From the NCBI GenBank assembly GCA_902595125.1, contig CACJOY010000001.1, positions 124,001-188,000 of the forward strand: a stretch of DNA of 64,000 nucleotides, read 5' to 3'. Position numbers and translations under genes: made by a program. The notes beneath the pieces were generated by a model. The model was not told the origin of the DNA and did no database searches. It saw only the letters and a list, made by a program, of their open reading frames with translations. Below are positions 1-64,000 of this stretch, piece after piece (positions within the stretch are counted from its first letter, which is position 1; every line of letters starts with the position of its first letter). Source of the DNA: an uncultured Pelagibacteraceae bacterium (GTDB lineage: Bacteria; Pseudomonadota; Alphaproteobacteria; Pelagibacterales; Pelagibacteraceae).

Positions 1-1
1 A

Positions 2-1495
2 CCAAGAGAATTTTGTACAATTACGGTTACTGACGGTATTGCTATGGGTCATGAAGGAATGAAATCTTCATTAATCTCTAGAGAAGTAATAGCAGATTCA
101 GCAGAACTTACTGTAAGAGGTCATTGTTATGATGCATTAGTGGGTATTGCAGGTTGTGATAAGTCTTTGCCAGGTTTAATGATGTCGATGGTTAGACTTA
201 ACGTGCCAAGTGTATTTATTTACGGTGGTTCAATACTACCAGGAAAATATAAAGGTAAAGATGTAACCGTAGTTGATGTTTTTGAAGCTGTTGGAAAACA
301 TTCATCAGGACAGATGACAGCCAAAGAATTAAGAAAATTAGAATTAGTTGCATGTCCTACTGCTGGAGCTTGCGGTGGTCAATTTACTGCAAATACGATG
401 GCATGTGTATCTGAAGCAATCGGTTTAGCATTACCTTATTCAGCTGGAACTCCTGCTCCTTATGAGGAGAGAGATAAATACGCAAAAGATAGTGGTAAAA
501 TGGTAATGGAATTATTAGCAAAAAAAATTAAACCAAGAGATATTGTTACAAAAAAAGCATTAGAAAATGCTGCAACAATTGTTGCTGCAACTGGTGGTTC
601 AACTAATGCGGCTTTACATTTACCTGCAATCGCTAATGAAGCAGGAATTAAATTTGACTTAATGGATGTTGCAAAAATATTTAAAAGAACTCCATATCTT
701 GCAGATTTAAAACCAGGTGGAAAATATGTTGCAAAAGATATGTGGTTAGCAGGTGGTGTACCAATGTTATTAAAAACTTTATATGATGGTGGTTATATTC
801 ATGGTGACTGTATGACGGTTACAGGTAAAACAATGAAAGAAAATTTAAGAGGAATTAAGTTTAATCCAAAACAAAAAGTTTTAAGAGCTTATAATAGACC
901 CTTGTCACCAGATGGAGGTGTGGTTGGATTAAAAGGTAATTTAGCTCCAGAAGGTGGAATTGTTAAAATTGCTGGACTTAAAAAATTACAGTTTACCGGA
1001 AGAGCAAGATGTTTTGATAATGAAGAAAGTGCTATGAAAGCAGTTCAAAGCAGGAAATATAAAGACGGCGATGTAATAATTATTAGATACGAAGGACCTG
1101 TTGGTGGACCAGGTATGAGAGAAATGCTTTCAACAACAGGTGCTATTTACGGTCAAGGTAAAGGAGAAAAGGTTGCTTTGATAACTGATGGAAGATTTTC
1201 AGGAGCAACTAGAGGATTTTGTGTAGGCCATGTTGGACCTGAGGCAGCATTAGGTGGACCTATCGCTTTATTACGTAATGGAGATATGATTGATATCGAT
1301 GCCAAGAAGGGAACGATTAATGTTCGATTAACTAGGGCTCAATTAGCTTCAAGAAAAAGAAAATGGAAGGCTAGAAAATCTGATTTTGGATCAGGTACAC
1401 TTTGGAAATACGCTCAAACAGTTGGACCTGCTTATTTAGGAGCACCAACGCATCCAGGTAAGAAAAAAGAAGTTAAGGATTACTCAAAAATTTAA
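2..1495 (+). CDS. ilvD: dihydroxy-acid dehydratase IlvD (5' end outside window)
   Basis: Fe-S enzyme of valine, isoleucine and pantothenate synthesis; it dehydrates 2,3-dihydroxy acids to 2-oxo acids. The frame is open from base 2, upstream of the first Met at 44, and reads [15 protein letters not shown], a conserved IlvD stretch, so the true start lies outside the window and about 70 N-terminal residues are probably missing. Both family signatures are present: [12 protein letters not shown] with the later [11 protein letters not shown] (cluster cysteines), and [14 protein letters not shown] near the C-terminus. The stop codon TAA shares its last A with the ATG of manC (TAATG), implying co-translation of two functionally unrelated genes. 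Confidence 0.96.
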
Positions 1496-2685
1496 TGAAA
1501 ATTCGCCCAGTCATTTTATGTGGTGGAGCAGGAACGAGACTTTGGCCAAATGCCAAAAAACATCAAGCTAAACAGTTTATAGATTTCGGTAATTGGACTT
1601 TATTAGGTAAAACACTAGAGAGAGTTAAAGCATCTATATTTGATGCACCAATTATAAGTACTAATACAAAATATCTAAAACAAGTTAAACAACACTTAAA
1701 GAAACACAAAATAAGAAAATTTAAGATAGTTTTAGAGCCAGCTAAAAGAAACACAGCACCAGCTATATTAAGTACGGCATTAATCAAAGATATACCCAAC
1801 GAACAACCTCTAATGTTTTTGGCTGCTGATCATTTGATAGAGAAGGTTGGTTTATTCAATAAAGCCATCAAAAAAAATCAAAAAAAACTTACTCATAATA
1901 ATATTTTTATATTTGGAATTAAACCCACAATGCCTTCTAGTGAATTTGGATATTTTTTAACAAAAAATAATAAAGTCTCTAGATTTGTAGAAAAACCTAA
2001 AGAGGCTAGAGCTAAACAAATAATTAGTAAAAAAGGTTATTGGAATTCTGGAATGTTTTATTTGAGAAAAGATTCAATAATTAATAATTTCAAGAAATAC
2101 CAACCAAATATTTATCGAAACTGTAACAAAGCTGTAACAAAAGCAAAATATAAAAGTAATGTGTATTATTTAAACAAACGAGCATTTACCAAAGCAACAG
2201 CCAAGTCTTTTGACTATGCAATATTAGAAAAAACTAAAGATATTAATGCGATCAAATTGGATATTCCTTGGTCTGATTTAGGTTCTTGGAAAGAAATTTG
2301 CAAAATGTATGGAAGAAATAAGAGACATTATTTTAAAAAGAAGAATGTATTCCATAGACCTTGGGGCAGTTATGTAAATCTATTTAACGGTAAAGAATTC
2401 TTAATTAAAGAATTATATGTAAAACCCAAAGGTATATTAAGTCTTCAAAAACATCATCATAGAGCTGAGCACTGGGTAGTTACTCATGGAAAACCTAAAA
2501 TTACTTTAAATAAAAAATATTTTACAATGAAACCTGATGAAACTATTTTTATTCCATTAGGCGCAATCCATAGAATAGAAAATCCCTATAAAAAACCAGT
2601 AAAAATTATTGAAGCTCAAGTAGGATCAATTCTAAAAGAAACAGATATTGTTCGATATCAGGATGTTTATGGCCGTGTTAAATAA
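1495..2685 (+). CDS. manC: mannose-1-phosphate guanylyltransferase / mannose-6-phosphate isomerase type II
   Basis: Makes GDP-mannose for surface polysaccharide. The N-terminal nucleotidyltransferase domain shows the pyrophosphorylase signature at residues 7-18 (ILCGGAGTRLWP), AADH at 110-113 and FVEKP at 164-168. The C-terminal third is a cupin of the type II phosphomannose isomerase kind, with a metal-site cluster HHHRAEHW at 320-327 and a further His near 359. At 396 aa it is shorter than the usual ~470 aa bifunctional enzymes, mostly in the nucleotidyltransferase half, so isomerase activity is inferred rather than certain. It overlaps ilvD by one base. The glycosyltransferase island at 47.5-52.2 kb is a plausible consumer of its product. 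Confidence 0.88.
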   Translation: MKIRPVILCGGAGTRLWPNAKKHQAKQFIDFGNWTLLGKTLERVKASIFDAPIISTNTKYLKQVKQHLKKHKIRKFKIVLEPAKRNTAPAILSTALIKDIPNEQPLMFLAADHLIEKVGLFNKAIKKNQKKLTHNNIFIFGIKPTMPSSEFGYFLTKNNKVSRFVEKPKEARAKQIISKKGYWNSGMFYLRKDSIINNFKKYQPNIYRNCNKAVTKAKYKSNVYYLNKRAFTKATAKSFDYAILEKTKDINAIKLDIPWSDLGSWKEICKMYGRNKRHYFKKKNVFHRPWGSYVNLFNGKEFLIKELYVKPKGILSLQKHHHRAEHWVVTHGKPKITLNKKYFTMKPDETIFIPLGAIHRIENPYKKPVKIIEAQVGSILKETDIVRYQDVYGRVK

Positions 2686-2696
2686 TTAACACGACC
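2671..2696. terminator. hairpin between convergent manC and PiT-like gene
   Basis: CGTGTTAA at 2674-2681 and TTAACACG at 2686-2693 form a perfect 8-bp stem with a 4-nt loop, and flanking GG/CC extends it past one mismatch. The stem overlaps the manC stop codon and sits just beyond the stop of the convergent gene. No run of T follows on either strand, so it is a candidate bidirectional terminator or mRNA-end hairpin only. Confidence 0.4.
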
Positions 2697-2707
2697 ACAA
2701 AATATAT

Positions 2708-3673
2708 TTAAAACCAATTATTTGGAATAATTATGTAGTGGATTGCTAAAACAATTCCAACTGAAACACTTAGTCCAAAGATCATTTTAAGAAAGTCTTT
2801 ACCAATTAATGGGAAAACATACTTAAACTTATAATCTTTATTCATCGTTGAAATTGCAAGTTCTCTACCACATAGTAAACCAACAAATACCCATGTTGTT
2901 GACATTGGTAAATCGTTTAGTTCCTTAAAGTAGAATAAAACAGCAGCATAAATTACATTGATAATTGTAGCTGATCTTGCATATCTAGTTCCAGTTTTTT
3001 CCAAAACTACTGCTTGGATCCGTCCACCTTGAATGTAGAAGATGTAAAATAGCAAAATAGTGAAATATGCCATTACAATCAGCAGTATTGTAATATCAAG
3101 TTGTCTTGGAAGATATACTGCAATATTTGCTACATCGTGAGATAACCAAACCCACCATAACCAACCAGATGAAACCCAAACAGCATTTCTCCAAAATCCT
3201 ATCCATTTGTCATCTACTTCATCAAATTTTTCATTAATGAATTTTGATACAGCTATCCAGGCTATGTAAGCAACCATTGCCGCTAAACCATAACCAACTA
3301 CACTTTTCATTAACATTTTTTCAAGCACAACTGTCGAAGCAAAAGCTGAAAGAACTAAGAAAGTAGTAGATACTGGTATTCCAATTCTTGTTAATAATAA
3401 GAGTATTGCAGGCGCTACTGCATGATACCATTGAATTTCTTGATAAGGTATTCTAGTTAATCTTCCATACGAAATATCACCATCATACGCATACCATCCC
3501 CATGCTAAAGCTAAAATCATTACACTAGAAGCTGATCCTGCAAGTACGTACCATTTAAACCATTTCTTTTTTGAAGCTATAAATGTACCTAGTGTTTGAA
3601 TTGAGTCGTTAGCGATTACGCTATAACCGGCGAGGGCGAACCCTATAACCGTGTAAATTAAAGTCATTTCCAT
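2708..3673 (-). CDS. PiT-like multi-pass membrane permease
   Basis: A 321-aa hydrophobic protein with about eight to nine predicted membrane segments. Two internal regions recall the PiT (inorganic phosphate transporter) repeat. Near the N-terminus, AND followed by LGT..AS at residues 21-34 resembles the PiT signature around the conserved Asn-Asp. PVSTT at 100-104 is repeated as PMSTT near residue 258, like the PVSTTH element of PiT proteins. It is shorter and more divergent than PitA, so phosphate as substrate is only inferred. The start ATG at 3673 is preceded by a strong AAAGGAG seven bases upstream, unusual for this genome. The ~190-nt leader may be regulatory. Confidence 0.6.
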   Translation of the reverse strand: MEMTLIYTVIGFALAGYSVIANDSIQTLGTFIASKKKWFKWYVLAGSASSVMILALAWGWYAYDGDISYGRLTRIPYQEIQWYHAVAPAILLLLTRIGIPVSTTFLVLSAFASTVVLEKMLMKSVVGYGLAAMVAYIAWIAVSKFINEKFDEVDDKWIGFWRNAVWVSSGWLWWVWLSHDVANIAVYLPRQLDITILLIVMAYFTILLFYIFYIQGGRIQAVVLEKTGTRYARSATIINVIYAAVLFYFKELNDLPMSTTWVFVGLLCGRELAISTMNKDYKFKYVFPLIGKDFLKMIFGLSVSVGIVLAIHYIIIPNNWF

Positions 3674-3866
3674 TCTTTATCTCCTTTATATTATTGTTTT
3701 CGGTTCCTATTGATTCATGACTTAAGGAGTTTGTAATCTGAGACGGAAAATAATTCTAGATATAAATTTATTAATTTGAGAAACAGGAGGGTGATTCATC
3801 GTCTAATAAACTATTTAATATTGATGTCTATTTTTTAATATTTTTTATTTCGCAATAAAGTTGTAT
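3674..3866 (-). promoter_or_regulatory. long leader of PiT-like gene with potential SD-sequestering stem
   Basis: Read on the minus strand, CTCCTT (3729-3724) can pair perfectly with the Shine-Dalgarno AAGGAG (3686-3681). A second anti-SD-like CCTCCT lies further upstream (3791-3785). Between them AGACG (3804-3800) can pair with CGTCT (3745-3741). An anti-SD stem plus an upstream alternative partner is the layout of a translation-controlling leader or riboswitch. I do not recognise a known class, and no homologues could be compared. Confidence 0.35.
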
Positions 3867-4511
3867 TTATTTAACCAATTTCTTAATTAAATATACAGCT
3901 ATTAAAGCTCCCAAAAATTCAGCCAAAATATATGTAGGAGTATTTAAATAATTAATTCCTGTAAAAGAATCAGTAAAAGTTCTAGCTATAGCAACAGCTG
4001 GATTTGCAAAAGATGTTGATGATGTGAACCAATAACCAGCTGTAATATAAGTTGCAACACAAGCGGCAACTGTTGTTTTTCCATCTTTTAAAGTTGCAAA
4101 GATAATAAATATTAGACCAAAAGTGGCTACAATTTCTGCTAGAAATATATGAAAGCCATCTCTACTTTTTGTAGATAATTCAATCATACTATGTTCAAAG
4201 AATACATTAGCTAACATTACACCTAATAAACATCCCAATATTTGAGCTGGAATATATGTAATTAAAAGTTTTCCTTTAATTTTTTTAGTTAAATACATGG
4301 CTAAGCTTACAAAAGGATTAAAGTGAGCACCTGAAATGTCAGCAAATGCAGTTATTAAGGCAAATAATCCTGCTCCAGTTGCAAGTGTGTTAGCAGTGAG
4401 TCTTAAAGCATTATCATTTGTTAAATTTTCAGCCATTATTCCAGAGCCAACAATAATCATTACTAAAAAACAACTACCTATAAATTCACCAATGAAAATT
4501 TTATTTTTCAT
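3867..4511 (-). CDS. aquaporin / MIP-family channel
   Basis: A 214-aa channel of the major intrinsic protein family with six membrane spans in two inverted halves. The second half-helix carries canonical NPA at residues 170-172 followed by the selectivity-filter Arg at 177 (NPAVAIAR). The first has NPF at 65-67 (SGAHFNPFVSL) instead of NPA. The family moves water, glycerol or small neutral solutes across the inner membrane; the altered first motif makes the substrate uncertain. It lies 13 bases downstream of the small membrane protein at 4525-4746 and on the same strand, so the two are probably co-transcribed. Confidence 0.85.
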   Translation of the reverse strand: MKNKIFIGEFIGSCFLVMIIVGSGIMAENLTNDNALRLTANTLATGAGLFALITAFADISGAHFNPFVSLAMYLTKKIKGKLLITYIPAQILGCLLGVMLANVFFEHSMIELSTKSRDGFHIFLAEIVATFGLIFIIFATLKDGKTTVAACVATYITAGYWFTSSTSFANPAVAIARTFTDSFTGINYLNTPTYILAEFLGALIAVYLIKKLVK

Positions 4512-4524
4512 AATCTAAGAATAA

Positions 4525-4746
4525 TTAAATTATAATCTTATAGATGCCAATTAAGAATAATGGTATTTGTAGTCCAAAATTAGTTAGTATCGCTTTATCT
4601 TTGCTAACAAAGCCAGCTATGGTCCATCCAACAACTCCTAATCCATGAAAATATATATTTAATGGATATATATTTAAATTAGTAAGGAGTATTCCCACTA
4701 AAACTAGAAACGTACTGATCCACTTTAGATATTTTTTTATGAACAT
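4525..4746 (-). CDS. small conserved-looking membrane protein, function unknown
   Basis: A 73-aa protein with three hydrophobic segments: around residues 10-22 (FLVLVGILLTNLN), 32-48 and 56-72. The segment following a short basic N-terminus (MFIKKYLKW) and the NIYPLNIYFHGLGVVGW stretch resemble small alphaproteobacterial inner-membrane proteins of unknown role. It heads a leftward unit with the aquaporin. No function can be assigned. Confidence 0.6.
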   Translation of the reverse strand: MFIKKYLKWISTFLVLVGILLTNLNIYPLNIYFHGLGVVGWTIAGFVSKDKAILTNFGLQIPLFLIGIYKIII

Positions 4747-4814
4747 AAAATTCCCTTTCCTGTTATTATTTCAATTATTTTAAGAATTTATTACAGTTTA
4801 AAAGAAAAATAATC

Positions 4815-5543
4815 TTATTTTTTGTCTTCCCAATCAAATCTTGGAAAAGAATCAAAAATTTTAAATATGCCATCCGACCATTGATCACAAACCTTAGAAT
4901 ATTCAGTATCAGTGATATTTAAGCATTTTTGTGAGGCAATTTTATATTCATCTTTTTTATAGACAGCAAAATCTATAGGAGGGCCAACTGTTAAGTCACT
5001 TTTTAAAGTTGAGTCCATTGAAATTAGGGCACAACGTGATGCATCACCAATAGATACGCTTGGTTTTATAACTCTATCTAAAATAGGTTTGCCGTATTTT
5101 ACTTCACCAATAACTAGATAAGGTTTGCTATCGGCTGGCTTAATATAATTTCCTTGAGAGTACACTAGGTATAATTCTAATGGTTGACCTTTAATTTGAC
5201 CACCAACTAAAAATGAGGAACCTAATAAAACTGTGTCTGTGTTTATTCCTTTTGGTGCTGAATGTTTAATGTTTAATGATCCAATATAGGATGCTATCTG
5301 ATCGAAATCTTTGCAAGTATTTAAATTTGTTCCACTGTCACCTTTAAGTTCATTTTCAATAGATTTATATACTGCTTGAGATGTGCCTAAGTTTCCAGAA
5401 GTAACTATAATGACACTTCTATCACCAACATCATGAACAAACATTTTTGAATAAATGTTAACATTGTCTAATCCAGCATTTGTTCTAGAATCTGATGCAA
5501 ATACAATTCCGTCTTGAGCTTTAATACCAACGCAATAAGTCAT
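4815..5543 (-). CDS. Anbu-type proteasome-like peptidase
   Basis: Ntn-hydrolase of the Anbu (ancestral beta-subunit) family, related to HslV and proteasome beta subunits. The start MTYCVGIKAQDGIVFASDSR is diagnostic: Thr2 is the expected nucleophile after Met removal, and DSRTNAG follows in the conserved position. At 242 aa it has the usual Anbu length. Known Anbu loci pair the peptidase with a circularly permuted ATP-grasp ligase, an alpha-E protein and a transglutaminase-like protease. Here only the ATP-grasp partner is adjacent, and it is divergent. The natural substrate of Anbu is not established. Confidence 0.9.
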   Translation of the reverse strand: MTYCVGIKAQDGIVFASDSRTNAGLDNVNIYSKMFVHDVGDRSVIIVTSGNLGTSQAVYKSIENELKGDSGTNLNTCKDFDQIASYIGSLNIKHSAPKGINTDTVLLGSSFLVGGQIKGQPLELYLVYSQGNYIKPADSKPYLVIGEVKYGKPILDRVIKPSVSIGDASRCALISMDSTLKSDLTVGPPIDFAVYKKDEYKIASQKCLNITDTEYSKVCDQWSDGIFKIFDSFPRFDWEDKK

Positions 5544-5616
5544 AATACTATTAATAATTATTAATTAATTAACATACAATTAAATTCAAGCATAGCTGAT
5601 ATAACTATATCGCAAT

Positions 5617-5646
5617 TGATTGTTTACTCTAATTATTAAACAATCA
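5617..5646. promoter_or_regulatory. 10-bp perfect inverted repeat before ATP-grasp gene
   Basis: TGATTGTTTA (5617-5626) and TAAACAATCA (5637-5646) are exact reverse complements separated by 10 bases, ending four bases before the ATG at 5651 in the divergent Anbu/ATP-grasp intergenic region. No Shine-Dalgarno is visible between repeat and start. It could be an operator for a dimeric regulator controlling the pair, or a 5' hairpin affecting translation of the ATP-grasp gene. Confidence 0.5.
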
Positions 5647-5650
5647 TTCT

Positions 5651-7093
5651 ATGAGCGAGAAACTCTGGGATAATTACAATGCTACTAAAGCATATGATGG
5701 ATATTTCACTAATGACAATAAACTTAGAAAACATGCTCAAATTATTTCTAGTATCTTAGAAAGGTATGGAAAAGATAAATTACAAGAAATTGAAAAAAAT
5801 TGTCAAAGTACAATAAGTGCTAGGGGAATAAACTTTAGAGTATACGCAGCAAACAATAGAGCAGAAGAAAAAAAATGGCCACTAGATATTATTCCAAGAA
5901 TAATTCCTAAAACACAATGGAACAAGGTAACTAAAGGTTTAAAGCAAAGGGTAAAAGCATTAAATTTATTTATTGATGACGTTTATAATCAAAAGAAAAT
6001 TTTTAAGGATAATATTGTTCCAAAAGATATCATTTTTAATTCACCTTACTATGTGAAAGAATGTGAAGGTTTTTCACCTAAATATAAGTCCTGGGCAAAT
6101 ATTTCTGGTGTTGATTTAATTAGAAATAAAAAAGGTGAGTACTTGGTTCTTGAGGATAATTTAAGAGTTCCTTCTGGAGTTTCTTATATGCTTGAAAATA
6201 GAATGGTAATGAGAGATGTCTTTCCTGAACTTTTTACTAGATATAAGGTTTCATCAATTCATCAATATACTAACAAACTTTTTAATTGTATGAATGAATG
6301 TATTCCTAAAAAAAATGCTCATCCACACATGGTAGTATTGACGCCAGGTATTTATAATTCAGCGTATTTTGAACATTCTTTTTTAGCTGAACAAATGGGT
6401 ATTGCACTTGTAGAAGGAAAAGATCTTTTTGTTGAAAATGATAATGTTTATATGAAAACTGTAAAAGGTCCTCTGAAAGTTGATTGCATATACAGAAGAC
6501 TAGATGATAATTTCTTAGACCCAAAAGCCTTCAATAAAGACTCCGTTATTGGCGTTCCAGGATTATTTAAATGTTGGTTAAAAAAAAACGTGGGTATTAT
6601 TAATGCAGTAGGTACAGGTGTAGCCGATGATAAGGTTGTTTATTCGTACGTAAATAAAATGATAGTTTATTATTTAGGAGAGCAACCTATTTTAAATCAA
6701 GTTGAGACTTATTTGTGTCATGATGAAATTCAAAAGAAATATGTATTAGATAACTTATCGAAATTAGTTGTTAAACCAGCTAATGCATCAGGTGGGTATG
6801 GAATAATGATAGGCCCAAAGGCTTCTTCAAAGGAGAGAGAAGAGGTGGCAGAGAAGATTAAAAAAAATCCAAGAGAATATATTGCACAACCTTTAGAAAC
6901 ACTATCAACAGCTCCAACAATTACTGAAAAAAATATAGAGCCTAGACACTTAGATTTAAGACCATTTGTTTTAAGTGGTAAAACTAACTATGTGACAACT
7001 GGTGGTCTGACTAGAGTTGCTCTTAGAAAAGGAAGTACAATTGTAAATAGTTCACAAGGTGGTGGATCGAAAGATACTTTAATAGTTGAATAA
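5651..7093 (+). CDS. circularly permuted ATP-grasp protein (Anbu partner)
   Basis: A 480-aa member of the circularly permuted ATP-grasp family (COG2308/DUF404-DUF407 type), predicted from family knowledge to form peptide-like bonds using ATP. Typical elements include an N-terminal region before the ATP-grasp core, LVLEDNLRVPSGVSYML near residue 165, a glycine-rich VVKPANASGGYGIMIGP loop around 373-390, and the characteristic C-terminal SSQGGGSKDT. Length is normal and the ends look intact. It is transcribed away from the Anbu peptidase gene across a 107-base spacer holding a strong inverted repeat. The other members of the usual locus are not in this window. Confidence 0.88.
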   Translation: MSEKLWDNYNATKAYDGYFTNDNKLRKHAQIISSILERYGKDKLQEIEKNCQSTISARGINFRVYAANNRAEEKKWPLDIIPRIIPKTQWNKVTKGLKQRVKALNLFIDDVYNQKKIFKDNIVPKDIIFNSPYYVKECEGFSPKYKSWANISGVDLIRNKKGEYLVLEDNLRVPSGVSYMLENRMVMRDVFPELFTRYKVSSIHQYTNKLFNCMNECIPKKNAHPHMVVLTPGIYNSAYFEHSFLAEQMGIALVEGKDLFVENDNVYMKTVKGPLKVDCIYRRLDDNFLDPKAFNKDSVIGVPGLFKCWLKKNVGIINAVGTGVADDKVVYSYVNKMIVYYLGEQPILNQVETYLCHDEIQKKYVLDNLSKLVVKPANASGGYGIMIGPKASSKEREEVAEKIKKNPREYIAQPLETLSTAPTITEKNIEPRHLDLRPFVLSGKTNYVTTGGLTRVALRKGSTIVNSSQGGGSKDTLIVE

Positions 7094-7097
7094 CTTT

Positions 7098-7505
7098 TTA
7101 TCTAGTATTACATTTTTTGCATAATCCAAAAAACTCAAGATTGTATTTACTATATTTCATACCATCTTTGTCTTTGAAATTAGCCAAGTATTTAGAAAGA
7201 CCTGCACTACTTATTTCTGTTACCTTTTCACAAATCTCACATATTGAAAATGCAGTAGCTTTAGCTACCTGACAACTTGAATTATGACATGCAATAAAGG
7301 CATTTCGACTTTCAATTTTGTGAATTTTTCCTATTTCAACTAATTTATCTAATGCCCTGTAAACCTGTAATGGAGCTTTAATTCCTCTTTTTTGAACATT
7401 AAAAAGTATTGAATAAGCTTTTAAAGGCTCAGGAGATTTATCAATTAAATCAAAAATAATTTGCTGGTTTTTTGTAAGAATATGTTCTTTATGCATTCTA
7501 CTCAC
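7098..7505 (-). CDS. zur: Fur-family zinc uptake regulator Zur
   Basis: A 135-aa Fur-superfamily repressor: N-terminal winged helix (residues ~10-75), then metal-binding C-terminal domain with CEICEKV near 88-94 and a final CKKC pair, the structural Zn site. Last gene of znuC-znuB-zur, starting 15 bases after znuB. The start codon at 7505 is GTG; the alternative ATG three codons later is possible, but GGAGAA lies nine bases before the GTG, which favours it. Identity as Zur rather than Fur rests on the operon and on the two Zur-type boxes upstream of znuC/znuA. Zn-loaded protein should repress its own operon. Confidence 0.9.
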   Translation of the reverse strand: MSRMHKEHILTKNQQIIFDLIDKSPEPLKAYSILFNVQKRGIKAPLQVYRALDKLVEIGKIHKIESRNAFIACHNSSCQVAKATAFSICEICEKVTEISSAGLSKYLANFKDKDGMKYSKYNLEFFGLCKKCNTR

Positions 7506-7520
7506 TCTACTGATTCTCCA

Positions 7521-8324
7521 TTAGTTTTTCAATTTAATCGTTTGTTTTATTTTAAACAATGAAATCACAAATAAAAATAATGCAGCAGCTATAATTGAAG
7601 GTCCAGAGGGAGTATTAAATTCTAATGAAGAAAATAATCCTATGATAACTGATAATAATCCTCCAATGATTGAATAAATTATCATTTTTTGTGGGCTGTC
7701 TGAAATATTTCGTGCCATTGCTGCAGGTATGATTAACATTCCAGTAATCAACAATAATCCAACCATTTTGATTGATATAGCAATTATGGCTGCCATTAAT
7801 ATTGTGAAAATAGCTTTTGCTCTATCTGGATTTAAACCCTCTGCTTCAGCTAATTCGTAATTAACTGTTGATGCAAATAATCCTTTCCATATTAATCTTA
7901 ATATTAATAAAATTAATGCTCCACCAATCCATATAATATATAAATCATCTACTGTTACAGCCAGGATATCTCCAAATAACAATCCCATCACATCAAACCT
8001 AATAAATGTTAAAAAACCAATAACAACAAGTCCAACAGCTAGTGATGAGTGTGCTAAAAGACCAAGCAAAGCATCACCTGGTAGATTAGTTCGATTTTGG
8101 AGTTGAACTAAAATTAATGCTATTAAAGATGAAATTATAAATACAGATAAAGCAATATTAAATTCTAATGAATATGCAATAGTCACACCCAGTAAAGCTG
8201 AATGAGCTAGTGTATCGCCAAAATAAGATAATCTTCTCCAAACTACAAAACAACCAAGAGGTCCTGTAACAAAAGCTACTCCAAGTCCTGCAATAAGTGC
8301 TCTTATAAAAAAATCATCGAACAT
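7521..8324 (-). CDS. znuB: zinc ABC transporter permease ZnuB
   Basis: A 267-aa inner-membrane permease of the ABC-3 (manganese/zinc) family with about eight membrane segments. Conserved features include GPLGCFVVWRRLSYFGDTLAHSALLGV near residues 20-46 and MVGLLLITGMLIIPAA around 186-201, the ABC-3 hallmark. It begins immediately after the znuC stop codon and is followed by zur, so the three are one transcription unit. With ZnuC and the periplasmic ZnuA encoded divergently it forms the high-affinity zinc importer. Confidence 0.95.
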   Translation of the reverse strand: MFDDFFIRALIAGLGVAFVTGPLGCFVVWRRLSYFGDTLAHSALLGVTIAYSLEFNIALSVFIISSLIALILVQLQNRTNLPGDALLGLLAHSSLAVGLVVIGFLTFIRFDVMGLLFGDILAVTVDDLYIIWIGGALILLILRLIWKGLFASTVNYELAEAEGLNPDRAKAIFTILMAAIIAISIKMVGLLLITGMLIIPAAMARNISDSPQKMIIYSIIGGLLSVIIGLFSSLEFNTPSGPSIIAAALFLFVISLFKIKQTIKLKN

Positions 8325-9071
8325 TTAATTTTTCTTTATTTCACCTTCGATAGTATGAACATGATCATGTTTATGTTCATATCTTGTAAGTATTTGAGAA
8401 GCTTGTTCACCAAATAACGCTTTATATTCAGTATTCTTTGCTACATCTATAGGTGTTCCAGAACAACATACATGCCCATTTAAACAAACAACATGATCAG
8501 TAGCGCTCATTACTGTATGTAGATCATGTGAGATTAACAAAATTCCACAATTCAATTCATCGGATATTTTCTTTATCAATTCATACAAAGCTATTTCTCC
8601 TGAAAAATCTACACCTTGAACTGGTTCATCTAGTACTAATAATTCTGGTTTTTTAGAAATAGCCCTTGCTAATAAAACCCTTTGAAACTCACCACCAGAC
8701 AAGTTCCCTAAACTTTTATCTTTTAAATGTATAACGCCAGTTAAAGATAAAGCCTCATCGATAGTTTTTTCATCTAAATTTTCTGTTAATGTCATGAAAT
8801 CGTAAACACGAAGTGGTAATGTCCAATCAACAGATATTTTTTGAGGTACATAACCAATTTTGTTTGTATATTTTTCTACATGACCATCAATTTTTTTCAA
8901 AATACCTAAAGCAATTTTGGCAGTTGTACTTTTACCAGATCCATTTGGCCCAATAAGAGTTACAATTTTTCCTCTTTCAACACTTAAAGATACACCTTGA
9001 ACAAGCCATTTATCATTATGACGATATCCAGCATTATTCATTTTTACCAAAACGTTATTATTAGAACTCAT
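8325..9071 (-). CDS. znuC: zinc ABC transporter ATPase ZnuC
   Basis: A 248-aa ATP-binding subunit: Walker A GPNGSGKST near residues 41-49, Q-loop in GYVPQK, ABC signature LSGGEFQRVLLARA around 123-136, Walker B LLVLDEP and a switch His in ISHDLH. The extreme C-terminus is His-rich (HKHDHVH), perhaps an additional metal contact. First gene of the leftward znuC-znuB-zur unit; its start lies 74 bases from znuA, with two Zur boxes between them. Confidence 0.96.
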   Translation of the reverse strand: MSSNNNVLVKMNNAGYRHNDKWLVQGVSLSVERGKIVTLIGPNGSGKSTTAKIALGILKKIDGHVEKYTNKIGYVPQKISVDWTLPLRVYDFMTLTENLDEKTIDEALSLTGVIHLKDKSLGNLSGGEFQRVLLARAISKKPELLVLDEPVQGVDFSGEIALYELIKKISDELNCGILLISHDLHTVMSATDHVVCLNGHVCCSGTPIDVAKNTEYKALFGEQASQILTRYEHKHDHVHTIEGEIKKN

Positions 9072-9093
9072 TTTTTTACTTGACTTATATTAA

Positions 9094-9108
9094 TGTTATA
9101 TTATTACA
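9094..9108. promoter_or_regulatory. Zur box 1 (one mismatch)
   Basis: TGTTATATTATTACA is a near-palindrome matching the known Zur core TGTTATA-N-TATAACA at all but one position. It lies in the znuC/znuA divergent promoter region, centred 18 bases from box 2. Confidence 0.75.
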
Positions 9109-9111
9109 CAG

Positions 9112-9126
9112 TGTTATATTATAACA
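9112..9126. promoter_or_regulatory. Zur box 2 (perfect palindrome)
   Basis: TGTTATATTATAACA is a perfect 15-base palindrome identical in both half-sites to the core of the enterobacterial Zur consensus (TGTTATA-N-TATAACA). Two tandem boxes between znuC and znuA suggest cooperative repression of both directions when zinc is sufficient. Confidence 0.85.
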
Positions 9127-9145
9127 ACTGCTAAATATTTAAATT

Positions 9146-10222
9146 ATGAATAATCTAAAAAAAATACCTGTAATCCTATCAATCTTATCATTATTAACAT
9201 CTTTTTCATCAGCTAATGCTGAAACAAAAGTTGTAGCATCGATTAAACCAATACACTCATTAGCAAGCTATCTAATGGATGGGGTTGGTAAACCAGATTT
9301 AATAGTTGATGGATATGCTTCACCACACGGATTTGCCTTAAAACCTTCACATGCAAAAATGTTACAAGAAGCTGATATTGTATTCTGGGTAGGGGAAGAT
9401 TTAGAAAATTTCTTAGAAAAACCATTAGGTTCAATAGCTAAAAAGGCTGAGAAGATTGAGTTGTTAGAAATTAAAGGATTAACAAAATTAAAATTCAGAG
9501 AAAGAAATATATTTGAAGAACATGATGATCATGGACACGATGATCATGCTAAAAAGGAAGATGATCACGATCATGATAAAGAAGGTCACAAAGAGGATGA
9601 CCATGATGATCATGGACATGACGATGAACATAAAGAGGATGGTCACGATGATCACGGACATGACGATGAGCATAAAGAAGATGATCATGATGAGCATGGT
9701 CATGAAGGGCACGCTCATGGTGAGTATGATCCACATATTTGGTTAGATCCAATGAATGCAAAAGTAATTTTAAGTGAAATGGCAGAACACTTGATAGAGA
9801 ATGATCCAAAAAACGAGGCCAAATATAAAGCAAATTTAAAAAAGGCACATAAAGACTTAGATAAACTTACTAAGAAAGTTAAATCCGAATTAAACAAAGA
9901 TTTTAAATCAATAGTTTTTCATGATGCGTATCAATACTTTGAAGAAAGATTTGGTATTAATATTTTAGGTGCATTTACAGTAAATACAGACGTAATGCCT
10001 GGTGCTGAGCAATTAGCTGAAATTAGAGAAGTAATTGAGCATGACAAAGTAAGTTGTATTTTCTCAGAGCCTCAATTTAATCCTGATATTATAAAAGCTG
10101 TAGCAAAAGATACTAATGTTGCAACAGGTGTCATAGATCCATTAGGAGCCACACTTGATCCAGGGAAAGATTTATATTTTGATTTAATCAGCAACATGTC
10201 AAAATCTTTCAAAGGCTGTTAA
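9146..10222 (+). CDS. znuA: zinc-binding periplasmic protein ZnuA with His-rich loop
   Basis: Substrate-binding protein of the zinc ABC importer. N-terminal signal peptide (residues ~1-25, ending SSANAE), then the cluster A-I metal-binding fold: His near residue 60 (SPHGFALKPSH), a long His/Asp/Glu-rich insert at roughly 122-191, then EYDPHIWLDP, FHDAYQYFEE and a C-terminal lobe ending in a Cys-containing tail. The insert is built from a 14-codon near-exact repeat. Such loops are typical of ZnuA and thought to collect or sense zinc. Divergent from znuCB-zur and controlled by the shared Zur boxes. Confidence 0.96.
   Translation: MNNLKKIPVILSILSLLTSFSSANAETKVVASIKPIHSLASYLMDGVGKPDLIVDGYASPHGFALKPSHAKMLQEADIVFWVGEDLENFLEKPLGSIAKKAEKIELLEIKGLTKLKFRERNIFEEHDDHGHDDHAKKEDDHDHDKEGHKEDDHDDHGHDDEHKEDGHDDHGHDDEHKEDDHDEHGHEGHAHGEYDPHIWLDPMNAKVILSEMAEHLIENDPKNEAKYKANLKKAHKDLDKLTKKVKSELNKDFKSIVFHDAYQYFEERFGINILGAFTVNTDVMPGAEQLAEIREVIEHDKVSCIFSEPQFNPDIIKAVAKDTNVATGVIDPLGATLDPGKDLYFDLISNMSKSFKGC
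9602..9685 (+). repeat. 42-bp tandem repeat x2 inside znuA
   Basis: Units 9602-9643 and 9644-9685 encode HDDHGHDDEHKED(G/D) twice, with a degenerate partial copy before and after. Differences are mainly at third positions, implying fairly recent duplication or conversion. It sets the length of the His-rich zinc loop. Confidence 0.85.
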
Positions 10223-10264
10223 TTAGAAATTGATCTTTAGGCATAAATAATATCTAATAAAGGG

Positions 10265-11263
10265 ATGAGTACAGTTTCCCTTTCATTAGATGAAATTTTT
10301 GATTTAGCTAAAAAAACATTATTGGCTAATGGCTGTGATGATGAAACAGCATCTATTTTATCAGATTTAATTAGAAATGCTGAAAGAGATGGCTCATTAT
10401 CTCATGGTTTATTTAGATTACCAGCTTATGTAAGTGGTTTAAAAAGTGGAAAAATTAATGGTAAAGGGAAACCAGAAGTAAAAAAGATTTCTTCATCAGT
10501 AATAAAAGCTCAAGGTAACAATTGTTTAGCACCCGTTGTTTTAAATAAAGGTTTACCTGAATTAGCTAAAGCAGCAAAAGAAAATGGTGTTGCAGTTTTA
10601 GCAATAAATAATTCTCATCACATGGCTGCAATGTGGCCTGAAACAGAAAAATTAGCAGAAGAGGGACTAGTTGCCTTTGCATGTACATCATACAAACCCG
10701 CAGTAGCACCTGCAGGAGCAATCAAACCGTTGTTTGGTACAAATCCAATTTCATTTGCTTGGCCTCGACCTGGAAAAACTCCTGTAGTTTATGATATGGC
10801 AACAGCTTCAATGGCAATGGGTGAAGTTCAAGTGGCTAAAAGAGAAGGGCACAAGGTACCTCTTGGAACAGGATTAACTAAAGAAGGTAAAGAAACTACT
10901 GACCCAGGCGCAATAGCTGATGGTGGTGTGTTATTACCTTTTGGTGGTTATAAAGGTTCAGCAATTGCTATGATGGTTGAATTAATGGCTGGTGCTTTAG
11001 TTGGTGATAATTTTAGTTTTGAAACAGCTGCTAAAGATAATAATGACGGCGGACCACCAAGTGGAGGAGAATTTATTCTTGCTATCTCTCCTGATAAAAC
11101 TGCAGGAACAAATTGGCAAAAACATGCAGATGAATTCTTTGATAAGATGAAATCAATGGGTGAAGTAAGATTACCTGGGGAAAGACGACATAAAAACAGA
11201 CTTGATAAAGGTCCTCGTAATATTAACGAGGAATTAGTTAATAAAATAAAATCTTTAAGCTAA
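10265..11263 (+). CDS. Ldh-family NAD(P)H-dependent oxidoreductase (DpkA-like)
   Basis: A 332-aa member of the malate/L-lactate dehydrogenase type-2 superfamily, which also includes delta1-piperideine-2-carboxylate reductase. Family hallmarks: an N-terminal helical region with SHGLFRLPAY near 47-56, NNSHHMAAMWP around 118-128 with the catalytic His, GTNPISFAWP near 158, and LPFGGYKGSAIAMMVE around 223-238. The substrate is uncertain; candidates are cyclic imino acids, lactate or malate analogues. It starts 42 bases after znuA with a possible AAAGGG ribosome site, so it may share the zinc-regulated transcript, though no functional link is evident. It ends convergently over the tail of xthA. 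Confidence 0.85.
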   Translation: MSTVSLSLDEIFDLAKKTLLANGCDDETASILSDLIRNAERDGSLSHGLFRLPAYVSGLKSGKINGKGKPEVKKISSSVIKAQGNNCLAPVVLNKGLPELAKAAKENGVAVLAINNSHHMAAMWPETEKLAEEGLVAFACTSYKPAVAPAGAIKPLFGTNPISFAWPRPGKTPVVYDMATASMAMGEVQVAKREGHKVPLGTGLTKEGKETTDPGAIADGGVLLPFGGYKGSAIAMMVELMAGALVGDNFSFETAAKDNNDGGPPSGGEFILAISPDKTAGTNWQKHADEFFDKMKSMGEVRLPGERRHKNRLDKGPRNINEELVNKIKSLS

Positions 11264-12031
11264 TTTAATTTCTATAGGTGTGTGATCTGAAGGTTTTTCT
11301 CTACCTCTAGGGTCTTTATTTATATTTATAGATTTTATTTGGTCGATTAAAGAGTTTGAAACTAAAAAATGATCTATTCTCATCCCATTATTCTTTTGCC
11401 ATGCACCTCTCATATAATCCCAAAAAGTATAACCTTCTTTCGTCTCATTAAAATGTCTATAAACATCACTAAAACCTAAATTTAGCATCTCTCTAAATTT
11501 TTTCCTTATTTCCAATCTGTACAAAGCATCATCTTCAAAACTTTTTACATTATAGACATCTTCAGCAGCGGGGATCACATTAAAGTCACCTGCAAGAATA
11601 ATATTCGAATTTTTTTTAGATAAAGACTTTAATTGTTTAATTAATTGATCCATCCAATTTTTTTTATAGTCATATTTTTCTGTATCAACTGGATTTCCAT
11701 TAGGAGTATAGATATTAATTAATTGAACAATTTTTTTCTTATATTCAACCTCAGCAGAAATTATTCTAGATTGTTTTAATTTATCTTTAATTAGGTCTGT
11801 TCTAATATTTTTTAATTTGCCTTTTGAAATAATAGCCACACCATTATAGCTTTTTTGTCCAAATACATGACTTTCATAATCCATAGATGAAAAATCATCA
11901 TAAGGAAAATTTACATCTTCAGTTTTGATCTCCTGCATCATCAAAATATCTGGCTTATACTTTAAAAGATAACTTTTGATATTTTCAATACGTGCCCGTA
12001 CTGAATTAACATTCCACGATGAAATTAACAT
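11255..12031 (-). CDS. xthA: exodeoxyribonuclease III
   Basis: AP endonuclease / 3'-5' exonuclease of base-excision repair, 258 aa. Motifs: SSWNVNSVRARI at the start, QEIKTED near residue 33, GDFNVIP around 147 and SDHTPIE at the C-terminus (the catalytic Asp-His). The frame is open ten codons further upstream, but the start at 12031 fits the family N-terminus and makes a TAATG junction with the erpA stop, so it is preferred. Its last bases overlap the convergent oxidoreductase gene. Confidence 0.93.
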   Translation of the reverse strand: MLISSWNVNSVRARIENIKSYLLKYKPDILMMQEIKTEDVNFPYDDFSSMDYESHVFGQKSYNGVAIISKGKLKNIRTDLIKDKLKQSRIISAEVEYKKKIVQLINIYTPNGNPVDTEKYDYKKNWMDQLIKQLKSLSKKNSNIILAGDFNVIPAAEDVYNVKSFEDDALYRLEIRKKFREMLNLGFSDVYRHFNETKEGYTFWDYMRGAWQKNNGMRIDHFLVSNSLIDQIKSININKDPRGREKPSDHTPIEIKLA

Positions 12032-12348
12032 TAAAGAGAGAATGAAACTCCACAACCACAAGAAGACTTGGTTTGAGGATTTGTTATTTTAAATTGTTCA
12101 CCTATCAATTCTGATACATAATCAATTTCAGAACCTTTTAAGAGATCTGCAGACGTTTTATCAATTATAATATTTTCAAAATTTAAATCATCCTCGTCTT
12201 TCGAATTGTCAAATGTAAATTCATATTGAAAGCCTGAACATCCGCCACCCTTAATAGCGATTCTAAAAAAAGACCCCTTATCTTTTTTAGACAACAAAGT
12301 ATTGATCTGTTTTAGTGCTTTATCAGTAAATTTAATTTCTTTAATCAT
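12031..12348 (-). CDS. erpA: iron-sulfur cluster insertion protein ErpA/IscA type
   Basis: A 105-aa A-type Fe-S carrier. The three ligand cysteines are present: C37 in GGGCSGFQY and C97/C99 in the C-terminal SSCGCGVSF. It passes [2Fe-2S] or [4Fe-4S] clusters to apo-enzymes. Assignment as ErpA rather than IscA follows the position (paired with xthA, divergent from dgt, as in other alphaproteobacteria) and is not proven by sequence alone. Translationally coupled to xthA by a one-base overlap. Confidence 0.85.
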   Translation of the reverse strand: MIKEIKFTDKALKQINTLLSKKDKGSFFRIAIKGGGCSGFQYEFTFDNSKDEDDLNFENIIIDKTSADLLKGSEIDYVSELIGEQFKITNPQTKSSCGCGVSFSL

Positions 12349-12398
12349 AATTGATCACTGGTATTACTAATATAATACTTAAATTTTAATTTAAAAGG

Positions 12399-13517
12399 AT
12401 GAAAAATTACTCAAAGATAGGTGTATTTAAAAGTAAAGGAAGATTATTCAAAGAATCTTTATCAAAATATAGAACACCATTCCAAAGGGATAGAGATCGT
12501 ATTATTCACAGCGCATCCTTTCGAAGACTTAAACATAAAACGCAAGTTTTTGTAAACACGGAGGGGGATCATTACCGAACGAGAATAACTCATTCCATGG
12601 AAGTTGCTCAAATAGCAAGATCCGTAGCACGTTATTTTAACTTAAATGAAGATTTAACAGAAACTTTAAGTCTTGCTCACGATTTAGGGCACACACCTTT
12701 TGGTCATGCTGGTGAGGATGCTTTAAATGAGTGTATGGAAGAATATGGTGGTTTTGATCATAATCTACAAACACTCAGAATAGTTATGTTTTTAGAAAAT
12801 AAATATTTAAAGTTTAGTGGACTTAATCTTTCAATTGAAACACTTGAAGGCTTGTTGAAACATAATGGTCCGTTAGAGGAATTAGATTTAGTTGATAGTT
12901 TGATTGGAATTAAAAAACTAAAGAGCATGATTAATTTCAGAACATATCCGTCATTAGAGGCTCAAATTTCATCAATTTCCGATGACATAGCTTATAACAA
13001 TCATGATATTCAAGATGGAATAAATGCTAATTTATTTAAGTTAGAAGAGTTAGTCGAAATTCATTTTTTTGCAAATATTTACAAAAAATATAGAAAAAAA
13101 ATTAATAAAAAAAATTATAAAATCATAACTTATCAAATTGTTAGAGACTCAATTGATTTAATGATTAAGGATTTAATAAATAACACTAAAGAAAATATAA
13201 AAAAAAATAAAGTTAAAAATTTTAAAGATTTAAGTAAAACAAGTTTTCTAATGGTAGATTTTTCTGATAAAATTAAAAATTCTGAAAATGAAATAAAATA
13301 TTTTTTAAGAACAAAAATGTATAATAATAAAGAAGTTTTAGCAAAAAATAACAAAGGCAAATCAATTGTGAGAAAATTATTTGATAAGATCAAGCAAAAT
13401 CCTAAAAAATTTATTTCTAGAGAGCAATTCTTTGACAATAAGTACAGATCTATTTCAGATTTTATATCGGGAATGACTGATCGATATGCAGTAAACTTAT
13501 ATGAGAATCTTAAATGA
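12399..13517 (+). CDS. dgt: deoxyguanosinetriphosphate triphosphohydrolase-like HD protein
   Basis: A 372-aa dNTP triphosphohydrolase of the HD superfamily. Metal-site motifs: RTRITHSMEVAQIARS near residues 60-75 (first His), LAHDLGHTPFGHAGEDAL around 97-114 (HD and catalytic His), and SISDDIAYNNHD further on. It splits dNTPs to nucleoside and triphosphate. Its tail overlaps argS by ATGA (13514-13517), starting a rightward run through serS. Confidence 0.93.
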   Translation: MKNYSKIGVFKSKGRLFKESLSKYRTPFQRDRDRIIHSASFRRLKHKTQVFVNTEGDHYRTRITHSMEVAQIARSVARYFNLNEDLTETLSLAHDLGHTPFGHAGEDALNECMEEYGGFDHNLQTLRIVMFLENKYLKFSGLNLSIETLEGLLKHNGPLEELDLVDSLIGIKKLKSMINFRTYPSLEAQISSISDDIAYNNHDIQDGINANLFKLEELVEIHFFANIYKKYRKKINKKNYKIITYQIVRDSIDLMIKDLINNTKENIKKNKVKNFKDLSKTSFLMVDFSDKIKNSENEIKYFLRTKMYNNKEVLAKNNKGKSIVRKLFDKIKQNPKKFISREQFFDNKYRSISDFISGMTDRYAVNLYENLK

Positions 13518-15247
13518 ATATTTTTGGTAAATACATAGAAAAAATTAATGAAACTTTGTCTGAGTTATCAAAAAAAGGAGATTTAGTTTTACCTGATAAA
13601 CTTGATGGTATTACAGCTGAAATTCCTCCTACAAAATTTGATAGCGATATTTCTACGAATGTTGCCATGGTTCTTTCGAAGATAAATAAAAAAACCCCAA
13701 TAGATCTTGCAAATAGTTTGTCAAAAATACTAAAAAAAAATGATGAACTTATTGAAGATATAGCAGTAGTCAAACCAGGATTTATCAACATTAAATTTAA
13801 ACCAATTTTTTGGACAAATTTTGTTAAAGAAACAATTAAAAACTCTAAATCTTTTGGGATTAACATTTCAGAAAAGAAGAAAAGCTATTTAATTGAGTTT
13901 GTTTCTGCTAACCCAACAGGTCCTTTACATGTTGGTCATTGTAGAGGAGCAATTTTAGGTGATGTTATTGCTAATATCTTATTGTTTAATAAACATAAAG
14001 TTACAAAAGAGTATTATGTTAATGATTACGGTAATCAAATTATAAATTTTACAAAATCAGTTTATTTAAGAATAAGAGAAATCTCTTTTAATGAGCCATT
14101 TCCTAAAAATAATGAGGAATTATATCCTGGTGATTATTTAATAGATTTTGCTAAAAATATTTTAAACTCTAATAAGGACATTGATTTTAAAAACTTTGAA
14201 AACATATCAGAGATATTAACTGCACTATCTATTGAAGAGGCATTGAAACTTATTAAAAATAACCTTAATAGTCTTGGTATTAATCATGATAATTTCATTA
14301 GTGAGAAAAAATTAGTTAAAAATCAAGAAGTTGAAAAAGTAGTCGATTTACTTCAAAAAAATGACTTTGTATATAAGGGTAAAATAAAAGCACCTGCTGG
14401 AGAAGATAAAGATAAGTGGGTCGAACGAGAACAATTACTTTTTAGATCTACTAATTTTGGTGATGATAAAGATCGAGCCTTACAAAAATCTGATGGTGCA
14501 TGGACTTACTTTGCCAGTGATGTTGCATACCATAAAAATAAATTAGATAGAAAATTTGATCATTTAATAAATATATTAGGTGCTGATCATGCTGGATATA
14601 TAAAAAGAATTTCTTCTTCGGTAGATGCTTTGTCAAACTCAAAAGGTAAATTGATTTGTAAAGTAAGCCAACTAGTAAAACTTATCAAAGATAAAAAACC
14701 TTTTAAAATGTCAAAAAGAAAAGGAGATTACATAACAGTAGATGATTTAATTAAGGAAGTGGGCAAAGATGCGACTAGATTTATTATGTTAAATAGAAGT
14801 AGTGATGCTGAACTTGATTTTGATTTTGATAATGTCATTGAAAAATCCAAAGATAATCCCCTTTATTATGTTCAATATAGTTATGCTAGAATAGCTTCTG
14901 TTTTTAGACATTTGGACAAAAGTTTAGAAACTGAACTCAAAATAGATAAATATGATTTTAAGTATTCAAAAGATGAAATAAATATTTTAAAGAAAATTTC
15001 TGAATGGCCGAAATGTATCGATGCTGCTAGTAATAGACTTGAACCCCATAGAATACCAACTTATTTGTATGAACTTGCTTCCTTATTTCATTCATACTGG
15101 AATTTAGGTAAAGAAAATCCTACAAAAAGATTTATTAATGACCAGAAAAAAATTTCAGATGATAAATTGATTTTTTTAAAAGTAATTTCAAATGTAATCA
15201 AATCTGGCATGAATATTGTTGGTGTTTCAGTTCCTGAAAAAATGTAA
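13514..15247 (+). CDS. argS: arginyl-tRNA synthetase
   Basis: Class Ia synthetase of 577 aa. The N-terminal additional domain (residues ~1-95) precedes the HIGH-type motif ANPTGPLHVGHCRGA near 130. The KMSKS-type element FKMSKRKGD lies around 397, followed by the helical anticodon-binding domain ending VSVPEKM. Overlaps dgt by four bases and the following small gene by one (TAATG). Confidence 0.97.
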   Translation: MNIFGKYIEKINETLSELSKKGDLVLPDKLDGITAEIPPTKFDSDISTNVAMVLSKINKKTPIDLANSLSKILKKNDELIEDIAVVKPGFINIKFKPIFWTNFVKETIKNSKSFGINISEKKKSYLIEFVSANPTGPLHVGHCRGAILGDVIANILLFNKHKVTKEYYVNDYGNQIINFTKSVYLRIREISFNEPFPKNNEELYPGDYLIDFAKNILNSNKDIDFKNFENISEILTALSIEEALKLIKNNLNSLGINHDNFISEKKLVKNQEVEKVVDLLQKNDFVYKGKIKAPAGEDKDKWVEREQLLFRSTNFGDDKDRALQKSDGAWTYFASDVAYHKNKLDRKFDHLINILGADHAGYIKRISSSVDALSNSKGKLICKVSQLVKLIKDKKPFKMSKRKGDYITVDDLIKEVGKDATRFIMLNRSSDAELDFDFDNVIEKSKDNPLYYVQYSYARIASVFRHLDKSLETELKIDKYDFKYSKDEINILKKISEWPKCIDAASNRLEPHRIPTYLYELASLFHSYWNLGKENPTKRFINDQKKISDDKLIFLKVISNVIKSGMNIVGVSVPEKM

Positions 15248-15510
15248 TGTTTAAAGAAATCAAATATTTAATATTCGTATTTATTATTGGTATATTTTTA
15301 TTTATAACTGGAAAATATTATTTTTCAGATTCTAATAAAAAAAACTCGTATAGATCTATATCTTCAATAGATGAAAAATTAAATAATTATGCTGATAAAT
15401 TACCTATTCTGGAAAATGATACAAAAAATATTATAGAATATGTTGAGAAATCAAAAGAAAAAAAGAAAAAGAAATTTAATTTCTGGAAATTATTAGATTC
15501 CAATGAATAA
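15247..15510 (+). CDS. small single-pass membrane protein in the SPOR-gene position
   Basis: An 87-aa protein with a basic N-terminus, one strong membrane segment at about residues 7-25 (YLIFVFIIGIFLFITGKYY) and a lysine-rich, probably periplasmic tail. In many alphaproteobacteria the slot between argS and nagZ holds a SPOR-domain cell-division protein. This one keeps the N-terminal anchor arrangement, but no SPOR domain is visible. It overlaps argS by one base and nagZ by eight. Function unknown; a reduced derivative of the SPOR protein is an inference from position. Confidence 0.7.
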   Translation: MFKEIKYLIFVFIIGIFLFITGKYYFSDSNKKNSYRSISSIDEKLNNYADKLPILENDTKNIIEYVEKSKEKKKKKFNFWKLLDSNE

Positions 15511-16450
15511 ACGCAGATCATTTATTATTGGTATAAAATCATTTAGTCTTACCGTACAAGAAAAAGATTTTCTTAAAAAATATAAACCTTGGGGTGTTAT
15601 TCTTTTTACGAGAAATATCAAAAATATTAAGCAAACTTTAAAACTTACCTCTTCTATAAGAAAAATTTTTAATGATAAAAAATATCCTATTTTAATCGAT
15701 CAAGAGGGTGGCCGTGTTAATAGATTAAAAAATTTAATTTCTTTTGACAATTTAACTTCTGAGTTTTTTGGAAATAAATACATCAACAATTTTAAAGAAT
15801 TTAAATTCTATTATAAATTATTTATTGATAAAACTTCCTATTTGTTAAGATCAATTGGAGCTAATATTAATACATCTCCAGTGTTAGATTTAAAAGTGAA
15901 AGGCGCCTCTAATATAATTGGAGATAGATCATTTTCTGCAGATCCAAAGATAGTATCAAAAATTGGTGATTATTGTATTCAATATTATCATGAAAATAGC
16001 ATTGGAACAGTAATTAAACATATTCCTGGCCATGGTTTAGCTAAAGTTGATAGTCATAAATTTACACCAATAATTAGTAAAAAAAAAAATTATTTATTTA
16101 AAAAAGATTTTACTTCTTTTAAGAATAAAAAAGCTTTTTTTGCAATGACCGCACATATTATCTTCAATAAAATTGATAATAAGAATACAGTAACTCATTC
16201 TAAGATATTGATAAAACTAATTAGAAATAAAATTCGATTTAAAAATTTATTGATATCTGACGATTTATCTATGAAAAGCTTAAAAGGAACACTTAAAGAT
16301 AATACAATCAAAACGTTTAATGCAGGTTGTAATTTAGCATTACATTGCAATGGTAATTTTAAAGAAATGTTAATAGTTGCTAAAAACTCTCCTTTAGTTG
16401 ATAAATTTATTATAAAAAAAACATCACAATTTTATAAGATTTTGAGATAA
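15503..16450 (+). CDS. nagZ: beta-N-acetylhexosaminidase NagZ (GH3)
   Basis: Cytoplasmic glycoside hydrolase family 3 enzyme of 315 aa, removing N-acetylglucosamine from recycled muropeptides. Motifs: LIDQEGGRVNRLK near residue 66, the GH3 loop KHIPGHGLAKVDSHK around 172-186 (His/Asp acid-base pair) and ISDDLSM near 252 with the nucleophilic Asp. Start overlaps the preceding gene by eight bases. Works with the wall-turnover genes mltB and dacC elsewhere in the window. Confidence 0.93.
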   Translation: MNKRRSFIIGIKSFSLTVQEKDFLKKYKPWGVILFTRNIKNIKQTLKLTSSIRKIFNDKKYPILIDQEGGRVNRLKNLISFDNLTSEFFGNKYINNFKEFKFYYKLFIDKTSYLLRSIGANINTSPVLDLKVKGASNIIGDRSFSADPKIVSKIGDYCIQYYHENSIGTVIKHIPGHGLAKVDSHKFTPIISKKKNYLFKKDFTSFKNKKAFFAMTAHIIFNKIDNKNTVTHSKILIKLIRNKIRFKNLLISDDLSMKSLKGTLKDNTIKTFNAGCNLALHCNGNFKEMLIVAKNSPLVDKFIIKKTSQFYKILR

Positions 16451-16459
16451 TATTTAATA

Positions 16460-17200
16460 ATGAAAGAATATGATTCTGAATTATTTAAAGTAAATATTGA
16501 TAATTATAATGGCCCATTAAATGTTTTATTAGATTTAGCTAAAGCACAGAAAGTTAATTTAGAAGATATATCGATAACAAAACTAGCAGATCAATTTCAC
16601 GATTTTATTACAAAAAAAGAGAATTTGAATTTAGAAATTGCATCAGAGTACCTATTAATGGCTACTTGGTTGGCATATCTTAAATCTAAATTGTTGTTAC
16701 CAGGAAGTCCTGAGGAAGAATTCAAAGTTCAGGAAGTTGCTGATCAGTTAAAACTTCAATTAAAAAAATTAGAATTAATACGTTTATTATCAGATCAAAT
16801 GTTAAAAAGAAAAAGATTGGGCAGAGAAATAAGAACTAGAGGTATGAGATCTGGTTTAAGACCAATATATAACAGTGAGTATAAAATTAATCTTTTTGAA
16901 TTAATTAAAACTTATTCATCAATAATAATGACTAAAGATTTTCAAAAAATCAATATCCCTAAGTTACCAGTTTTTACTGCTGAGGAAGGAATAAAAACAA
17001 TCAAAACTTTTTTTGGTAAACTTGTAGAATGGAAAAAATTAGATGATTTAATTCCAAAAAATTTCAAAAGCAACTCCAAGTATAAAAGAACTGGTAAAGC
17101 AGGTATTTTTGCTGGGTCACTTGAATTGGTCAAAGAAGGAAATTTAAAAATTAAACAAGAATCTCTTTTTAAAGATATTTTTATTAGAGAAGAAAAATAA
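16460..17200 (+). CDS. scpA: segregation and condensation protein ScpA
   Basis: Kleisin subunit (246 aa) bridging SMC heads in chromosome condensation. The N-terminus FKVNIDNYNGPLNVLLDLAK and the following EYLLMATWLAYLKSKLLLP (residues ~61-79) are typical ScpA segments; the C-terminal winged-helix ends in a short basic-acidic tail. The stop shares a base with the scpB start, so the complex partners are translationally coupled. Confidence 0.94.
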   Translation: MKEYDSELFKVNIDNYNGPLNVLLDLAKAQKVNLEDISITKLADQFHDFITKKENLNLEIASEYLLMATWLAYLKSKLLLPGSPEEEFKVQEVADQLKLQLKKLELIRLLSDQMLKRKRLGREIRTRGMRSGLRPIYNSEYKINLFELIKTYSSIIMTKDFQKINIPKLPVFTAEEGIKTIKTFFGKLVEWKKLDDLIPKNFKSNSKYKRTGKAGIFAGSLELVKEGNLKIKQESLFKDIFIREEK

Positions 17201-17898
17201 TGAAAAAAAAATTAGATAAAAAAGATAATATTATTAAATTTCCTCCCAAATTATCTTTTCTAGAAAAAGAAATTGAAGCAATAATTTTTGCTGCTGCTGA
17301 ACCTTTAGATATAGAGACCATTGAAGGAAAAATATCCAAAAAAACTGATGTCGAGAAAATATTACAAAAGTTACAATTAGAATATGCTCATCGAGGTATA
17401 AATTTAGTTTGCATATCAAAAAAATGGTCCTTTAGAACTTCACCAAATTTATCTAATTTGATGAAACAAGAGAAAACTGTAGAAAAAAAGTTATCAAGAG
17501 CAGCAATTGAAACACTAGCAATCATAGTTTATCACCAGCCTGTTACAAGAGCTGAAATAGAAGAAATCAGAGGTGTTGCATTTGGTACAAATACACTTGA
17601 AATATTAATGGAACTAGATTGGGTAAAACCTGGGGGAAGAAAAAACCTTCCTGGTAAACCTATTCAATATATAACAACAGATAATTTTTTAAGTCATTTT
17701 AATCTTCAGAAATTATCTGATCTACCTACTGTTGATGAACTAGGGGCTGCTGGTTTAATTGATAGTACAAACATAGATAACGCTATTTTTGGAACTGGAA
17801 AATTTTACAAGGAAAAACAAGAAGACAAAAAAGAGGACATTTACTCAAATATAGACGAAATGTTGAACAGCACTCTTGATTCAGATGAAAATAAATAG
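17200..17898 (+). CDS. scpB: segregation and condensation protein ScpB
   Basis: A 232-aa partner of ScpA with two winged-helix domains: IEAIIFAAAEPLDIETIE near residues 26-43 and AAIETLAIIVYHQPVTRAEI around 103-122, followed by GTNTLEILMELDWVKPGGRK. The acidic, Lys-rich C-terminal tail after ~residue 185 is poorly conserved. Overlaps scpA by one base. The tat genes follow after 67 bases, the usual alphaproteobacterial order. Confidence 0.94.
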   Translation: MKKKLDKKDNIIKFPPKLSFLEKEIEAIIFAAAEPLDIETIEGKISKKTDVEKILQKLQLEYAHRGINLVCISKKWSFRTSPNLSNLMKQEKTVEKKLSRAAIETLAIIVYHQPVTRAEIEEIRGVAFGTNTLEILMELDWVKPGGRKNLPGKPIQYITTDNFLSHFNLQKLSDLPTVDELGAAGLIDSTNIDNAIFGTGKFYKEKQEDKKEDIYSNIDEMLNSTLDSDENK

Positions 17899-17965
17899 TT
17901 GCTAATTTTAATTAATTAAAAAAAAGGTACTTTTAAATTATTCGTAAAAAGGTTATAAGTTTTCT

Positions 17966-18166
17966 ATGAGTATTGGAATTTGGCAAATAGCAATTGTTGT
18001 TATACTAGTTGTTTTACTTTTTGGTAGAGGTAAAATATCTAGCCTAATGGGTGATGTTGCAAAAGGAATTAAAAGTTTTAAAAAAGGTATGGCGTCGGAT
18101 GCTACTGATGATAATGATCCTAAAAATATTTCCGACGAAAATCAAGATTCAAATAAAAAAGAATAA
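17966..18166 (+). CDS. tatA: twin-arginine translocase subunit TatA
   Basis: A 66-aa single-span protein: N-terminal membrane helix ([16 protein letters not shown]), then the conserved FGRGKI hinge, an amphipathic helix ([12 protein letters not shown]) and an acidic tail. It polymerises to form the pore for folded proteins bearing RR signal peptides. Followed after five bases by tatB and then tatC. Confidence 0.93.
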
Positions 18167-18171
18167 ACCAA

Positions 18172-18384
18172 ATGCCTACTATTGGTTGGTTTGAGATTTT
18201 AATTGTTGTTGCTATAGCGATTATTGTACTTGGTCCTAAAGATTTTCCGGTTATGTTAAAAAAAGTTGGCTCATGGATTGGTACTGCAAAAAAATATATC
18301 AATAATATACAAAATGAAGTTTCAAATATTGATATTGAAGATAATCAAGTAGAAAAAAAAGAAGATAAAAAAGATGAGTCTTGA
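18172..18384 (+). CDS. tatB: twin-arginine translocase subunit TatB (short)
   Basis: A 70-aa TatB: membrane helix with LGPKDFPVMLKKVGSWIG at residues ~20-37, the GP-hinge typical of TatB/TatE, then a short amphipathic and charged tail. It is much shorter than the ~150-170 aa of well-studied TatB proteins, having lost most of the cytoplasmic extension. Assignment as TatB follows from GPK, gene order and the overlap of its stop with tatC. Confidence 0.88.
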   Translation: MPTIGWFEILIVVAIAIIVLGPKDFPVMLKKVGSWIGTAKKYINNIQNEVSNIDIEDNQVEKKEDKKDES

Positions 18385-19144
18385 TGAAAAAGAGGGTGGC
18401 TTCATTAGCCATTTAACAGAGCTAAGAAAAAGATTAATCCATAGTTTTTTGTTTTTAATACTTTTTTTTATTGGGTGTTACTTTTTTGCAGAACATTTAT
18501 ATGGTTTCTTAGTTGAACCATTTGCAAAGGCTGTAAAAGATGACGGTTCAGAAAGAAGATTAATTTTTACTGCTCTTCAAGAAACATTTTTAACTTATTT
18601 AAAAGTATCTTTTTTCACTGCTTTTTTTGTAACATGTCCATTTATTTTGATGCAAATATGGAAGTTTATTGCACCAGGCCTTTATAAGCATGAAAAAAAT
18701 GCAATTTTACCTTATCTAGTTTTAACACCAATTTTATTTTTTCTAGGTGGAATGCTAGTTTATTATTTAATAATGCCACTAGCGATAAAGTTTTTTTTAT
18801 CATTTGAAAGTTCAGGTATATCAACAAATCTACCAATACAATTGGAAGCTAAAGTGAATGAGTATTTATCATTAGTTATGAAACTTATATTTGCATTTGG
18901 AATAAGTTTTCAATTACCGGTGGTTTTGAGCTTATTGGCAAGAGTAGGTTTAATTGATTCTGTATTTTTAAAAAAAAGAAGAAAATATGTAGTTGTGATT
19001 ATTTTTGCAGCAGCTGCATTGTTGACCCCGCCAGACCCTATAACGCAAATCGGTTTAGCTATTCCTTTATTAATTTTATATGAATTATCAATATTTTCAG
19101 TAAAATTTATAGAAAAAAAAAATTTAAAAAATTCGGATGCATAA
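18374..19144 (+). CDS. tatC: twin-arginine translocase subunit TatC
   Basis: A 256-aa six-span receptor for RR signal peptides. The cytoplasmic N-terminus reads FISHLTELRKRL (residues ~10-21), a TatC hallmark. Further landmarks are FFTAFFVTCPFILMQIWKFI near 78-97 with APGLY, and a later LTPPDP loop around 218-223. It overlaps tatB and serS. A plausible client in this window is the M48 lipoprotein at 32160-32987, whose signal begins MNRRKF. Confidence 0.96.
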   Translation: MSLDEKEGGFISHLTELRKRLIHSFLFLILFFIGCYFFAEHLYGFLVEPFAKAVKDDGSERRLIFTALQETFLTYLKVSFFTAFFVTCPFILMQIWKFIAPGLYKHEKNAILPYLVLTPILFFLGGMLVYYLIMPLAIKFFLSFESSGISTNLPIQLEAKVNEYLSLVMKLIFAFGISFQLPVVLSLLARVGLIDSVFLKKRRKYVVVIIFAAAALLTPPDPITQIGLAIPLLILYELSIFSVKFIEKKNLKNSDA

Positions 19145-20396
19145 TTTAAAAGAAATCAGAAAAGATTTTGAAGCTTTTAAAAAATCTCTAGAAAAAAGAT
19201 CAATTGATGTAGATCTTAATAAACTAAAAAATTTAGATAAGGAAAATAGAGAGTTAATTCAAAAAAAGGAAAAATTAGAAAAAGAAAAAAAGGATATTTC
19301 AAAATCTAAAGACAAATCTTTATTTGCAAAATCAAAAGAAATCTCTTTATTTTTAGAAAAAATTACTGATGAACAAAAATCGACAAAAGATGATTTAGAA
19401 AAAATATTATCAAAAATACCAAACGTACCTCATAAAGATGTACCAATGGGTAAAGATGAGCATGACAATGTTGAAGTTAATAAGTCTGGTAAAATACCTA
19501 ACTTTGATTTTATTCCCAAATCTCACTATGAATTAGGTGAAAATTTAGGAATGCTTGATTTTGATCTAGCGACTAAGACTACAGGTTCAAGATTTGTTTT
19601 TGTTAAAAATAAATTAGCTATGCTCGAAAGAGCTCTTTCAAATTTTATGCTAGATATTCATACATCTAAAAATGGATATGAAGAAATTTCACCACCTTTG
19701 TTAGCTTCTGAAAACACAATGTTTGGTACCGGTCAACTCCCAAAATTTGAAAATGATCAATTTGAAGTTAAACTTGAAGAAGGGACTGATAGAAAATTTT
19801 TGATACCCACAGCCGAAGTGATCTTGACTAATATTGTGAAAGACACAATTGTTGATATTAAATCATTACCTTTGAGATTTGTTGCTTCAACACCTTGTTT
19901 TAGAAAAGAAGCAGGAAGTTATGGAAAAGATACTAAGGGAATGATTAGACAGCATCAATTTTATAAAGTTGAATTAGTTAGCATAGTTGAACAAACCAAA
20001 TGTTTAGAGGAACTTGAAAGAATGACTAATTGCGCAACAAATATTTTAGATCTTTTAGAATTACCTTATAGAAAAATGATCTTATGTACTGGTGATATGG
20101 GTTTTAGTGCTGAAAAGACTTACGATATCGAAGTTTGGCTCCCATCTGAAAATAAATATAGAGAAATATCATCTTGTTCATCATGCTCTACATTTCAAGC
20201 AATTAGGATGAAAACTAGATATAAAAGTCATGATAAGGAAACTGTGTATGCTGGGACTTTAAACGGAAGTGGATTAGCTGTTGGAAGAACTTTAATTGCA
20301 ATATTAGAAAATTATCAACAAAAAGACGGTTCAGTAACTGTGCCAAAAATTTTAAGACCTTATATGAATAATTTAGAAAAAATTTCACTCAATTAA
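19137..20396 (+). CDS. serS: seryl-tRNA synthetase
   Basis: Class II synthetase (419 aa) with an N-terminal coiled-coil arm (residues ~30-100, Lys/Glu-rich) that reads the long variable arm of tRNA-Ser. The catalytic domain contains TPCFRKEAGSYGKDT near 249-263 (motif 2), AEVILTN, and motif 3 GSGLAVGRTLIAILE around 383-397. Overlaps tatC by eight bases. Its substrate tRNA-Ser(UGA) is encoded at 36055-36144. Confidence 0.97.
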   Translation: MHNLKEIRKDFEAFKKSLEKRSIDVDLNKLKNLDKENRELIQKKEKLEKEKKDISKSKDKSLFAKSKEISLFLEKITDEQKSTKDDLEKILSKIPNVPHKDVPMGKDEHDNVEVNKSGKIPNFDFIPKSHYELGENLGMLDFDLATKTTGSRFVFVKNKLAMLERALSNFMLDIHTSKNGYEEISPPLLASENTMFGTGQLPKFENDQFEVKLEEGTDRKFLIPTAEVILTNIVKDTIVDIKSLPLRFVASTPCFRKEAGSYGKDTKGMIRQHQFYKVELVSIVEQTKCLEELERMTNCATNILDLLELPYRKMILCTGDMGFSAEKTYDIEVWLPSENKYREISSCSSCSTFQAIRMKTRYKSHDKETVYAGTLNGSGLAVGRTLIAILENYQQKDGSVTVPKILRPYMNNLEKISLN

Positions 20397-20450
20397 AGTT
20401 GTTTTAATCTCTTAGATAGTATAAATATTCATTTTTATTAAAGGAGTTTT

Positions 20451-20738
20451 ATGGAAAGTTCAGGGATAGGTCAATTTATACCATTAATACTAATTTTTGT
20501 TATTTTTTATTTTTTCTTAATAAGACCTCAACAAAAAAAAGTTAAAGAACATAAGGCAATGGTAGAGGGTTTAAAAAAAGGTGATAGGATAGTAACATCT
20601 GGTGGTATCACTGGTACAATCTCAAGAGTTATAGATAATGATAAAATTGAAGTAGAAATTGCTGAGAATGTAACGGTCGAAGTTATAAGAGGCACAGGCG
20701 TTCAAAGCTTAATGAATTCTCAAGAAATAAAAAAATAA
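20451..20738 (+). CDS. yajC: preprotein translocase accessory subunit YajC
   Basis: A 95-aa single-span protein; N-terminal helix then FLIRPQQKKVKEHKAMVEGL (residues ~24-43) and KGDRIVTSGGITGTI, the invariant YajC core. Part of the SecDF-YajC holo-translocon. A strong AAAGGAG ribosome site lies seven bases before the ATG. Heads the yajC-secD-secF unit. Confidence 0.95.
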   Translation: MESSGIGQFIPLILIFVIFYFFLIRPQQKKVKEHKAMVEGLKKGDRIVTSGGITGTISRVIDNDKIEVEIAENVTVEVIRGTGVQSLMNSQEIKK

Positions 20739-20754
20739 TTTTTATCAAAATAAG

Positions 20755-22308
20755 GTGTTAAACTTTTCAAAATTAAGAATTTTTTTTGTTACACTTATTT
20801 CATTGTTATTTATATTAATTGCTTTATCAAATCTTTTCAAGTTTAGTAATGATTTATTAAATAAAAAAATAAATCTTGGATTAGACTTGCAAGGTGGATC
20901 ATATCTTTTATTAGAAATTGATAATACACCTGTAATTGAGCAAAAACTCCAAAATTTGACAATTACTATCAGGAATTATTTTAAAGAAAAAAATATAAGA
21001 ATAAATAATCTTAAACTCTCAAATCAAAAACTTTCATTTACTGTAGACAATGAATTTAAACAAGTAGTAATAGATGAGTTTAGTGATGAAGAAAGTGTTT
21101 TAAATCCATATTACCCAAGATTTAAATCTCATCAATTAGATGTTAACGAAGAAAACAATATCTTTAATATAAAATATTCAAAACAAGGATTAGTTGAACT
21201 TAAAACATCATCTCAAGATCAAGCTTTAGAAATTGTAAGAAGAAGAATCGATGAAATTGGAACTAATGAGCCTAATATTCTTAAAAGGGGTAATGATAGA
21301 ATTTTAGTTGAACTCCCAGGATTAGACGATCCAATGAGGATTAAATCATTACTTGGAAAAACAGCTAATTTAACCTTTAGATTTGTAACCACAGATACAG
21401 AAGACTCTTTTGGATCTGAAAAGTTAGAATACGAAGATAGTAATGATGAGTCTATCGTGAGTAAAAGAATTATCTTAAGTGGAGATAATCTTTTAGATGC
21501 TCAGCCAAGAATGAATACCGAAACAAATGAAACTGTTGTCTCGTTTACTTTAGATCGAGTGGGAGCTAAAAGATTTGGTAAAGCTACATCAACAGGTATT
21601 GGAAAACAATTAGCGATAGTCCTTGATGGCAAAATTATAAGCGCACCAGTGATAAGAGATACAATTGCTAGTGGATCTGGTCAAATAAGTGGGGGTTTTA
21701 CATTTCAATCTGCTACTGATCTTGCATTACTACTTAGATCAGGTGCTTTACCTGCTCCATTGAATATTATTGAGGAGAGAACTGTTGGTCCAGATCTTGG
21801 ACAAGACTCTATAAATGCTGGAGTCGTTGCACTGGCAATCGGATTTTCTCTTGTTATTTTATTTATCTTTTTTAAATATAAAGTATTTGGACTTATTACT
21901 AATATAGCATTAATTATTAATCTATTTCTTTTAATTGGTATTTTAACAATATTTGAAGCTACTTTAACATTACCTGGAATTGCAGGGATAATTTTAACAG
22001 TTGGTATGGCTGTTGATGCTAATGTTTTGATATTTGAAAGGATTAAGGAAGAGCTGAAAGATGAAAAAAATAATCTAATTGCTTTTGATAGTGGCTATAC
22101 TAAATCAAGAACTGCTATTCTTGATGCAAATATAACAACATTAATTGCTGCAATCATATTATTTTTTATGGGATCTGGTCCAATCAAAGGATTTTCTTTA
22201 ACTTTAGGTGTTGGAATTTTCACCACACTATTTTCAGTTTATTTTATAGCTAGATTATTAACAGTTATATATGTAGCTAAAAACAAAGAAAAAGTTGGAC
22301 TAATTTAA
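20755..22308 (+). CDS. secD: protein translocase subunit SecD
   Basis: RND-like membrane protein (517 aa) using the proton gradient to pull proteins from SecYEG. The GTG start at 20755 leads into a first membrane span, LGLDLQGGSYLLLEID (motif near 42-57), the P1 periplasmic domain with RRRIDEIGTNEPNI, then five spans with TVGMAVDANVLIFERIKEEL near 413-432. Followed directly by secF. The downstream secF starts at the next base after the stop. Confidence 0.95.
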   Translation: MLNFSKLRIFFVTLISLLFILIALSNLFKFSNDLLNKKINLGLDLQGGSYLLLEIDNTPVIEQKLQNLTITIRNYFKEKNIRINNLKLSNQKLSFTVDNEFKQVVIDEFSDEESVLNPYYPRFKSHQLDVNEENNIFNIKYSKQGLVELKTSSQDQALEIVRRRIDEIGTNEPNILKRGNDRILVELPGLDDPMRIKSLLGKTANLTFRFVTTDTEDSFGSEKLEYEDSNDESIVSKRIILSGDNLLDAQPRMNTETNETVVSFTLDRVGAKRFGKATSTGIGKQLAIVLDGKIISAPVIRDTIASGSGQISGGFTFQSATDLALLLRSGALPAPLNIIEERTVGPDLGQDSINAGVVALAIGFSLVILFIFFKYKVFGLITNIALIINLFLLIGILTIFEATLTLPGIAGIILTVGMAVDANVLIFERIKEELKDEKNNLIAFDSGYTKSRTAILDANITTLIAAIILFFMGSGPIKGFSLTLGVGIFTTLFSVYFIARLLTVIYVAKNKEKVGLI

Positions 22309-23196
22309 ATGATAGCTTTTAATAAACATTATAATAAGTTTAAAATTCTCTCAATCTCGCTCGTTGTAATTTCACTTTTATTATTAATATTTAAAGGTTT
22401 GAATTTTGGAATAGATTTTAAAGGGGGTACTCTAATTGAATTAAGATCAACTGAGTCAAAGATCAATGTATCTTCATTAAGAGATAATCTTAGTCAAATG
22501 AATTTGGGAGATGTTTCAGTAAAAAATTTTGGAAATGAAACTGATTTTTTAATAAAGTTTGAAAATAATGAAAATAAAAACGTAATTGAGGAAATAAAAT
22601 TAAACCTTGATAAATCTTTTGGAAATAATTTTAATTTTAGAAGAGTAGAAAATGTAGGGCCCAAAGTTAGTGCAGAACTGTTAAAATCCGGAATTATAGC
22701 TATATCGGTGGCCTTAATTTTAATGCTTATCTATATTTGGATTAGGTTTGAGTGGCAGTTTAGTCTTGGAGCTATATTGGCTTTATTTCATGATGTTATT
22801 GTAACATTAGGTTTATTCTCTCTTCTTGGTCTTGAAATTAATTTGTCAATTATTGCTGCTGTTTTAACCATTGTTGGTTATTCAATGAATGATACGGTAG
22901 TTATTTTTGATAGAGTTAGAGAAAATTTAAGAAAATATTCTGATATAAAAATTTTTGATTTAACAAATATTTCAATAAATGAAACTTTATCGAGAACTTT
23001 AATTACCTCGATAACAACTTTATTGGCTTTATTTTCTATATTTTTTTTTGGTGGTGAAATTTTAAGAGGCTTTTCTCTAGCCATGATATTTGGTGTAATT
23101 TTTGGAACTTACTCATCAATATATATTGCGAATACAGTTTTAGTTGGACTTAGGGTTTCACAAAAAACTGTTTTGAAAGAAGACGATAAAAATTAA
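22309..23196 (+). CDS. secF: protein translocase subunit SecF
   Basis: Six-span partner of SecD, 295 aa. GIDFKGGTLIELR at residues ~36-48 is the SecF counterpart of the SecD motif. GYSMNDTVVIFDRVRENLR around 188-206 and a C-terminal glycine-rich helix complete the family pattern. Immediately adjacent to secD; its stop overlaps the convergent membrane gene by four bases. Confidence 0.96.
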   Translation: MIAFNKHYNKFKILSISLVVISLLLLIFKGLNFGIDFKGGTLIELRSTESKINVSSLRDNLSQMNLGDVSVKNFGNETDFLIKFENNENKNVIEEIKLNLDKSFGNNFNFRRVENVGPKVSAELLKSGIIAISVALILMLIYIWIRFEWQFSLGAILALFHDVIVTLGLFSLLGLEINLSIIAAVLTIVGYSMNDTVVIFDRVRENLRKYSDIKIFDLTNISINETLSRTLITSITTLLALFSIFFFGGEILRGFSLAMIFGVIFGTYSSIYIANTVLVGLRVSQKTVLKEDDKN

Positions 23197-23795
23197 TATA
23201 AATTTTGAGCTGCTACCATTGTCAGTAACATAGGTAACGACAATAGTGTATTTGTTCTTGAAAATAGCATTGCAGTTCTTGCAGATTTTGTTTTTAGTTC
23301 AGGCTCACATTCAACAATTCCCAAAGCTCTCTTTTGATTAGGCCAAATAACAAACCAAACATTAAATGCCATAATTAAACCCAACCACATTCCTATTCCT
23401 ATCGCAGTATGTTTTGGTACTCCGGAACCAATACTTAGTGTCATTGCATCGTGTAAATAACCATTTAGACCTGCAAGAATTAATCCAGATAAAACTGTAA
23501 ATGCTGCTGCCCATCTAAAATAAAATAATGCTGCAGGAGCTATAACTTTACCTATTGCAGGCTTTTGTTCATCAGGTATTTTTGCCATGTTTGGAATTTG
23601 GACAAAATTAAAATACCATAGTAAACCAATCCACATTATACTAACAATGACGTGAACATATCTAGCGACCCAGCTCCAAAAAATTCTGTCAAAACTAAAT
23701 CCATCATATTGATAAAATAAACCAAGAAATAAAATTACTCCAATTGCTAAAGAAGCATGTATTGTTTTTGAAAGTGATGAAAGTAAATTACCCAT
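23193..23795 (-). CDS. PuuD-like (urate oxidase N-terminal domain) membrane protein
   Basis: A 200-aa protein with about five membrane helices resembling the membrane domain of PuuD-type urate hydroxylases. Landmarks: WVARYVHVIVSIMWIGLLWY around residues 42-61 with a candidate haem-ligand His, FYFRWAAAFTVLSGLIL near 91-107, GIGMWLGLIMAFNVWFVIWP near 133-152. The cytochrome c domain that completes PuuD is absent, and no purine genes are nearby, so urate oxidation cannot be claimed. It may be a haem-binding membrane protein of another function. Confidence 0.65.
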   Translation of the reverse strand: MGNLLSSLSKTIHASLAIGVILFLGLFYQYDGFSFDRIFWSWVARYVHVIVSIMWIGLLWYFNFVQIPNMAKIPDEQKPAIGKVIAPAALFYFRWAAAFTVLSGLILAGLNGYLHDAMTLSIGSGVPKHTAIGIGMWLGLIMAFNVWFVIWPNQKRALGIVECEPELKTKSARTAMLFSRTNTLLSLPMLLTMVAAQNLY

Positions 23796-23842
23796 ACAAA
23801 ACTAATATACTAATTTCATACAAATATAACAATAATTATTAT

Positions 23843-26698
23843 TTAGTTTAAAAGTGGTTTTAAAAATTTTCCCGTATAACTATTGCTAATGTTAACAATT
23901 TCCTCAGGTTTGCCCTCCGCGATAATTTTACCACCTTTAACACCGCCTTCAGGGCCCATATCCACTATATAATCCGCAGTTTTTATCACATCTAAATTAT
24001 GCTCTATAACCACAACAGTATTTCCAAGTGAGACAAAAGTATGCAGAATTTCTAATAATTTTTTTATATCATGCTGGTGTAATCCAGTAGTAGGTTCATC
24101 TAAGATATACATAGTTCTACCAGTCGAGCGTTTAGATAATTCTTTTGCAAGTTTTATTCTCTGAGCCTCACCTCCAGATAAAGTGGTAGCTTGTTGTCCA
24201 ATTTTTATGTATCCAAGACCAACTTTTTTTAATGTAAGTAGTTTGGTCTTTATATTAGATATATTTTCAAAATATTCACATCCTTCGTCTACAGTCATGT
24301 TCAATACATCAGCAATACTTTTATCTTTAAATTTTATCTCTAAGGTTTCTCTATTATATCTTGTTCCTTTACACTCATCACATTGTATATAAACATCAGG
24401 TAAAAAATGCATTTCATAAGTAATTACACCATCTCCCTCGCAAGCTTCACACCTTCCACCCTTGACATTAAAAGAAAATCGACCTGGCTTATAACCTCTG
24501 GTTTTAGACTCTGGTAAGCCTGTAAACCAATCTCTTATTGGACCAAATGCACCAGTATATGTTGCAGGATTAGACCTAGGTGTTCGACCGATAGGTGATT
24601 GATCGATATCAATTATTTTATCAACAAGTTCAGTTCCTTTAAACCCCTTAAAAGGTTTTGGAATTTTTCTAGACTTATTATTATTTAAAGTTAAATTTAA
24701 CGCATTATATAAAGTCTGTAATACAAGTGTTGATTTACCACTCCCAGATACGCCTGTTACACAAGTTAAACTTCCAAGTGGTATCTTTAAATTTACATTG
24801 TTTAAATTATTACCAGTAGCTCCAGTAATTTCCAAAAATCTTCCGTTCTTTGCTAATCTTCTTTTTTGAGGAACATGAATTTTTAACTTATTTGAAAGAT
24901 ATTTCCCTGTAATACTATTTTTATTTTGACTTATTTCTTTAAAAGAACCCTGTGCAACTATCTGACCACCTTTATTACCAGCTTCTGGACCAAGATCAAC
25001 TATATGATCAGCATTTTCCATTGTTTCGGTGTCATGCTCAACTACAATTACTGTGTTGCCTAAGTCTCTTAATCTTTTAAGTGCATTAATTAATTTAACA
25101 TTATCTTTTTGATGAAGGCCAATAGATGGTTCATCAAGTACGTATAATACACCTGTCAGTCCAGATCCTATCTGTGAAGCTAAACGAATTCTTTGTGCTT
25201 CTCCACCTGATAATGTTCCAGACTCTCTTGACAAAGTTAAATAATCAAGACCAACATTTAACAAAAAATTTAATCTTTCATTTATTTCTTTTAAAATATG
25301 TTCAGCAATTTTTACTTGTCTTTTATCAAGTGTATTTTTTAGATTTTCAAACCATTTAGCAGCATCAGAAATTGATTTTTCAGTGACTTCACTTATATGT
25401 AAACCATCAATTTTAACACATAGAGCCTCATCTTTAAGTCTATGACCATTGCATCTTTCACATTTTGTATCAGATTGATATTGAGAGATTTCTTCTCTTT
25501 TCCAATCACTATCAGTTTCTAAATATCTTCTTTCCAGATTATTTATCACGCCTTCAAATGTTTTTTTATGAGAATATTTTTCATATCCATCATCATATGA
25601 GAATTTAATTTCTTCATCATCAGATCCATAAAGGATTATATCTTTTATCTTTTTAGATAGTTTTGACCACTTTTCCTCTAATGAGAATTCATAATGTTTC
25701 GCAAGGGATGAAAGAGTTTGTGCGTAATATAATGTTGTTGTTTTTGCCCAAGGTTCAATAGCACCATCTGCTATACTTTTTTTTTCATTTGGTATAACTA
25801 AATTTGGATCCACATTTAATTTAATACCTATTCCCTCACATTCTTCACAAGCGCCAAATGGACTGTTAAATGAAAAAAGTCTTGGTTCAATTTCTTCAAT
25901 TGTAAAACCACTTTCTGGACAAGCAAATTTAGTTGAAAAAATTAATTTTTCTAATTTTCTATATTTTTTAGGTAAAGTTTCATCCTCATATTCAACAAAA
26001 ACTAATCCATTAGCAAGGTTAATGGATGACTCAATACTCTCAGCCAGTCTATTGCCTAGAGATGAATTGAGAACTATTCTATCAACAAGAATATAAATAT
26101 CGTGCTTTACTTTTTTATTTAATTCGGGAATTTTTTCAATATCATACAAAATGTTATCTATTTTGATCTTTCTAAATCCTCTTTTTTTATAATTTAAAAT
26201 TTCTTTCTTATATTCACCTTTACGCCCTCTCACTACAGGAGCATAGATATATATTGTTGATTTTTTAGGTAGTGTTTTAATCTTATCTACAATTTGAGTA
26301 ACTGTTTGTGAAGTAATTGGTTTACCTGTGAAGGGAGAGTAAGGTATTCCAGCTCTTGCATACAATACTCTCATATAATCATAAATTTCAGTTACAGTTG
26401 CTACTGTAGATCTTGGGTTTTTAGACGTATTTTTTTGTTCAATTGATATAGCAGGACTTAATCCCTCAATTAAATCCACGTTAGGTTTTTTCATTTTATC
26501 TAAGAACTGTCTCGCATATGCTGATAAACTTTCTACATATCTTCTTTGTCCTTCTGCATAGACTGTATCAAAAGCTAATGAAGATTTTCCTGAACCAGAT
26601 AGACCAGTTATTACAATAAATTTATCTTTTGGTATTTCTAAAGAAATATTCTTCAAATTATGTTCTTTAGCTCCCTTAATAACTATCTTTTTGATCAT
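23843..26698 (-). CDS. uvrA: excinuclease ABC subunit A
   Basis: Nucleotide-excision repair damage sensor, 951 aa, with two ABC ATPase modules. First Walker [15 protein letters not shown] near residues 33-46, signature [16 protein letters not shown] around 494-509; second Walker [12 protein letters not shown] near 644, signature [16 protein letters not shown] near 835. The C-terminal zinc motif CEACEGDG...CDECKG is intact. The first zinc motif reads CPES, with Ser in place of Cys, then CEEC. Divergent from ssb across 90 bases; no LexA-type box was seen there. Confidence 0.97.
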
Positions 26699-26788
26699 AT
26701 TTTTTCTTGCTTTGAACTAATAAAATTAATATTCAGAGTAAATTGTGGTATAAATCTATTTAATTAAATTAACAAATAATAAAATATT

Positions 26789-27244
26789 ATGGCTGGAAGT
26801 TTAAATAAAGTACTTTTAATTGGTCGTTTGGGCGCAGATCCAGAAATTAAACAAATGGTAAATGGTAAAAGTGTTGCAAGATTAAGCTTAGCAACTAGTC
26901 AATCATGGAAAGATAAAAATAGCGGTGAAAAAAAAGAAAAGACTGAATGGCACCGTATAGTTGTATTTAATGAAGGTTTAGTTAATGTGGTTCAACAGTA
27001 CCTTAAAAAAGGTGCTCAAATTTATGTTGAAGGTCAATTAACAACTCGTAAATGGAAAGATGAACAATCTGGTCAAGATAAATACTCAACTGAAATAGTT
27101 ATTCAAGGATACAACTCATCACTTACAATGCTTGGAGGTGGAAGTTCTGGTGGTGGGATCGCAAATGATAATAGCCAATCTTCAAATAATAATGATGAAG
27201 CATCACAAATATCAAATGATATGGATGACGAAATTCCTTTTTAA
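26789..27244 (+). CDS. ssb: single-stranded DNA-binding protein
   Basis: A 151-aa SSB: OB-fold beginning [16 protein letters not shown], with WHRIVVFN near residues 52-59 and [10 protein letters not shown] around 83-92, then a flexible Gly/Ser/Asn linker and the acidic tip MDDEIPF that recruits repair partners. Divergent from uvrA and six bases upstream of gyrA. Confidence 0.96.
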
Positions 27245-27249
27245 TATCT

Positions 27250-29829
27250 ATGCAAAAAACTGAATTTCCTGAAGAAAAAAATATAAAATTAATTTCTATG
27301 CATGACGAGATGAGTTCGTCTTATCTTTCATATGCGATGAGTGTTATAGTGAGTAGGGCCTTACCAGATATCAGGGACGGTTTGAAGCCAGTACATAGAA
27401 GAATTTTATATGCGATGTATAAAGGTGGTTATGATTGGTCTAAACAATTTAGAAAATCAGCAAGAATTGTTGGAGATGTTATTGGTAAATATCATCCTCA
27501 TGGAGACCAATCAGTTTATGATGCATTAGTTAGAATGGTTCAAGATTTTTCAATGAGCTTACCATTAGTAGATGGACAAGGTAATTTTGGATCTATAGAT
27601 GGTGATCCGGCTGCAGCTATGAGATATACAGAGACAAGATTATCAAAGGTCTCACAATTTTTAATTGATGATATTGAAAAAGATACAATTATTTTTAAAA
27701 GTAATTATGACGAAACAGAAAAAGAACCAACGGTTTTACCAGCTCAATTTCCAAATCTTTTAGTTAATGGAGCGGGCGGAATTGCAGTTGGTATGGCAAC
27801 AAGTATTCCACCACATAATTTAGGTGAAATTATTGATGGAACATTGGCACTTATTGACAATAAGGACATAAAAATTAAAGATTTAATGAAACATATTCCT
27901 GGACCTGACTTTCCAACTGGCGGAGTCATAATTGGTAAAGATATCATTAAACAAGGATACAATAAAGGAAGAGGCTCTTTTAAAATTAGAGGTGAAATTT
28001 CTATAGAAAACCTTAAAAATGGAAGAGAGCGACTTGTGATAACTTCAATACCTTATCAGGTTAATAAGTCTGTATTAAATGAAAGAATTGCTCAATTAGT
28101 AAGAGAAAAAAAAATTGAAGGTATAAAAGATATCCGTGACGAATCTAATAGAGAAGGTATAAGAGTTTCGATTGATCTAAGAAATGGTGTTGAACCGGAA
28201 ACTGTTAAAAGGCAGCTTTATAAAAATACTCAAATTGAAAGTTCATTTGGTTTTAACACGTTAGCTATAGTTGATGGTAAACCAGAAACATGTAATTTAA
28301 AAGATTTCTTAACAAATTTTTTAACATTTAGAGAAGATGTTGTTATAAAAAAAACAAAATTTGATTTACAAAAAGCTGAAGAAAGAGCCCATATTTTAAT
28401 TGGGTTGTCTGTATCAATTGAAAATTTAGATAAAATTATTAAGATTATTAGAGGATCTAAAACACCAGATGAAGCTAAAGAATTAATTCTAAAAACAAAG
28501 TGGAAAATAAATAAAACGCAAAAAGTTATTTCTTTAATTGAATCCAAAAAAACAAAAGGTATTTATTCAATTTCTCCTTTACAAGTTGATGCAATTTTAG
28601 AATTGAGATTACAAAAATTAACAGCTTTAGGGATTAATGAGATTGAAATAGAAATAAAAAAATTAGCTGAGTTAATTTCAAAATATAAAAAAATTATATC
28701 TTCAAAAAAAGAATTACAAAGAGTTATTAGTGATGAGCTTAAAAAAATAAAAGAAAAGTATTCAATTCCAAGAAGAACAAAAATTATAGATGCTGTATTA
28801 AATTATGATATTGAAGAAACAATTCAAAAACAATCAGTTTTGATCACTGTTACTTTACAAGGCTATATAAAAAGAGGATCTTTAAATAGTGTTAAAATAC
28901 AAAAAAGAGGCGGTAAAGGAAAGACAGGTATAACAACTAGAAACGAGGACTCTGTTGTTCAAACTCTTTCAGTAAATACACACACATCTGTTTTATTTTT
29001 TTCAACTGAGGGGTTAGTTTATAGAATTAAAGCTTGGAAAATTCCAGAAGGATCTGCATCTTCCAAAGGTAAATCCTTATTTAATATTTTACCACTCAAA
29101 AACCATCAATCAATTAGCTCAATTATGCCTTTTCCAGACGATGAGACTGAAGTTAAAAGTTATCAAATTGTTTTTGCAACAGCTCAAGGTAAAATTAGAA
29201 AAAATAGCCTAGAAGATTTTTCATCAATTAATTCAGCAGGCAAGATAGCTATGAAACTTGACGCCAATGATAAAATAGTTGGTGTTAAGATTTGTAAAGA
29301 TGATCAAGATATAATTTTAAGTACTAAATTTGGTAAATGTATAAGATTTGAGTCAAATAAATTAAGAGTTTTTAAAGGGAGATCATCCAAAGGAATAAAG
29401 GGAATAGTTTTAGCCCCTAATGATCAAATAGTATCTTTATCTATAATTAATAATGACAAAAACCTAAAAAGCACAAAAAAATCCAAAGATGAAAAATCTG
29501 AAATTAAGGCAAAAGAAAAATTTATTTTATCAATTACAGAAAATGGATATGGTAAAAAAACTCTTCATACTGATTATAGAGTTACAAATAGAGGAGGAAA
29601 AGGGATTATAGGAATAATTAATTCTCCAAGAAATGGAAATATCTCCTCATCATTTCCTGTTTTTGAAGGTGACGAAATTTTGATTTCAACAAATAAAGGA
29701 AGAGTTATTAGAGTTGCTGTGAAGGAAATTAGAACTGCAGGACGAAACACTCAAGGTGTTAGAATAATCAAATTATCTGGTGAAGAAAAAGTTGTTTCAG
29801 CTGATAAAATTGATGATAATTTAGTCTAA
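27250..29829 (+). CDS. gyrA: DNA gyrase subunit A
   Basis: Type II topoisomerase subunit of 859 aa. [20 protein letters not shown] near residues 27-46, the region [20 protein letters not shown] around 77-96, and the catalytic Tyr in [10 protein letters not shown] near 125. The C-terminal beta-pinwheel contains the GyrA box RGGKGKTG near 556-563, which distinguishes it from ParC. Ends one base into coaD (TAATG). Confidence 0.96.
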
Positions 29830-30323
29830 TGAATAAAGTTGCTATATACCCAGGCACATTTGATCCAATAACTTTTGGTCATATTGATGTAATTAAAAAG
29901 GGGTTAAAATTATTTGACAAGATAGTTGTAGCAGTTTCTGACGTAGATAATAAAAATTATCTTTTTGACTCAGACGAAAGAATTGAAATCGTAAAAAAAG
30001 CCTTATTTTCTGATTTAAAGTTAAATAAAAAAAAAATTTCTATTATTTCTTTTACTTCATTAACTACTGATATATGTAAAAAGCATAAATCAAATATTAT
30101 ATTAAGAGGATTGAGAGCTGTTTCAGATTTTGAATATGAATTTCAATTAGCCGGAATGAATCGAAAACTTAATAATAATATTGAAACCATATTTCTAATG
30201 TCAGATGTTGAAAATCAAATTATATCTTCAAAATTTGTTAAAGAAATTGTAAAATTAAAAGGTGATATTAAGAAATTTACTACCAAAAGTACTATCAAAT
30301 TATTAAAAAAAAAATATGAATAA
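29829..30323 (+). CDS. coaD: phosphopantetheine adenylyltransferase
   Basis: A 164-aa nucleotidyltransferase making dephospho-CoA. N-terminal YPGTFDPITFGHIDVIKKGL carries the T/HxGH motif (residues ~15-18); ILRGLRAVSDFEYEFQLAGM around 92-111 is the second family block. Overlaps gyrA by one base and the peptidyl-prolyl isomerase by eight. Confidence 0.95.
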   Translation: MNKVAIYPGTFDPITFGHIDVIKKGLKLFDKIVVAVSDVDNKNYLFDSDERIEIVKKALFSDLKLNKKKISIISFTSLTTDICKKHKSNIILRGLRAVSDFEYEFQLAGMNRKLNNNIETIFLMSDVENQIISSKFVKEIVKLKGDIKKFTTKSTIKLLKKKYE

Positions 30324-30873
30324 AATATTAATTAGTTTATTTTTTTTCTTTTTAATATGCAATCAATCAATATCAGAGGAGAATATTATGATTTTAAAAC
30401 TAAAAGATGGTGATGTTAAAATAGAATTGTTTGAAGATGTGGCACCTAATCATGTAAAAAGAATAAAAGAGTTAGCTAATTCAGGAAAATATGATGGAGT
30501 AGTCTTTCATAGAGTTATTGATGGTTTTATGGCTCAAACTGGCGATGTTAAATTTGGAAATTCTTCATCAGATGAATTCAATTTGAGTAGAGCAGGTATG
30601 GGCGGATCAGAATTACCAGATTTAAAGCAAGAGTTTAATAGTCTTCCTCACGATAGGGGAACATTATCGATGGCCAGATCATCAGATCCAAATAGTGCAA
30701 ATAGCCAATTTTTTATATGTTTCAAACCAGCACCTTTTTTAGATAGACAGTATACTGTTTTTGGTAAAGTTCTTGAAGGTATGGAATTTGTAGATAAAAT
30801 TAAAAGAGGAGATGAAAATAATAATGGCGCAGTTTCTGATCCTGATAAAATAATTAGTTTCAAATCCTTATAA
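30316..30873 (+). CDS. periplasmic cyclophilin-type peptidyl-prolyl isomerase
   Basis: A 185-aa cyclophilin with a clear signal peptide (residues ~1-20, hydrophobic core LISLFFFFLI), hence periplasmic. Active-site stretch VVFHRVIDGFMAQTGDV near 55-71, GTLSMARSSDPNSANSQFFI around 115-134 and a final phenylalanine-rich cyclophilin strand. An internal ATG after the signal could give a cytosolic form, but the full frame with signal is favoured. Sits between coaD and tgt. Confidence 0.9.
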   Translation: MNKILISLFFFFLICNQSISEENIMILKLKDGDVKIELFEDVAPNHVKRIKELANSGKYDGVVFHRVIDGFMAQTGDVKFGNSSSDEFNLSRAGMGGSELPDLKQEFNSLPHDRGTLSMARSSDPNSANSQFFICFKPAPFLDRQYTVFGKVLEGMEFVDKIKRGDENNNGAVSDPDKIISFKSL

Positions 30874-30880
30874 ATTTTAA

Positions 30881-31993
30881 ATGGCATTAAAAAATTTTGC
30901 CTTTAAAGTTTTTACTACAGATAATTACGCTAGATGTGGTTTAATCGAGACCCACAGAGGTAATATCAATACACCTGCGTTTATGCCGGTTGGTACTCAA
31001 GCTACAGTAAAAGCTTGTACAATTGATGATATTAAAAAAACAGGTTCTGAGATAATTTTAGGAAACACTTATCATTTAATGATACGACCTGGTGTTGATA
31101 GAATTAAGAAAGCTGGTGGCTTACATAATTTTATGAATTGTGAATTACCTATTTTGACAGACTCTGGAGGATTTCAGGTAATGTCATTATCAAAATTGAA
31201 TAAAATTGATCGTGAAAAAGGCGCTATATTTAATTCTCATATTGATGGAAAAAAATTTTATTTAAGTCCAGAAGAAAGTATAAGAATTCAATTAGGTTTA
31301 AATTCTGATATTGTGATGATAATGGATGAATGTCCAAAAAAATCTAATGATTACGATTTAATTGAAAAATCAATGAATTTGTCTTTACATTGGGCTAAGA
31401 GATCAAAAAAAGCTTTTGGAAAAAATCCTCATAAAGCAATTTTTGGTATCATTCAGGGTGGTCTCTTTAAAAATCTTAGAATAAAATCTTTAGAGGAATT
31501 ATTGAAAATAGATTTTGACGGATATGCAATTGGTGGATTGGCTGTAGGAGAGTCTCAAAAAGAAATGTTCTCAGTTTTAGATGATATAAAAGACCAAATG
31601 CCACCAAAAAAACCACATTATTTAATGGGAGTTGGAACGCCCTCAGACATTTTAGGAGCTGTAAAAAGAGGGATTGATATGTTTGATTGTGTATTACCTA
31701 CTAGGTCTGGCAGAACTGGATTAGCATTTACTTGGCAAGGAAGAATCAATATTAAGAATAATAAATACCAAAGAGATGACACTCCTCTTGATAAGAATTG
31801 TACTAATTTGAGTTTAAATAAGTATTCAAAAAACTACCTAAACCATCTTTTTAACACTAATGAAATTTTGGGATCTATGCTTTTAACTCTTCATAATATT
31901 AATTTTTATCAAGAATTTATGGCTGCTATTAGAAAGAATATTCTGAATGGCACTTTTAATAATTTTCATGATAAATACATAGATAAGTTGTAA
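30881..31993 (+). CDS. tgt: queuine/preQ1 tRNA-ribosyltransferase, altered zinc site
   Basis: Base-exchange enzyme inserting preQ1 at the wobble G of GUN anticodons; 370 aa. Catalytic elements are intact: DSGGFQVMSL at 94-103, MDEC at 148-151, the nucleophile Asp269 in DMFDCVLPTRSGRTG. The C-terminal zinc site normally reads C-x-C-x2-C-x25-H. Here the corresponding residues are Cys307, Asn309, Leu312 and His338, so two of four ligands are missing although neighbouring YSKNYL(N)HL and LTLHN align well. Either zinc is not used or binds differently; the rest argues for a working enzyme. Confidence 0.92.
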   Translation: MALKNFAFKVFTTDNYARCGLIETHRGNINTPAFMPVGTQATVKACTIDDIKKTGSEIILGNTYHLMIRPGVDRIKKAGGLHNFMNCELPILTDSGGFQVMSLSKLNKIDREKGAIFNSHIDGKKFYLSPEESIRIQLGLNSDIVMIMDECPKKSNDYDLIEKSMNLSLHWAKRSKKAFGKNPHKAIFGIIQGGLFKNLRIKSLEELLKIDFDGYAIGGLAVGESQKEMFSVLDDIKDQMPPKKPHYLMGVGTPSDILGAVKRGIDMFDCVLPTRSGRTGLAFTWQGRINIKNNKYQRDDTPLDKNCTNLSLNKYSKNYLNHLFNTNEILGSMLLTLHNINFYQEFMAAIRKNILNGTFNNFHDKYIDKL

Positions 31994-32026
31994 ATAAGAA
32001 ACTATTTGTCTCAGAAATTCCTATTT

Positions 32027-32054
32027 GAATTATAAAAAAAAATCTATATATACA
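32027..32054 (+). promoter_or_regulatory. putative promoter of tRNA-Lys
   Basis: TTGAAT (32027-32032) and TATACA (32049-32054) are spaced by 16 bases, ending 22 bases before the tRNA. A plausible sigma70-type promoter by position and match; no experimental support and AT-rich sequence raises chance matches. Confidence 0.4.
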
Positions 32055-32076
32055 TTTAAATTCATCTAATGAATGT

Positions 32077-32152
<76 letters not shown>

Positions 32153-32159
32153 TTATCAT

Positions 32160-32987
32160 TTATGAAATGTTAATGGGAGGATAATCAAGTATTATCTCAT
32201 TCGTCCATTCATTAATTTTTTTTATTCTATTATCTGCAGATGGATGAGTACTCATAAATTCAGGTGGTGATTTTCCTTTATTAAATTTTTTCATTCTCTC
32301 CCAAATTTTGACAGTTTCTCTAATGTCATATCCTGAAAGTGATGAAAATATCATTCCCAGATAATCAGCTTCGCTTTCTTGTTTACGATTGAATGGATTC
32401 ATTAAACCTAGTTGAGATAGCATTCCTATAGTATTCATTCCAGTAGCTCTATTAACTTGTGAAAGTTTACCTCCAGTAAAAATATCAATTAATTGAGTAC
32501 CAGTATTAACCAATGCACCTCTGCTCGCTCGCTCAACAGAATGTTTTGCAACAGCGTGTGCAATTTCGTGTCCCATTACTGCAGCTAATCCATTTGTATT
32601 TTTTGTAACATCAAGAATTCCTGTATAAACAGCAATTTTACCTCCGGGCATGCACCATGCATTTCTTACTTTTTTATTTTCAATTAATATATATTCCCAA
32701 TCAAAATTGGAAGTTGGATCATCTATTTTTTCTTTATAGAAATATTCGCTAATAGAGGCTTCCATTCTTTTACCTATATCTTTAATATTATTTAAAGTTT
32801 TGGAATCTTTACTTAATTTTTCCTTTTTTTTAATCTTTTCATATATAGCTGCAGCCTGAGCATTTAGCTTTGCTTCTGGTATTATTTTAAGCTGTTTTCT
32901 ATCAGTAATTGGTGCACTAGAGCATGAGTTAAGAATCATTCCACAGCAGCTACAGCCAACATAAGATAAAAATTTTCTTCTATTCAT
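32160..32987 (-). CDS. M48-family metalloprotease lipoprotein with Tat-type signal
   Basis: A 275-aa zinc protease. The N-terminus MNRRKFLSYVGCSCCGMIL looks like a twin-arginine signal and is followed by a lipobox-like LNSCSS near residue 22, so an exported lipoprotein is likely. The zinc motif HEIAHAVAKH lies near 140-149 and the third ligand in ESEADYLG near 205. This is the periplasmic M48 peptidase/chaperone group (BepA/LoiP-like) acting on outer-membrane proteins, though without TPR repeats. The tRNA-Lys gene ends seven bases from its stop on the other strand. Confidence 0.85.
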   Translation of the reverse strand: MNRRKFLSYVGCSCCGMILNSCSSAPITDRKQLKIIPEAKLNAQAAAIYEKIKKKEKLSKDSKTLNNIKDIGKRMEASISEYFYKEKIDDPTSNFDWEYILIENKKVRNAWCMPGGKIAVYTGILDVTKNTNGLAAVMGHEIAHAVAKHSVERASRGALVNTGTQLIDIFTGGKLSQVNRATGMNTIGMLSQLGLMNPFNRKQESEADYLGMIFSSLSGYDIRETVKIWERMKKFNKGKSPPEFMSTHPSADNRIKKINEWTNEIILDYPPINIS

Positions 32988-33017
32988 TTTACTATAACAT
33001 TGATATTATATTTATTA

Positions 33018-33095
33018 ATGAATCTAAATAATAAAATATTATTATTCCTTTTCATAGTGGCAATTTTTTTTGTAATCTACTCAAGTTTTAAGTAA
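33018..33095 (+). CDS. 25-aa single-span membrane microprotein (candidate)
   Basis: A short frame ATG at 33018 to TAA at 33093-33095. After MNLNNK comes a hydrophobic stretch of about 16 residues (ILLFLFIVAIFFVIYS) and a final SSFK, the design of a minimal membrane protein. It ends four bases before the DUF502 gene, consistent with co-translation. Support is position, start and composition only; AT-rich DNA can produce such frames by chance. Confidence 0.45.
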   Translation: MNLNNKILLFLFIVAIFFVIYSSFK

Positions 33096-33099
33096 TTCA

Positions 33100-33720
33100 A
33101 TGGCAAAAAGTAAAAAAAAAAAATCCCTAACACTTATATTGAGAAATTATTTTATTACAGGTGTGGTTGTTTTAATACCAATAGGTTTTACGTTATATTT
33201 GACTAAGTTTATAATAGGCATTTCATCTACGATTATACCTGAAAATATCAACCCTAATAGCTATTTACCTTACGCTATTCCTGGAATTGAAATTTTAATT
33301 TCTGTTTTATTTATTACCATTGTTGGAGGTTTATCTTTATCATTTTTAGGTAAACGAATTCTTAAACTTATAGATGATCTATTTAAAAGAATTCCAGTTT
33401 TAAGAACTATTTACTCCGCAATTGTTCAAATGACAGAAACATTTTCTAATAAGGAAGATGGTGATAAAAAAAGTGTCGTTTTAATTGAATATCCCAGAAA
33501 AGGTGTTTGGGCAGTCGGATTTGCAACAAAAGAAAATAAGGGGGAGATGGCTGAAAAAACTAATAAAAAATTAATTAACGTCTTTGTTCCAACAACTCCA
33601 AATCCTACAAGTGGTTTTTTATTAATGTTTCCGATAGATGAAGTTATATATCTGAATATGACATTTGAAGAAGCATCTAAATTTATTGTGTCTGCAGGAA
33701 CATCCACTAGTAAAAATTAA
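33100..33720 (+). CDS. DUF502-family membrane protein
   Basis: A 206-aa protein: basic start MAKSKKKK, two membrane helices (about residues 15-38 and 62-84), then a soluble domain with RIPVLRTIYSAIVQMTETF and later VFVPTTPNPTSGFLLMFP, typical of DUF502. The family is conserved next to recG in alphaproteobacteria, as here, but its function is unknown; a link to membrane stress or trafficking is not shown by this sequence. It converges on recG, overlapping its stop. Confidence 0.85.
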   Translation: MAKSKKKKSLTLILRNYFITGVVVLIPIGFTLYLTKFIIGISSTIIPENINPNSYLPYAIPGIEILISVLFITIVGGLSLSFLGKRILKLIDDLFKRIPVLRTIYSAIVQMTETFSNKEDGDKKSVVLIEYPRKGVWAVGFATKENKGEMAEKTNKKLINVFVPTTPNPTSGFLLMFPIDEVIYLNMTFEEASKFIVSAGTSTSKN

Positions 33721-35768
33721 GCGATATCGTTTATTATATCTGCTCGATCATATAATTTTAATAATGGTTTAAACTTAGTTATATTTTCTTTTTCATTTTC
33801 AATTCTTTTAATTTCTTTTTCAGCTAAAATAAAAAGATTATGATTATGAATTGGATCTGCTAATTTAAAGCTTTTTATTCCACTTTGTTTAAAACCCAAA
33901 ATATCACCAAAACCTCTTAATTTCATATCTTCTTCAGATATTTTAAAGCCATCGTTTGAGTCTTTTAATACATTAATTCTTTTTTTAGCATTATCACTTA
34001 AATTTGACTTAAACATCAATATACACGATGACTCTTTATTGCCTCTACCAACTCTGCCTCTTAGCTGATGTAATTGAGATAATCCAAACTTATTTGCATT
34101 TTCAATAACAATTACATTTGCATTAGGAAAATCTATTCCTACTTCTATTATAGTAGTTGAGACTAAAATTTTAAAATCATTATTTAAAAATTTATTTAAG
34201 ATAATTTCTTTTTCATCAACACTCGTTTTTCCATGAAGTAAAAAAACTTGCTTAGGAAATACTTTTTCTAAGTATTCAAATTTTTTAACAGCTGAAGTAT
34301 GATCAATTTTTTTAGATTCTTCAATTAAAGGACATACCCAAAAAATTTGATTACCGAGCTTTATTTCTTTCTTTACAAATTTAATAACATCATCAACTTT
34401 ATTTTCAAGTTTACTGTAGGTTTTGACGGGCTTTCGTGTATTGGGTTTTTCTCGAATTATTGAAAGATCCATATCACCATATATTGTCATTGTTAAAGTT
34501 CGTGGTATCGGCGTTGCAGTCATTAAAAGAACATCACAATTTTTTCCTGCTTTGTCAGACAATTTTTTTCTTTGACTCACACCAAATTTATGTTGTTCAT
34601 CAATTATTATTAATCCAAGTTTTTTAAATTCAATTTTTTTTTGAAATAAAGCATGAGTTCCAAAAATTATATCGGTCTTCATATTTAATAATTTTTTTAA
34701 AATACTTTTTTTATCTTTATAAGTTGATTTACCAGAAAGTAATTCAATTTTTATATTTTTGGGAAATAATTTTTTTGCTAATAAAAAATGTTGTCTTGCT
34801 AATATCTCAGTAGGAGCCATCACAGCTACTTGAAAACCTGAATTAATGGTATTAAAAGCTGATAATAAAGATACTATTGTTTTTCCACTACCAACATCAC
34901 CTTGAAGTAATCTAAACATTTTTTTCTCAGAACATAAATCTTTATTTATTTCATTAAGTGTTTTATTTTGATCATTTGTTAATGAAAAATCCAATTTAGA
35001 AATTATTTCTTTTTGCAGATGAGTATCAAATATTTTTTTTGTTTTTTTTACCCTTTTAATTTTTTTTCTAATTTCTGAATTAACTAAAAAAGTCGAGAAA
35101 ATTTCATCATATGCGAGTCTTTGATAAAAGTTTTCTTTGTATTTACCAATATTTTCTGGTTCATGTAATTTTTTAATTGAGTCGTTCCAACTTATATTAT
35201 CAAATTTTTCTAAAATATCTTTTGAATGCCATTCTTCAATTTTTGGTAAATTGTCAATTATTTGTAATATGATTTTATTATAAACTTTTTCACTAATACC
35301 TTCAGTTAATGAGTAGCTATTATGTTTTTGTTTTATTATTGAAGAATTTTCAGAAATATACTTGGGGTTTGTTAGTTGATATTTATTTCTAAAATATTTA
35401 ATTTTACCACTAATAGTAACTTCTTTTCCAATTGGTAATATTTTTTTAATATATCCCTCATAACTATTAAAAAAAACACAATCGATCTCCCCAGTTTCAT
35501 CTTTGCATAAAACTTTATTTGGTAAGTTTCTAACTCTTGGAAAGGAATATTTTTGTGGCACTATAGTTATAGTTTGTATTTCATCAATTTTTAAATCTTT
35601 AATTTTTGATGACAAACTTCGATCAGTAAAGGATTTAGGCAATTTCCATAATAAGTCAAAAATACTATTTACTTTTTTCTTTTTTAATAAATTTGTAGTT
35701 TTAATTCCTACACCTTTTAATGAGCTAAGATCAGACAATAAGTATTTATAATTACTTTTAATATCCAT
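33717..35768 (-). CDS. recG: ATP-dependent DNA helicase RecG
   Basis: A 683-aa superfamily 2 helicase for fork reversal and recombination. N-terminal wedge domain with an OB-fold (residues ~60-150), Walker A LLQGDVGSGKTIV near 288, DEQH box IIDEQHKFG around 389, TATPIPRTL near 416, and the helicase C-terminal QLRGRVGRG near 575. Divergent from sdhE by 22 bases, the usual alphaproteobacterial arrangement. Confidence 0.96.
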   Translation of the reverse strand: MDIKSNYKYLLSDLSSLKGVGIKTTNLLKKKKVNSIFDLLWKLPKSFTDRSLSSKIKDLKIDEIQTITIVPQKYSFPRVRNLPNKVLCKDETGEIDCVFFNSYEGYIKKILPIGKEVTISGKIKYFRNKYQLTNPKYISENSSIIKQKHNSYSLTEGISEKVYNKIILQIIDNLPKIEEWHSKDILEKFDNISWNDSIKKLHEPENIGKYKENFYQRLAYDEIFSTFLVNSEIRKKIKRVKKTKKIFDTHLQKEIISKLDFSLTNDQNKTLNEINKDLCSEKKMFRLLQGDVGSGKTIVSLLSAFNTINSGFQVAVMAPTEILARQHFLLAKKLFPKNIKIELLSGKSTYKDKKSILKKLLNMKTDIIFGTHALFQKKIEFKKLGLIIIDEQHKFGVSQRKKLSDKAGKNCDVLLMTATPIPRTLTMTIYGDMDLSIIREKPNTRKPVKTYSKLENKVDDVIKFVKKEIKLGNQIFWVCPLIEESKKIDHTSAVKKFEYLEKVFPKQVFLLHGKTSVDEKEIILNKFLNNDFKILVSTTIIEVGIDFPNANVIVIENANKFGLSQLHQLRGRVGRGNKESSCILMFKSNLSDNAKKRINVLKDSNDGFKISEEDMKLRGFGDILGFKQSGIKSFKLADPIHNHNLFILAEKEIKRIENEKENITKFKPLLKLYDRADIINDIA

Positions 35769-35790
35769 AAACTAATATTATATTCTTATT

Positions 35791-36048
35791 ATGACCACTG
35801 ATATAGAACAAATTAAAAAAAAGATTATTTATCGATCAAATTATCGCGGTACAAAAGAAATGGATAAACTTTTAGGAGCTTTTACAAATAAATATTTAGA
35901 TAAATTAGATTACAAAGATTTAAATGAATTAATTAAATTTTTAGAAATTGACGATAATAATCTTTACAATTTTTATAATGGTTTAAATACAAATATAAAG
36001 TTCGAAGACAATAAAATAAATAATTTATTCAAAAATTTTAAATATTAA
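35791..36048 (+). CDS. sdhE: succinate dehydrogenase assembly factor SdhE
   Basis: An 85-aa helical protein helping attach FAD to SdhA. The family motif is YRSNYRGTKEMD near residues 14-25 with the key RG and E residues, and LGAFTNKYLDKL follows. Divergent from recG; tRNA-Ser is encoded on the opposite strand just downstream. Confidence 0.92.
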   Translation: MTTDIEQIKKKIIYRSNYRGTKEMDKLLGAFTNKYLDKLDYKDLNELIKFLEIDDNNLYNFYNGLNTNIKFEDNKINNLFKNFKY

Positions 36049-36054
36049 AAAAAA

Positions 36055-36144
36055 TGGCGGAGAGACTGGGATTCGAACCCAGGAAAGAGTTGCCCCTTTG
36101 CCGGTTTTCAAGACCGGTGCTTTCAACCGCTCAGCCATCTCTCC
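36055..36144 (-). tRNA. tRNA-Ser (anticodon UGA), CCA encoded
   Basis: On the minus strand, acceptor GGAGAGA pairs with TCTCTCC, anticodon stem CCGGT/ACCGG encloses loop CTTGAAA giving TGA, and the long variable arm of a class II tRNA follows before the T-arm GGGTTCGAATCCC. Discriminator G and CCA are encoded (36055-36057 on the plus strand). Confidence 0.96.
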
Positions 36145-36228
36145 GTGTAGATGCTTTTATAATTAAAAATATTTAATTCAACTATAAAATAGTCTAATTA
36201 ATCTTGATATTTTGTTTTTTAAATAAGT

Positions 36229-37107
36229 ATGAGAAATAATTTTAATAAAGGTATAATTTTAACTTCACTTGGATCATTTTGGTGGGGATTTATTGGAGTT
36301 ATATATTTTGAGTCGGTATCTTTTATTGGTCATGCTGAATTAGTTGTCCATAGATGTTTATGGACAGCTGTTATGTTAATCATAACAACTACATTTTTGT
36401 CTAAATGGAAAATTTTTTATAAAGAAATTAAGGATAAAAAAAAATTAATAGCTTTATTTATATCTGGTTTTTTAATTTTTGTTAATTGGTCAATATGGAT
36501 TTATGCTGTCGCTACGGAAAGAATTATTGATGCCAGTTTTGGATATTTTATAATGCCAATAATTAGCGTTTTATTAGGATATATTTTTTTTAATGAAAAA
36601 CTTAATAGAAAAAGAACATTTTCAATTATTTTAGTTTTAATATCAATAATGATTTTAATTTTTTTTAATCTTAAATCATTACCATGGGTTGGTCTTATTG
36701 TGGCTTTTAGTTGGGCTTTTTATAACTTAGTAAGAAAAAAAATTAAGATTGATACAGATATAGGACTTTTGATTGAAAGTTTATATATATTTCCTTTTGC
36801 CTTTATTGCATTTTATATTATTGCAAATAACGGTTTAAATGATTTTAATTTGGATAATCCCGAATTAAGTCTTTATTTACTTTTGGCTGGACCTATGACT
36901 GTGATTCCTTTATTTCTTTATGTAAGAGGTGTTGAACTAATTGGTCTTGGACCTACAGGGATGATTTTTTATATAACACCTACATTACAGTTTATATTAG
37001 GTTATTTTTATTATAATGAAGATTTCTCACTCATAAAATTTGTAAGTTTTATTATCATTTGGATTGCTGTAATTATATATCTTAAAGATCTTTATGAAAT
37101 TAATTAA
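36229..37107 (+). CDS. rarD: RarD-type EamA permease
   Basis: A 292-aa drug/metabolite superfamily transporter with about ten helices. GSFWWGFIGVIYFESVSFI near residues 15-34, HRCLWTAVMLI around 42-52 and NWSIWIYAVATERIIDASFG near 86-105 are RarD features. Exported substrate unknown (the historical chloramphenicol-sensitivity name does not establish it). Overlaps mltB by 14 bases. Confidence 0.87.
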   Translation: MRNNFNKGIILTSLGSFWWGFIGVIYFESVSFIGHAELVVHRCLWTAVMLIITTTFLSKWKIFYKEIKDKKKLIALFISGFLIFVNWSIWIYAVATERIIDASFGYFIMPIISVLLGYIFFNEKLNRKRTFSIILVLISIMILIFFNLKSLPWVGLIVAFSWAFYNLVRKKIKIDTDIGLLIESLYIFPFAFIAFYIIANNGLNDFNLDNPELSLYLLLAGPMTVIPLFLYVRGVELIGLGPTGMIFYITPTLQFILGYFYYNEDFSLIKFVSFIIIWIAVIIYLKDLYEIN

Positions 37108-38095
37108 TTATTTTTTATTTATATTATTATTTTCTACATCTAATTTATTAGCTTTTGATCAGTCTGAATTTTTAAAGTGGAAAAAAAATTTAAAAATAAT
37201 TGCAATTGAAAATGAAATATCTGAAATAACATTTGATAAAGTAATGCGTGATGTGAAGTTTTTACCTAAAGTTATAGAATATGATAGATATCAACCAGAA
37301 TTTTATGAAGATACAAAAACATATATTTCAAAAAGAACATCAAAAAATAAGGTTAATAAAGGAATAAGTTTTTATAAAGAAAATAGTAACCTAATTAATA
37401 AAGTAGAAGATGAATATTCAATAGAAAAAGAGTTATTATTATCTTTAATGGGTATAGAAACAAACTACGGGACTTATGTAGGTAAAATGGATATATTATC
37501 TTCATTATCCACTTTAAGTTTTGACAAAAGAAGATCTCAATTTTTTACAAATGAACTATTAATTTTACTTAAATTAATTGATACAAATGTCATAAATTAC
37601 AAAACATTATATGGTTCTTGGGCAGGTGCATTCGGTTTCTTTCAATTCATGCCATCGACAATTAAAAATTACGCTATAGATTTCAACAACGACGATTTCA
37701 TTGATCTTAAAAATCCAAATGATGCTTATGCCTCAGCAAGTAATTACTTAAACAAGATGGGTTGGAAAAAAAATTCGCATTGCTTTTATCAAGTAAAATT
37801 AAACGATAAAATTAAAAAAAAGTACTTAAATGTTTCGGCTAAAAAAATAGTTAATAAGAAAAAATTAAAATATTTTAAAAAATATATTCTCAATAGTGAA
37901 AAACTTGATTTTATTGATGAAAATTTAAGAGTAGGTGTAATTACACCTGATAAAGATATCATACCTGATGCTGAAACACTCACACCTGCTTATATAGTTT
38001 TTGATAATTATGAAATAATTTTAAAGTGGAATCGATCATTGAGGTTTGCACTTGCTGTATGTACACTAAAAGATAAAATTAAAAATGAATTATAG
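37094..38095 (+). CDS. mltB: lytic murein transglycosylase (MltB family)
   Basis: A 333-aa exported transglycosylase: signal peptide at ~1-20 (LFILLFSTSNLLAF) and the SLT2 domain. The catalytic Glu sits in SLMGIETNYGTYVG near residues 117-130; YGSWAGAFGFFQFMPSTI around 174-191 and DDFIDLKNPNDAYASASNYL further on are family blocks. No lipobox was seen. Starts the conserved wall/replication run and overlaps the RlpA-like gene. Confidence 0.92.
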   Translation: MKLINYFLFILLFSTSNLLAFDQSEFLKWKKNLKIIAIENEISEITFDKVMRDVKFLPKVIEYDRYQPEFYEDTKTYISKRTSKNKVNKGISFYKENSNLINKVEDEYSIEKELLLSLMGIETNYGTYVGKMDILSSLSTLSFDKRRSQFFTNELLILLKLIDTNVINYKTLYGSWAGAFGFFQFMPSTIKNYAIDFNNDDFIDLKNPNDAYASASNYLNKMGWKKNSHCFYQVKLNDKIKKKYLNVSAKKIVNKKKLKYFKKYILNSEKLDFIDENLRVGVITPDKDIIPDAETLTPAYIVFDNYEIILKWNRSLRFALAVCTLKDKIKNEL

Positions 38096-38837
38096 ATTTG
38101 TTATTGTTACTATTTTAAGCTTATTTTTATTAAGCTGTGAACAATCCTTAAATACTAAATCTAAAAAAATAGAAATTGATTTTGAAAACAAATATAAAAA
38201 TTCAGGGTTTGCTTTAATTTACAATGATAATTTAAAGGGAATAAAAAAATTAGAGGATAGATCTCTTAATATTTATCATAAATCTTTAAAAAGAAAATCA
38301 ACAGTAAAAATAACAAACCAAAAAAATGGTAAATATTTAATTGCTGTTGTTAAGTCAAATAAAATAAAATTTTCTAATTTTTACAACAGTATAATAAGCC
38401 TAAGAATTGCCGATGAATTAGAATTAGATTTAAATGAACCTTTAATTGAGATAACTTTAGTTTCTGAAAATTCTACATTTGTTGCTAAAAAGGCAAAGAT
38501 GTTTGATGAGGAAAGAAGAGTTGCAGAAAAAGCCCCAGTTGATGGTATTCAAATTAATGATTTGAATGTTAAAAAGGAAAAAAAGAAATCTGACACAGTA
38601 AAACTATTTTCTTATTCAATTAAAGTGGCTGATTTTTATTATAATGATACAGCAAAATTAATGATTGATAGAATTAAAAATGAGGTTCAAATTAAAAATT
38701 TAACAATAAATAGATTATCTAAAACAAAATTTAGGGTATTAATAGGACCTTTTGATGATATAAAAAGTTTAAAAAACGCTTTTGAAAAAATGGATTATTT
38801 TAATTTTGAAAATTTAGAAATACTTAATAATGTTTAA
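38085..38837 (+). CDS. RlpA-like SPOR lipoprotein with degenerate catalytic site
   Basis: A 250-aa lipoprotein (lipobox LLSC, Cys18) in the position normally held by rlpA between mltB and dacC. Residues ~40-115 align to the RlpA double-psi barrel: YHKSLKRKSTVKITN keeps the catalytic His65, and NSIISLRIADEL matches the IDLS/AA element. The Asp of the canonical ND-RGPF stretch is replaced by Ser91 in VVKSNKIKF. The C-terminal ~75 residues look like a SPOR domain (YSIKVADF...FRVLIGPFDDI). Probably a septal peptidoglycan-binding protein that has lost lytic activity; this is inferred. Confidence 0.72.
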   Translation: MNYRFVIVTILSLFLLSCEQSLNTKSKKIEIDFENKYKNSGFALIYNDNLKGIKKLEDRSLNIYHKSLKRKSTVKITNQKNGKYLIAVVKSNKIKFSNFYNSIISLRIADELELDLNEPLIEITLVSENSTFVAKKAKMFDEERRVAEKAPVDGIQINDLNVKKEKKKSDTVKLFSYSIKVADFYYNDTAKLMIDRIKNEVQIKNLTINRLSKTKFRVLIGPFDDIKSLKNAFEKMDYFNFENLEILNNV

Positions 38838-39981
38838 AAAATTTATTTTCTTATTGTCGTTAAATTTCTTTTTTGGTCTTGCAGCTAATGCCAATATAGA
38901 AATAAATGCTAGAACCGCAATCTTACAAGATTTTTTATCAGGTGAGATTTTGTATGAAAAAGAACCTGACAGATCTATATATCCTGCTTCTATGACGAAA
39001 ATTATGACAAGTATTATTGCTTTTGATTTGATTAAATCAGGGGATTTAAAACTTAATGAAAAATTTATTATATCAGAAAAAGCTTGGAGACTTTCTACAT
39101 CAGGATACTCATCAATGTTTGTAATGGTTGGTGATGAAGTATCAGTAGAGAATTTACTCAAAGGCATAATTGTTGCTTCTGGTAATGATGCCTGTATTGC
39201 ATTAGCAGAAGGTATAGCTGGTACTGAGGAAGAATTTGCAATAATGATGACATCAAAAGCAAAAGAGATTGGTATGCAAAATACAAATTTTGCTAATTCA
39301 TCAGGAATTAATGATCCTGACAATTACTCAACAGTTAGAGACATAATGTTAATGTCTAACTATCTAATTAAATATCACCCTGAATATTATAAATGGTTTA
39401 GTGAATTGGAATTTACTTGGGATAGAACTGGGGGAGATCCAATTACACAAGGTAATAGAAATCCTCTTTTATACAAAAATATGGGAGCTGATGGAATTAA
39501 GACTGGTTATTTAGCTGTTGAAAGATATTCTTTAGCTTCTTCTATGGAAAGAAATGGTAGAAGATTGGTAGCTGTTGGAAGTGGTTTCGAGACAAAGAGC
39601 TCCAGGTCAAAACAAAGTTCAAAACTTTTGATTTATGGACTTACAAACTTTGATTTAGTACAAATCTCAAAAAAAGATGAACCATTTAATAGTGTAGATG
39701 TATGGTTAGGAAAGAATAATACTGTAAAGGTCTATACAAAAAAAGATATTTACAAAACAATTAAAAAAGGACAAAAAAAAAAGATAAAAGTTAAGATTAT
39801 TTATGATGGTCCTATTGAGGCTCCAATTAAAAAAGATCAAACTTTAGCTACACTAAAAATTATTTATGACGATGAAGAAATTGGTGAATATGATTTACTT
39901 GCATTTAGTGAAGTCAAAAAAGTAAATATTTTTTCCAGATTAATGAAATCATTGAATTATCTTATCTGGGGTGATGTTTAA
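38830..39981 (+). CDS. dacC: D-alanyl-D-alanine carboxypeptidase (PBP5/6 type)
   Basis: Serine peptidase trimming peptidoglycan pentapeptides; 383 aa. Signal peptide at ~1-22, then SMTK (Ser54, Lys57), SGN (117-119) and KTG (224-226), the complete triad of penicillin-binding motifs, followed by a PBP5-like C-terminal domain and an amphipathic anchor. Follows the RlpA-like gene with an eight-base overlap and overlaps tmk. The letter of the symbol is by family resemblance only. Confidence 0.9.
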   Translation: MFKKFIFLLSLNFFFGLAANANIEINARTAILQDFLSGEILYEKEPDRSIYPASMTKIMTSIIAFDLIKSGDLKLNEKFIISEKAWRLSTSGYSSMFVMVGDEVSVENLLKGIIVASGNDACIALAEGIAGTEEEFAIMMTSKAKEIGMQNTNFANSSGINDPDNYSTVRDIMLMSNYLIKYHPEYYKWFSELEFTWDRTGGDPITQGNRNPLLYKNMGADGIKTGYLAVERYSLASSMERNGRRLVAVGSGFETKSSRSKQSSKLLIYGLTNFDLVQISKKDEPFNSVDVWLGKNNTVKVYTKKDIYKTIKKGQKKKIKVKIIYDGPIEAPIKKDQTLATLKIIYDDEEIGEYDLLAFSEVKKVNIFSRLMKSLNYLIWGDV

Positions 39982-40585
39982 AAAACCGGTTATTGTTTTT
40001 GAGGGTGTAGAGGGTAGTGGGAAAAGTTATCATATTTTGAATGTTTCTAGATACTTAAAAAAAAGAAAAATTAAGTATATCAAGATAAGAGAGCCAGGTG
40101 GCTCTTTTAATGCAGAGAAAATTAGAAAATTAGTATTAAACAATAAATCAAATTTCAATCAAAATACAGATTTATTACTTTATCTAGCTGCCAGAAGTGA
40201 AAATATGGACTTATTAAAAAAAAACTTTAGAAAAAAAATAATCTTAATCGATCGATTCATTGACTCTACAGTTGCGTATCAACATTATGGATTAGGAGCA
40301 AATTTAAATTTAATAAATCTTATTAACAAATATCTTTTAAAGAATATAAAAATAGATTTTACTTTTTTGAATATTGTGAATAAAAAAAATATGTCTAAAA
40401 GACTAAAAGATAGAAAATCTCTAAATAGATATGATAAATTTGATTATAAGTTTTATCAAAAAGTACAAAAAGGTTTTTTAAAGATATCAAAAAAAAATAA
40501 AAAGAAATATCAAATTATTAATTCTAACTTAGATATAAATGAAAACAAATCTTTAATAATTAAACAAATCAATAAACTAATATGA
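39971..40585 (+). CDS. tmk: thymidylate kinase
   Basis: A 204-aa dTMP kinase: P-loop FEGVEGSGKSYHI at residues ~10-22, REPGG near 42-46 (the DRX-like substrate loop), and IDRFIDSTVAYQHYG around 91-105. The P-loop ends GKSYH rather than the common GKTTQ. Overlaps dacC and holB, coupling dTTP supply with replication genes. Confidence 0.93.
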   Translation: MMFKKPVIVFEGVEGSGKSYHILNVSRYLKKRKIKYIKIREPGGSFNAEKIRKLVLNNKSNFNQNTDLLLYLAARSENMDLLKKNFRKKIILIDRFIDSTVAYQHYGLGANLNLINLINKYLLKNIKIDFTFLNIVNKKNMSKRLKDRKSLNRYDKFDYKFYQKVQKGFLKISKKNKKKYQIINSNLDINENKSLIIKQINKLI

Positions 40586-41514
40586 ACGAACTAAAACCTA
40601 TAAATCAAACTAAACTATATGGTTTAAGTAGTTTTTTAGAAAAATTTATTGAATTATATAAAAATCAAAAATTTCCTAATAAAATATTATTATCTGGTCA
40701 AAAAGGAATAGGTAAATCTACTTTAGCATACCATTTTATCAATTATGTGCTATCTGATAAACAAGAATATAAATATGATTTAGAAAATTTAAAAATAAAT
40801 TTTGAAAATCAGTCTTATAAAACTATTTTAAATGGATCTAACCCTAATTTTTATTTAATTGATGTCAGTCCAGAGAAGAAATTTATAGATATAAATCAAA
40901 TAAGAGAGCTTATATCAAAGTTGAATAAATCTTCATTTAATAAATGTCCTAGATTTGTACTAATTGATAACATTGAATTCTTAAATAAGAATTCAATCAA
41001 TGCATTGCTTAAGACACTTGAAGAACCTTCTATGGATATCTATTTTATACTTATTAATAATAACAAAAAGATCTTACCTACCTTATTATCTAGGTGTATT
41101 AATTATAAGATTTACTTAACACATGAAGAGAATCTTATTATTTCAGATAAATTATTGAATGGTAAACTAGACAAAATAATAAATAAGGATTTACTAAATT
41201 ATTATTCTACTGCAGGCAATATCTATAATATTGCTAAATTTGCTAATGAAAATGATTATGATCTCTCAGATAAAAATTTAAAAGATTTATTGAAAATTAT
41301 AATTAAAGAAAATTTTTATAAAAAAAATAATACTATTAAACATCTAATTTTTGATTTCATTGAACTATACTTAAGTAAAATTAATTATACCATAAATTCA
41401 TCCATTGATGATAAATATGGTTATTTTTTAAAAAGAATATCTGATACTAAAATATTTAACCTAGACATTGATTCTTTGTTTATCGAATTTGAAGAAAAAA
41501 TATTAAATGAATAA
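40582..41514 (+). CDS. holB: DNA polymerase III subunit delta'
   Basis: Clamp-loader subunit of 310 aa. P-loop-like SGQKGIGKSTLAYHF near residues 37-51, then FVLIDNIEFLNKNSINALLKTLEEP around 123-147, the clamp-loader Walker B/sensor region, and LLSRC. Sequence beyond ~200 is poorly conserved. Identified by the conserved tmk-holB-metG-tatD order as well as motifs. Confidence 0.88.
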   Translation: MNELKPINQTKLYGLSSFLEKFIELYKNQKFPNKILLSGQKGIGKSTLAYHFINYVLSDKQEYKYDLENLKINFENQSYKTILNGSNPNFYLIDVSPEKKFIDINQIRELISKLNKSSFNKCPRFVLIDNIEFLNKNSINALLKTLEEPSMDIYFILINNNKKILPTLLSRCINYKIYLTHEENLIISDKLLNGKLDKIINKDLLNYYSTAGNIYNIAKFANENDYDLSDKNLKDLLKIIIKENFYKKNNTIKHLIFDFIELYLSKINYTINSSIDDKYGYFLKRISDTKIFNLDIDSLFIEFEEKILNE

Positions 41515-43048
41515 AAATTTCTATATAACAACCCCAATTTATTATCCATCCGCTAAACCTCATATGGGTCACGCATATTCAAGTATTATTGCTGATTTTT
41601 TTGCAAGATTTAAAAGAATTGATGGATTCAATGTAAACTTTTTAACTGGAACTGATGAACATGGCCTTAAGATACAAAGAGCAGCAGAAGATAAAAAAAT
41701 AGAACCACTTAAATTTTGTGACGAAATAAGCCAGACATTTAGAGATTTATCAAAAACTTTAAATCTAACAAATACAGATTTTATTAGAACTACTGAGAAA
41801 CGACATAAATTATCAGTCGAAGCGTTATGGAAGGAACTAAAAAAAAATGGTGAAATTTATCTTTCAAAATATTCTGGATGGTATTCAGTTTCTGATGAAG
41901 CTTTTTATTCTGATAATGAAATAGAGGATTTTGAGGGTAATAAACAAGCCATTACCTCCAAATCTAAGGTTGAATGGGTGGATGAAGAATCGTATTTTTT
42001 TAGATTATCGAAATGGGAAAAGCCATTACTTGATTACTATAACAATAATCCAGATTTCATATCACCATCATCAAGAAAGAATGAAGTTATTAGCTTTGTA
42101 AAAAGTGGTTTAAAAGATCTTTCTGTTAGTAGAAAAAGTTTTTCATGGGGTATAAAAGTTCCAGATGACAAAGATCATGTAATCTATGTATGGCTTGATG
42201 CTCTGACAAATTACTTAAGTGCAATAAATTATCCTAATACAGATGATTCATTATATCAAAAATTTTGGCCAGCTAATATTCATCTTATTGGCAAAGATAT
42301 TTTAAGATTCCATGCAATATATTGGCCAGCTTTTTTATTAGCAGCAAAAATACCATTACCCAAAAAAGTTTATGGTCATGGATGGATACTTTCTGGAGAA
42401 GAAAAAATGTCAAAATCAAAAGGAAATATTCTAGATCCAATAGAGATAGTTAATCAATATGGTATTGATCCACTTAGATATTACCTTATTAAGGAGGTTT
42501 CTTTTGGAAATGATGGAAATATATCTCAAGAAAGATTAGAGGATTGTATTAATAGTGATTTAGCAAATAATTTTGGAAATCTATGTCAAAGAGTAACAGC
42601 TTTTACTATTAAAAACTGTGATAGTAAAATACCAAGTCAAGTTAGATTTGAAAATGAAGATTTAAAGATTTTAGATAATTTTAAATTAAATTTAGATTTA
42701 ATAAGAAAAAAAATCGATAATCAGGATATAAATTTTTATATTGATTTTATTGTAAATTCTTTATTTGAGGCAAATAAATATTTTAATGATCAAGAACCAT
42801 GGAATAAAAAAGAAGATTTATTAAGATTAAATACTATCATTTATACTACATTAGAAATTGTGAGAAAAATTAGTTTTATGCTTTATCCAATTATTCCAGA
42901 GTCTGCTTTAAAAGCATTAAAGATATTTCAAATAAATGAAAAACAAATTGAATTTGCTACTTTAGAAAATCACAACTATCTTAAAAAAAATAGCAATATA
43001 AAAAAAATTGAAATTCTTTTTAAGAAAATAGAAAAAAAAAATGATTGA
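41507..43048 (+). CDS. metG: methionyl-tRNA synthetase
   Basis: A 513-aa class I synthetase. HIGH-type motif in YYPSAKPHMGHAYSSIIAD near residues 10-28, GTDEHGLKIQ around 48-57, KMSKSKGNILDP near 301-312, then an anticodon-binding helical domain. The C-terminal dimerisation domain of longer MetRS is absent. Overlaps holB and tatD by eight bases each. Confidence 0.96.
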   Translation: MNKNFYITTPIYYPSAKPHMGHAYSSIIADFFARFKRIDGFNVNFLTGTDEHGLKIQRAAEDKKIEPLKFCDEISQTFRDLSKTLNLTNTDFIRTTEKRHKLSVEALWKELKKNGEIYLSKYSGWYSVSDEAFYSDNEIEDFEGNKQAITSKSKVEWVDEESYFFRLSKWEKPLLDYYNNNPDFISPSSRKNEVISFVKSGLKDLSVSRKSFSWGIKVPDDKDHVIYVWLDALTNYLSAINYPNTDDSLYQKFWPANIHLIGKDILRFHAIYWPAFLLAAKIPLPKKVYGHGWILSGEEKMSKSKGNILDPIEIVNQYGIDPLRYYLIKEVSFGNDGNISQERLEDCINSDLANNFGNLCQRVTAFTIKNCDSKIPSQVRFENEDLKILDNFKLNLDLIRKKIDNQDINFYIDFIVNSLFEANKYFNDQEPWNKKEDLLRLNTIIYTTLEIVRKISFMLYPIIPESALKALKIFQINEKQIEFATLENHNYLKKNSNIKKIEILFKKIEKKND

Positions 43049-43799
43049 TTCCCATTGTCATTTAGATCACGAACCGCTCTTAAGTAACTTAGACTCTGTT
43101 ATATCAAGATCGAAAGATGCAGGAATAATAAAAATTTTAACAATATGCACCACTTTAAGTAGTTTTGATAAAATAAAACAAATAATTAATAAAGATAAGA
43201 TTATATTCGGAACATTTGGAATCCACCCTCATGAAGCTAAAAATGATAAGGTCACTGCAGATTACATCTTAACTCAAATAAATAATAATAGTAAAATCAT
43301 TGGAATAGGGGAGACAGGTTTAGACTTTTACTATAATCATAGTGATAAAAATGCACAAATAAAGAGCTTTGAACAACACATTATTGCTGCAACTAAACTT
43401 AATATTCCTTTAATTATACACTCAAGAGATGCTGAAAATGAAACATATGAAATTTTGAATAGTTTTAAAGATTATAATCTTAAAATATTAATGCATTGCT
43501 TTACTGGATCAAAAGAATTTGCCAAAAAATTATTGAATTTAAATGCTTTTTTTTCCGCAAGTGGAATTATCACGTTTAAAAAATCATTAGAATTACAACA
43601 AACTTTTGGTTTTATTCCATCAGAAAAATTACTAATTGAGACAGATAGTCCTTTTTTAACACCAGAACCGAATAGAGGTAAAAAAAATGAACCTTCATTT
43701 CTCAAATACACAGCAGAAAAATTAGCAAATATAAAAAAGATCGATAAAGAAGAGTTAATCAGAATAACTTCATCTAATTTTAATAAATTATTCAATTAG
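43041..43799 (+). CDS. tatD: TatD-family metal-dependent DNase
   Basis: A 252-aa TIM-barrel hydrolase. Metal ligands: IDSHCHLDHE at the start, FGIHPHEA near 67-74, IGETGLDFYYNH around 91-102, HCFTGS near 154-159 and ETDSPFL around 200-206. Likely a 3'-5' DNase or deacylase; not functionally tied to the Tat pathway despite its name. The MBL hydrolase that often follows tatD in alphaproteobacteria is instead at 58877-59647. Confidence 0.92.
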   Translation: MIDSHCHLDHEPLLSNLDSVISRSKDAGIIKILTICTTLSSFDKIKQIINKDKIIFGTFGIHPHEAKNDKVTADYILTQINNNSKIIGIGETGLDFYYNHSDKNAQIKSFEQHIIAATKLNIPLIIHSRDAENETYEILNSFKDYNLKILMHCFTGSKEFAKKLLNLNAFFSASGIITFKKSLELQQTFGFIPSEKLLIETDSPFLTPEPNRGKKNEPSFLKYTAEKLANIKKIDKEELIRITSSNFNKLFN

Positions 43800-43804
43800 A
43801 AAAA

Positions 43805-44701
43805 ATGGAAATTTATGTAAAAATTTTTGAAGTAATTTTTCCAGTTTTTTTTGTTATAGGCGTTGGCTATTATTTAGGTAAAAAAAATCCAAAATTTGAT
43901 ACAAATTTCATTACCAATTTTGCTGGAAATATTGGTACACCAGCAATGATTTTCTATACGGTTACTACTACTGGAATAACTCTAAGTGTTTTTACTCATT
44001 ATTTTATTTATGCATTAATCATGATAGGAGGTTTTGCGATAATTGGACTTATATTTCTTTATTTTCTTAATAAAGATCTTAGTATGGAACTTCCCCCATT
44101 AATTCTTCCTAATACTGGTAATATGGGTGTTCCAATATGTCTATTTGCTTATGGAACACAGGGTTTAGGAGTCGCTTCTGCGGTAGCTTCAGTTATTATC
44201 TTATTTCACTTTACTTTAGGTGTTTTTTTGGCAAAAAAAAGCTTCTCTTTTGATGTTGTAGTCAAAAGTCCTCCCGTATATGCAATTATTATATCTGTTT
44301 TTTTTTTATTTTATGAAATTGAAACTCCGTTATTTCTTGAAAACACAACTTTTTTATTAACTTATGCAACTATTTTTTTAGTTCTAATGTCTCTCGGTAT
44401 TGCATTAACACGTTTTAAATTTTCATTAAAAGACTCAATTATTTTGTCTCTATGTAGAGTTATATTGGGTCCTTTAATTGCATTTATTATTATATACTAT
44501 TTTGATCTATCTGGATTTGCTGCAGGTGTCCTTCTAATACAAAGTGCAATGCCAAGCGCAATATTAAATTATTTGGTTGGTAGTATGTATTCACCAAAAA
44601 AAGTAGTTGATAATATAGCAAGTACAATTGTTACATCAACTTTAATATCTTTTATAACAATTCCTGTTGTTGTATTCTTTGCTTTAAAGTATTTCAATTA
44701 A
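43805..44701 (+). CDS. AEC-family permease
   Basis: A 298-aa auxin-efflux-carrier-family membrane protein with about ten helices. The N-terminal half has PVFFVIGVGYYLGKK, and LPNTGNMGVPICLFAYG near residues 97-113 is the family hallmark; a second half with QSAMPSAILNYLVG ends the protein. Substrates of bacterial members are mostly organic acids or unknown. Six bases downstream of tatD and 16 before another transporter. Confidence 0.85.
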   Translation: MEIYVKIFEVIFPVFFVIGVGYYLGKKNPKFDTNFITNFAGNIGTPAMIFYTVTTTGITLSVFTHYFIYALIMIGGFAIIGLIFLYFLNKDLSMELPPLILPNTGNMGVPICLFAYGTQGLGVASAVASVIILFHFTLGVFLAKKSFSFDVVVKSPPVYAIIISVFFLFYEIETPLFLENTTFLLTYATIFLVLMSLGIALTRFKFSLKDSIILSLCRVILGPLIAFIIIYYFDLSGFAAGVLLIQSAMPSAILNYLVGSMYSPKKVVDNIASTIVTSTLISFITIPVVVFFALKYFN

Positions 44702-44717
44702 CATATATCTTAGCCCA

Positions 44718-45569
44718 ATGAAGGCTATTATTTATAACTTATTAGCATGGGTTATGCTTCCGATAATGGATGGATTTGCAAAATATTTAAGTGCCGATCT
44801 ACCAGTCTTACAAATTACTTGGGCAAGATATTTTTTTACTGTTGCCTTTACTTTGCCAATCATGTTTTTATTTTTTAGACAAAATTTAGTTTGGTCTGAT
44901 AAACCTAAGTTACAGTTTATTAGAGGTTTAATTTTACTATGTGCCAACATTTGTTTTTTTTATGCTATATCAGTCATATCTTTGGCTAAGGCATTAACTT
45001 TAGCATTTATTGCTCCATTAATTGTCACTGCTTTCTCACCAATATTTCTAAAAGAAAAAGTTGGTTTTAGAAGATGGGCGGCAGTTATCATTGGATTTGT
45101 TGGCTCTTTAGTAGTTATTAGACCAGGATTTGTAGAAATTAACTTAGCAAGTCTAGCTGCACTTGGAACAGGCGTCATGTATGGGTTTTATTTAATAATA
45201 ACTCGTAAATTAAGCACCTCAGACAATCCATTATTAACTTTATTATTAACTGGCGTAGTAGGGGCCATAATTATCTCTATAGTAATGCCAATTGTTTGGA
45301 TTAAACCAACATTAAGTCAGTGGTCAATGATGGCTGCTATAGGTATATTTGCCTGTATTGGCCATTTATTCCTAATATTGTCACTCAAATACGCTGATGC
45401 TTCTAAATTAGCTCCATTTAGCTACTTTGAGATCATTACAAACATCATTATAGGCTATTATTTCTTTAGTGATTTCCCTGATAATTGGACTTTCATAGGT
45501 TTATTTATTATTGTATTAAGTGGTATCTACATCTCAAGAAGAGAAAACTTAGTCAAAAAAGTTAAATAA
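44718..45569 (+). CDS. EamA/DMT-family permease
   Basis: A 283-aa drug/metabolite transporter with ten helices in two EamA repeats: WVMLPIMDGFAKYLS near residues 12-26, ISLAKALTLAFIAPLIVTA around 87-105 and, in the second half, IGHLFLILSLKYADASKLAPF near 214-234. Substrate unknown. Last core gene before the structured intergenic region and island. Confidence 0.86.
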   Translation: MKAIIYNLLAWVMLPIMDGFAKYLSADLPVLQITWARYFFTVAFTLPIMFLFFRQNLVWSDKPKLQFIRGLILLCANICFFYAISVISLAKALTLAFIAPLIVTAFSPIFLKEKVGFRRWAAVIIGFVGSLVVIRPGFVEINLASLAALGTGVMYGFYLIITRKLSTSDNPLLTLLLTGVVGAIIISIVMPIVWIKPTLSQWSMMAAIGIFACIGHLFLILSLKYADASKLAPFSYFEIITNIIIGYYFFSDFPDNWTFIGLFIIVLSGIYISRRENLVKKVK

Positions 45570-45873
45570 TAGGTATGATTTATTTACTAATGTCTTAAGT
45601 ATTACATTAAGTATAAATGTTAAAGCGTTGTATTTATTATATTTTTTATTAATTATATAAATAACTTAATTTTAGAATATTTTCAATTATTTGATACTAA
45701 ATTACCTTAATATGCTGTGAAAGTGTTTAGATTTTTGGCAAATTATAAAAAATATCAAATAATCTTATAAAATAGGGTCTTTTTTCCTATTGTGAATATT
45801 AAAATTCACTAAGATTAGGGCTGACTAAAAGCATTGATATAGTTGAATAGTAGAGCGATGCACTAATTGAATA

Positions 45874-45928
45874 TACCATTTAAACGCCCATAGAGGGGTC
45901 TATTTTAGGTATGGGCTCATATATGGTA
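45874..45928 (+). ncRNA. candidate structured RNA element (interrupted long hairpin)
   Basis: TACCAT (45874-45879) pairs with ATGGTA (45923-45928), and GCCCATA (45886-45892) pairs with TATGGGC (45910-45916), separated by a symmetric 6x6 internal loop. The 17-nt apical region GAGGGGTCTATTTTAGG holds a purine-rich GAGGGG and can also form a competing TAGA/TCTA mini-stem. Thirteen perfect pairs in this AT-rich context are unlikely by chance. Strand and transcription are not known. Confidence 0.4.
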
Positions 45929-45998
45929 CAACTGAAGGGTGAATTATGTTATTTAAGGAGAAATCAATTAAAAAGGTCAAAAAACGTTGTTTTTATTA

Positions 45999-46019
45999 GC
46001 TTTTTTAACTTAAAAAAGC
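45999..46019. terminator. bidirectional terminator-like hairpin
   Basis: GCTTTTTT (45999-46006) and AAAAAAGC (46012-46019) form an 8-bp stem with an AACTT loop between the rightward unit and the leftward alkyltransferase gene ending at 46032. The A/T arms supply T-runs on both strands. Confidence 0.5.
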
Positions 46020-46031
46020 CCAAAAATAAGG

Positions 46032-46301
46032 CTAAATCGCTACCTTTTCAGATCTAAGTAATTTGAGTTTTTGCTTAATTCCACCTTTACCAGAATAGCC
46101 TCCAAGAGCTCCATCAGATCTAATCACTCTATGGCAGGGTATTTTTGGTGCGTATGGGTTTTTAGCACAAGCATTAGCTACAGCGCGAGCCGATTTAGGG
46201 CTTTTTATGCCAATAGCTACCTGTTTATAGGTTTTTACCTTACCTTTTGGTATTTTTTTAAGGTACTTCCAGACTTTTAATTGAAATTTTGTTCCTTGCA
46301 C
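46032..46301 (-). CDS. minimal MGMT-type alkyltransferase domain protein
   Basis: An 89-aa protein consisting only of the C-terminal domain of O6-alkylguanine-DNA alkyltransferase: FQLKVWKYLKKIPKGKVKTY at the start, AVANACAKNP and the active-site PCHRVIRSDGALGGYSG near residues 53-69. The acceptor Cys is intact, unlike alkyltransferase-like proteins, which carry Trp there, so repair activity is possible despite the missing N-terminal domain. The start codon is GTG (46301). It follows the 58-aa membrane gene by six bases, suggesting an operon. Confidence 0.85.
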   Translation of the reverse strand: MQGTKFQLKVWKYLKKIPKGKVKTYKQVAIGIKSPKSARAVANACAKNPYAPKIPCHRVIRSDGALGGYSGKGGIKQKLKLLRSEKVAI

Positions 46302-46307
46302 TGATTT

Positions 46308-46484
46308 TTAGCGTGGAATTAGTAAAATTATGTAACTCACAAAGAATATAATACCCATTATAGAAAGAAATATCGTATTGAAGCTCTTTCCAGAGTTTCT
46401 GTATTGAATGAAAGTTAATATTACGAAACCAATCGAGCTAATTAAAAACCATACTGCAGGAATTTCTCCATTAATCGAACCCAT
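46308..46484 (-). CDS. 58-aa two-span membrane protein, function unknown
   Basis: A complete frame from ATG at 46484 to TAA at 46308-46310. After MGSINGE it has two hydrophobic segments (about residues 8-26, with AVWFLISSIGFVILTFI, and 37-56, with FLSIMGIIFFVSYIILLI) joined by a polar QYRNSGKS loop, a coherent two-helix hairpin. Six bases upstream of the GTG of the alkyltransferase gene and divergent from the recombinase. No Shine-Dalgarno is visible. I do not recognise a family. Confidence 0.6.
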   Translation of the reverse strand: MGSINGEIPAVWFLISSIGFVILTFIQYRNSGKSFNTIFLSIMGIIFFVSYIILLIPR

Positions 46485-46504
46485 ATTTTTTTTAATTTAA
46501 ACTA

Positions 46505-46533
46505 TTGACATTAAAAAACATCTAATATATTAC
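46505..46533 (+). promoter_or_regulatory. putative promoter of the recombinase gene
   Basis: A perfect -35 TTGACA (46505-46510) and TATTAC (46528-46533) separated by exactly 17 bases, ending 33 bases before the recombinase ATG. The inverted repeat overlaps the end of the -10 and the expected transcription start, so a protein bound there would block initiation. Confidence 0.55.
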
Positions 46534-46559
46534 TAATGATAATTAATTGTTATCAATAG
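46533..46559. repeat. 10-7-10 imperfect inverted repeat (operator or recombination site)
   Basis: CTAATGATAA (46533-46542) and TTATCAATAG (46550-46559) are reverse complements at nine of ten positions, with a 7-base spacer TTAATTG. Arms of about 10-11 bp around a 6-8 bp spacer are the form of a tyrosine-recombinase core site. Location eight bases before the recombinase start also fits an autoregulatory operator. No second copy was noticed by eye. Confidence 0.5.
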
Positions 46560-46566
46560 TAATTAT

Positions 46567-47520
46567 ATGAATGAACTGACAACAGACCTAAAATCGCTTC
46601 ATGAGGCAACCCTTAATAACCTCAAAAGCTCTAAAGCAAATAACACTTTAAGAGCATATAAATCAGACTTTAAAGACTTTGGAGCTTTTTGTGCTAAGCA
46701 TGGCTTAAATTCTTTACCATCTGAGCCTAAAATCGTTTCTTTATACCTCACACATCTTTCTAAAAATTCAAAAATCAGCACTTTGAGAAGAAGATTAGTT
46801 TCAATTAGCATGGTTCACAAACTAAAAGGGCATTATTTAGACACAAAACATCCAATCATTGTTGAAAATTTAATGGGAATAAGGAGAGTAAAAGGAAGTA
46901 TTCAAAAAGGAAAAAAACCTATATTAATCAATCATTTAAAATCTATAATTAATGTAATAAATGAACAAAAAATTGAGGATATTAAGAAGTTTAGAGACAA
47001 ATCAATAATATTAATTGGCTTTGGAGGTGGATTTAGACGAACTGAGTTAATTTCAATCGATCATGAAGATTTAGAATTTGTACCAGAGGGGCTCAAAATC
47101 ACTATTAAAAGATCAAAAACTGATCAATTCGGTGAAGGGATGATTAAAGGTCTGCCCTACTTCACTAATGAAACTTATTGTCCAATTATCAATCTTAAAA
47201 AATGGCTAGAAATTTCTAAAATTAAATCTGGACCTATTTTTAGAAGATTTTCTAAAGGTTTATCTTTAACAGAGAAAAGATTAACCGACCAATCAGTAGT
47301 TTTATTAATGAAAGAATATTTAAATTTAGCAGGAATTGAGAATAAAAATTTTGCGGGTCATAGTTTAAGATCAGGTTTTGCAACTGTTGCAGCAGAGTCT
47401 GGTGCTGATGAACGTAGTATTATGGCAATGACTGGTCACAAAACAACGCAAATGGTCAGAAGATACATAAGAGAGGCAAATATTTTTAAAAATAATGCAC
47501 TCAATAAGATAAAGATATGA
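46567..47520 (+). CDS. tyrosine recombinase / integrase, intact
   Basis: A 317-aa site-specific recombinase. Residues ~10-100 form the SAM-like core-binding domain (NTLRAYKSDFKDFGAFC), and the rest is the catalytic domain with all residues expected: Arg157 in GFRRTEL, Lys184, His265-x-x-Arg268 in AGHSLRSG, His291 in TGHKT and nucleophile Tyr300 in VRRYIRE. There is no extra arm-type DNA-binding domain as in lambda integrase. It has its own promoter and its stop overlaps the following glycosyltransferase by ATGA. No excisionase or phage genes are nearby, so it is more likely an island or site-specific inversion enzyme than a prophage integrase. Confidence 0.93.
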   Translation: MNELTTDLKSLHEATLNNLKSSKANNTLRAYKSDFKDFGAFCAKHGLNSLPSEPKIVSLYLTHLSKNSKISTLRRRLVSISMVHKLKGHYLDTKHPIIVENLMGIRRVKGSIQKGKKPILINHLKSIINVINEQKIEDIKKFRDKSIILIGFGGGFRRTELISIDHEDLEFVPEGLKITIKRSKTDQFGEGMIKGLPYFTNETYCPIINLKKWLEISKIKSGPIFRRFSKGLSLTEKRLTDQSVVLLMKEYLNLAGIENKNFAGHSLRSGFATVAAESGADERSIMAMTGHKTTQMVRRYIREANIFKNNALNKIKI

Positions 47521-48248
47521 TTAATTTTTGTGTCTCATTAACTAGTTTACCATCAAGAATAGATAATATTTCAGAAACAATTCAATCAATTGAAAATCAA
47601 ACATTAAAACCAAATAAAGTATTTTTAAACCTTCCATTAAATTTTAAAAGATTTCCTGAATATAACTTTACTACAAATCAAATTTCAAAATTATCAAAAT
47701 ATAATTTGGAAATATCAAGATGCGAAGATTACGGACCAGCAACTAAGTTAATGGGATCATTAAATAAAATAAATAAAGAGTATGATTGTGTTATTTTAAT
47801 TGACGACGATCATATCTATCATGAAAGAGTCTTTGAAATATTTATAGACAATTTTAAAAAAGAAAAAGTAAATTACTCATATTATATGAATAAAATATTT
47901 AATATCAGAAATGGACAATGTTCTGATGGATTCTTAATAAATGTAAAGTTGTTAGACGAGATAGAAGATTTTTACGAAAAATATGTAAAAAAATCTAGAA
48001 ATATGTTTTTAGATGATGATTTATGGTTAGCTATATATTTATACTGTGAAAAAAAATCTTTTACAAAAAATATAATTAACGATTTTAGAAATAAAACAGG
48101 AAAAAAACTTTCTTATACGCAAAGTATAAATAAAGATATTGATGCATTACATCAGAATGAGCATAAATCTCATAGATTCATTAATAGAAGAAAAATTCAA
48201 AAAATTGAGTTTATAAAATATAAATTTAAGAAATTTCTTAATTTATAG
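47517..48248 (+). CDS. GT-A-like glycosyltransferase coupled to the recombinase
   Basis: A 243-aa protein opening NFCVSLTSLPSRIDNI and carrying CVILIDDDHIYHE around residues 91-103, whose DDD matches the metal-binding acidic motif of GT-A glycosyltransferases; NMFLDDDLWLAIYL near 163-176 is a second acidic block. The family is not further resolved. ATGA overlap with the recombinase makes the pair translationally coupled, an odd partnership. It converges with the leftward glycosyltransferase genes, overlapping by 11 bases. Confidence 0.75.
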   Translation: MINFCVSLTSLPSRIDNISETIQSIENQTLKPNKVFLNLPLNFKRFPEYNFTTNQISKLSKYNLEISRCEDYGPATKLMGSLNKINKEYDCVILIDDDHIYHERVFEIFIDNFKKEKVNYSYYMNKIFNIRNGQCSDGFLINVKLLDEIEDFYEKYVKKSRNMFLDDDLWLAIYLYCEKKSFTKNIINDFRNKTGKKLSYTQSINKDIDALHQNEHKSHRFINRRKIQKIEFIKYKFKKFLNL

Positions 48249-49233
48249 AGTTAATTATTTTTAACAAATCACTCGCCACATGTGAATAATTTCTAGAGTT
48301 TCTTAGTTGAAAAAGATTTTTTCTAAATTTTAGATAAAGTGCGTTATCATTAAGTAATCTGTTAGTATAATCAATAAATTCTTCAGCATTTTTTGCTATA
48401 AATCCTGTTTTATTGTGTTCTACTCTTTCATATAGAGAACCATATCCTAGCGTAACAATTGGAATACAAAGTTCTCTTGCCTCTTCAGCTGCAAGACAAA
48501 AAACCTCCCCTTTATGTCCAGGCACCAACATAATTTTGGAAGTTTTTAAATCTTTAATTAAATCTTTTTTGTTTCCCTTAATTCTATGACTGACATTTTT
48601 ATCAGCTACATCTTCAGATATTTTATAAGGTGGATTTATAATTAAATGTGCATCATTATTTAACTTAAAAATCTTTTTCCAAGTATCAATTAATATGTTT
48701 AAATTTCGATCTGATTTTGTAGTAAAAATACACGTCTTATTAGGTATATGGTTTAAATCAATTTGTTCATTAATAAAGTCGTAGTCGGGTGCAACTTTTA
48801 ATATTTTTTTTCCAAAAAAAGACGTTAAATACGATCGGTTTCTATAATGATAATCTCCCTCTAATATTAATGTGGGTTTATGTTTAATATAGGGTAAAAA
48901 TTGTTTTTTTCTTATAAATTTTTCAAAATTTTGTACACTATGTGACCATAAAAATTTTTTACTAGCTTTAAAATTATTGAATAAAGAAATATCTGAAAAA
49001 GCAATTAATACATCAGGAATTATTTTATTATCATAATTGTTTATATTACACCATTCAACATTAACTATTTTCTTTTTTTCTATTGTTTCGTTAAATACTT
49101 TGATTTCAAAATTATCGTTTTTTGCTAATTCATTAGTTATATTTATTAAAATTTTTTCAGTGCCACCAATTCTACTATCATCTAAATTTTCACCATTAAA
49201 TGGTATTGATTTCTGCAAAAAAAAAATTTTCAT
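48238..49233 (-). CDS. GT4-like glycosyltransferase
   Basis: A 331-aa GT-B protein: N-terminal Rossmann half with SRIGGTEKILINITNEL near residues 20-36, central CIFTTKSDRNLNILIDTW, and the nucleotide-sugar-binding C-terminal half with KIMLVPGHKGEVFCLAAEEA around 233-252 (the E-x7-E region) and GYGSLYERVEHNKTGFIA. Probably adds a hexose to a surface glycan; donor and acceptor unknown. Third in the leftward glycosyltransferase unit, directly downstream of the gene at 49234. Confidence 0.82.
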   Translation of the reverse strand: MKIFFLQKSIPFNGENLDDSRIGGTEKILINITNELAKNDNFEIKVFNETIEKKKIVNVEWCNINNYDNKIIPDVLIAFSDISLFNNFKASKKFLWSHSVQNFEKFIRKKQFLPYIKHKPTLILEGDYHYRNRSYLTSFFGKKILKVAPDYDFINEQIDLNHIPNKTCIFTTKSDRNLNILIDTWKKIFKLNNDAHLIINPPYKISEDVADKNVSHRIKGNKKDLIKDLKTSKIMLVPGHKGEVFCLAAEEARELCIPIVTLGYGSLYERVEHNKTGFIAKNAEEFIDYTNRLLNDNALYLKFRKNLFQLRNSRNYSHVASDLLKIINSIN

Positions 49234-50073
49234 TTAAATCATCCCCTTTTTGATTTTACATATAAAAAGTTCTATAAAAAAAATAATTGTTTTTTTTGGA
49301 TTAGTTAATGGTCCATCGTATTTAGAACCGGTTTTTAGAAAATGTTTAAAAAAAAATCTTGGAGTAATTCCCCATTTTTTTAAAAAGGTTTTAGTTCCAT
49401 TATTCTTAATCAAATTTCTTTTTTTTCTCATAGATATAGAGCCAAAATGATAAACTTTGAATTCGTTTAGTCCTTTAAATATTCTTACTCCACTATTCCA
49501 TAGTTTCATATTTAGATCAGAGTCTGAGCCATCACCCGGATTAAATTCTTCACTAAAACCTCCAATTTTATTCCAAATATCTCTATGAACCACATGTGGA
49601 GCCCAATGTGATCCCTGATGATCGTGTATATTAATATTTTTATAATTCTTTAAAAGATATGTTTCGTCAAAATTATTGAAATCTGTGCCAGCATCTAATA
49701 TTAAATCTGCTCCTTTTTCTTGTATCATTGTTCCTGAAAAATAAAAAAATTTGTTATTAGTTTTTTTAATTTCGTTTTCTAAAACCTTATCCCAGTTGGG
49801 TAAAAAATACATATCGTCATGAGTATATAAAATATAATTTGTAGTTGCTAAATTAGCAGCTTGATTCACTGCACTACATAATCCAATATTCTTATGTGAA
49901 TAAGTAAATTTTATTTTTTTCTCTTTAAGATACTCTAATGTATTGTCTAAATTTTCGTTTACATGAACAATAATCTCGTGATTATATATAGAATTTTTTT
50001 CAATACTTGAAATTAATATTTTTAAGTATTTTAAATTATTAAGTGAGGGTATTATTATTGATAAATTCATCAA
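49234..50073 (-). CDS. family 2 glycosyltransferase
   Basis: A 279-aa GT-A enzyme. LSIIIPSLNNLKYLKILISS at the start, EIIVHVNENLDNT, KNIGLCSAVNQAA near residues 81-93 and the metal motif YTHDDMYFLPNW around 103-114 are standard GT2 blocks; GSDSDLNMKLWNSG marks the acceptor region. Lies between two other glycosyltransferases with four-base or shorter junctions, so one operon. Confidence 0.88.
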   Translation of the reverse strand: MMNLSIIIPSLNNLKYLKILISSIEKNSIYNHEIIVHVNENLDNTLEYLKEKKIKFTYSHKNIGLCSAVNQAANLATTNYILYTHDDMYFLPNWDKVLENEIKKTNNKFFYFSGTMIQEKGADLILDAGTDFNNFDETYLLKNYKNINIHDHQGSHWAPHVVHRDIWNKIGGFSEEFNPGDGSDSDLNMKLWNSGVRIFKGLNEFKVYHFGSISMRKKRNLIKNNGTKTFLKKWGITPRFFFKHFLKTGSKYDGPLTNPKKTIIFFIELFICKIKKGMI

Positions 50074-52187
50074 TATAATTCTACTGATTTCCCTAATGAC
50101 TTATCGATAATGTATTTAGTAGTACGCAGTTCATTAAAAAGTTTAAAATATTTTTTCTTTCCTAAATATGCAATCTTTTTTCTTGATTTTGGATTATTTT
50201 TATAAAATTTTATTTTTTTTGATAAATCATTAATATTATCATAAAGAACAATTTCATTTTTATTAAAAAAATCATCTATTTGAGTTTTTTTATCGATAAA
50301 TGTTAACAACCCATTTCCCATTAATGAAGCTATTCTGTTACTAGAGTAATACTTTGTAGGCAATCCCCTGCTAAGATTTAATCCCATTTTTGAATTTACT
50401 AATGACTGATAAAATTGATTTCCCCATATAGGTTCCTTGTTTTTAAATCCGTAGAAATCACAATTTATATTATCAAGCTTTTTTATTAATCGGTCTAAAA
50501 AGTTAATTCTTTCATCAGTTTTCCCTTCTTTTAAGATTGCTCTATTTACTCCATGGCTCATAGCATAGAATAAATCCATTTTAGGGTTTAATTTAAAAAC
50601 ATCATAACATTCTATGTTTTTATCGACTGGTACAAAGAAGAAATGGAGATTTTTAATCTTAATTTTTTGATTAGCGATTATACTTGGATGAGTTGTTATA
50701 AAATTATGATCTACGATATTACTATACAAAGATATATTTTGAATATTATTTTTGGAGTAATCTAAACTAGGCATTACTGGATCTTCATTCCATTGTGATA
50801 TTACGATATTTCTATTTGATAATTTTATATTTTTTAAAGTATCTGTCGCTATATTTTTGGTATGCCCAAAAATAAATAAGTCAGGATTATAATTTTTTAT
50901 GGTCTCAATTAAATACTCTTGGAATTTTGAATTAATATTTTGGAATGACAAACTTCTATTTTGTTTAATAAAATCTCGATCACTGATTTCTAAAACATCA
51001 TGACCATTTCTAATAAAACCATTAGTAAATTTTTTACCGATAGAAATATTATAAAGCCTATGATTTAATTTTTGTCCAGCATTATAAATGTTAACAATTC
51101 TTAATTTATTTCTAATGAAATTTAAATTGAAATTATGAATTAATTTTTCTCTAATATCATCTATATATTTAGAGTTATTTTCTGTAATATGTTTTACATT
51201 ATTGTAACCACCTATTTGAATCTTACGTCTTGTTTTACTATTTAATATTAAATTTTTTATTTCATTATATAACTCAAATGAAGAAAGTCTTTTTAATATT
51301 ATACAGTGATCTGTTGTTTCCGGTAAGCCACCCTTATTTGATATAATGGTTGCGCATGCTCGTGATGATGACTCCAGTGCTGTTCTGCCAAAAGGTTCTT
51401 CCCATCTTGACGGGACTACAGCAATTTCAGATTTATTTAAAAAATTTAAAACGTTTTTATGTTTTAAAAAACCAACTTCTGTATGTCTAATATGATTAAT
51501 ATGTGGTCTTTTACGACTTTCATCACCAATGGAATAAGCTTTCCAATCCTTAAATTCATTTAAAATTTTAATTATAGCATCTCTGTAAATATCATACCCT
51601 TTTGACTCATTTAATTTACCAACAAAAATTATATTCTTATTTTTTTTAAGTAATTTACTTTCCTTATGGATACTTGGATAAACTACTTCTGTTTTATCAA
51701 TAAGTTTTTTATCAATTCCATTAAAAAATCGATTTTGAACCCATTTACTAACAAAGATTATCTTATCAACATTATTAATTAATGAAATTCTTTCAGATAA
51801 AGATTTTGATCCTTTCATACTCATCGGATCATTATGAAAATAAAGTATAAACTTTTTATTAATCTTACTTTTTAAATAATTAAAAACAAGTGGTCTATTA
51901 TGAATTTCAATTATATCAAAATTATATTCATTGCTTATTTTAATAAAGTTATCACAATATTCGTTTGTTGTGCTTGAAAATTTCGAGGTTTTTTTATTCA
52001 GTTCAACATTTATATAATTTTTTGTAAGATAATCTTTTGTATCTGTATTTCCAAATATAAAATTATTTTTTTTATACTTAGAGTATTTAAAAAAGTCATT
52101 TACCCAAATGGCAGCTGCTTGTGCTTTACTAACAGTATAGTTTTCTTTGTATGGTAATATGGTTGCAATTCTAGTTTCTTTTATCAT
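50070..52187 (-). CDS. two-domain glycosyltransferase (GT4 + CgeB-like)
   Basis: A 705-aa protein that appears to be two fused GT-B enzymes. The first half (to ~365) has NIIFVGKLNESKGYDIYRDA near 184-203 and IAVVPSRWEEPFGRTALE around 255-272, typical of family 4. The second half begins near RIVNIYNAGQKLNHR and shows CgeB-type features: LFIFGHTKNIATDTL, QWNEDP, YAMSHGVN and PTKYYSSNRIASLMGNG near 617-633. A bifunctional enzyme would add two sugars in sequence. Its N-terminus overlaps the GIY-YIG gene by 17 bases. Confidence 0.82.
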   Translation of the reverse strand: MIKETRIATILPYKENYTVSKAQAAAIWVNDFFKYSKYKKNNFIFGNTDTKDYLTKNYINVELNKKTSKFSSTTNEYCDNFIKISNEYNFDIIEIHNRPLVFNYLKSKINKKFILYFHNDPMSMKGSKSLSERISLINNVDKIIFVSKWVQNRFFNGIDKKLIDKTEVVYPSIHKESKLLKKNKNIIFVGKLNESKGYDIYRDAIIKILNEFKDWKAYSIGDESRKRPHINHIRHTEVGFLKHKNVLNFLNKSEIAVVPSRWEEPFGRTALESSSRACATIISNKGGLPETTDHCIILKRLSSFELYNEIKNLILNSKTRRKIQIGGYNNVKHITENNSKYIDDIREKLIHNFNLNFIRNKLRIVNIYNAGQKLNHRLYNISIGKKFTNGFIRNGHDVLEISDRDFIKQNRSLSFQNINSKFQEYLIETIKNYNPDLFIFGHTKNIATDTLKNIKLSNRNIVISQWNEDPVMPSLDYSKNNIQNISLYSNIVDHNFITTHPSIIANQKIKIKNLHFFFVPVDKNIECYDVFKLNPKMDLFYAMSHGVNRAILKEGKTDERINFLDRLIKKLDNINCDFYGFKNKEPIWGNQFYQSLVNSKMGLNLSRGLPTKYYSSNRIASLMGNGLLTFIDKKTQIDDFFNKNEIVLYDNINDLSKKIKFYKNNPKSRKKIAYLGKKKYFKLFNELRTTKYIIDKSLGKSVELY

Positions 52188-52434
52188 TATGTTTTTTTAA
52201 TATAGATGATCTTTTCTTTCTATCATTTTTAAGTTTATATTCATAAGACATTGCATCTTCTTTTTTTAAGAATCTTTTTTTATAAATAATTTCCCAAATA
52301 TAACCTTTTGTAGATTTTGCTCCTTTATTAGTGTTATGTTTGTTTAATCTTACTTTGATATCTTTCGTGTAGCCTACATAAGTCTTATTTCTAAAATTAT
52401 TTAATGTTTTGATCATGTAAACAAAATAAGGCAT
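52171..52434 (-). CDS. GIY-YIG domain protein (UPF0213-like)
   Basis: An 87-aa single-domain endonuclease-like protein: YFVYMIKTLNN (the GIY-equivalent), KTYVGYTKDIKVRLNKHN with the YIG-equivalent YVG and conserved Arg, GAKSTKGYIWEIIYKK and the catalytic-position Glu in SYEYKLK. Relatives are often stand-alone nucleases, with roles mostly unknown. Sits at the island edge, 12 bases from tRNA-Glu, and overlaps the downstream glycosyltransferase gene. Confidence 0.85.
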   Translation of the reverse strand: MPYFVYMIKTLNNFRNKTYVGYTKDIKVRLNKHNTNKGAKSTKGYIWEIIYKKRFLKKEDAMSYEYKLKNDRKKRSSILKKHNDKRN

Positions 52435-52446
52435 TCTTATGTAAGA

Positions 52447-52521
52447 TGGCGGTCCCTAGGGGAATCGAACCCCTCTTTCGAGGATGAAAACCACGTGTCC
52501 TAACCGATAGACGAAGGGACC
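52447..52521 (-). tRNA. tRNA-Glu (anticodon UUC), CCA encoded
   Basis: On the minus strand, acceptor GGTCCCT pairs with AGGGACC; anticodon arm CGTGG-TTTTCAT-CCTCG gives TTC; T-arm AGGGGTTCGATTCCCCT; discriminator G and CCA. The middle pair of the anticodon stem is a T-T mismatch (positions 29/41). Marks the right boundary of the glycosyltransferase island, with its 3' end facing the island. Confidence 0.93.
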
Positions 52522-52572
52522 ATTTTGAGGTCTTTTATTTGAAAAGTCTTTATTTATCAAGTCTATAATAAA

Positions 52573-54270
52573 TCACAATATTAAATCTTTAATAACTAAT
52601 TGGAGAGTTTTTTTATTATTCCAAAAATTCTCTTTAATATAACCTATAACATTAAAATAATTTTTATAATTGATTAAATATTTTCCGATCTGTGTATTTA
52701 CAGAATCAAAGGAAATAGAATTGATAGAAATACCAATTTTAGATTTCAATATACATGAAATATGTTTGTTATCTAATATTTGATGTTTAATTACTTTGAT
52801 CTTTTTAAAAAGGAATATTGGATGTGGATTTTCTACACCGAATGGTGATAATTTTTTAATATCATCGTAAAATTTTCTGTTCAAACTAAGTGACGAAAGT
52901 TCAGTTTCATAATTATTTATCAATCTTTTTTGAATTTTTTTTTTTATATAATCCTGGTTTATAAATTTTTTGAAATTGTTAAAATTTTCTTTTTTTAAAG
53001 AAAATCCAGCTGCCATATTATGTCCACCACCATTAATAATTATATTTTTGTCTAATAAATTTTTTATACCTTTACCAATGTTATAATCAAAAATAGATCT
53101 AGCAGAGCCTTTAAGTATATTTTTTGATTTAGTTATAACAATGGAAGGCATATCGAAATAATCTTTTAGTTTAGATGCTATAATTCCAATCAAGCCCTCA
53201 TTTAATGTAGGATTAAAATAGATAATTATATTTTCATTTTCTTTTTTTAACTTATCAAAATCAATGTTTTTTAAAATTGTTGACTCTATTCGTTTTCTTT
53301 TTTCATTAAGTACAATTAGTTTAGATGTAATTTTGTTTATTGTAATTTTATTATCTGAGCATAGTAGCTCTGTCGCATAAGATGATTTACTAAGTCTTCC
53401 GCCTACATTTAATATAGGGCCAATAAGATATCCTAAGTCATTAATATCTAATTTATTTGTTTTATTACTTAGTTTATATATTTCATTGAAAATATAATTG
53501 TCTCTCAAATTAAATTCATTGAGGGCTGTTATTGATAATAATCTATTCAATTTTCTTAACGGCATAACATCACATACTGTTGCTAGTAAAACTAAGATTA
53601 GATATTTTCTGAAATTAATCTTACATTTTAATCTTTTAATTAATAAATCTATAAAAAAATATACAAGTGTCGATGCACATAAATAGTCATAATTTGAATA
53701 TCCATTATATTTTTTTGGATTTATGATTATATTTGATTTAGGAAAAGGTTTATTAATTTCGTGATGATCAATAATTAAAGAATTAATCTTATTTTCATTA
53801 AGAAAGTCAACAGCATCAACGCTGGTAGAACCACAGTCTACCATAATAACTAGTTTAGGTTTTTTCAAAATTAATTTTTCAAAGAGTTTTTTACTAGCTC
53901 CATAACCATCTTTAATTCTATCAGGTATATAATAAAAATATGGATGTTTAATATTTTCAAAAAATCTAACTAGTAACGCTGTAGATACCGATCCGTCGAC
54001 ATCATAGTCTCCTATTACACATATTTTTTCTTTTTTGTTTATTGAATTTAATATTAATTCGACAGCATGTATAAAATCATTGTTATTTTGGAAAATATTT
54101 GAAAATTTTAAGTCATTTTCTATTAAATAAATTTCATTTTCATCAAAATTTCTTGAAATTATTAACCTTGATAAAATATTTGAAAATTTATTTTCTGTTT
54201 GTACTTTTTCTACTAATCTATTATTGATTTTTTTTTCTTCCCATTTCTTACCAGAAACTGAAATCATCAT
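52573..54270 (-). CDS. recJ: single-stranded-DNA exonuclease RecJ
   Basis: A 565-aa DHH-superfamily 5'-3' exonuclease. IGDYDVDGSVSTALLVRF near residues 74-91, VDCGSTSVDAVDF around 133-145, the DHH motif in LIIDHHEINKPFP near 152-164 and the late NGGGHNMAAGFSLKK around 407-421 (DHHA1) are all present. Four-base overlap with glpX; recombination repair partner of recG and ssb. Confidence 0.95.
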   Translation of the reverse strand: MMISVSGKKWEEKKINNRLVEKVQTENKFSNILSRLIISRNFDENEIYLIENDLKFSNIFQNNNDFIHAVELILNSINKKEKICVIGDYDVDGSVSTALLVRFFENIKHPYFYYIPDRIKDGYGASKKLFEKLILKKPKLVIMVDCGSTSVDAVDFLNENKINSLIIDHHEINKPFPKSNIIINPKKYNGYSNYDYLCASTLVYFFIDLLIKRLKCKINFRKYLILVLLATVCDVMPLRKLNRLLSITALNEFNLRDNYIFNEIYKLSNKTNKLDINDLGYLIGPILNVGGRLSKSSYATELLCSDNKITINKITSKLIVLNEKRKRIESTILKNIDFDKLKKENENIIIYFNPTLNEGLIGIIASKLKDYFDMPSIVITKSKNILKGSARSIFDYNIGKGIKNLLDKNIIINGGGHNMAAGFSLKKENFNNFKKFINQDYIKKKIQKRLINNYETELSSLSLNRKFYDDIKKLSPFGVENPHPIFLFKKIKVIKHQILDNKHISCILKSKIGISINSISFDSVNTQIGKYLINYKNYFNVIGYIKENFWNNKKTLQLVIKDLIL

Positions 54271-55235
54271 TTATTTTTAAAAATATTTTGATGTAATTTT
54301 CTTTTTTCAATATTTATATATTTTTTTTTTGAAGTTTTGTAAGTGACAAGTGTTTCTGTATTATAAAAAAATTCATCCTTTTTAATTATACCTTTCATTG
54401 ACATCGTATCTGTAATAGCAGTGGCACTGAATATAGCATCCCCTTTTACTATTTCGCTTAAATTATATTTTTTTGTCAAATCTGAAATGCCCATTTTTTT
54501 TGCATCCTTGATGTCATTCTCATTTTCAAAGATAAATCTACCTTGGAAATTACAATTATAGGCATCCAATGCAACAGCTGCTAAAACTCCCTCTGGACCT
54601 CCGCCAATGCCTAAAAATATATCAACACCATATGAAGGATTTGTAACTAAAAGTGCACCAGCAACATCACCATCAGTAATTAATTTTATTTTCACTTTTA
54701 ATTCTTTTAATTCATCAATAATTTTTTTATGTCTGGGGCGATCCAATATACAAGCGGTTAAATTTTCAGGATTTGTATTTTTGAAATCTGCTAAATTTTC
54801 TAAATTTTTTTTAATTGAATAATCAAGATCGATTAGACCTTTTTCAACAGCATTTGTCGCAATCTTGTTCATATATGTTTCGGGAGCTTTGAATAGATTA
54901 TTTTTTTCTGCAATAGCGATAACAGAAAGTGCGCCAGGATGATTATTAGCTACAAAATTTGTCCCTTCTACAGGATCAACTGCTATATCAAAACTTGGTC
55001 CATCTTTATTCCCAAGAATTTCACCTGTATATAACATTGGTGCCTCATCTAAACTACCTTCTCCTATAACTATTTCACCAGTCATATCAATTTTATTTAA
55101 TTCAGATCTCATATTATCCACTGCGGCCTTATCTGCTGCAATTTTATCTTTTTTTCCTAAAAAAAATGATGACGCTATTGCTGCTTTGGATGTTACATTT
55201 ATAAATTGATCTATATATTTTTCGTCTATAGTCAT
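54267..55235 (-). CDS. glpX: class II fructose-1,6-bisphosphatase GlpX
   Basis: A 322-aa metal-dependent phosphatase of gluconeogenesis. VIGEGSLDEAPMLYTGE near residues 56-72, the metal motif FDIAVDPVEGTNFVAN around 82-97, ITDGDVAGALL near 185-195 and GIGGGPEGVLAAVA around 212-225. In related bacteria hom-glpX-recJ are contiguous; here hom is 4.4 kb away. Overlaps recJ and the BacA-like gene. Confidence 0.94.
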   Translation of the reverse strand: MTIDEKYIDQFINVTSKAAIASSFFLGKKDKIAADKAAVDNMRSELNKIDMTGEIVIGEGSLDEAPMLYTGEILGNKDGPSFDIAVDPVEGTNFVANNHPGALSVIAIAEKNNLFKAPETYMNKIATNAVEKGLIDLDYSIKKNLENLADFKNTNPENLTACILDRPRHKKIIDELKELKVKIKLITDGDVAGALLVTNPSYGVDIFLGIGGGPEGVLAAVALDAYNCNFQGRFIFENENDIKDAKKMGISDLTKKYNLSEIVKGDAIFSATAITDTMSMKGIIKKDEFFYNTETLVTYKTSKKKYINIEKRKLHQNIFKNK

Positions 55236-56227
55236 TCAGCGCTTAATTCCATTTCAATATTTTTATTCAATTTCGCTTCAAATTCCCTTAATCTTTTCCA
55301 TACAGAAATAAGTTCTACTATTGTAGACCAACTTTTTACTAAATATTGCAAAGACCCCTCCACTCTACCAAAGGCTCTTGTTATTTGTTGAACAAATCCA
55401 AGTGTTATGGCACCAGTCACTATTGTCGGAGCTAAAGCTAAATAAGGCACGATAACCATTCCTTGGAAATAACTCCATTTAACGGTATTAAAATATAAGT
55501 AATGAAAGTATGATTTATAATGTATCCCTCTTACCCTGTTATATAATTGACCAATTGTTGGAGGAGCAGCTCTTATAGGATCATCTTCGCCATGAACTAG
55601 TTCTTTTCTATAACCAGCTTCTTCTTTTTGAATATCATATTCAATGCCAGGAAGCTTAATCCCAACTGCTGCTAAAAGCAAAGTCCCTCCTAAGGCTGAA
55701 ATGATAGCTACCCAAACTAATGCATGATCTACTTCTCCAATCCATGGTAGAACATCAATTTGTTTTGATAAGCCCCATAGAATAGGTGTAAATGCAATAA
55801 GAGTCATTATACTATCAAGTAATCCGGTACCCAATCCTTCCATTATTCTTGCAAATTTTAATGTATCTTCTTGAACTCTCTGCGACGCACCTTCTGTCAA
55901 TCTGGCTTTTAACCATTGCTCATGATAATAATTTGCCATTGATGTACGCCATCTAAAGACCCAGTGACTAGTAAAAAACCCAGTGAAAACCGCAATTAAA
56001 ATCCAAAGTGCTGCAATTTTAGCAAAAGTAAAAAGATAGCCTATAAACTCTTCCTCAGAAACCGAATTAGGTGTTGTTAAAGCTTTTTGTAGAGTATCAT
56101 AGAAATCACCAAACCATTCATTGATTTTTACATCAAGCTGAACTTGATACCAAGTAGAAACAAGAATTAAAATTGATCCTAATATGCTCCATAAAAACCA
56201 TTCTCTTTGAGTAAAAAATTTAAACAT
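55232..56227 (-). CDS. SbmA/BacA-like peptide transporter
   Basis: A 331-aa inner-membrane protein of the SbmA/BacA family, resembling the membrane domain of an ABC exporter without ATPase. Landmarks: FKFFTQREWFLWS at the start, SHWVFRWRTSMANYYHEQWL near residues 88-107, SQRVQEDTLKFARIMEGLG around 115-133 and the C-terminal AFGRVEGSLQYLVKSWSTIV. The family imports proline-rich peptides, bleomycin or cobalamin by proton gradient. It has normal base use and overlaps glpX by four bases, so it is an established chromosomal gene. Confidence 0.88.
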   Translation of the reverse strand: MFKFFTQREWFLWSILGSILILVSTWYQVQLDVKINEWFGDFYDTLQKALTTPNSVSEEEFIGYLFTFAKIAALWILIAVFTGFFTSHWVFRWRTSMANYYHEQWLKARLTEGASQRVQEDTLKFARIMEGLGTGLLDSIMTLIAFTPILWGLSKQIDVLPWIGEVDHALVWVAIISALGGTLLLAAVGIKLPGIEYDIQKEEAGYRKELVHGEDDPIRAAPPTIGQLYNRVRGIHYKSYFHYLYFNTVKWSYFQGMVIVPYLALAPTIVTGAITLGFVQQITRAFGRVEGSLQYLVKSWSTIVELISVWKRLREFEAKLNKNIEMELSAE

Positions 56228-56231
56228 CTAA

Positions 56232-56513
56232 TTATTTCAAAAAATTATCTGAGTAAGATTTTATAACAATCTTTCTTTTTTTGGGTTCAATAATTTCATA
56301 ATTAATCTTTTTTTTCTTTGCATAATTAATTGCAAGCTCTTTTGATGAAAATTCTAATTTTAATTCTGAAAATGTGTCCGAAGAACTTTCCCATCCCATG
56401 AGAGGGTTTTTAGTGGGGTCTTTTGTTTCAAATTCTAATATCCATTTATCAGTTTTACCATATCCTGATTGCATTGGACTTTTGTTAGGTATGTATATTT
56501 TAGCTTTTCTCAT
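56232..56513 (-). CDS. complex I NDUFS4-like accessory subunit
   Basis: A 93-aa protein matching the small alphaproteobacterial ETC complex I subunit family: KAKIYIPNKSPMQSGYGKTD at the start, WILEFE, NPLMGWESSSDTFSELKLEF around residues 36-55, then FSSKELAINYAKK. It is a peripheral subunit of respiratory NADH dehydrogenase. The frame stays open to 56564, but the added residues lie close to or over tRNA-Pro, so the ATG at 56513 is chosen. Confidence 0.85.
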   Translation of the reverse strand: MRKAKIYIPNKSPMQSGYGKTDKWILEFETKDPTKNPLMGWESSSDTFSELKLEFSSKELAINYAKKKKINYEIIEPKKRKIVIKSYSDNFLK

Positions 56514-56520
56514 AATAAGA

Positions 56521-56597
<77 letters not shown>

Positions 56598-56601
56598 AGT
56601 G

Positions 56602-56620
56602 AAGTACTAATACAGTACTT
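56602..56620. repeat. 7-bp inverted repeat upstream of tRNA-Pro
   Basis: AAGTACT (56602-56608) and AGTACTT (56614-56620) with a 5-base spacer, just 5' of tRNA-Pro. On the plus strand it is followed by a T-rich run, so it may also act as a small terminator; function unknown. Confidence 0.35.
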
Positions 56621-56690
56621 ATATATTTTTTCAATGTATAATGATGCGTAAAACAAAGGATTTTTAACTAGAATCTGATATATAAACATT

Positions 56691-57152
56691 ATGATAATTA
56701 CTTGTCCATGGTGTGAAAAAAAATTTGAAATTGCGGATAATTTAATCCCAGACAAAGGCAGATTACTAAAATGTGGGTCATGTGACAAAACGTGGTTTTA
56801 TAAGAAAGAAACTAATTTACATGACACTATTTCAACTGAAATAGCAGAACAAAAAACTCCAACAAAAGAAAAAAATTTAGATCTAGAAGATAAAAATATT
56901 AATCAGTTAAAACAAAATTTATCAAATAATAAAAAATCTCAATTAGTTAAATATAAGCCAAGTTCAAGTTTTACGATTGGAAAATTTTTAAATTACACAA
57001 TTGTCTCATTAATAACCTTTGTGGCTATAATAATTATTTTAGACACGTTTAAAACTCCTTTGAGCTCAGTTTTTCCTAATTTAGAGTTAATATTATATAA
57101 TTTATTTGAGACCTTGAGAGATTTAATTCTTTTTGTTAAAGATCTAAGTTAA
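56691..57152 (+). CDS. zinc-ribbon (MJ0042-type) single-span membrane protein
   Basis: A 153-aa protein. The N-terminal zinc ribbon has two Cys pairs, CPWC (residues 5-8) and CGSC near 28-31, typical of alphaproteobacterial MJ0042-type domains. A charged linker follows, then one membrane helix around 103-122 (VSLITFVAIIIILD) and a short C-terminus. Role unknown, perhaps redox or protein-protein contact at the membrane. One base separates its stop from nhaA. Confidence 0.75.
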   Translation: MIITCPWCEKKFEIADNLIPDKGRLLKCGSCDKTWFYKKETNLHDTISTEIAEQKTPTKEKNLDLEDKNINQLKQNLSNNKKSQLVKYKPSSSFTIGKFLNYTIVSLITFVAIIIILDTFKTPLSSVFPNLELILYNLFETLRDLILFVKDLS

Positions 57153-57153
57153 A

Positions 57154-58326
57154 ATGATTAATTATTTATCCAAACCCTTTATTTGGTTTTTTAAACTGGA
57201 AGCTGCAAGTGGATTGGTTCTTTTATTTGCTGCCATTGTTGCATTAATAATAAGTAATTCTGATTTATCTGAATTGTATTTTTCTACTTTAAATGAATAT
57301 CTATTTATTGGGATAAATAATTTTGGTTTAAAACTTTCAGTTCTACATTGGATAAATGATGCTTTGATGGCTATATTCTTTTTTTTTGTTACTTTAGAAA
57401 TTAAACGAGAATTTTTACAAGGTGAACTGTCAAATATCAAACAAGCCTTACTGCCAATAATAGCTGCTGTTGGGGGTATGCTGGTACCTGCTCTATTTTA
57501 TGTTTTTATTAATTTAGGCGATAGTGAAACGATGAATGGATGGGCTATACCTTCAGCAACTGATATTGCTTTCTCGTTAGGTGTATTATCTTTGTTGGGT
57601 AAACGGGTGCCATTATCTTTAAAAGTATTTTTAACCGCGCTTGCAATAATTGATGATTTAGGAGCTATAGTGATTATTGCACTATTTTATTCCGGAGATT
57701 TAAGTATCAAATATTTAAGTCTAATGTTATTAGCATTTTTAATTTTATTAGTTATCAATAAATTTAATGTAAAGAAATTTTTACCTTATCTGGTAATTGG
57801 TATTTTCCTTTGGGATTTTACACATAATTCAGGTATACACGCAACAATTGCTGGTGTTCTTTTAGCGATGACTATACCTCATCGAAAAAAAGAAAAAGAT
57901 TTTTCTCTTTTAATAAAAGTCGAACACGCAATAAGCCCATACGTTGCCTTTGGAATAATGCCATTGTTTGCTTTTGCAAATGCAGGTGTTTCTTTAGATG
58001 GTTTATCGTTTGGATCATTGCTTGATAAAGTGCCATTAGGAATTGTATTAGGATTATTTTTAGGAAAGCAATTAGGTGTATTTGTTTTTTCATATGTTTC
58101 AATAAAAACAAAAATTGCTCAAATGCCAAATAATTCAAATTGGTATAATTTTTATGGTGTCGGTGTATTAACTGGCATTGGTTTTACAATGAGCCTTTTT
58201 GTAGGAAACTTAGCCTTTGTCGACAGTATGCAATATATGGATGGTGTAAAAATAGGAGTATTAACCGGGTCATTATTATCCACTTTATTTGGTTACTTTT
58301 TGATATTACTAACTCCAAATAAATAA
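57154..58326 (+). CDS. nhaA: Na+/H+ antiporter NhaA
   Basis: A 390-aa antiporter of about 12 helices. FKLEAASGLVLLFAAIVALI near residues 7-26, FFFVTLEIKREFLQGEL around 75-91, PSATDIAFSLGVL and the ion-site Asp pair in AIIDDLGAIVIIALF near 164-178, GIGFTMSLFVGNLAF near 343-357. It extrudes sodium in exchange for protons; expected for a marine cell. No leader element was seen, since the previous gene ends one base before. Confidence 0.95.
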   Translation: MINYLSKPFIWFFKLEAASGLVLLFAAIVALIISNSDLSELYFSTLNEYLFIGINNFGLKLSVLHWINDALMAIFFFFVTLEIKREFLQGELSNIKQALLPIIAAVGGMLVPALFYVFINLGDSETMNGWAIPSATDIAFSLGVLSLLGKRVPLSLKVFLTALAIIDDLGAIVIIALFYSGDLSIKYLSLMLLAFLILLVINKFNVKKFLPYLVIGIFLWDFTHNSGIHATIAGVLLAMTIPHRKKEKDFSLLIKVEHAISPYVAFGIMPLFAFANAGVSLDGLSFGSLLDKVPLGIVLGLFLGKQLGVFVFSYVSIKTKIAQMPNNSNWYNFYGVGVLTGIGFTMSLFVGNLAFVDSMQYMDGVKIGVLTGSLLSTLFGYFLILLTPNK

Positions 58327-58336
58327 TTTTTTACAA

Positions 58337-58882
58337 ATGAAAAAATTAGTATTCATAGGATTATTAATAATTATGTTTTTTTTTAAAAATTCAGTATCTG
58401 CTAATTACGACAAAGTTTTTTATGACTTTAAGTTAAATAGCATTTCTGGAGAACTTATCGATTTAAAAGAATATAAAAATAAAGTTATTTTAGTTGTAAA
58501 TACTGCTAGTTACTGTGGTTTTACAAAACAATATGATGGATTGCAAAAGTTATGGGAAAAGTATAAATCAAAAGGTCTAATTGTGCTTGGAACACCATCA
58601 GATTCGTTTAACCAAGAAAAAAAAACAAATAAAGATGTCAAAGAATTTTGTGAAGTTAATTTTAATATCAATTTTCCACTTACTGAAATTATCGAAGTAA
58701 AGGGTGAAAAAGCTCATCCTATTTATAAATGGGCAAAAAAAAATTATGGTAATTCAGCTATCCCAAAATGGAACTTTCATAAAATTTTAATTAATAAAGA
58801 GGGTAAAGTTCAAAATACCTATTCCTCCCTAACAAAACCAATGTCAAATAAAATAATTTCAGAAATTGATAATATTTTATAA
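58337..58882 (+). CDS. exported glutathione peroxidase-like protein (Cys type)
   Basis: A 181-aa thiol peroxidase with a signal peptide (residues ~1-22, hydrophobic LIIMFFF). Peroxidatic Cys in VVNTASYCGFTKQYDGLQ near residues 53-70, with the expected Gln/Trp partners further on (GTPSDSFNQEKK; IPKWNFHKIL). It is a Cys-type GPx working with thioredoxin-like donors rather than glutathione in most bacteria. Convergent with the MBL hydrolase gene, overlapping by six bases. Confidence 0.9.
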   Translation: MKKLVFIGLLIIMFFFKNSVSANYDKVFYDFKLNSISGELIDLKEYKNKVILVVNTASYCGFTKQYDGLQKLWEKYKSKGLIVLGTPSDSFNQEKKTNKDVKEFCEVNFNINFPLTEIIEVKGEKAHPIYKWAKKNYGNSAIPKWNFHKILINKEGKVQNTYSSLTKPMSNKIISEIDNIL

Positions 58883-59647
58883 ATTTACACTTAATCCATC
58901 AAAAGCAGGAACCACATTTTTTGGTAATTTTCTTTTAAGTTTTTGATAATCCAAATCTGAATGTAAATTAGTTAAAATAGACTTTTTTGGTTTAAATTTT
59001 TTAATTAATTTAAGACTATTTTCTAAATTTAGATGAGATGGATGGTACCTATGCCATAAGCAATCAATTATTAAATAATTAAGTTTTTTGAAATATTTAT
59101 AATCTTTTTTATCAATTTTACTTACATCACTTATATAAGCTAATTTTTTATCAATAATATAACAAATACTATTTACTCTACCATGTTGAACTTTTATAGG
59201 AATTATCTTTCTTTTTTTTTTGCCCTCTTTAATAAATAACTTTTGATTTATAGGCCATAATTTCAGTATAGCGGGATATTCATTGCTATTATTACGAAAA
59301 CAATATCCAAAAGTATTGATTAAGTATTTTTTGGTAGCATTGTCAGCATAAACATCAATTGGTTTTCTTTTTTTAATATAGAAAACTCTTAGATCATTTA
59401 TTCCATGTGTTTGATCGGCGTGCATATGTGAATAAAAAACTTTATCAATGTGTTTAATTTTATTATTGATAAGTTGTTGTCTTAAATCTGGTGAAGTATC
59501 AATAAGTGCAGTTTCATCTTTAGTTTTAATTAAAGCACAACATCTAGTCCTATAATTTTTTTTATCATGCGGATTGCACTTACCAAAATCTCCATCTGGC
59601 CTAGGTACACCCATAGAACTACCACAACCTAGAATAGTGAATTTCAT
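58877..59647 (-). CDS. MBL-fold metal-dependent hydrolase (PhnP-like)
   Basis: A 256-aa metallo-beta-lactamase-fold protein. Metal motif SHMHADQTHGINDLR near residues 73-87; the position normally His in HxHxDH is Gln, which I recall from alphaproteobacterial relatives too. LTNLHSDLDYQKLK near 233-246 supplies another ligand. Likely a phosphodiesterase of the YcbX/PhnP kind. Usually next to tatD, here beside hom; one base overlap with hom. Confidence 0.82.
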   Translation of the reverse strand: MKFTILGCGSSMGVPRPDGDFGKCNPHDKKNYRTRCCALIKTKDETALIDTSPDLRQQLINNKIKHIDKVFYSHMHADQTHGINDLRVFYIKKRKPIDVYADNATKKYLINTFGYCFRNNSNEYPAILKLWPINQKLFIKEGKKKRKIIPIKVQHGRVNSICYIIDKKLAYISDVSKIDKKDYKYFKKLNYLIIDCLWHRYHPSHLNLENSLKLIKKFKPKKSILTNLHSDLDYQKLKRKLPKNVVPAFDGLSVNL

Positions 59648-60939
59648 TAATTATAAAGCCTAATTAAAATTGGAAATTTCAAAATATTCTTATTCTTTCT
59701 AAAAATGTTTAAACTTTTTTTTGCATTAATTTCTGTCGTTTTATGTGTAATAATAACAATAGTTGCCTTATTATTTTTCTTGTCTGGTGTTTGTATAATT
59801 CTCTTTATTGAAATTTTAAATTTAGCTAAACGATTTGTGATTAATGAGAGAACACCAGGTTTATCTTTAACTTCAAATCTTAAGTATAGTGAGTTTGAAT
59901 AATTTTTAATATCAAAAGCTTTAATTGCTTTTCTCTTATGTGAGGATAAACCAAATGGTTTATTTATATTACCTTTCATAATAGTTAATAAATCTGATAA
60001 TAATGATGAGGATGTTGGGCCTGGCCCAGCCCCCTCTCCTTGCAATATACTTTCACCCACTGGTTTCCCCTGCATAATTATTGCATTCATTACTCCATTT
60101 ACATTACCTATATATGACTTTTTACTTACAAGGCATGGGTGGACAGTTTCAAATAACTGATTATTTATTATTTCAGATATACCTAAAAGTTTTATTCTTA
60201 AGTTAAGTTGGCTTGCTATTTTTATATCTTTTAAATCAATATTCTGAATGCCTTCCATTAAACATTTGTGTTTAGAAATTCTATTATTAAAAGCTAAAGC
60301 TGATAAAATTCTAACTTTTGCAAAAGCATCAAATCCATTTAAATCTAGTTTTGGATTGCCAGGTTCTGCATACCCTAATTTTTGTGCTTTTTGTAAAACT
60401 TTATCAAAAGTTTCATTTGTATTTTCCATTTCAGTTAAAATATAATTTGTAGTTCCATTAAGAATACCATAGATTTTTTTGAAACGATTAGTAGCCAAAC
60501 CTTCCTTAATTGTTTTCAAAATTGGTATACCTCCTGCAACTGAGGCTTCAAATTCTAAACACACATTTTTTTTTTCAGCTATTTGAGATAAATAATCTCC
60601 ATGTTTAGCAATCAAGGCTTTATTAGGTGTAATTACATTAATCTTTTTTTTTAAAGCTGTTTCAACTATTTTTTTTGAAATACCATCAGATAAACCTATT
60701 GACTCAATTAATATATCAATTTTTTTATCTTTAAAAATATTTAATGGATTTTGATAAAAAATTTTTTTATTTATCTTAAATCTTCTTTTTTTATTTCTAT
60801 TTTTAGCTGAAATAGCAACTATACGAATATGTTTACCAGTTTTAATCTCGATTTCTTTTTTTTTTATATTTAGTTCGTTATAAAGGTAATTACCTATCTG
60901 ACCCAATCCAACTAATGCAATATTAACAAATTTATTCAT
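59647..60939 (-). CDS. hom: homoserine dehydrogenase
   Basis: A 430-aa NAD(P)-dependent enzyme reducing aspartate semialdehyde to homoserine. Rossmann start NIALVGLGQIGNYLYNEL, VITPNKALIAKHGD near residues 105-118, GILNGTTNYILTEM around 159-172, AEPGNPKLDLNGFDAFAKV near 196-214, and a C-terminal ACT domain (EVKDKPGVLSLITNRL). Its homoserine feeds threonine and, through O-acetylhomoserine, the metY product further right. Confidence 0.95.
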   Translation of the reverse strand: MNKFVNIALVGLGQIGNYLYNELNIKKKEIEIKTGKHIRIVAISAKNRNKKRRFKINKKIFYQNPLNIFKDKKIDILIESIGLSDGISKKIVETALKKKINVITPNKALIAKHGDYLSQIAEKKNVCLEFEASVAGGIPILKTIKEGLATNRFKKIYGILNGTTNYILTEMENTNETFDKVLQKAQKLGYAEPGNPKLDLNGFDAFAKVRILSALAFNNRISKHKCLMEGIQNIDLKDIKIASQLNLRIKLLGISEIINNQLFETVHPCLVSKKSYIGNVNGVMNAIIMQGKPVGESILQGEGAGPGPTSSSLLSDLLTIMKGNINKPFGLSSHKRKAIKAFDIKNYSNSLYLRFEVKDKPGVLSLITNRLAKFKISIKRIIQTPDKKNNKATIVIITHKTTEINAKKSLNIFRKNKNILKFPILIRLYN

Positions 60940-60940
60940 A

Positions 60941-61132
60941 TTAATCTTCTAAATTAGGATATTCTGATTCTTTAGTATATTTATTTATTTTTGATAAAAA
61001 ATCCTCAATTGTAGGACTCTTAAAATAAAATAAATTATCTTTACCCTCTGTAAAAGATGTATTTTTTTTAATTTTTGTATCAAAACTACAAGAGATATTT
61101 AAAAAAATTAAAACAATCAAAACAATTTTCAT
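60941..61132 (-). CDS. small lipoprotein, function unknown
   Basis: A 63-aa protein with a short signal and lipobox NISCSF (Cys15), then a charged region and a short helix. Its length and lack of a domain allow no function call. It lies one base upstream of hom and overlaps argC by four bases, between two amino-acid biosynthesis genes. Confidence 0.65.
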   Translation of the reverse strand: MKIVLIVLIFLNISCSFDTKIKKNTSFTEGKDNLFYFKSPTIEDFLSKINKYTKESEYPNLED

Positions 61133-62151
61133 CTTAAACCTTCTGCTTCATTAAAATCAAATTTTAAGTTCATATTTTGAACTGCTTGACCCGCACCACC
61201 TTTGATCAAATTATCAATCGCCGATAAGATCACTATTTTATTTTTATACCTGGTTTCACATACAGATATAATGCAATTATTCGTATTAATAACATCATTT
61301 GTACTTATCATAGAGTTATTTTTCAAAATTTTAACAAACCTATTCTTTTGATGAAATTTTTTTAAAGATCTTTGAATGTTCTTTAAAGAACTTCCTGAAT
61401 TTAAATCTATATATATAGTGCTTAAAATTCCTTTGAACATTGGTGACAAATGAGGTGTAAAAATAAATCTTATTTTTTTCTTTGTGGTAACTGAAAATTC
61501 TTGCTCAATTTCTGAATTGTGTCTATGAAAGCCCACACCATATGCTTTTAAAGACTCATATAGATTTTTATTTTTATATTTTTTATGTACGCTTTTACCA
61601 GCACCAGAATATCCAGATTTTGAGTCTATAATAATGCTGTTAGTATTAATTTTATTCATTTTAATTAAAGGGATAAGTGGCAAAAGTATAGATGTTGGGT
61701 AACAACCAGGACATCCAATAATATTAAAGTTTTTGATCTTTTTTCCAATCATTTCTGGTAATGAATAAGTGCTTTTTTTTATATTTTGAATTGCATTATG
61801 TTTTTGTTTGTACCATTTAAAATAATGGTAACTTTTTTTAAGTCTAAAATCTGCTGCTAAATCAATTAGGGTATTATTTTTTAATAATAATTTTGAAATA
61901 TTTTGAGCCTCACCATTTGGTAAAGCTGTGAAGATAACATCAACATCTTTTAAAAATTTTTTGTTAAATCTAATAATTTTAGGGAGATTTTTAGCCTTTA
62001 CACTTTTATCAAATGAAGAAATTTTTTTACCAACGGAAGAGTTTCCACATAAATATTTTATTTTTATATATCTATGATTTAATAACAATTTTATTAATTG
62101 AATACCTATGTATCCAGTTGATCCAGCAATTAAAACGTTTAGCTTACGCAT
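61129..62151 (-). CDS. argC: N-acetyl-gamma-glutamyl-phosphate reductase
   Basis: Third step of arginine synthesis, 340 aa. N-terminal LIAGSTGYIGIQLIKLL, DVIFTALPNGEA near residues 71-82, the catalytic Cys in IIGCPGCYPTSILLP around 145-159, and the late GGAGQAVQNMNL near 321-332. Follows rpsI as in most alphaproteobacteria. Confidence 0.96.
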   Translation of the reverse strand: MRKLNVLIAGSTGYIGIQLIKLLLNHRYIKIKYLCGNSSVGKKISSFDKSVKAKNLPKIIRFNKKFLKDVDVIFTALPNGEAQNISKLLLKNNTLIDLAADFRLKKSYHYFKWYKQKHNAIQNIKKSTYSLPEMIGKKIKNFNIIGCPGCYPTSILLPLIPLIKMNKINTNSIIIDSKSGYSGAGKSVHKKYKNKNLYESLKAYGVGFHRHNSEIEQEFSVTTKKKIRFIFTPHLSPMFKGILSTIYIDLNSGSSLKNIQRSLKKFHQKNRFVKILKNNSMISTNDVINTNNCIISVCETRYKNKIVILSAIDNLIKGGAGQAVQNMNLKFDFNEAEGLR

Positions 62152-62184
62152 TCTATATTATAGCAAGTTATAGTTAAAAAAAAA

Positions 62185-62622
62185 TTATCTTTTAGAGAAT
62201 TGGAAGCTTCTTCTAGCTTTTTTTCTTCCAGGTTTTTTTCTTTCAACTGACCTAGAATCTCTAGTTGTTAATTTTTCTGTTTTTAGGGTTGATTTAAAAT
62301 TATTATCAAACATCACAAGCGCTTTTGATATACCATGTACCATCGCACCGGCTTGACCAGTAGGTCCTCCACCTTTTACACTACATCTTACATCATATTC
62401 TGTAGGTTGATTTATTATTTCAAATGGTCTTGTAATTTGCATTTTGTGGTTATCATTTGAAAAATATTCACTAAATAACTTTCCGTTAACATAAATTTTA
62501 CCTGAACCTTTTTTTACCCATACTTTTGCTATAGAAGTTTTTCTTCTACCAGTAGCATATTTACTATCTTTAAAATCTAATTTTAATTTTTGTTTTTTAA
62601 TATTTTGCTGCGTAATTTCCAT
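62185..62622 (-). CDS. rpsI: 30S ribosomal protein S9
   Basis: A 145-aa S9 with YATGRRKTSIAKVWVKKGSG near residues 21-40, GGGPTGQAGAMVHGISKAL around 86-104 and the invariant basic tail KKARRSFQFSKR, whose final Arg reaches the P-site tRNA. The short N-terminal extension is common in alphaproteobacteria. Abuts rplM. Confidence 0.97.
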   Translation of the reverse strand: MEITQQNIKKQKLKLDFKDSKYATGRRKTSIAKVWVKKGSGKIYVNGKLFSEYFSNDNHKMQITRPFEIINQPTEYDVRCSVKGGGPTGQAGAMVHGISKALVMFDNNFKSTLKTEKLTTRDSRSVERKKPGRKKARRSFQFSKR

Positions 62623-63081
62623 TTAATTTCTAACAATGTTCTTATTATTGAGTTTTTCTAATTCAATAATTTTACAATTTTGAGCAGTATGAGGATGATT
62701 TCCCCCTGTATAAATCTTCAATTTAGTTAACTGTTTTCTTCCAAGTACTCCACCAGGTAACATTCTTTTTACAGCTAATTTTAATACTTCTTCAGGTTTC
62801 TTTTCATACATTTTTTCTGGTGTAGTTTCTTTAATACCACCAGGATATCCTGTGTGTCTAAAATATTTTTTGTTTTGAAATTTTTTTCCAGTAAACCTAA
62901 TTTTATCAATATTTTTAACAACTACAAAGTCGCCATCATCCATGTGTGGTGAATAAGTCGTTTTATTTTTTCCTCGAATTATTTTAGAAATAATTGTTGC
63001 AAGTCTTCCAACAACAGCATTATCAGCATCTATTTCATACCACGATGATGATAATTGGTCTTTTTTCACAAATTTAGTCAT
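62623..63081 (-). CDS. rplM: 50S ribosomal protein L13
   Basis: A 152-aa L13: WYEIDADNAVVGRLATIISK near residues 14-33, the GKNKTTYSPHMDDGDFVVV block, RHTGYPGG and RMLPGGVLGRKQLTKLKIY. The frame is open 24 codons upstream to 63153, but the conserved MTKFVKKDQ start at 63081 fits the family and leaves the promoter region free. Divergent from metY. Confidence 0.96.
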   Translation of the reverse strand: MTKFVKKDQLSSSWYEIDADNAVVGRLATIISKIIRGKNKTTYSPHMDDGDFVVVKNIDKIRFTGKKFQNKKYFRHTGYPGGIKETTPEKMYEKKPEEVLKLAVKRMLPGGVLGRKQLTKLKIYTGGNHPHTAQNCKIIELEKLNNKNIVRN

Positions 63082-63116
63082 GATTGGCGGGATTAATACT
63101 GATAAATGCCTTATTG

Positions 63117-63136
63117 TCAATTTATATATAAATTGA
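63117..63136. promoter_or_regulatory. 20-bp perfect palindrome between rplM and metY
   Basis: TCAATTTATA followed directly by its reverse complement TATAAATTGA, in the 91-base gap between the divergent rplM and metY genes, 36 bases before the metY ATG. It includes TATAAAT, usable as a -10. Candidate operator for metY or a bidirectional promoter centre. Confidence 0.5.
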
Positions 63137-63172
63137 TAGTTAATTAATAACATTTAAAAATAAGGGAAATTT

Positions 63173-64000
63173 ATGACAGATAAAAAAAATAAAAGTACTG
63201 ATCCTAAAACATACAAATTTGATACACTAAGCCTTCATGCTGGCTATCAACCTCACAAGAATGCAGGTTCAAGACAAGTACCAATTTATCAAACTACTTC
63301 ATATTTATTTGATGATGTAGATCATGCAGCAGCACTTTTTAATTTAGAAAGAGGTGGTCATATTTACAGTAGAATTTCAAATCCTACTGTGGCTGTATTG
63401 GAAGAGAGAGTCGCTTCATTAGAAGGCGGCACAGCAGCACTTGCTACATCTTCTGGAATGAGTGCTATTTTTCTAACTGTTATGACATTGTGTGAAGCTG
63501 GAGACCATCTGGTAGTTTCATCACAGTTATATGGTGGAACCGTTAATTTATTTAGACTTACATTGCCTAAATTTGGCATAAAATGTACCTTCGTAAAACC
63601 AAGGGATACTGAGGGTTTTAAAAAAGCAATTCAAAAAAATACTAAAGGTATTTTTGGTGAACTAGTCGGTAATCCAGGAAATGAAATAATGAATATGCCA
63701 GAGATTTCAAAAATTGCACACGATGCTGGTATACCATTGATTGTTGATGCTACTTATCAAACTCCATATCTTTGCAAACCATTTGAACATGGCGCAGATA
63801 TTGTTATTCATTCATTAACCAAATGGATGGCTGGTCATGGTTCTTCAATGGCTGGCATATTGGTAGAAGGTGGAAATTTTGATTGGATGCAAAATGATAA
63901 ATTTCCGACTATGACAAAACCTTATGAAGGATATCATGGATTATCTTTTGCTGAAGAATTTGGACCTACAGCTTTTACAATGAAAGCGAGAGCTGAAGGT
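63173..64000 (+). CDS. metY: O-acetylhomoserine sulfhydrylase MetY (3' end outside window)
   Basis: PLP enzyme of the Cys/Met metabolism family; 276 residues present of an expected ~430. N-terminal FDTLSLHAGYQPHKNAGSRQ, GHIYSRISNPTVAVLEERVA, LATSSGMSAIF and the PLP-lysine in HSLTKWMAGHGSSMAG. It uses sulfide and O-acetylhomoserine from the hom pathway to make homocysteine. ATG at 63173 is preceded by AAGGGAA. Runs off the window in frame. Confidence 0.93.
   Translation, partial: MTDKKNKSTDPKTYKFDTLSLHAGYQPHKNAGSRQVPIYQTTSYLFDDVDHAAALFNLERGGHIYSRISNPTVAVLEERVASLEGGTAALATSSGMSAIFLTVMTLCEAGDHLVVSSQLYGGTVNLFRLTLPKFGIKCTFVKPRDTEGFKKAIQKNTKGIFGELVGNPGNEIMNMPEISKIAHDAGIPLIVDATYQTPYLCKPFEHGADIVIHSLTKWMAGHGSSMAGILVEGGNFDWMQNDKFPTMTKPYEGYHGLSFAEEFGPTAFTMKARAEG

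Follow-up and report, generated by a model that had tools for sequence, protein, structure and literature searches.

A conserved non-coding element beside a putative single-recombinase dif/Xer module at the probable replication terminus of the Pelagibacteraceae

Single-recombinase dif systems have been described in streptococci and lactococci (XerS/difSL) and in epsilon-proteobacteria (XerH/difH) (PMC2731167). The same 2009 report listed Pelagibacter ubique as being without a dif/Xer system (PMC2731167), and our literature search found no paper describing one in this species. Structured RNAs are known from Candidatus Pelagibacter ubique (the rpsB, rpsL, ffh and SAM-V motifs; PMC2704228) and, like the element analysed here, they occupy conserved long intergenic regions of a streamlined SAR11 genome. 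The DNA under study is a stretch of 64,000 nucleotides from an uncultured Pelagibacteraceae bacterium (contig CACJOY010000001.1, positions 124,001 to 188,000), here named the window, which holds a conserved non-coding core and, next to it, the gene for a tyrosine recombinase. The best overall explanation, to which we give a probability of roughly 0.6, is that this is the terminus locus of the chromosome, comprising a dif/Xer module and a core that acts as a DNA terminus site.

The recombinase gene (46567..47520, plus strand) encodes a Xer-like protein of 317 aa, with matches to Pfam PF00589 and PF02899. Its catalytic set (R157, K184, H265, R268, H291 and Y300) is complete and did not vary in an alignment of seven sequences, each set of residues coming from a different genus; overall identity across genera is 54-94%. 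The locus resembles XerS/difSL and XerH/difH in having one Xer-type recombinase, a palindromic A+T-rich site beside its gene, a terminus position according to GC skew and FtsK, whose gamma domain (FtsK_gamma) was present in 12 of the 12 genomes tested. However, the SAR11 enzyme is only a distant Xer homologue, scoring far under the cut-offs of the NCBIfam Xer models: 71 bits against 330 for XerD, and 43.3 bits against 267 for XerS, of which it is not a member by this score; with XerH/difH, the likeness is one of description. Further differences are a 7-bp centre in place of a hexanucleotide, two symmetric arm types within the family, and the presence in most genera of an additional conserved element of ~95 bp upstream.

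The recombinase gene is single copy in nearly all the f1 genomes with a match; 2 of 23 genomes gave no match and one had a second weak match. Searches of the window's genus with the XerD model recovered this recombinase at 62-79 bits, together with rare weak extra matches, and neither XerC nor XerD was found there. In contrast, the sister family f2 has XerD-like (~320 bits) and XerC-like (~250 bits) proteins. The recombinase is the only Xer-type enzyme found in the family.

A dif-like palindrome, ATTACTAATGATAA-TTAATTG-TTATCAATAGTAAT (46529..46563), immediately precedes the recombinase gene, with three bases between its end and the ATG. In the loci examined, every genus that has the gene also has the palindrome next to it. 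The palindrome shares with XerC/XerD-dif the inner ATAA/TTAT of the arms and the position at the terminus. The 7-bp centre is TTAATTG or TTAATGG, and there are two versions of the arms, TTACTA-YGATAA/TTATC-ATAGTAA and TTCCGATAA/TTATCGGAA. These versions change symmetrically on both sides (54 sites A/A, 42 B/B and 2 unclassified, with no clear hybrid), as a protein dimer contacting both arms would impose. In the sampled genome stretches the complete dyad occurred only at the terminus beside the recombinase, and the two form a linked pair there, the only such pair found. The palindrome is likely to be the recombination site of the adjacent recombinase, although the dyad could alternatively be an operator of the gene that it immediately precedes. 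Taken as a recombination site and its enzyme, palindrome and recombinase very probably constitute a single-recombinase dif/Xer module. The recombinase, as the sole Xer enzyme, would bind both symmetric arms and cut around the 7-bp centre, and FtsK would activate it, so that chromosome dimers would be resolved as in XerS/difSL and XerH/difH.

Replication of the Pelagibacteraceae chromosome almost certainly terminates in this region. SAR11 genomes have a weak GC skew. The maximum of cumulative GC skew, computed at full resolution, lay at -2.5 kb from the element in G077, +0.04 kb in G063, +2.7 kb in G012, +3.8 kb in G086 and +2.5 kb in the window, so that in these five genomes the switch is less than 4 kb away; for comparison, a median of 7277 bp has been published for the separation of dif and skew maximum in proteobacteria (PMC2731167). 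Sparsely sampled GC skew agreed with a terminus in three of four genomes, G095 having no clear switch near the element. With parB as the origin marker, the distance to the element as a fraction of the genome was 0.499 in G063, 0.468 in G077, 0.499 in G086, 0.477 in G095, 0.474 in G103 and 0.472 in G012, all six being complete genomes. In four complete genomes of genera that lack the core (G065, G069, G082 and G100) the recombinase also lies opposite parB, at ~0.46-0.51, values that are approximate because lengths were rounded. Since gene order is common to these genomes, they are not independent observations. A/G-rich words (for example AGAGGG, AAGAGGG and AGTAGGG) point to the site on both replichores in the sampled genomes G063, G077, G095 and G103; they are candidate FtsK-guiding motifs, and possibly reflect only strand bias.

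The non-coding element lies upstream of this module, in a gap of 462 bp between the stops of two convergent genes, an EamA-type transporter gene on the plus strand (44718..45569) and an MGMT/ATL-like protein gene on the minus strand (46032..46301). A preliminary description of this DNA, made from the letters of the window, had reported a gap of about 460 bases here, correctly. The gap was found in synteny in related genomes along its whole length, and its alignment contains three conserved blocks around a freely varying middle (45656-45815). One block is the core, TAGAGC..TGCA..GAATAT..TTAAACG..CCATAGAGGGG..TATTTT..GTACAACTGAAGGGTGAAT (45851..45944, plus strand), defined from alignments of 17, 48 and 110 homologues. 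It spans ~95 bp, is nearly ungapped in the 110 homologues, and consists of invariant blocks at fixed spacing. A second block, TTTACTA..TAAAGTATTACTTTAA..TAAACTATTGTATTTATTATA (45575..45655), was delimited by alignment and direct reading of the sequence just after the EamA stop, and the third, AAAAAACGTTGTTTTTATTAG (45979..45999; also given as AAAAAACGTTGATTTT), is usually followed by a T run. Beside the MGMT-like stop, the minus-strand fold contains an A/T-rich hairpin, GCTTTTTTAACTTAAAAAAGC (45999..46019), which is possibly a bidirectional terminator; the consensus terminator scan chose another minus-strand hairpin, at 46033-46017.

The block at 45575-45655 is AT-rich and has an inner near-palindrome, TAAAGTATTACTTTA. 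By eye, a similar block is present in genus g8 (L074, around 950-1040), where the core is missing.

A sequence-only profile of the core found one copy per genome in 32 of 60 genomes, covering 8 of the 14 Pelagibacteraceae genera searched. The core pattern search of GTDB species genomes returned at least 119 stretches and, among the matches listed, essentially all were from Pelagibacteraceae; a match on contig L210, labelled Bacteroidetes, is probably due to chance. The palindrome is located 575-1409 bp downstream of the core, always on the same side, in 104 of 119 stretches, the other 15 having no palindrome on the fetched stretch, and the core always sits 0.6-1.4 kb upstream of the same recombinase. 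The core pattern was not found in viral contigs, and the core was for this reason discarded as a phage element. A protein-coding function was also discarded, given stops in all frames and the lack of a conserved frame and of 3-base periodicity. This lack equally opposes a pseudogene remnant, a possibility that the preliminary description had itself raised. A remnant or neutral spacer would be AT-rich and without an open frame, as the core is, but the invariant blocks persist deep across genera while the adjacent middle varies freely, and this cross-genus conservation makes such an origin hardly credible.

In every locus examined, the core occupies a convergent gap between a plus-strand gene (EamA or AEC transporter) and a minus-strand gene (MGMT, GPSWPDY-motif ORF or acetyltransferase-like ORF). 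Genera g5 and g7 have no EamA gene beside the element but an AEC transporter gene, and the MGMT-like gene is exchanged for a GPSWPDY-motif ORF in g5/g6 and for another minus-strand gene in other loci (the exchange was read in g5, g6 and g7 loci L042, L043, L047-L050, L053, L056 and L060). The differing genes around the convergent gap indicate that the core is independent of particular neighbours. If the core were a terminator of the convergent genes, or an element of their 3' UTRs, its position between two gene ends, where bidirectional terminators are expected, and the A/T hairpin beside the MGMT stop would fit. Nevertheless, the core persists at loci that lack both EamA and MGMT or have other genes in their place, and its length and sequence specificity far exceed those of an intrinsic terminator; we regard this explanation as improbable.

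Along the lineages, the far-side convergent neighbour varies (MGMT-like, GPSWPDY-motif ORF or acetyltransferase-like), and the element and the recombinase are constant.

The preliminary description had proposed that the gap holds a novel structured RNA, and its stems are present letter for letter in the window: GCATTG (45831-45836) with CGATGC (45856-45861), a 6-bp stem of TACCAT (45874-45879) with ATGGTA (45923-45928), and a 7-bp stem of GCCCATA (45886-45892) with TATGGGC (45910-45916) and a 6x6 internal loop, as well as the alternative TAGA (45891-45894) with TCTA (45899-45902) and the purine-rich apical GAGGGG (45893-45898). That description had recognised no RNA class in the region, and the Rfam covariance-model search likewise gave no match at the gathering score, and relaxed thresholds gave chance-level matches only, with a best sub-threshold E of ~1 or worse. 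A search for 6S RNA (RF00013) in the window's own genome was negative, while control genomes gave matches. The plus-strand fold has z = -1.20, with 24 of 200 shuffles folding as well, so the stems are not above chance on this strand; the minus-strand value of z = -2.59 is aided by the A/T hairpin at 45999-46019.

Comparison among homologues was likewise unfavourable to a structured RNA. RNAalifold predicted zero pairs both in 17 homologues and in 48 diverse representatives, and an analysis of 110 sequences, with an effective number of 46, found no helix-consistent mutual-information signal in the core. By excess pairing, the three helices rank 1016, 1321 and 2787 of 8231 possible 6-bp helices. 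In the 7-bp stem 53% of cells are paired in 48 homologues, with one C-G pair kept in 2 of the 48, and at one position of the 6-bp stem 20 of 47 homologues have G-G, the inner pairs of this stem being matched by 18% of shuffles. Overall, 58% of the cells of the proposed stems are paired against at most 44% for register-shifted versions, which favours a fold but is also expected when a structure is derived from one row, and the count of further pair types was 21, where shuffles predict 26. In covariation the stems score above most shuffles (7 of 500 reach their value), although related sequences can reach such a score without structure. Unlike the structured RNAs of P. ubique, the core has no covariation and is not upstream of a gene, and the EamA/MGMT gap is absent from the names in the table of those RNAs (PMC2704228). 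A structured RNA or riboswitch-like fold, which has in its favour the stems of the window's single sequence, is largely refuted already and very improbable; conversely, we hold with high confidence that the core is not a structured RNA. What stands of the retained RNA in the preliminary description is the retention, for the element is non-coding, selected and conserved across genera.

Another hairpin, which follows a DUF502-like gene in genera g10/g12, has compensatory stem changes (GCTCAAGAG/CTCTTGAGC versus TTTTCCAGGA/TCCTGGAAAA) around an invariant loop, AACAGAGATGGCTAAATC, and has no Rfam match (L076:850-920, L077:875-930 and L075:1235-1290). It is a better structured-RNA candidate than the gap in the window.

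The main rival to a DNA site is a small RNA with a gene of its own but no conserved secondary structure, which would act by means of single-stranded segments that are conserved (AGAGGGG and CAACTGAAGGG). Such an RNA would be consistent with the convergent gap at every locus examined, where no neighbour needs a leader, and with strong conservation over ~180 nt that includes the 3' block and usually a T run after it. On the other hand, the 10 promoter-like sites, where shuffles have 7.4, include no convincing promoter, there is no terminator-like hairpin on the plus strand and no covariation, and the loops have almost no length variation; we consider this RNA possible but rather doubtful. A candidate minus-strand promoter within the core (TTGTAC-N18-TAAAAT) was dropped, its -10 part, judged by eye, not being kept in g7 and the site being absent from the promoter scan list. 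The near-absence of indels in the core would be unusual in a hairpin-rich RNA and natural in a DNA site of fixed spacing. We infer an order of plausibility in which the DNA site comes first, followed by the unstructured small RNA, the terminator or UTR element and the structured RNA.

A double-stranded DNA site, rather than a transcript, is a reading to which we give about even odds. The core would then consist of blocks contacted by protein (GAATAT, TTAA, CCATA and GTACAAC), rigidly arranged at fixed spacing, and in most Pelagibacteraceae genera it may mark or organise the terminus, or serve as an accessory site. In genera g8, g10, g12 and g15 no core is detectable, though the recombinase, the palindrome and the terminus position are kept, which places the core outside the minimal recombination module. 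The preliminary description had also suggested a cis site for the nearby recombinase; the element is indeed tied to the neighbourhood of the recombinase and to the terminus, but the likely crossover site is the separate palindrome, and these four genera have recombinase and palindrome with no detectable core. The core had been considered as the crossover site itself (candidate 11-6-11 arms around ATAGAA), a proposal that was abandoned because the dyad lies beside the recombinase in all genera, even those without a core.

The palindrome pattern was also present in 30 viral contigs. In about 8 of them the match falls within coding sequence and is apparently due to chance; the others have the full site. 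No homologue of the SAR11 recombinase was found by tblastn on the site-bearing viral contigs. Judging by gene roles assigned by eye, the contigs that were read seem to belong to tailed phages, and in most cases the site is near a predicted large terminase gene. A search of 50,697 phage records with arm type A ranked the pelagiphages HTVC100P (E 8e-5) and HTVC035P highest and gave HTVC034P as a weak match. With arm type B, Salmonella phages ranked above HTVC106P, which came fifth and had a weak E-value, but its sequence contains the dyad. Most of these phages have both arm types, next to each other.

The phage sites are in non-coding DNA (contigs L288-L316 and pelagiphages L357, L358, L367 and L368). 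Several site-bearing contigs have ATACAACCTATNCTGCA in common, directly upstream of the site.

From these sequences we infer that the phages may use the host recombinase. CTX-phi-type phages exploit the host Xer enzymes, and the pelagiphages and viral contigs without the SAR11 recombinase likewise carry the host site. They differ from the CTX-phi type in that they are apparently tailed dsDNA phages with terminase genes, and in that most of the sites read are pairs, one of each arm type. According to the literature, no means of integrating into the chromosome is known for the most abundant pelagiphages (PMC11094077), a point on which the phage copies of the site bear.

A single-recombinase dif/Xer module at the SAR11 terminus would contradict the 2009 report for P. 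ubique, and the data suggest that dif/Xer was replaced, not lost, in the Pelagibacteraceae. The conserved core is a real element of the terminus. A more speculative proposal, which we would rate somewhat below even odds, is that the family swapped XerCD-dif for a divergent one-recombinase terminus module and a ~95-bp terminus element of an undescribed kind, and that pelagiphages which do not encode the enzyme themselves have taken up the host site, frequently with the two arm types next to each other, so that the host enzyme can recombine them with hosts of either type. The Xer module and its use by phages could be tested together with one purified protein and a 40-bp DNA. If true, the proposal would provide a route to chromosomal integration, or to the resolution of phage genome multimers, for phages thought to have no such route.
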